In this document: positions 1-20,285 of the stretch, piece by piece | Position numbering within the stretch: the first letter of the stretch is position 1 | Layout: every line of letters starts with the position of its first letter | Origin: a virus | Direction: 5' to 3' (one strand) | Virus record (IMG/VR): IMGVR_UViG_3300012920_000370 | Location: 1 to 20,285 of that record | DNA: 20,285 nucleotides | The notes under the pieces: model-generated | What the model saw: the letters and a program-made list of their open reading frames with translations, nothing else | Databases searched by the model: none | What the model was told of the DNA's origin: nothing | Program-made: the position numbers and the translations under genes

Positions 1-605
1 AAACAAAGAACCTCGACGCACAGCAACAAGCTAATACACTTTCATACAACGCCTTGACTCAGGGTATCTTCAAGGATGCGGCAGAAGAAAACGCCCGTCA
101 ACAGTTCAACGCAAAGAACGAACTACAGGTCGAACAATTCTTTGCTGAGTTGGGTTCACAGGTTGAAACAGCCAATGCAAATCGGATGGCTGCAATGGAA
201 CAGTTCAACGTTGGTGAAGAAAACGCAATGAACCAGTTCAACGCAGCAATGGCTGACAACCGTGAGAAGTTCAACGCCAACATGCAGTTTGCTGTAGATC
301 AATCAAATACACAGTGGCGCAGACAAGTCAACACGGCTAACACTGCTGCCCAGAACGAAGCAAACCGACAAAACGTACAAAACGCCTTTAACGCATCACA
401 AAACGCACTAAATAATCTGTGGCAACAATACAGAGATAACGCAGCTTGGAATTTCCAAAAGGGTGAATCACAGCTTCAGCGACAGCATGAGGTCGGTATC
501 ATGGCTATGGAATTTGCCAACAGCGAGAAGCTATACGATAAGCAACAAAAGGATAACTTGGCTGCAGGTATCGGTAACTGGATTGCTGCTTGGATTGCAA
601 GTTAA
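1..605 (+). CDS. Virion-type protein built of 11-residue repeats (5' truncated)
   Basis: The frame is open from the first bases of the window (codons begin at base 3), so the start lies upstream; the in-frame TTG at 54 is not needed. The visible part is about 200 residues, very rich in Asn, Gln and Ala, with few charged clusters. It is made largely of consecutive 11-residue units carrying FNA or a related triplet, which suggests a long helical right-handed coiled coil. A short hydrophobic end (GIGNWIAAWIAS) closes the protein. It heads a + strand series of virion-type genes, 14 nt before the next start. I do not recognise a named family. By position it could be a T7 gp14-like internal virion protein or a fibre/stopper component; this is inference from context and repeat architecture only. 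Confidence 0.75.
   Translation, partial: TKNLDAQQQANTLSYNALTQGIFKDAAEENARQQFNAKNELQVEQFFAELGSQVETANANRMAAMEQFNVGEENAMNQFNAAMADNREKFNANMQFAVDQSNTQWRRQVNTANTAAQNEANRQNVQNAFNASQNALNNLWQQYRDNAAWNFQKGESQLQRQHEVGIMAMEFANSEKLYDKQQKDNLAAGIGNWIAAWIAS
99..494 (+). repeat. Twelve in-frame 33-nt (11-residue) protein repeats
   Basis: Starting at codon 99, the protein divides into twelve units of exactly 11 residues with no insertions: QQFNAKNELQV, EQFFAELGSQV, ETANANRMAAM, EQFNVGEENAM, NQFNAAMADNR, EKFNANMQFAV, DQSNTQWRRQV and so on. Position 4 is Asn in nine of the twelve. At DNA level, AGTTCAACG recurs at 103, 202, 235 and 268, always at multiples of 33. Hendecad periodicity is known to favour right-handed coiled coils. 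The last three units are degenerate. Confidence 0.8.
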
Positions 606-619
606 CAGGGAAATAAGCT

Positions 620-1099
620 ATGTCTTTTAGTTTAGGTAACATGCTGAGTACGGCATTTGAATTTGGTAAGGATTTGTTGTTTGGTAGTCCGGCAGCGGGA
701 CCACCGGGATTGAGTGGTAAGGCAGCAACTAGCGGTCTAATAGGGTCTGGCGGAAACTTGAGTGGCTTCATCAAAAAGGGCGCACAGATGTACTTAAAAG
801 GAACAGGTGCTGGGGACGAAGGGGGATACTTCCAAGCCCCTGAAATCAACATAAGAGAACGCCCCCGCTCTGTACAAGAATTAACTCGTGGTCAAGCTGT
901 TGGTCAAGTTCAACTCAGTGACATTCAGCGCACTTTATATTCTATGCCTGAAGTACAACGGGCTGCACAAATGATGCAAGCATCTAGCAATAGTCACGTC
1001 GCAAACCTTCGTGCCGCAACAGGCGTTGAACAGACCATCCGTCAGGGACGCAAGACGCTTGCCACTGAAACGCCCGAACTACGGGAGATAGATGTATAA
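620..1099 (+). CDS. Hypothetical virion-associated protein, 159 aa
   Basis: The ATG at 620 follows AGGG at 607-610 with a 9-nt spacer. The first 60 residues are rich in Gly, Ser, Ala and Phe (MSFSLGNMLSTAFEFGKDLL), like the small hydrophobic or membrane-interacting N-termini of phage internal virion proteins. The C-terminal half is polar and probably helical. There is no signal peptide with a cleavage site and no catalytic motif that I can see. Its stop codon overlaps the next start by one base (ATAATG), so translation of the two is likely coupled. It lies in a block of virion-type genes of T7 gp14-16-like size order, so a small internal or head-tail protein is the best guess. No family is recognised. 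Confidence 0.65.
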   Translation: MSFSLGNMLSTAFEFGKDLLFGSPAAGPPGLSGKAATSGLIGSGGNLSGFIKKGAQMYLKGTGAGDEGGYFQAPEINIRERPRSVQELTRGQAVGQVQLSDIQRTLYSMPEVQRAAQMMQASSNSHVANLRAATGVEQTIRQGRKTLATETPELREIDV

Positions 1100-1662
1100 T
1101 GAAACTAGATCCGTCACAGGCTCCTCGCGGCAGCATAGAGGCAAAAGATCCCTTTGCAATGGCACCACCGGGATACGGCCTAACCTCAGACAATCAACAG
1201 TGGCCGTGGGGACAACCCCCACAGATCGTTGATCCGCAACAGGCTTTGCAAACAGCTATAACTAAGCTAAACCGTAAAAAGAATAAGCGGGAACTGATGA
1301 AGCTGTTGATTGTCGGCGCGTCGGTTGAGGTGCTTGTCGAAGGATACATCTTTCAGGCATTTTCTGAAGGTCAGTTCACGCCGGATGTCGGTATGCTGAT
1401 CAAAGGACCGCTTGCAATGGTTATTTCTGGCATGGCTGAAGAAGAAGGTATCCCCTATCGCCTGTTCGAAAATGACAACGAACTTGAAAAAGACGAAATG
1501 GATGATGCAACCTTCTTCCGTATGATGAAGCAGAACAACCCACAAATGTTCTCTATCATCCGTGAAAAGATCAATGCAGACATTCGTAGTGGCTACGTTC
1601 CAGAAGAGCCACAAGAAGAAAACTTTATGAACATGAAACCGACTATGGAAGAGGCGGAGTAA
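1099..1662 (+). CDS. Conserved virion-type protein of unknown function, 187 aa
   Basis: The ATG at 1099 shares one base with the preceding stop; GGGAG at 1083-1087 lies 11 nt upstream. The N-terminus is Pro/Gly-rich (MAPPGYGLTSDNQQWPWGQ), followed by a helical, partly hydrophobic middle (LIVGASVEVLVEGYIFQAF, then TPDVGMLIKGPLAMVISGMA). The C-terminal 70 residues are strongly acidic. From memory, the pattern of a PPG...W/F-P-W/Y-PP head followed by a 'G.FTPDVA.LIK.P' core resembles small proteins common in marine podophages and cyanophages next to their internal virion genes; I know no established function. The next gene starts 3 nt after the stop, so it is co-transcribed with the large internal proteins. 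A virion component or assembly factor is likely. Confidence 0.65.
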   Translation: MKLDPSQAPRGSIEAKDPFAMAPPGYGLTSDNQQWPWGQPPQIVDPQQALQTAITKLNRKKNKRELMKLLIVGASVEVLVEGYIFQAFSEGQFTPDVGMLIKGPLAMVISGMAEEEGIPYRLFENDNELEKDEMDDATFFRMMKQNNPQMFSIIREKINADIRSGYVPEEPQEENFMNMKPTMEEAE

Positions 1663-1665
1663 GCT

Positions 1666-3837
1666 ATGGGTATTGGCGCAGCGTTTGCTACTGGCCTTGT
1701 AAAAGGCTTCACACAAAACATTCAAGAAGAAAAGGCACGTCGGTTAGCCGAACAACAGAAGATTGACGCTTTCGAACAGACCGCTCTCCAGTCGGTTTTG
1801 ACTGGCAAGGCAACCAAATCTGGTTACGATGCGGTATCTAAGCTTATCAAATCCGCACAACAACAAATCGATGAACGTCCAAATATCGACATATTTGGTC
1901 GTGCAACCGACGGAATTGATATAGATTTTGCAAGCTTGCAAGGCACCCTAGAAGATGCCACACAGGACTATGTTATGATTGGTTCTGTGAGATTAGATGT
2001 TAATGAAAAGTATTTTGATCCGGCATCTGATGCTCAAGATAAAGCCAACATATCTATGGATTCCTTAAACAACAAGATGGCTACCCCAGCTTTACGGAAC
2101 GAATTTCTAAGTCAGTTTAAGACAGAAGATGATGTTCGTGCACTAGAAACTATGTATAGAGGACAGCTTGGTCAGTGGATCAGAACCCGTGCTTTCGATC
2201 AAGAAGGCAAAAAGATGATAAATATAGATCCGTCAGACAGTTTGCCTATTCATACACCACTATCTGAATTCTTGGGTTGGGGTGTTGATAAGGAGTACGA
2301 ACTTGCTCGTGAAGCAGCAGCCAGAAAATTAGGTACAGGTTCAACCGACATTCCATCTAACTACGCTTTGCTGCCTGTCGGTTTAGGCGGAAACAAAGGA
2401 TCTGTAGCTGTACCTTTTGCAGATTTAGGGTTTACTGAGCCAGATCAAATAGCGGGTCTTGAAGGTCTTGCTAAATTTCAAAAGATGGATACGCAAAAAT
2501 TTCTGTACAACTACGCCGCGCAGTTTGACAATCAAGTAGACTTTATGAAGGGCTTGTCTCATTCGGTTAAGTTGTTTAACTTGAATGCTGCTAACCCAAA
2601 AAGCGGGGACGATAACTACAACGTCGGTCAGTATCTGATGTCTCAGCCAGATTTAAAGGATGACGCCCTTGCTCGTGCGTATGCAATGACACCATTTGTT
2701 GTTGATCTTAGAAGCCCACAAGAACGCACTATGGCAAAGATAGGTTTTGAAGCGTATAAGTCTCTACCATTCAAAGAAGAGTTCGAAAAGTTAACAGGTC
2801 AAAAGTTAGATGCTTTCCAAGAGAGATCAACCAGCCTGTTTAAAGCACGTAAAAATCTTACGGGTCTTCTTGAAAAGATAGATGCAACAGGTTTAAAAGT
2901 AGAAGGTGTAGTCGCAAATACATTTCAATCTATATACGGATTCTTTGGTCAGTCTGGTACCATAGACCAAATAAGAAACTTGGTGGTAGGTCGTAACGGC
3001 TATACGGACGAAAAGTCTGCTATGAAGATAGATGATTTTATGAAAGAGCAATTAACAGACGTATCTGATGATGTAGCAGCGGCTCGTACTCTTGCATTTA
3101 TCGCAGCAGGTGATTTGGCACGTGCCGAAGATCCTAGCGGCAGACTTTCTGACCAAGACTTTATACGTAACTATAGAAAGTTAGGTATCAATGCTTCTGG
3201 TACGGTAGACAACCAAATTGCAGCTATTAAAACCGTCCTAGATGAAGTTAACATGAAGTACCGCGAAGTAGAGGTCTTAAATCAAATTGTATCTCGTGGT
3301 ATAGGTGGTAACCTAACTCCGGGAGATCGCAAGCTTTTGCAAGGCGATGCTCGTGCAAAATCCTTTGTTCGACTGTACTATGATTCTGGTGGACAAGTAG
3401 AAGAGACACAAGCAGCACCTGTTCTACCTAGCTTCGAATCGGTCACAACAAACACTGATCGTTACGAGCCATACTCTTTGTACGTTGGAAAAGATGGTGG
3501 AACAGTGTACAGAGATAAACAGACAAGTGCTTTGATTATCACATCCAATGGTGCCGTTACACAGCAGTTTGCTAAAGGCGATAGCACAAGACAAGCATTC
3601 ACTAGCGGGGCACTTGTTAGAAACAGTGCTGGTGCTCCCGGCGGTCCAGCCCCTACGGGTGCCCAATCAACTTCATCACCACAACCTGCTCCCGCTACTG
3701 GCACAATTGAATACCTAGATGTTGCAGGAAAAGAATCAGGAAACAACCAACAAGGGTACACCTTAGAGGGTTATCCCGGTAAGTACAAGAAGATGACTCG
3801 CCCAGACGGAACTCAATACTTTGAACCCATAAAATAA
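1666..3837 (+). CDS. Probable internal virion (ejection) protein, 723 aa
   Basis: The ATG at 1666 has GGCGGAG ending at 1659, spacer 6. The product is 723 residues, close to the size of T7 gp15 (about 750), and sits directly before a very large protein, as gp15 precedes gp16. The first 45 residues are amphipathic helix (GLVKGFTQNIQEEKARRLAEQ). Around residue 480 there is an ARTLAFIAAGDLARAEDPSG segment of a type often seen in large marine phage virion proteins. Residues about 650-680 are a Pro/Ala/Gly/Ser linker leading to a small Tyr/Gly-rich end domain. No enzymatic motif, signal peptide or obvious membrane span was found. Assignment as an ejectosome/inner-core protein rests on size, order and composition, not on a matched domain. 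Confidence 0.6.
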   Translation: MGIGAAFATGLVKGFTQNIQEEKARRLAEQQKIDAFEQTALQSVLTGKATKSGYDAVSKLIKSAQQQIDERPNIDIFGRATDGIDIDFASLQGTLEDATQDYVMIGSVRLDVNEKYFDPASDAQDKANISMDSLNNKMATPALRNEFLSQFKTEDDVRALETMYRGQLGQWIRTRAFDQEGKKMINIDPSDSLPIHTPLSEFLGWGVDKEYELAREAAARKLGTGSTDIPSNYALLPVGLGGNKGSVAVPFADLGFTEPDQIAGLEGLAKFQKMDTQKFLYNYAAQFDNQVDFMKGLSHSVKLFNLNAANPKSGDDNYNVGQYLMSQPDLKDDALARAYAMTPFVVDLRSPQERTMAKIGFEAYKSLPFKEEFEKLTGQKLDAFQERSTSLFKARKNLTGLLEKIDATGLKVEGVVANTFQSIYGFFGQSGTIDQIRNLVVGRNGYTDEKSAMKIDDFMKEQLTDVSDDVAAARTLAFIAAGDLARAEDPSGRLSDQDFIRNYRKLGINASGTVDNQIAAIKTVLDEVNMKYREVEVLNQIVSRGIGGNLTPGDRKLLQGDARAKSFVRLYYDSGGQVEETQAAPVLPSFESVTTNTDRYEPYSLYVGKDGGTVYRDKQTSALIITSNGAVTQQFAKGDSTRQAFTSGALVRNSAGAPGGPAPTGAQSTSSPQPAPATGTIEYLDVAGKESGNNQQGYTLEGYPGKYKKMTRPDGTQYFEPIK

Positions 3838-3845
3838 GGTTGACA

Positions 3846-6800
3846 ATGGCTTTAGATTCTACATTACCAGTCGGTTTCCAAGAACCAGTTGAAGCAACAC
3901 CAACAGACGTTGAGGCAGTTCCATCCCCAGAAGGTGTGACCATACCAACAACGACAGTTGATTTGCCAACGCTTGCAGCCGAAGACATAGCTGCACAACG
4001 GGGTACATCCAGATCAGCACAAGATTTGTCCAACGACTTTCGCTCGTTGATGAACAGCAAGTCCTACGAGGAGATTGCTGCTTCTGGTGTTGAAATGATT
4101 GGTGATGAGGTGCTTACACCTAGTCGGATTCAGGAAATCAATGCTGACCCCGGTTTGTACAGTGCCCTTGAATACGAATATATCACACAAAAGTCAATCC
4201 CAGAACAAGACCCAGCAAAACCTGCTGTGCCGTTTTCTAGCCCAGATTACACAGAAGTCCGGTTACCTGAATGGACAGACGACTACAGCGCAGACTTCAA
4301 GTCTATTCTTACTGACGCGGTAAAAAACCGACAGAAGGTAGCTGCCCTAATTTCTGAAACCAACCCAAATCTCACCCGTCGGGGTCAAGACCTAATTCTT
4401 TCGCAGTTCAAGACTGGAGATACCCTGACTGAGTTTCTTCGGGCCGGAGAAGATTTGCCGGGGGAACTTTTCAGATTGCCTCTTATTGTAGGTATGGCAA
4501 GTAGTGCAGAAGGTGCTTTAAGAGATGCCTTTGTAGGAGCAGTGTTTGACGATAAAGATTTTGATACCACCGTTGTAGAATCTTTTGGTAAACGAATGAG
4601 CCAAAAAGGTTGGATGCGAGAATACGACAGACTACTAGACGATACCGTTGTGCTAAATAGTAGCCGTGCATCACTAAAGCGGGAATATAAAAAGAAGTTT
4701 ATAGCTGAGTACGGCGAAGATGCTTGGCGCGAAGATCATCAAGTTCCTTTGATAGAGGTAGTAGATGGTAAAGCGCAGTACAAGCTAGATGAAAATGGCA
4801 ACGTTGAGTACAGGGATGTCGATTTGGACGACGCCTCTGCAGACGGTATCTTAGAACTTGCCTACAAAGAATTACCCGCAAGCAGTAAGGCAGCTTTGTT
4901 CTTTGCTGAACAAGCCCCATTTACTTTTGTAGGCACTGCTATTGCTGTTTCTCGTTCAACAAAAACAATTAACAACATTCAAGCTGCACGAAAATCCGAT
5001 ACAATAAAATACGCAGATAAAACAGATTATGACGTGTATAAATCGCTTCGCGCTGAGAAAAAAGCAGGTATACTATCACCATTTAAAGGTGCTCTTAACT
5101 TCTTTACATTGGGCAACATAAGAGCAAAGGGCCGTATTGAAAAAGGCCAACAGATGACTGCTCATCAAGCCACCATATCTCGCTACGAAGATGACATACT
5201 TGAAATAAACAAACGCTTAGAAGATCCAAACTTAAATGATGTTCAACGTATAGAACTTGGAAAACAGCGGAATGTTTTACAGACAAATCTTCGTGGTTAT
5301 CAATTGCGTAAGGGCACGGGTACAATAAACAGCCCATACATGCGTAGTGTAGCAGCCGACGATGTTTTGATTTCCACTGCAGTCGGTTTAGGTGCAGCCG
5401 CACTACCGACAGACTTTACCGCATTTGGTGTAGATGGCGACACAATAGTCGGTATCACAGCCCCTATCTTTGCACCGTCTGTGTCACGTCTTGCAGTTTG
5501 GGGTGGCAGTAAAGCAATAAATACAATTACCGACAACACCATAAAGGATGTTGGTTTGATGCTGGAAAATTCAGACTTCCTTCCATTCATCACACAAGGC
5601 ACCCTTGTAAAAGGTGACGAAGCAAAGATGCGTTCTGTTATGACTGAGATGGGACGTGCCGTAACCGACCAAGATGTAGCAGCCTTTACTCAGCTAAACA
5701 GACTGTTCAACCAGATGACGCCTGAGTATAGGGAAAAAGCCTACCAGTCTCTTCTTGACTACAACAAAATGATCAACGGTTTCCGTGACGATATGTTTGC
5801 AGTCGGTATGTCAGAGGAAGCAATTGCTGAAGCTTTACCTACATTACACTTGACTGTAGCACAAGCGACAGGTATTGCCCCGCTTCTTGCCTTTCAAAAG
5901 ACTGCTATTCAAGATTTGAATGCAGCTAATCTTTCCAAAAAGATGCCGGAAATTATGGAAACTATCGGTGCCGAAGAAGCTACCTTAGAAGGCATGACAA
6001 CAAACCTGAATCTCTTAAAGGACTTGATTCGCAAGAATTCAGGCGTAGATTTAGATTCGAACGTCGGTTTACAGCAGTTGATGAACGACACTGCAGAAAG
6101 TATTGCATTCCAGCAGGGAAACCTGAATAAAAAGAAACAGGAGATGTACCTTGCCCTACAAAACTACATCGACAACGTAGGTGTAACAGATGGTATAGAT
6201 ACCGACACTATAGATAAGCTTGTTGAGTTAGAAACTATCTTGGATACTGGGGAAGTTGCTGGTATCATAAGTCGTGGTGATCGTGTAACAAAAGTACACA
6301 ATCGCATAATTAAGTCTGCAGAAACAGAACTTCAAGCCATACAAGATCTATCATCGGACATGGACGACTTAACATTTAACAAAGAGTTCCGCCGTATTGC
6401 CGACATAATGTTCGACGCAGAGTATGGCAGACGTAAAGCCCTTGCGTCTGCTGAATACCGCAAGGTCGATGAAATGGTAGGTGCAGATACTCTAGACATG
6501 ACAGACGTTATGCGTCGGTTAGTTGATATGACAGAAGACATGAAAGACGAACCTCTGTCTGTAGTATTCGGCGGCATGAAGGGTTTCTTTAGCAAAGCGG
6601 GTGGCAAGGATCTTCACAATGCTATGCGTAACATGGCACGTCGTGGCTTACTTGCAGAATTCGGAGAAGATACCATCACGGCTTTGATTACGCAGCGACG
6701 TGAAGTAGACGGCTTAGAAAACTTTGGCTACATAGACTTGGCTTTGGAACTGGCTGAAAACAGCACAGAACCCCTGCAGTTCTTTGCGGCTAAACCATCT

Positions 6801-8423
6801 GAAGTTGAAAATGTCTATAGGTATTTCCGCGACAGAGCCATTACCTTGAACCGACAGTCCAAGAATCCTGCACGTCTAGAGGCGGACATAACTGAAGAAT
6901 TCAAAGATACTATCAATGAGGTGTACAGCAACTACGATCCTGCAGTACGCAGACAGATTGAAAAGGCACGTCAGACCTATCAAAATAACGTTGGTAACAG
7001 GGTTGATAAGGGACGCTATGCACAGGTGGTTCGTGACGGACGCGAACGTAAGAACCCAGCAGATGAAACCCGGCGGTACTATTATCCTGATGAAACCAAA
7101 GCCCCAGAAGCACCATTCCTCAAGATTGCAAGCCTCGCTGTAAAAATTATGGATGAAGCTGATCCGGCAGAAAGTTTAGCAGCTATTGCAAAAGAACGTG
7201 ACCGTATTATGTACCTTCTAGGCGGTACAAAAAATGCTGATAACAGGTTGGTTTTTGATTTCCGTGATCCAGTACAAAAGCGTAATGCCTATCTAGCCCA
7301 GCAGATGCTAGAAACCATGATTGGTAAAAAAATATCCAACAAGATGGCACAGGATGCGGACTTGGCTATTGATATCTTAAACGAGGGTATGGACGTAGCA
7401 AGCAAGAAGCTACCTTACAACTTTTCAAAAGCTAAACGAATCGTTGACATTGAAAATGAACTACGAGTCGGTTACATTGATGAGCAAGGTGTGTTCCAAA
7501 GCACAGGCGGTGTTGAACTAGACGCAATTAAGAACCGTGCCGCAAGCTTTGACAAAATTATGCAAACCAATAAGGATGCACAAGTCGAATATGAAGCTAT
7601 TCGTAAGCGGGTTGATGTAACATCCGGTGTACTTGGGATTGCACAAAAGAAAGAGTTGGATGCAATCAACGAAACGATTGGCCAGCTTTCACAAAACACA
7701 AAGTTAATAAACAACCCCAAAGCCTTCTATTCAGAGTTCTTTGAAAACGCCACCCCAGAAAGCTACAATAACACAGTAGCTGAATTTGTAGCACAGAGTG
7801 GCGGCAAACTGACAGAAGACCAAGTACGCGAAAGCATGAAGTATATGTATCTGCGTGGTATCTTTGAACGTGGTGGTGTGCAGACAGGTTTGGATGCCCC
7901 ATCGGGTCGGTTGCGTGGTGACGTAACAAAGATCAATACGTTTATCGATGACGTATCTGATCCACGTCGTGCAGAGGTTATGACAGCAGTGCTAGGTAAA
8001 GATCATGTAGATCAATTGAAACGTATCGCACGTTGGTCTAGCTACAGCATGGGGGATGCCTTAGACTTCCGTGCAGGTCGGGCAACAAAGGGTATGTCAC
8101 TAGACTCTGTATTCTCTCGCGTGTTTAATATTGCACGAGGTATGGTTAGCCCACTTTATGTCGGTACTGAAGCAGCTACCCGCATGATGCTAGAAAACAA
8201 ACAGAACTTAATCAACTTGGCTCTTAGTGACAGACAAGCTGCAGAGTTTATGGCAAACGTTTTAACTAATCCAGAACGTCTGACTGAGTTGGACATCGAA
8301 ACATTTGGCTTACGTGTACAGAACTATCTTGCACGAGCCGCAGCAGAGGGAGCAGTTAAGATTCCATCTGTACAAGAAAGATATGGTATTACTGAGGAGA
8401 AAAATGATGAAACAGTACAATAA
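3846..8423 (+). CDS. Very large internal virion / DNA-ejection protein, 1525 aa
   Basis: I chose the ATG at 3846: AAGG at 3836-3839 lies 6 nt before it and overlaps the previous stop. The TTG at 3840 lies almost on that site and is less plausible. At 1525 residues it is comparable with or larger than T7 gp16 (about 1300) and follows a gp15-sized gene. The N-terminus is Pro/Thr/acidic. Hydrophobic stretches occur near residues 348-372 (ALFFAEQAPFTFVGTAIAV) and 507-560 (ISTAVGLGAAALPTDF and onward) inside long helical charged regions; such segments could enter the host membrane. The end (about 1420-1525, with ARGMVSPLYVGTEAATRMML) resembles the C-termini of large internal proteins in marine podophages. 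No lytic transglycosylase motif was recognised. It overlaps the next gene by 20 nt. Confidence 0.65.
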   Translation: MALDSTLPVGFQEPVEATPTDVEAVPSPEGVTIPTTTVDLPTLAAEDIAAQRGTSRSAQDLSNDFRSLMNSKSYEEIAASGVEMIGDEVLTPSRIQEINADPGLYSALEYEYITQKSIPEQDPAKPAVPFSSPDYTEVRLPEWTDDYSADFKSILTDAVKNRQKVAALISETNPNLTRRGQDLILSQFKTGDTLTEFLRAGEDLPGELFRLPLIVGMASSAEGALRDAFVGAVFDDKDFDTTVVESFGKRMSQKGWMREYDRLLDDTVVLNSSRASLKREYKKKFIAEYGEDAWREDHQVPLIEVVDGKAQYKLDENGNVEYRDVDLDDASADGILELAYKELPASSKAALFFAEQAPFTFVGTAIAVSRSTKTINNIQAARKSDTIKYADKTDYDVYKSLRAEKKAGILSPFKGALNFFTLGNIRAKGRIEKGQQMTAHQATISRYEDDILEINKRLEDPNLNDVQRIELGKQRNVLQTNLRGYQLRKGTGTINSPYMRSVAADDVLISTAVGLGAAALPTDFTAFGVDGDTIVGITAPIFAPSVSRLAVWGGSKAINTITDNTIKDVGLMLENSDFLPFITQGTLVKGDEAKMRSVMTEMGRAVTDQDVAAFTQLNRLFNQMTPEYREKAYQSLLDYNKMINGFRDDMFAVGMSEEAIAEALPTLHLTVAQATGIAPLLAFQKTAIQDLNAANLSKKMPEIMETIGAEEATLEGMTTNLNLLKDLIRKNSGVDLDSNVGLQQLMNDTAESIAFQQGNLNKKKQEMYLALQNYIDNVGVTDGIDTDTIDKLVELETILDTGEVAGIISRGDRVTKVHNRIIKSAETELQAIQDLSSDMDDLTFNKEFRRIADIMFDAEYGRRKALASAEYRKVDEMVGADTLDMTDVMRRLVDMTEDMKDEPLSVVFGGMKGFFSKAGGKDLHNAMRNMARRGLLAEFGEDTITALITQRREVDGLENFGYIDLALELAENSTEPLQFFAAKPSEVENVYRYFRDRAITLNRQSKNPARLEADITEEFKDTINEVYSNYDPAVRRQIEKARQTYQNNVGNRVDKGRYAQVVRDGRERKNPADETRRYYYPDETKAPEAPFLKIASLAVKIMDEADPAESLAAIAKERDRIMYLLGGTKNADNRLVFDFRDPVQKRNAYLAQQMLETMIGKKISNKMAQDADLAIDILNEGMDVASKKLPYNFSKAKRIVDIENELRVGYIDEQGVFQSTGGVELDAIKNRAASFDKIMQTNKDAQVEYEAIRKRVDVTSGVLGIAQKKELDAINETIGQLSQNTKLINNPKAFYSEFFENATPESYNNTVAEFVAQSGGKLTEDQVRESMKYMYLRGIFERGGVQTGLDAPSGRLRGDVTKINTFIDDVSDPRRAEVMTAVLGKDHVDQLKRIARWSSYSMGDALDFRAGRATKGMSLDSVFSRVFNIARGMVSPLYVGTEAATRMMLENKQNLINLALSDRQAAEFMANVLTNPERLTELDIETFGLRVQNYLARAAAEGAVKIPSVQERYGITEEKNDETVQ

Positions 8424-8799
8424 CGGCCCACGCAAGGGTATGATGTATGGCGGTGCAACCCGTCGCAAACCTATGATGTACGGCGGCACAGCAACCAAGC
8501 CCCCTAAGAAAGCACAGATGGGCGGCATGATGTCGGCTCCAGAGCCACTATTTAAACCAGCGATGGGTATGCCAAAGCCTGACAGAGCCATGATGGGTAT
8601 GGCAAAAGGGGGACTTGCCGGAGGTATTAAAGCTACAAAGAAGAAGGAGAAAACAGATAGACAGCTATTGGCTGAATCAGATCCTACAAGAAAAACTCCG
8701 TTTGGTATGTTGAGTGTGAAGGCGGGAATGGACAAAAACCCAAACCCAACTCAAGCAGATAGAATTGCTGGAGCTAAGATGAGGAAAAAGCGTGGCTAG
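8404..8799 (+). CDS. Met/Gly-rich basic small protein, 131 aa
   Basis: The start is ATG at 8404 (or the adjacent ATG at 8407) behind GAGGAG at 8394-8399, inside the last codons of the preceding gene. The longer in-frame extension to 8305 would overlap that gene by over 100 nt and is rejected. The protein is strongly basic and very rich in Met, Gly and Lys, with two MMYGG repeats in the first 32 residues followed by QMGGMM, MGMPK and MGMAKGG. It ends in a basic MRKKRG tail. Such low-complexity basic proteins near the end of virion operons might bind nucleic acid or decorate the capsid, but nothing here proves a function. It overlaps the next small gene by 8 nt. Confidence 0.7.
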   Translation: MMKQYNNGPRKGMMYGGATRRKPMMYGGTATKPPKKAQMGGMMSAPEPLFKPAMGMPKPDRAMMGMAKGGLAGGIKATKKKEKTDRQLLAESDPTRKTPFGMLSVKAGMDKNPNPTQADRIAGAKMRKKRG

Positions 8800-8953
8800 G
8801 AAAGTTGTTCGTGCCCCAGAGGGCTATCACTGGATGAAGCAGGGCAAGCAGTTTGTCCTGATGAAAAACCCCAAAGACGGGTATAAGCGTCATCGGGGTT
8901 CGTTCTTGAATGCACGATTCGAAATAATTAAGGAACACAAAAAGAAAAAGTAA
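8792..8953 (+). CDS. Small basic protein, 53 aa (GTG start)
   Basis: A short frame begins at GTG 8792, preceded by GAGGA at 8781-8785 with a 6-nt spacer, and ends at TAA 8951-8953. It reads MARKVVRAPEGYHWMKQGKQ and finishes with KEHKKKK. It is highly basic and aromatic-rich in the middle, with no Cys. The good ribosome site, the 8-nt overlap with the upstream gene and the location exactly filling the space before the convergent operon all argue that it is real. Function is unknown; it is the last gene of the rightward virion operon. Confidence 0.7.
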   Translation: MARKVVRAPEGYHWMKQGKQFVLMKNPKDGYKRHRGSFLNARFEIIKEHKKKK

Positions 8954-9008
8954 CCTCAGATATAGGTGCGGGATTTCTCCATCATTTCATCACCCATCGA
9001 TCTGAGGT
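8938..9008 (-). terminator. Rho-independent-type terminator of the leftward operon
   Basis: On the minus strand, a 9-bp stem (ACCTCAGAT at 9008-9000 with ATCTGAGGT at 8961-8953) encloses a 38-nt loop that can form an inner GGTG/CACC pairing. It is followed by TACTTTTTCTTTTTG. The stem contains the stop codon of the 74-aa gene. The long loop makes it an atypical intrinsic terminator. On the + strand the hairpin is not followed by a T-run, so it should act mainly on leftward transcripts. Confidence 0.55.
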
Positions 9009-9180
9009 ATCTTAACAGGGATGCTATTGAGTGTGCACCTTCATACTCTGGCATCCCTTTATTCATTGTGGATTCAAACTCACTGGGCGGTACACCATCC
9101 CACACAAGTTCTACGTTTCCATCCTGATTCAAGTATGCCGTAAATTGAAATAGGTTTGCTTTATGCTGCTTCTTTGCCAT
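8956..9180 (-). CDS. Hypothetical protein, 74 aa, last gene of leftward operon
   Basis: The ATG at 9180 lies inside the last codons of the nuclease gene upstream (20-nt overlap), so translation is probably coupled; no strong ribosome site is visible. The product starts MAKKQHKANLFQFTAYLNQD, has an aromatic/acidic middle (VELVWDGVPPSEFE) and ends with a helical SIASLLRYLRSMGDEMMEK segment. No Cys, membrane span or known motif was found. Its final codons and stop form one arm of the hairpin that probably ends the operon. Function is unknown. Confidence 0.65.
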   Translation of the reverse strand: MAKKQHKANLFQFTAYLNQDGNVELVWDGVPPSEFESTMNKGMPEYEGAHSIASLLRYLRSMGDEMMEKSRTYI

Positions 9181-9649
9181 TGACAGTCTCTAGTTCTTGT
9201 ATTGCTAGGTTGTAACAGTCAGCTTTGAAAACAAAGCCGTTGGCAGGATCAACGTCACCCACCTGATATTTGATTGCCTTCTTGTAATAATCTGCTTTAG
9301 GTATTTCCCCAAGTATCCACGCCTTACTGTGGTCTGTAAGGATGCGGACAAAGACATAACTATCACAGTCCTGTTTCGTACCGTGTGCCGCCACAGAACA
9401 ATCGTAGTTAGGTGAAGGGGTTGTGTTGCACCGCTTAGTCTTTACGTCAACACGTCGGTTTCCTACCATCAGGTCGTAGTCCTTGCTGTTGGCTTCGATA
9501 CCGCCAGTATAATCCTGTACAACAATTTCACCAATAGCACCGACAACGTTAGACAAGCTACCAGTTATGCTGCCCTGTAGATTGCCTACAGTGGCAGCTT
9601 TCTTTTTGGCACGGCGAATAATCTCAGGTGTTATTTTTACTTGGATCAT
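9161..9649 (-). CDS. PD-(D/E)XK-type nuclease-like protein, 162 aa
   Basis: The ATG at 9649 is chosen because AGAGGG lies 6-7 nt upstream; the longer frame (to 9691) starts inside the zinc-ribbon gene. The core reads NVVGAIGEIVVQDY then KDYDLMVGNRRVDVKTKR: Glu41, Asp59, Asp68 and Lys70 fit the E...D-x(n)-(D/E)xK pattern of PD-(D/E)XK phosphodiesterases, with Asp-Val-Lys in the final motif. The fold order (helix with GE, strand with D, strand with DVK) also fits. The C-terminal half has four Cys but no clear zinc ligand spacing. A DNA endonuclease or restriction-like role is inferred; the substrate is unknown. It overlaps the 57-aa gene by 26 nt and the 74-aa gene by 20 nt. Confidence 0.65.
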   Translation of the reverse strand: MIQVKITPEIIRRAKKKAATVGNLQGSITGSLSNVVGAIGEIVVQDYTGGIEANSKDYDLMVGNRRVDVKTKRCNTTPSPNYDCSVAAHGTKQDCDSYVFVRILTDHSKAWILGEIPKADYYKKAIKYQVGDVDPANGFVFKADCYNLAIQELETVNGKEAA

Positions 9650-9797
9650 AGATACCCTCTTTTGGTAGGAAGACCATAACAAACGAACCACAGCTAGGGC
9701 AACTCAAATTTGTTTCCATGCAGTATTCTTCGTCTTCTTCAGCGATGTCATGGTCTGCACCCCATATCAACTCGTGTTTACAATGCCAGCAGTTCAA
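9624..9797 (-). CDS. Small zinc-ribbon protein, 57 aa (TTG start)
   Basis: This short frame fills the apparent gap between two larger genes. The TTG at 9797 has AAGGAG with a 7-nt spacer, an excellent site, and lies in the last codons of the GIY-YIG-like gene; the stop is TGA 9626-9624. The protein begins MNCWHCKHELIWGADHDI and continues to TNLSCPSCGSFVMVF. The two CxxC knuckles (Cys3/Cys6 and Cys33/Cys36) about 27 residues apart form a typical zinc ribbon, and the linker is very acidic. From memory, small proteins with a CxxC...ELIWGxDHD...LxCPxC pattern recur in marine phages. Function is unknown; a DNA- or protein-binding accessory is possible. Confidence 0.8.
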   Translation of the reverse strand: MNCWHCKHELIWGADHDIAEEDEEYCMETNLSCPSCGSFVMVFLPKEGIYDPSKNNT

Positions 9798-10242
9798 TTG
9801 CTTTCTCCTTGCTTATCTTAAACCATTCACCACGACGATCAACAGATTCAGTTTCGAATCTATCTAACAAGTTGGTTTCAGCCGCATGTCTGTCGTCTGT
9901 CTTTATAGATTTAATTATTATGTAATCTCTGAAGGGAGAGGATGTCTGATAGTTTGATAACCTGTCGGTTGCAATTGCCGCCTTACCCACCTTTACCCAC
10001 TCAGGCCACGCTGGGTTCATAATCAAGTACACTTCCCCTTCAGATGTCTTTTCAATATCACTATGTGACCAAGCATCATCTAGGGATTTGTACTTTCCCG
10101 GCTTATGCAGGGGACTTTTTTTGGATATTTCTTTACCATTTACATACATCCGCAAGGAATCCCGACGCTTCACAGCATCAGGATTGTCCTTGTAGTACAT
10201 AGGCTTTCCCGTGTACGGGTTTGGATCGAAGCGATTAGACAT
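9778..10242 (-). CDS. GIY-YIG-superfamily (T5orf172/MUG113-like) protein, 154 aa
   Basis: The start ATG at 10242 lies 2 nt after the RNR stop; no clear ribosome site is visible, so coupling is likely. The C-terminal 85 residues look like a T5orf172/MUG113 GIY-YIG domain: EVYLIMNP (residues 70-77) and VKVGKA (83-88) match the two strands of the GIY..YIG motif, Arg94 and the NYQTSSP segment match the catalytic Arg helix, Glu122 fits the metal-binding Glu, and GEWF (138-141) is the usual closing element. The N-terminal 65 residues are basic and probably contact DNA. Free-standing GIY-YIG nucleases cut DNA, some as homing enzymes. The neighbouring RNR gene is a frequent homing target in phages, but no intron is visible here. 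Confidence 0.75.
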   Translation of the reverse strand: MSNRFDPNPYTGKPMYYKDNPDAVKRRDSLRMYVNGKEISKKSPLHKPGKYKSLDDAWSHSDIEKTSEGEVYLIMNPAWPEWVKVGKAAIATDRLSNYQTSSPFRDYIIIKSIKTDDRHAAETNLLDRFETESVDRRGEWFKISKEKAIELLAL

Positions 10243-10244
10243 AA

Positions 10245-12173
10245 TTATGCCGCGTTCAAGTCCACTACTTCACACACGCCAGCAGTACAAGCCAATTCGC
10301 GGGAACCACTGGTGTTATCTTCCTTCTCAAAATCTGTAAGTTTGTTCCAGTCAATAACTACATCTTCATACATCTTCTTCCATTCCAAGTATTCATCTGG
10401 TTCGATGTCCTGATATGGGGCTTGCTGATAGGTATGATCACTGTGCGGCAGGAAAGATACGCCCGATGCCACGTCAAAGTTTTCGTATACCCACGCACCG
10501 ACTTCCATCCACTCGTGCTCTTTAACAGACACGGTGATAGATGGCTTGTGCTCACACCAGTGAATCGCATACGTCTTCCACAGTTCTAACTGTTCGATAG
10601 CTGTTGTCTGTGTGCGAGTCACGGCACCATCAGGCGATTTCATAGGAAACGAAAACACAGTGACGCTATCCGGCTTCATCATGTCTCTTTCATTGTATAA
10701 GCCCTGCTCAATCAAAAACTGTGTCAATGGGTCTTTGTTGTCCCCACGAACCGTACGAATAAAATAATCGTTGTGCCGTGCATGAATACCACTAGCTGCG
10801 TCCACGAGTTGAGATACAGTACCCGATGGCTTTACACAGGTGATTGCTGCACTCTGAGGTATTCCAAGCATGTTCGCAAACTTCTTGTTGGTATCTACGG
10901 CTACCTGACGCATTTCTTCTAGCCAACGCTTGCTGTCTACGTTCTTTGAAAGCACGGGATGATCCATGATACCAGTCAAGGATACGCCTAACAAACGCTC
11001 TTCCTCTGTGTTGTCTTTCCATACCTTCCTCAAATATTTAAAGTCTGTCAAGGTAGACTGAAGGGTTCCAAGAATTGTAGCTAAACGAACCTTGCGATTC
11101 AAGTCATCCAATGAGTCAGTTTCACGAACTACCACCTCTGACAGATTACAAAACTGATAGCCCCGCAAGATAATCTCTGAACACGGGTTCGTTCCCCACA
11201 TGTGGCCTTGCTCACGGCGTCCGTTACGGCTTACTTGCTTGTCTGCCGCCTCACGGTTGAACATACCACGCTCCCCAGACTTACTGTCATACAGCGCAAG
11301 CCATTCACGCATGAACGTACCCATCTCAGGCTTCTGCTTGTAGGCTACAGAGTTGTTTGCCAACGCACGTTGCGGCTCTGTCTCCCACCACATGCCTGAC
11401 TTGGCGTGTGCCATCTGATCGTCATTTAAGTTAGATAGGCTAATCAAGGCAGAGCGACGAACGCCACCTACAACTACAACCTCACCTATCTTACACATGA
11501 TGTCGTGACATTCAATAGGAAACAACCGACGCCCTTTAGCTTTCTTGAATACACTAACAGTGAAATCAAATAAGTCTAATAGAGGTTGTGGGCCGGATGC
11601 ACGTCCCCCCATAACTTTAAGACGGGCACCAGCTTCTCGTATAGCAGACACGTCCCACGTAGGAATTTGTCCGGCGTATAGTAGCGCGATTAGTTCACGC
11701 AAAGCTTTTGCCCATCCCGGCTTACTATCGGCTACTGAAATAACGATGTCAGAACTACCAAAATTATCGGATATAATAGGAAGTCTATCCACATTTTCTC
11801 TCTCCACACTAAAACCAACACCAGTACCACACATTAATATGTACATACATTCGTCGAAAGCACGAGGACTGTCAACAGGAATATAGCTACAATTATATCC
11901 ACAGATATTGTCACGGGCCAACGCTGTTCCTGCTGTCATCATTGCCCTCATAGACGGCATGACATCAAGACTCAAGATACCTTCACGTAACTCGTCGGTT
12001 ACCTTCTTATCTAGCTTGACATTGCACTTGCCTTGAATCTGATTCTCCATGAAACCGACGTATCGGTCTACAGTTTCATCCCAATTCTCTCTACGTTGTT
12101 CATCATCAAGCCATCGTGCATACCGTGACTTGTGAATAAATTGTTGATATGGTGTTGGTAACATGTTGCTCAT
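10245..12173 (-). CDS. nrdJ: Adenosylcobalamin-dependent (class II) ribonucleotide reductase, monomeric type
   Basis: The enzyme reduces ribonucleotides to deoxyribonucleotides using a B12-generated thiyl radical, feeding phage DNA synthesis. ATG 12173 follows AAGGGAG with an 8-nt spacer. At 642 aa it is shorter than the roughly 740-aa Lactobacillus RTPR. Key positions: NPCSE (Asn329, Cys331, Glu333) for the radical Cys, Cys342 exactly 11 residues later (as Cys408/Cys419 in RTPR), Cys95 in CGYNCSYIPV as the other redox Cys, GVSLTG near residue 396, and a C-terminal CTAGVC pair (Cys629/Cys634) with the five-residue spacing of the RTPR shuttle cysteines. No glycyl-radical or diiron partner gene is visible, consistent with class II. 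It lies between DUF3310 and the GIY-YIG gene in the nucleotide end of the operon. Confidence 0.92.
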   Translation of the reverse strand: MSNMLPTPYQQFIHKSRYARWLDDEQRRENWDETVDRYVGFMENQIQGKCNVKLDKKVTDELREGILSLDVMPSMRAMMTAGTALARDNICGYNCSYIPVDSPRAFDECMYILMCGTGVGFSVERENVDRLPIISDNFGSSDIVISVADSKPGWAKALRELIALLYAGQIPTWDVSAIREAGARLKVMGGRASGPQPLLDLFDFTVSVFKKAKGRRLFPIECHDIMCKIGEVVVVGGVRRSALISLSNLNDDQMAHAKSGMWWETEPQRALANNSVAYKQKPEMGTFMREWLALYDSKSGERGMFNREAADKQVSRNGRREQGHMWGTNPCSEIILRGYQFCNLSEVVVRETDSLDDLNRKVRLATILGTLQSTLTDFKYLRKVWKDNTEEERLLGVSLTGIMDHPVLSKNVDSKRWLEEMRQVAVDTNKKFANMLGIPQSAAITCVKPSGTVSQLVDAASGIHARHNDYFIRTVRGDNKDPLTQFLIEQGLYNERDMMKPDSVTVFSFPMKSPDGAVTRTQTTAIEQLELWKTYAIHWCEHKPSITVSVKEHEWMEVGAWVYENFDVASGVSFLPHSDHTYQQAPYQDIEPDEYLEWKKMYEDVVIDWNKLTDFEKEDNTSGSRELACTAGVCEVVDLNAA

Positions 12174-12176
12174 GTT

Positions 12177-12467
12177 TTATTCTCCCTTTGTTTCGATAAG
12201 TTTGTTGAGGTACCACTGCGCTTTTTTAAGGTCTTCAATTCCATTCTTATACCTGTATCGCCAGAGGTATTTAATAATGTTTCCTTGTAAGTAGTATTCG
12301 AATCCATCGTCTGTCGCCGCCGCGATTGCTTCAATGCACTCGACACCTGCCTGATTGTAGTGTGCCGGACTATTGACGACATCTACGTTACCATATGCTT
12401 CTTTACCAGCACGTTCCTGCTCCTCTTCTCTTAGCCTACGTACCATATATTGTTCATACCTACTCAT
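12177..12467 (-). CDS. DUF3310-domain protein (T7 gp1.7-related), 96 aa
   Basis: The ATG at 12467 overlaps the preceding stop in an ATGA, so translation is coupled. Residues about 31-93 match the DUF3310 pattern: VNSPAHYNQAGVECIEAIAA, then YLQGNIIKYLWRYR and EDLKKAQWYLNKLIE. The N-terminal 30 residues are charged helix. DUF3310 is present in T7 gp1.7, which has been described as a nucleotide kinase acting on dGMP/dTMP; this protein holds only the domain and may not be catalytic by itself. Placed next to the RNR gene, a role in nucleotide metabolism is reasonable. The stop lies 3 nt before the RNR start. Confidence 0.82.
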   Translation of the reverse strand: MSRYEQYMVRRLREEEQERAGKEAYGNVDVVNSPAHYNQAGVECIEAIAAATDDGFEYYLQGNIIKYLWRYRYKNGIEDLKKAQWYLNKLIETKGE

Positions 12468-12814
12468 TGTTCTGATCCAAAGTCTACTCTGATTACATTA
12501 TCTTTAACTAATTTAGTTACTTTAGGGTCATCCACCCCTTCTTCGTCAATAATTTCTTGACCAGTTAAACGAAACTTAACTGCCGCTATGCCTTGATCGT
12601 ACAGTTCATCTGTATGATACCTGATCATATCAAGCGCACCTTCTTGTATCAACATAGCAGGGCTGAAGTCTTCATCGTCTTCATAATTCTTGCCAGTTGT
12701 GTCATAAGCTGACAGAGTAAACTCACCATCCCCTGTTGCCCTGAGTATGATGTAGTATCTGTCGGGTAGAAGCGATGCCGCTTCCATAGTCCGATGATAT
12801 TCGTCGTTGCTCAT
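12464..12814 (-). CDS. Hypothetical acidic protein, 116 aa
   Basis: The ATG at 12814 overlaps the endonuclease stop (ATGA) and its own stop overlaps the DUF3310 start (ATGA), so it is tightly embedded in the operon. The protein is acidic. Residues 20-45 form probable beta strands (YYIILRATGDGEFTLSAYD), followed by an acidic loop, a helical stretch (AMLIQEGALDMIRYHTDEL) and an acidic tail. No catalytic motif, Cys pair or membrane span was found. It is not recognised. The neighbours (endonuclease I, DUF3310, RNR) suggest a minor role in DNA processing or nucleotide supply, but this is context only. Confidence 0.7.
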   Translation of the reverse strand: MSNDEYHRTMEAASLLPDRYYIILRATGDGEFTLSAYDTTGKNYEDDEDFSPAMLIQEGALDMIRYHTDELYDQGIAAVKFRLTGQEIIDEEGVDDPKVTKLVKDNVIRVDFGSEQ

Positions 12815-13179
12815 TTCTTATACCAATCTGTGGGTATTGAACCTTCTGCCCACTCAAATCCATGTCGTTCACACCAAGAAGCATACGATGTCTTGCTGCC
12901 TTTGTAAATCTTATTCGACGCCCTAACGAATACAAAACGAATGTCTAATTTAGGATGTTGTTTTTTTACAAGTAGCATCTTTACCCTATCGTCTTTAGTC
13001 AAGTGACCCTTTGCTTCAACGTATATGTCGCTTTCAGGAAGATAGAAATCAGGTGTATAGTTACGAGGTTCGGGAATGTATTGAAACTTAGAATTTTCAT
13101 ATTCAAAAGGAACTTTGTTATCTGTAAGTATTCTAGCTAAATTAAGTTCAAACTGTGACCTATACCCTGCTTTTTTCAA
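12811..13179 (-). CDS. T7 endonuclease I-like Holliday junction resolvase
   Basis: This branch-cutting endonuclease resolves Holliday junctions and in T7 (gp3) also degrades host DNA. With the TTG at 13179 the product is 122 aa. Catalytic residues line up with T7 Glu20/Asp55/Glu65/Lys67 as Glu11, Asp44 (NYTPDFYLPE), Glu55 and Lys57 (VEAKG). Downstream, DDRVKMLLVKKQHP, LDIRFVF, KIYKGSKTSY and IPTDWYK all match the T7 family. The TTG start makes a TTGA overlap with the preceding stop and has AGGA 8 nt upstream. A longer frame from ATG 13287 (158 aa) would overlap the upstream gene by about 112 nt and lacks a good ribosome site; it cannot be excluded. The next gene overlaps by 4 nt. Confidence 0.88.
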   Translation of the reverse strand: MKKAGYRSQFELNLARILTDNKVPFEYENSKFQYIPEPRNYTPDFYLPESDIYVEAKGHLTKDDRVKMLLVKKQHPKLDIRFVFVRASNKIYKGSKTSYASWCERHGFEWAEGSIPTDWYKK

Positions 13180-13556
13180 AACTCTAATCCTATCGACTGA
13201 AACCTTTTTATCAAGTACCCTGCCAGTTTTGGGGATAGTCTTTCGATGTTGGTAAGTTCTGTTGTTAAAGGGTGCATCGGCACACATACATAAGCCCCAC
13301 TATGTGCTGTTCTACTTATATTCTGTAATTGTTCCTCTACAGTTCGCATGTCTCTGACTTCTGTTTCAGCTTGAAGTGAGCCTTTTTTGCTGTAGTTATT
13401 AACAAGGGTGAGGGGTAGCCCGTTTTCATGCAAACGCATCTGGGCCACCCGACGTTCTCCCCCAGACTTGGAAACCGATTCGATATAGATATGATACAAG
13501 CTTTTATTCATGTTCATCAGATCTACCTCGTAGTTTTTTACAAACAAGTACGGCAT
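13176..13556 (-). CDS. Hypothetical protein, 126 aa
   Basis: The ATG at 13556 shares its A with the stop of the nuclease gene upstream (TGATG). The TTG at 13589 would lengthen it into that gene and is not favoured. The product begins MPYLFVKNYEVDLMNMNKSL, has a beta-rich middle, then a polar helical region (VRDMRTVEEQLQNISR) and a C-terminal helix ending IKRFQSIGLEF. No zinc ligands or catalytic motif could be seen. It is not recognised. It sits between a Cas4/RecB-like nuclease and endonuclease I, with its stop overlapping the resolvase start. A role in recombination or DNA processing is only suggested by this position. Confidence 0.65.
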   Translation of the reverse strand: MPYLFVKNYEVDLMNMNKSLYHIYIESVSKSGGERRVAQMRLHENGLPLTLVNNYSKKGSLQAETEVRDMRTVEEQLQNISRTAHSGAYVCVPMHPLTTELTNIERLSPKLAGYLIKRFQSIGLEF

Positions 13557-14449
13557 CACACTTCTTTCTTCTTCAGTGTAGCGTACCAAACTTGCGGCGG
13601 ATTCTTAGCCCGTGACGTAACACGATCATGCAATACTGCGTTAGGCCAGCAGTGATATCTGTAACCACACAGGTTGCATTCCTTTGGTAGTAGTTTGTTT
13701 CCAGTATCTACAATCTCGCCATCTTTCTTGTACGTTTCAGGTACAGCCTTATATGGTTTGAATGGCTTTACGTCCGGATTGTTAAGAAACTTGATACGCT
13801 CTGCCGCATCCTTTAGATACGCTTCTTTGTCATCTTGTGACCAATCTGGAACCTCAACGATAGCAACCTGACCGTTGGATTTGTTTACGACAATCCATCC
13901 GCCAAACGGCATGTCAGTAGCTTCAGAATACAGGAACCCCTGCATAAGATAACCAAAGGGATCATCTTCCTTTAGTTTTTCATATCCACCTAGCCCTGTG
14001 AACTTGTAGTTGAATGCCCAATCACTGGCTGACTTGACATCCCAAACTTTCTCAACGCCCGTTTCATCACGAATGATAACGTCAAGGGTTCCGCTTACAA
14101 CCTCGTTACCAATCTTCAATTCGACAGGACGCTGGTAGTCAACGATGTCTACACCAGCCTCTTTCATAATCAGCATAATGATAGATTCGGTTAGGTCACC
14201 AAACATAAACCTGAACAGGGTATTGTACTCCATCTCTTCCTTGATGCCCTGCTTATCCAACACCTGCTGGCAAAGCGGACGGCCCAAGCCCGACATACGA
14301 ATACGATAACCCCCCCGTTCAGTTGTAAGTTGTTTAACTACAGAATCACTGCATTCCTTTTGAAAGGCAGAAAGAGTCTCAGGGGAGACAGTAGTTTCCC
14401 CCCTGAGAGCCTTAGTCATGTAGTCTTGTATTCTAAGCAGCGTTAGCAT
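13556..14449 (-). CDS. Cas4/RecB-like PD-(D/E)XK exonuclease with Fe-S cysteines
   Basis: This is probably a DNA exonuclease, the functional counterpart of T7 gp6. In the 297-aa version from ATG 14449: Glu89 in a helix, GTLDVI (Asp123), VWDVKSA (Asp137/Lys139) and GYLMQGFLY (Gln170/Tyr174, the motif IV QxxxY) form the RecB-type nuclease core. Cys60 near the N-terminus and Cys258, Cys261 and Cys267 (CNLCGYRYHC) near the end match the four-Cys iron-sulfur box of Cas4/AddB nucleases. The start is uncertain: ATG 14449 (17-nt overlap with the upstream gene) or ATG 14419; neither has a strong ribosome site. The family usually has some residues before the IQDYMTKALRGE segment, which favours 14449. 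It lies immediately after the ssDNA-binding-like gene. Confidence 0.82.
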   Translation of the reverse strand: MLTLLRIQDYMTKALRGETTVSPETLSAFQKECSDSVVKQLTTERGGYRIRMSGLGRPLCQQVLDKQGIKEEMEYNTLFRFMFGDLTESIIMLIMKEAGVDIVDYQRPVELKIGNEVVSGTLDVIIRDETGVEKVWDVKSASDWAFNYKFTGLGGYEKLKEDDPFGYLMQGFLYSEATDMPFGGWIVVNKSNGQVAIVEVPDWSQDDKEAYLKDAAERIKFLNNPDVKPFKPYKAVPETYKKDGEIVDTGNKLLPKECNLCGYRYHCWPNAVLHDRVTSRAKNPPQVWYATLKKKEV

Positions 14450-15293
14450 CGTCGAAGTCCGCCGCCAGATCAATGTCATCATCATCAGCGATCAACTTTA
14501 CAGCTTCACGATGCTGATTCATAACATTCTCATTGTGGCCTTTTACAGTCTCTGCAAACATGCCCATGAGTTCCTTATCCTGATCTGTTATATCGACTTC
14601 CTTCTCCAGTGTTGGTACAGGAGTCCAGAAAGTTACGCTGCCGTTTTTATGACGGTGTGTAGTAAGGGAGATCTCACACTTCTGCATAAGCTTCTTCTGC
14701 TTAGACAAGCCGCCGATAAAATCGTTGATGGGTTTAAAACCGGAACGCTTAAAGTAAGCGACTACTGCTTGATCTTCAATCTTCACGGCTGTACCGTCTG
14801 CTGTTTTAAACTCACCAGATATCTTTCCATAAAGAACCTGATTACAAACAACGGCACGAGAGTTCAGGTAGGCAATGTCGTCTTTTGGTAGACGATCTTC
14901 TTCTTCACGGGTCAAGCGACCACACTTGTTGCCACCAGTTGTGTCTGGGAACATACCAGACAGAGTTGGTTTCTGTACAGACTTAGATGAGAAGGTGCCG
15001 CTTTCCTGATCCCATACACTGTACTCAAAGGTACGAAGAATAGGGCGGAAAGATACCTTATTGGCATAAATAAACCGACCATCTAAGTACATCTTCCAAT
15101 CACCACGAGGCAAGGTCTGACCATCTTCAGTTTCTGCATCATAGTTGATGTTTAAGCGAGGCAAACCGACTTGACGGTTGGTATTACCGCCCTGACCACT
15201 TGCTTCCATTAAAGCTTCAGCATCATCATTATTAAATGCTGAAACGATTGCGTCCATATCGTCAATATTCATTACGTCTGTCCCTGTATTCAT
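14433..15293 (-). CDS. Probable single-stranded DNA-binding protein with acidic tail, 286 aa
   Basis: No named domain is recognised with certainty. The N-terminus is acidic, the centre (residues 65-240) is beta-rich with conserved-looking aromatic strands (GDWKMYLDGRFIYANKV, RTFEYSVWDQ, VTFWTPV), and the C-terminus is a strongly acidic tail, LIADDDDIDLAADFDDA. An OB-like beta core plus acidic tail, encoded between the polymerase and an exonuclease, is what a T7 gp2.5-type ssDNA-binding protein looks like; its tail would bind polymerase and helicase. ATG 15293 follows AAGGAG by a rather long 11 nt; ATG 15272 behind GGGAC is an alternative. The function is inferred from architecture and place. 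Confidence 0.6.
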   Translation of the reverse strand: MNTGTDVMNIDDMDAIVSAFNNDDAEALMEASGQGGNTNRQVGLPRLNINYDAETEDGQTLPRGDWKMYLDGRFIYANKVSFRPILRTFEYSVWDQESGTFSSKSVQKPTLSGMFPDTTGGNKCGRLTREEEDRLPKDDIAYLNSRAVVCNQVLYGKISGEFKTADGTAVKIEDQAVVAYFKRSGFKPINDFIGGLSKQKKLMQKCEISLTTHRHKNGSVTFWTPVPTLEKEVDITDQDKELMGMFAETVKGHNENVMNQHREAVKLIADDDDIDLAADFDDANAA

Positions 15294-15332
15294 GATAGAT
15301 CATGCTCCTTTTTTTAGGGTTGTAGATAGATA

Positions 15333-16874
15333 TTACAGTTCTATTTCTTTTGAGTCAAGCCAATTTTTACCTATTTTTAATTCAATCCCGACAGGCATAT
15401 CGTACTCGACACCATACCGATTAGCTGTTTCTTCAGGTAAACTCTGCATAGCATAGGCTAATAGATTGATGCAAGCCTCTTTTTCATCTGGGTGCACATC
15501 AAGCACAATCGAGTCGTGCACTGTGTTACAAATTACAGAATTTAGATTTCTTGATCGCATCATTTTATCTAGACGAACCAGAGCGGCTGGCAACAAGTCG
15601 GCTGTTGCAAACCCCTGCACCGGATAGTTACAGATAGCTGTACGGTTTGTGGCTGTACCCCACTCAGTCCAACGTGCAGACGGAAATGCGTACTGTCTAC
15701 CGCTTGGTAAGGTAATTACTTTGGTTCGCACTGCTTCTTTCTGCAATTCCTTATGCCACTCAGTGACGCCCTCATACTTTTCCTTGAAAGCACGGTAATA
15801 GCGTTGCTGGTTTTCTGTGCCGCTGACACCACCGTACAAAGGCTTGAACGTGTGCGCCTTCGCTTCTTGACGTGTGCATCCGATAACACTTGCAGTATAG
15901 CTGTGAACATCTGTACCTTCTTTCACATCGATGTAGGCCTGTGAATCTTTAGACAAGAAACCAGCCACCCTAAATTCTAGTTGCGAGTAATCCCCTTCAA
16001 GTATAAAGCCACCCTTGAAGCGGCTCTCGACAACCTTCCGTATAGCGAAGGTATTTCCACGCGGCATATTCTGAAAGTTAGGATTGCGAGACGAAAGACG
16101 GCCCGTCGCCGTAATACACTGCATGAATTCTGGATGGATGAAATTATTCGCGTCAACATTATTCTTCATTCCTTCTACAAAAGTTGACAAGTAAGTACGC
16201 AAAGCACTGTAACGCACATAGGCTACAACAAATTCGTGAGCGTCACCAGACAAGTCGGTTTGTCGGTTTTCTAAGGTAACCTTGTCGGTTTTGAAACCAG
16301 CCGCCGCCGTGTCCATCGGGTCACGAGGTATCAGCTTGAATCCGGCTACCTCTCGTGTAGGTATGTAAAGCACACCAGCCCCGCTACACTTCCTACAGAC
16401 ACGCACGGCCTTTCCTATTGTGCCATCTTTCTTGCGTGGATGAAACCGACCTTCACCCTTACACTCATCACATTGCTGGCCCCGTGTCTTGTGCACAACC
16501 TCTGTCATGTTCTTCACGGCAGACTTGAACTCGCCACGCTTCATCCGTGTACGCATCTTAGGCTTCATTGTATTGCCGCGCATCTCATGTCCCAAGTTGA
16601 ATATGCGTGACCACGTTTTCTTATCTTTAACACGCCGTGAATAGAGCAACACGCTCCTGTCATCGGGGCTAGACAGGTTGATAGGGGTATCCCCCATAGC
16701 ATCCCGTGCAAGGCGTTCTAGGCGAACCTCAAGTTCGTCCATTTCCTGTTGGTATTCCTGTCGGATATCTTCTAAGGTATCTAAATTAATCTTCAGGCCG
16801 TTCCGCTCCATACGAGCCAGAACGTCTGTCATCTCAAGCGACAGTCTCAAGGTTGGTAGTAAAGTCCGATGCAT
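15333..16874 (-). CDS. Family A DNA polymerase, polymerase part, with DnaJ-type zinc module
   Basis: The product is the 513-aa replicative polymerase without the exonuclease domain. Visible elements: thumb-side helices (LARMERNGLKI, residues 20-30), a zinc module at 135-167 with CDECKGEG and CRKCSGAG (Cys135/138/160/163) like the DnaJ central domain, TATGRLSSRNPNFQNMPR (255-272), motif A GDYSQLEFR with Asp295, motif B RQEAKAHTFKPLYG with Arg335, Lys339, Phe343 (equivalent to E. coli 762) and Tyr347, and motif C VHDS with Asp454. HMO-2011-type phages are known for a DnaJ-like insert in PolA. Unlike the usual single chain, the exonuclease is a separate gene. ATG 16874 has GAGGAA with a 7-nt spacer; TTG 16925 is open in frame but has a poor site. 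Confidence 0.93.
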   Translation of the reverse strand: MHRTLLPTLRLSLEMTDVLARMERNGLKINLDTLEDIRQEYQQEMDELEVRLERLARDAMGDTPINLSSPDDRSVLLYSRRVKDKKTWSRIFNLGHEMRGNTMKPKMRTRMKRGEFKSAVKNMTEVVHKTRGQQCDECKGEGRFHPRKKDGTIGKAVRVCRKCSGAGVLYIPTREVAGFKLIPRDPMDTAAAGFKTDKVTLENRQTDLSGDAHEFVVAYVRYSALRTYLSTFVEGMKNNVDANNFIHPEFMQCITATGRLSSRNPNFQNMPRGNTFAIRKVVESRFKGGFILEGDYSQLEFRVAGFLSKDSQAYIDVKEGTDVHSYTASVIGCTRQEAKAHTFKPLYGGVSGTENQQRYYRAFKEKYEGVTEWHKELQKEAVRTKVITLPSGRQYAFPSARWTEWGTATNRTAICNYPVQGFATADLLPAALVRLDKMMRSRNLNSVICNTVHDSIVLDVHPDEKEACINLLAYAMQSLPEETANRYGVEYDMPVGIELKIGKNWLDSKEIEL

Positions 16875-17418
16875 TGTATAGTTCCTCAAAGGTAGTGCCA
16901 AAGGCTTCAAGCTGTTTAACTGCAATTTCTTCTGTAGCTAGTACGTCAGCTTTACCGTACTCCTCTACTATCTCCCACGGTATGTCGTAGAAGGTCTTAC
17001 CGCTTTTAAGATACGGCTCCACAAGGTCTTTCTCCTTGCGGGTAACGTCATACTTTTCTGCAAGAGAAGCAAGTCCAAGAGGCCAACGCTGGGCTTTCGA
17101 TAGGACATATTCCGCCACCATCGTATCAAAGATATAACCGTCATAAACAAACCCGCACTCCCGTATCCACGATAAGTCAAACTTGATGTTTTGTCCCACA
17201 ACTACATCGGCTTCGTCAAGTGCCTCTTGGAATAGTTCTGGGGCAAAATCATAAGCTTCCTTGTCTGCGTGATGATAGCAGTGGTAATGTATGTAGGGTG
17301 AAGACAAACGCTTGTACCCAATAGATACGAGTCGGTTTCCAAAGTATGGCAGGGCGGTAGTGCCGCCGCTATCCTTGTGTATGTGGGTTGTTTCCACGTC
17401 AAAGGTCATAATATTCAT
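16834..17418 (-). CDS. DnaQ-like 3'-5' exonuclease subunit of split family A polymerase, 194 aa
   Basis: This is the proofreading part of the polymerase as its own gene. ExoI is FDVETT (Asp7, Glu9) right at the N-terminus, ExoII is GQNIKFDLSW (Asn77, Asp81) and ExoIII is YGKADVLATEE (Tyr154, Asp158), so all catalytic acids of the DEDDy family are present. The start is ATG 17418, which shares one base with the helicase stop (TAATG) and follows GAGGA by about 11 nt; a longer frame to 17472 lies inside helicase. The frame stops at TGA 16836-16834, 41 nt into the polymerase gene, which runs in the +1 frame. In T7 and relatives the two domains form one chain, so a complex of the two products is expected but unproven. 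Confidence 0.9.
   Translation of the reverse strand: MNIMTFDVETTHIHKDSGGTTALPYFGNRLVSIGYKRLSSPYIHYHCYHHADKEAYDFAPELFQEALDEADVVVGQNIKFDLSWIRECGFVYDGYIFDTMVAEYVLSKAQRWPLGLASLAEKYDVTRKEKDLVEPYLKSGKTFYDIPWEIVEEYGKADVLATEEIAVKQLEAFGTTFEELYNASDFTTNLETVA
16882..16887 (-). promoter_or_regulatory. Shine-Dalgarno of the polymerase gene, inside the exonuclease gene
   Basis: GAGGAA on the minus strand (16887 to 16882) lies 7 nt before ATG 16874, within the last 20 codons of the exonuclease frame. It decides the polymerase start and argues that the two halves are translated separately rather than joined by frameshifting. Confidence 0.75.
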
Positions 17419-18647
17419 TAGTAGTATATTCCTCGTTCGATATCGATTTGTCCGTTGATCATGCCGTGCCAACCATTCAGCTTATTCTTCGATATGCAAA
17501 TGTGACGTACAGTATTTTCTACCTCACTAGATCCTGTCTTGCCAATACCAATAATTATGTCAGCCTCACCCGCCTTACCTGTGCGTGAGTTGTCCAACAT
17601 CGAATAGTCAATCCACTGCCTGTCGTGTGCTTCATAGTTTGCCTGACTAACAGCCCACACTAAGGTCTTGTTTCTTTTAGCTATTTCCCGTGCGAATACA
17701 TAGGTTTCCTTCAAGCGTTCATCCCCACGATTGAACTCACCAGCAATACGAAACTTATCTAGCTGGTCACAGAACATAACGTCTGGTTTGTTTAGCTTAG
17801 CATACTCATCGACTTCTTCAACCGACGTGCCAACTGAATCCATGATAGTAAGCAACGGGGCAATCTCATCGGCGTACTTAACCGACAGGCTGACCCTATC
17901 CCTGACCATCTCTTCCCGTGTCAAACCAAAGTACGACTGGATTATACGCAACTTAATCTTTGGTGCAGGTTCTTCGTTTGCCCAATACACAACCTTGAAT
18001 CCCTGCTTAATGTAAGATGCAGCAAGGAAGCAACAGAACGTTGTCTTGCCAACTTCTGGACGGGCAAACAAAATACCCAAGTTGCCACGATCCAATCCGC
18101 CAACGTTCTCACTGATCAGATCGTAAGTAAAAGGGAAGTCGGGATCACCAGCCTCATCATTTAGCAGGGTATCCAAGTCATCCTCGACCTTTGTATAGGT
18201 AGTCTTGTCACTGATACGTCCGTCCTCTACAGTCTCAATAAGGCGGCGTAACTCGCCAAACTCCTCGCTGTCCCCTGTAAAGATTTCGATAGCCTTTTCA
18301 CCTATCTGCCGCGCACGATCACGTAACCAGAAATTGTGTACCAAGTCTAGGTGCAAGTCCCCGTTGTCAGCGTTACCGACATCTAGGGTTGCAATAGTTT
18401 CTTGTACTTTGTTCCGTGTCGCTTCTGGCATAGCAGGGTTGCGGTCATTGAACAAGGTAGCTAACTCGTTGATAGTTAAGTCTTTTCCGTACTTGGTATG
18501 TGAATAGGTTAACGTGTCAAATATGTCACGCATCTCTTTTTCAAACATAGTTCTGTCGATGATGTTTTTAACGCGACCAAAGAAGTCAACGTTGAGACAG
18601 AAACCAAGTATCTGCTTATCTATCGATATAGGATCGTATGAACTCAT
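17418..18647 (-). CDS. DnaB-like replicative helicase, 409 aa
   Basis: This is a hexameric 5'-3' helicase that unwinds the fork. ATG 18647 is preceded by GAGG with a 6-nt spacer. The N-terminal 130 residues are helical and resemble the DnaB N-terminal domain. The RecA-like ATPase has Walker A ARPEVGKTT (195-203; the first Gly is replaced by Ala), the glutamate region YWANEE (221-226), Walker B PDVMFCDQLD (288-297) and motif H3 VWAVSQAN (330-337). It is separate from the primase, unlike the T7 gp4 fusion, and overlaps the primase gene by 32 nt. A SLDNSR-like loop (MLDNSRTGKAGEAD, 350-363) fits the DnaB motif H4 region. The assignment is secure at family level. Confidence 0.92.
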   Translation of the reverse strand: MSSYDPISIDKQILGFCLNVDFFGRVKNIIDRTMFEKEMRDIFDTLTYSHTKYGKDLTINELATLFNDRNPAMPEATRNKVQETIATLDVGNADNGDLHLDLVHNFWLRDRARQIGEKAIEIFTGDSEEFGELRRLIETVEDGRISDKTTYTKVEDDLDTLLNDEAGDPDFPFTYDLISENVGGLDRGNLGILFARPEVGKTTFCCFLAASYIKQGFKVVYWANEEPAPKIKLRIIQSYFGLTREEMVRDRVSLSVKYADEIAPLLTIMDSVGTSVEEVDEYAKLNKPDVMFCDQLDKFRIAGEFNRGDERLKETYVFAREIAKRNKTLVWAVSQANYEAHDRQWIDYSMLDNSRTGKAGEADIIIGIGKTGSSEVENTVRHICISKNKLNGWHGMINGQIDIERGIYY

Positions 18648-19416
18648 CTCGTTCCTCGTTGTTTAGGTTTTTCAAATCACGATCAAGTACCATTAATCGC
18701 GTCGGTATTTTTCTACATAGAATCTTTACCATGTCAAGTGCCTTGTCGGTTGCATCCTTGTCGAGTGCAACAAACGCACGATCAAATTTGGTAATTACGT
18801 CTATATGTGCATCCAAAAGGTTTGTGCCTAATAAGGCTAACCCCGCGACATTACATGAAACACTGCAAGCAGAAGCGCAATCTTCCACAATTGCCACACA
18901 CCTTCCTGTACCACATACGAAAGGTTGCTGGCTATTTCCATAACGATACCACTTTGCCCCTCTCCCGTCTAATGAACGACCAACCGCATCGACTACTTTG
19001 CCTTCATGTTTGACAAGATAGGCGACACGGTTACGTTTGAAATCGTACCGTATATCTGCACGACCAGACAAATACGCATCATAGGCATGTACAGATCTTA
19101 CATAAAGTTCGGCATCCAAGTTTCTGGAAAGACTGGTAAATGTATCAGGAATAACAAACTTATCCGGTGCGGCAGGTGCAACACTGAGTGTCGGTTTCTT
19201 GATTGCAATCTTTGCAAAATCTTTAGATAGGGTTATACCTGTCCGTCCAGACACGTTACAGTCCGCATGAAAGCAGAACCACATACGTTGCAATCCGTCA
19301 TCGGTTACGCTAAATGTATTCGGCTTATCACACACAGGGCAGTCCGACCGATAGCGTCCCAATGGCTGGATGTCCAGCGATTCAACATAACCTTTTAGCC
19401 AGTTCGGTGATTTCAT
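18616..19416 (-). CDS. DNA primase (zinc finger + TOPRIM), 266 aa
   Basis: The enzyme makes RNA primers for DNA synthesis. It has a zinc finger with Cys26, Cys29 (CPVC), Cys48 and Cys53 (FCFHADC), then a linker rich in Pro/Ala. An RNA-polymerase-like middle (NRVAYLVKHEGKVVDAVGR) follows, then a TOPRIM domain with Glu178 (AIVED) and Asp219/Asp221 (ALDKDA). The helicase domain is a separate gene. The start is probably ATG 19416: it has no Shine-Dalgarno, but a promoter-like element ends 7-8 nt upstream, which would make a leaderless mRNA. In-frame ATG 19458 and GTG 19485 would put that promoter inside the gene and also lack a ribosome site. It is the first gene of the leftward operon. Confidence 0.88.
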   Translation of the reverse strand: MKSPNWLKGYVESLDIQPLGRYRSDCPVCDKPNTFSVTDDGLQRMWFCFHADCNVSGRTGITLSKDFAKIAIKKPTLSVAPAAPDKFVIPDTFTSLSRNLDAELYVRSVHAYDAYLSGRADIRYDFKRNRVAYLVKHEGKVVDAVGRSLDGRGAKWYRYGNSQQPFVCGTGRCVAIVEDCASACSVSCNVAGLALLGTNLLDAHIDVITKFDRAFVALDKDATDKALDMVKILCRKIPTRLMVLDRDLKNLNNEERDEFIRSYIDR

Positions 19417-19423
19417 GTCACAA

Positions 19424-19452
19424 GGAATAATCGATACAACAAACCTTGTCAA
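19424..19452 (-). promoter_or_regulatory. Promoter-like site of the leftward replication operon
   Basis: On the minus strand TTGACA (19452-19447) is followed after 16-17 nt by TTATTC / TATTCC. It shares GTTGACAAGGT and TATCGAT with the rightward site at 20153. The likely start of transcription falls at about 19417, next to the ATG at 19416. It has the shape of a host sigma70-type promoter; no phage RNA polymerase gene is visible in the window. Confidence 0.55.
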
Positions 19453-19466
19453 CTGCATTTTTTTGG

Positions 19467-19505
19467 TTGACAGGACTTGACACACCGTGCTACCTATCTA
19501 TTTAA
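19467..19505 (+). promoter_or_regulatory. Possible rightward promoter with two TTGACA boxes 10 bp apart
   Basis: TTGACA occurs at 19467-19472 and 19477-19482, exactly ten bases apart. From the second box, ATTTAA (19500-19505) lies after 17 nt, a weak -10. It sits upstream of the + strand gene at 19530. The first box also forms an inverted repeat (TGTCAAC / GTTGACA) with the -35 of the leftward promoter, so the region could equally hold an operator. Confidence 0.35.
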
Positions 19506-19529
19506 CCTACCCTATGGGGATAACCTATT

Positions 19530-19679
19530 ATGAAAATTAATAATAAAATCAACCCTATAGCTAAATCCCTACGGGATAAACAATATAACAAGCAGGTTAT
19601 ACCAAGTAAAAAGAAAAGTAAATTGAATAAACTATCTGAAAAGGAAGCACGGGATGCCAAGACCCAACAAGATTCTTGA
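19530..19679 (+). CDS. Small basic protein, 49 aa
   Basis: The ATG at 19530 is preceded by GGGGA about 9 nt upstream; the stop is TGA 19677-19679. The protein starts MKINNKINPIAKSLRDKQYN and continues with VIPSKKKSKLNK. A short basic product with NP(I/V)AK near the N-terminus and a Lys-rich VxPxKK segment recalls a class of tiny proteins common in phages; I recall no function for them. It overlaps the ribbon-helix-helix gene by 26 nt and is the first gene of the rightward operon next to the divergent promoter region, so early expression is plausible. Confidence 0.65.
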   Translation: MKINNKINPIAKSLRDKQYNKQVIPSKKKSKLNKLSEKEARDAKTQQDS

Positions 19680-19863
19680 ACCCACCAAAACATACAACCT
19701 GATGTTAAAGCAGGTTCAGTATGATAAGCTTGCAACGGCGGCTGAACAAATGCAAAAAAAATCAATCGAACAAGTTGCGGTAGCTGATTTGATAAGGGAA
19801 GCTATCGACATTTACATTGAAGCGTGGGAGGACGAGGATGTCGCTGAAGACGAAGAAGCTTGA
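19654..19863 (+). CDS. Ribbon-helix-helix (CopG-like) DNA-binding protein, 69 aa
   Basis: ATG 19654 has AAGGA about 8 nt upstream. After a short basic arm (MPRPNKILEPTK), the segment TYNLMLKQVQYDKLATAAEQ reads as a beta strand plus helix A, and the following VAVADLIREAIDIYIEAW as helix B, the ribbon-helix-helix order; the tail is acidic. The family forms dimers that insert the beta ribbon in the major groove, usually as repressors. Its place beside the divergent promoter region, with paired TTGACA boxes and an inverted repeat, makes it a candidate regulator of the early and replication operons; this is inference. It overlaps both neighbours by 26 nt. Confidence 0.7.
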   Translation: MPRPNKILEPTKTYNLMLKQVQYDKLATAAEQMQKKSIEQVAVADLIREAIDIYIEAWEDEDVAEDEEA

Positions 19864-20089
19864 AATAGAGATTGTCGAACGGCCTGACTACAAGTGGGCT
19901 TTGATTGTTCCGGCATCGTCCGTTCGTATGGGCGAGACAAGTCGTGAACTTGTCAAATCAAAAGACTGTGTAGACTATTTGCGGCACGTTATGCTTTTTG
20001 TCGGAAAAAGTCGATATGAATGCAAAAAGTGGCTTGACACTAACAAACAAGCGGTGTTAAGACTGGGGATACCTTACGAGGTTTCGTGA
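19838..20089 (+). CDS. Hypothetical protein, 83 aa
   Basis: ATG 19838 is preceded by GGGAGG with a 6-nt spacer, inside the acidic tail of the ribbon-helix-helix gene; the TTG at 19817 is less likely. The protein begins MSLKTKKLEIEIVERPDYKW and has beta strands (KWALIVPASSV), then a charged helical end with KSRYECKKWLDTN. It is basic overall with two Cys that are not spaced as a zinc site. I recognise no family. A terminator follows 26 nt after its stop, so it is the last gene of this short operon. Confidence 0.65.
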   Translation: MSLKTKKLEIEIVERPDYKWALIVPASSVRMGETSRELVKSKDCVDYLRHVMLFVGKSRYECKKWLDTNKQAVLRLGIPYEVS

Positions 20090-20114
20090 GGTTGTTTCGT
20101 TCGTTGGTTGGGGA

Positions 20115-20152
20115 GCGGGGCTGGATTAATTTCTGGCCCCGTTTCTTTTTTT
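20115..20152 (+). terminator. Strong rho-independent terminator
   Basis: CGGGGC (20116-20121) pairs with GCCCCG (20136-20141) around a 14-nt loop and is followed by TTTCTTTTTTT (20142-20152). It closes the 19530-20089 operon and separates it from the promoter immediately downstream. Confidence 0.88.
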
Positions 20153-20153
20153 G

Positions 20154-20182
20154 TTGACAAGGTATTTGGTTATCGATATTGA
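20154..20182 (+). promoter_or_regulatory. Promoter-like site directly after the terminator
   Basis: A perfect TTGACA (20154-20159) is followed after 17 nt by TATTGA (20177-20182). The surrounding GTTGACAAGGT and TATCGAT are shared with the leftward replication promoter. It lies right after the terminator T-tract and about 35 nt before the ATG at 20216, exactly where a new transcript must begin. Confidence 0.65.
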
Positions 20183-20215
20183 TTATGTATCGTTAATCAA
20201 TGAAGGGAACGAACG

Positions 20216-20285
20216 ATGGCTAAGAAGTTACAAAACATGACAGCAGATGAACGCATAGCCTACTGGCACAATCGACAGGAAAAGG
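20216..20285 (+). CDS. Start of an unknown gene (cut by window end)
   Basis: ATG 20216 follows AAGGGA with a 7-nt spacer, 34 nt after the promoter-like site. The visible 23 codons begin MAKKLQNMTADERIAYWHNR and stay open to the end of the window. The segment is a charged helix. Too little is present to name it. It has its own promoter and is insulated by a terminator, so it is transcribed apart from the preceding operon. Confidence 0.7.
   Translation, partial: MAKKLQNMTADERIAYWHNRQEK

Follow-up and report, generated by a model that had tools for sequence, protein, structure and literature searches.

Organization of the exonuclease-polymerase locus

The stretch of DNA analyzed here (the window) is the whole 20,285-base virus record IMGVR_UViG_3300012920_000370 of IMG/VR, a single metagenome contig. 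On its minus strand, next to a helicase gene, the exonuclease and polymerase parts of a family A DNA polymerase are encoded in two ORFs:

17418..18647, minus strand: DnaB-type replicative helicase gene, whose stop overlaps the exonuclease start (TAATG, one base shared)
17418 (ATG) to 16834 (TGA), minus strand: DEDDy 3'-5' exonuclease gene, a separate ORF of 194 aa (PF01612)
16897..16905, minus strand: GCCTTTGGC, with synonymous sites nearly invariant among the 120 distinct exonuclease genes compared
16882..16887, minus strand: GAGGAA, the Shine-Dalgarno-like (SD) sequence of the polymerase start, which also codes for exonuclease E178-E179
16834..16874, minus strand: exonuclease/polymerase overlap of 41 nt read in both frames, i.e., exonuclease residues 182-194 and the polymerase N-terminus
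16874 (ATG) to 15333 (stop), minus strand: family A DNA polymerase gene without an exonuclease domain and with a zinc-motif insert, an ORF of 513 aa (PF00476)
16374..16472, minus strand: DnaJ-like double CXXCXGXG motif (CDECKGEG and CRKCSGAG, polymerase residues 135-142 and 160-167)

Both ORFs are intact, and the polymerase frame is +1 relative to the exonuclease frame. A preliminary description of the window had put the exonuclease end at 16834 and a +1 polymerase ATG at 16874 behind GAGGAA; these coordinates were confirmed, and the spacing from the hexamer (16887-16882) to the ATG is 7 nt. The same hexamer precedes the ATG of the exonuclease (17434-17429, 10 nt spacing) and that of the helicase (18657-18652, 4 nt spacing).

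Sequence and structure of the two proteins

Pfam assigns the first ORF to DNA_pol_A_exo1 (PF01612, 2.1e-11) and the second to DNA_pol_A (PF00476, 3.3e-53). All DEDDy motifs are present in the exonuclease, i.e., D-x-E (D7/E9), Nxx(F/Y)D (N77-D81), and YxxxD (Y154/D158), and none of the residues D7, E9, D81, Y154, and D158 varies among 45 split and 49 fused homologues. Confidence in its predicted structure (pLDDT 90.8) extends to about residue 182; residues 185-194 form a low-confidence tail (pLDDT <50) inside the overlap. The best structural match of this model is the exonuclease domain of Escherichia coli Pol I (8oo6); it also resembles, less well, stand-alone DEDD nucleases such as NrnC. The predicted polymerase structure (pLDDT 88.7) is best matched by Bst Pol I fragments. 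Simple Nei-Gojobori estimates, in which dS is near saturation in the more distant pairs, gave an omega of 0.07-0.22 for the exonuclease (window against 11 split relatives) and slightly lower values for the polymerase (0.05-0.09 where dS was measurable). Judged by these ratios and residues, both genes are under purifying selection and the exonuclease active site is intact.

The polymerase aligns with those of HTVC033P, HMO-2011, and the CRP phages with 96-100% query coverage and 38-48% identity. A double CXXCXGXG, i.e., a partial DnaJ domain, is the mark of HMO-2011-type polymerases (PMC9038755). The window polymerase carries both motifs, with a sub-threshold Pfam hit to DnaJ_CXXCXGXG (4.8e-4), and their Cys columns are invariant, fused members included; family A and a similar primase-helicase-polymerase order are likewise shared. 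In all reported HMO-2011-type polymerases, a single chain holds the exonuclease, the DnaJ-like motif, and the polymerase (PMC9038755, PMC6918029), encoded by one CDS of ~680-715 aa as against the two ORFs of 194 and 513 aa here. The preliminary description had taken this type to be single-chain, which is right for the isolates examined (PMC9038755): the polymerase is fused in HMO-2011, HTVC033P, and CRP-1/2/3/235. The window departs from this single-chain arrangement, and its near relatives are split as well.

Split and fused genes among relatives

Among the best 80 relatives in IMG/VR, the same +1 offset was found in 78/78 of those with both parts, window included. The sample was then widened by further queries and one degenerate pattern to 477 distinct polymerase stretches; relatives without a readable exonuclease were set aside, and identities are given against the window polymerase. 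The composition of this sample follows the queries, and the proportions of split and fused genes given below are not abundances. At ≥57% identity, all 161 distinct stretches are split and none is fused (11 at ≥90%, 42 at 75-90%, 98 at 65-75%, and 10 at 57-65%), with an offset of +1 in 150, an offset of -1 in three, and a gap in eight. Between 50 and 57% identity there are 39 split versus 46 fused stretches, and below 50% all are fused (185/185); fused relatives are first seen at ~55% identity and lower.

Down to ~51% identity, the split is the rule across the clade, apart from a single fused lineage nested in it, and the recurrence of the arrangement in hundreds of separate contigs is far beyond chance. 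The preliminary description had argued for a genuine split and against a sequencing slip, and the 161 relatives bear it out; a fused gene in close relatives, which it had named as evidence to the contrary, was found in none at ≥57% polymerase identity. It had also called a two-subunit phage Pol A uncommon, a word that needs softening, as the arrangement is standard throughout a large clade and separate exonuclease subunits are annotated in phages elsewhere (PaP3, see below). The phages behind the split are a large, aquatic, and previously unremarked group; a description of the present clade was not found in the open-access papers searched.

Phylogeny of the polymerase

Trees were built from the polymerase only, one with 109 representatives and a careful one with 55 rows, and the root was chosen rather than inferred. 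The split sequences of the larger tree fall in one clade of 58 (SH-aLRT 100), with two fused representatives inside. The split clade has a support of 100/100 in the 55-row tree, where the fused L483 and L559 are nested in it, the node joining them with split relatives being supported by 98/98. The HTVC033P group is its sister (node 92/86). A single origin of the split without reversal was recovered in 0% of 200 bootstrap trees, and the architecture changed at least twice. As the polymerases outside the clade are fused, the simplest accounts would be a fission in the clade ancestor that was followed by at least one re-fusion, or else at least two independent fissions. This split architecture is old, clade-wide, and selectively maintained. 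The idea that it eases exonuclease swapping was not supported: discordance between exonuclease and polymerase identities is no greater in split pairs than in fused ones.

Translation signals at the seam

The cut sits at the boundary between the exonuclease and polymerase domains. In the PHROG profile phrog_17, the two window proteins match positions 670-828 and 841-1237, respectively, and in fused relatives the linker goes directly from the last exonuclease helix to the first polymerase helix. We scored the seam for an in-frame start codon together with ≥4 nt of SD match, using the same interval in fused sequences, and found both elements in 50/56 split representatives versus 5/50 fused ones. 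By this rule a recognizable SD at the seam is absent in 6/56 split representatives, so translational coupling may vary among split lineages. Where the ORFs of split representatives overlap, they do so by 1-68 nt, 4-nt overlaps included. Among split relatives, the start codon shifts in position with the length of the polymerase N-terminus, and the SD keeps a distance of a few nt from it. In L073, GAGGAA is changed to GGAGAA, by which the encoded Glu becomes Gly and the SD is kept; codon 178, where it encodes Glu, is GAG in 96/96 sequences. The offset between the ORFs is +1 in most split lineages and -1 in others.

In two lineages the exonuclease and polymerase ORFs lie apart, with other genes between them, and direct coupling at the seam cannot operate there. 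The distance is ~1.2 kb in L410, L445, and L595 and 450-881 nt in L588, L589, L592, and L599. In L406 a single gene for a 146-aa protein (L406:4419-4859) lies exactly between the two ORFs, linked to its neighbors by a TAATG with one base in common and an ATGA overlap of 4 nt. At this site the L410 group carries several small ORFs, over up to ~1.2 kb.

Several other features near the seam were noted. GCCTTTGGC lies ~30 nt upstream of the polymerase start and corresponds to exonuclease codons 172-174, which are almost fixed (GCC 115/116, TTT 104/106, GGC 116/119) while neighboring codons vary. It overlaps a -35-like TTGGCA, for which a -10 partner exists in only 29/121 relatives. An internal sigma-70-like promoter (TTGGCA-N17-TACAAT, 16901-16873) was not adopted because the site is patchy (10-11/12 matches in those 29 relatives, missing in most) and its RNA would begin downstream of the polymerase ATG. 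Nor was a conserved RNA structure at the seam convincing, as only a 3-bp hairpin was seen. Farther upstream, exonuclease codons 111-120 (17088-17059, minus strand) have a synonymous diversity of 0.27 against a mean of 0.75, possibly reflecting recombination or an embedded signal.

Probable proofreading in trans and alternative readings

We consider it probable that the window encodes an HMO-2011 (DnaJ-motif) type replicative polymerase working as two proteins, i.e., a free DEDDy proofreader and an exonuclease-less polymerase, with editing in trans. Translation would be coupled: ribosomes finishing the exonuclease gene would begin, or begin again, at the polymerase ATG, and the two products would be made in roughly matched amounts. 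The exonuclease would dock on the polymerase where it sits in Klenow/T7, held by non-covalent contacts, and edit mismatches in trans. Most likely, we infer, it associates with the polymerase to serve as a proofreading subunit in trans. The closest experimental support comes from another polymerase family: in the T4-like phage 25, the split proteins gp43A and gp43B co-purify and show polymerase activity (PMC2988022). An extension of this model is possible but doubtful, namely that the proofreader is dissociable, with a ratio set by translation of the overlap or by inserted genes and hence a tunable fidelity, the split being an old adaptive state that was re-fused in one lineage.

It is rather improbable that the exonuclease has been freed for a role of its own (recombination, end trimming, or nucleotide salvage) and has left a polymerase without proofreading. 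The slightly weaker constraint on the exonuclease, as seen in omega, would permit a looser role, the gap lineages prove that such genes can become separated, and the fold has its likeness to NrnC and other stand-alone nucleases, though less than to Pol I. On the other side, all catalytic residues of the fused type are kept, the genes remain near neighbors with their order unchanged in those split genomes that were read, and the fused lineage inside the clade suggests continued cooperation between the two domains.

Programmed ribosomal frameshifting in the overlap, by which a single exonuclease-polymerase fusion would be made from ORFs that are only apparently separate, is very unlikely. The overlap is open in both frames over 44-134 nt in many relatives, and the near-invariant synonymous sites of GCCTTTGGC lie just upstream. 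However, the offset is not the same throughout the clade, an SD and a start codon are kept at the seam, and L056 and L075 have a polymerase-frame stop between GCCTTTGGC and the polymerase ATG. There is no overlap between the ORFs in L410, L445, L595, L588, L589, L592, L599, and L406; other genes are inserted between them, and a frameshift cannot join ORFs across such genes.

Recent pseudogenization, with the exonuclease half decaying after a frameshift, would agree with a single-indel fission as the presumably simplest origin, and is hardly credible in view of the five catalytic residues being invariant in 45/45 split homologues, the low omega, and the confident full fold of the model. A sequencing or assembly frameshift, conceivable for a single metagenome contig, is refuted by the relatives (161/161 split, no fused copy) and has practically no probability left.

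Comparison with other split phage polymerases

A similar arrangement is that of PaP3 (Bruynoghevirus), which also has separate exonuclease (175 aa, PHROG 403) and polymerase (545 aa, PHROG 17) ORFs, cut at the same domain boundary of the phrog_17 profile (669-832 and 836-1233). A free-standing exonuclease subunit is thus of a kind already known from the PaP3 annotation. The PaP3 exonuclease has no detectable pairwise similarity to that of the window, a Pfam scan found no DnaJ-type motif in the PaP3 polymerase, unlike the window polymerase, and the PaP3 genes are non-overlapping with about six ORFs between them, whereas the window genes overlap. The window exonuclease matches phrog_17, the fused polymerase, better (7e-23) than PHROG 403 (9e-12), and by sequence it falls outside PHROG 403. 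It seems likely that the window pair works like the PaP3 pair and has a separate origin.

The T4-like Aeromonas phages 25 and 44RR share a split replicative polymerase (gp43A/gp43B), which, unlike that of the window, belongs to family B; its split is associated with an insert, either untranslated or a homing endonuclease gene. MEP401/402, VP41s3, and QDWS535 do have a family A polymerase in two ORFs (PMC10580990), but there the polymerase domain itself is cut; the exonuclease stays joined to the N-terminal polymerase part, and a small ORF or suspected intron often separates the halves. In our own sample, the polymerase of L600, L601, L604, L606, and L086 (Zobellvirus-like and related) is interrupted elsewhere, inside the polymerase domain, and that of ICP2 has an HNH endonuclease gene within the joined CDS.

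Significance of the split clade

The survey of HMO-2011-type polymerases kept sequences of >540 aa with ≥80% coverage and published a size range of 540-779 aa (PMC9038755). A 513-aa polymerase would drop out under these requirements, and, to go by the methods of that survey, its filter would miss the split clade, a well-supported sister of the HTVC033P polymerases; estimates of abundance that rely on this filter may be too low. With related polymerases that share a fold and would proofread either in cis (L483 group, HTVC033P) or in trans (window clade), nature offers a direct comparison of fidelity, processivity, and complex formation.

Remaining genes of the contig

HMO-2011-type phages as a group share capsid, portal, and terminase genes; no capsid, portal, or TerL gene was recognized in the 20-kb contig, and an ORF of 1527 aa (3840-8423, plus strand) in the putative virion half matched none of 50,697 phage records and nothing in Pfam or PHROGs. 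A cellular host was sought; the sole match in the genome collection, a 35% hit in a Planctomycetaceae MAG, is uninformative. Three further genes with nuclease or nuclease-like products are found on the minus strand:

13556-14485, minus strand: Cas4-domain exonuclease (PHROG 1990)
12811-13287, minus strand: phage endonuclease I (PF05367)
9778-10242, minus strand: T5orf172/MUG113 domain protein, nuclease-like

A class II ribonucleotide reductase is also encoded (10245-12173, minus strand). It is 69% identical to that of HMO-2011, the polymerase being only 42% identical, which suggests that the two genes have had different histories or rates.
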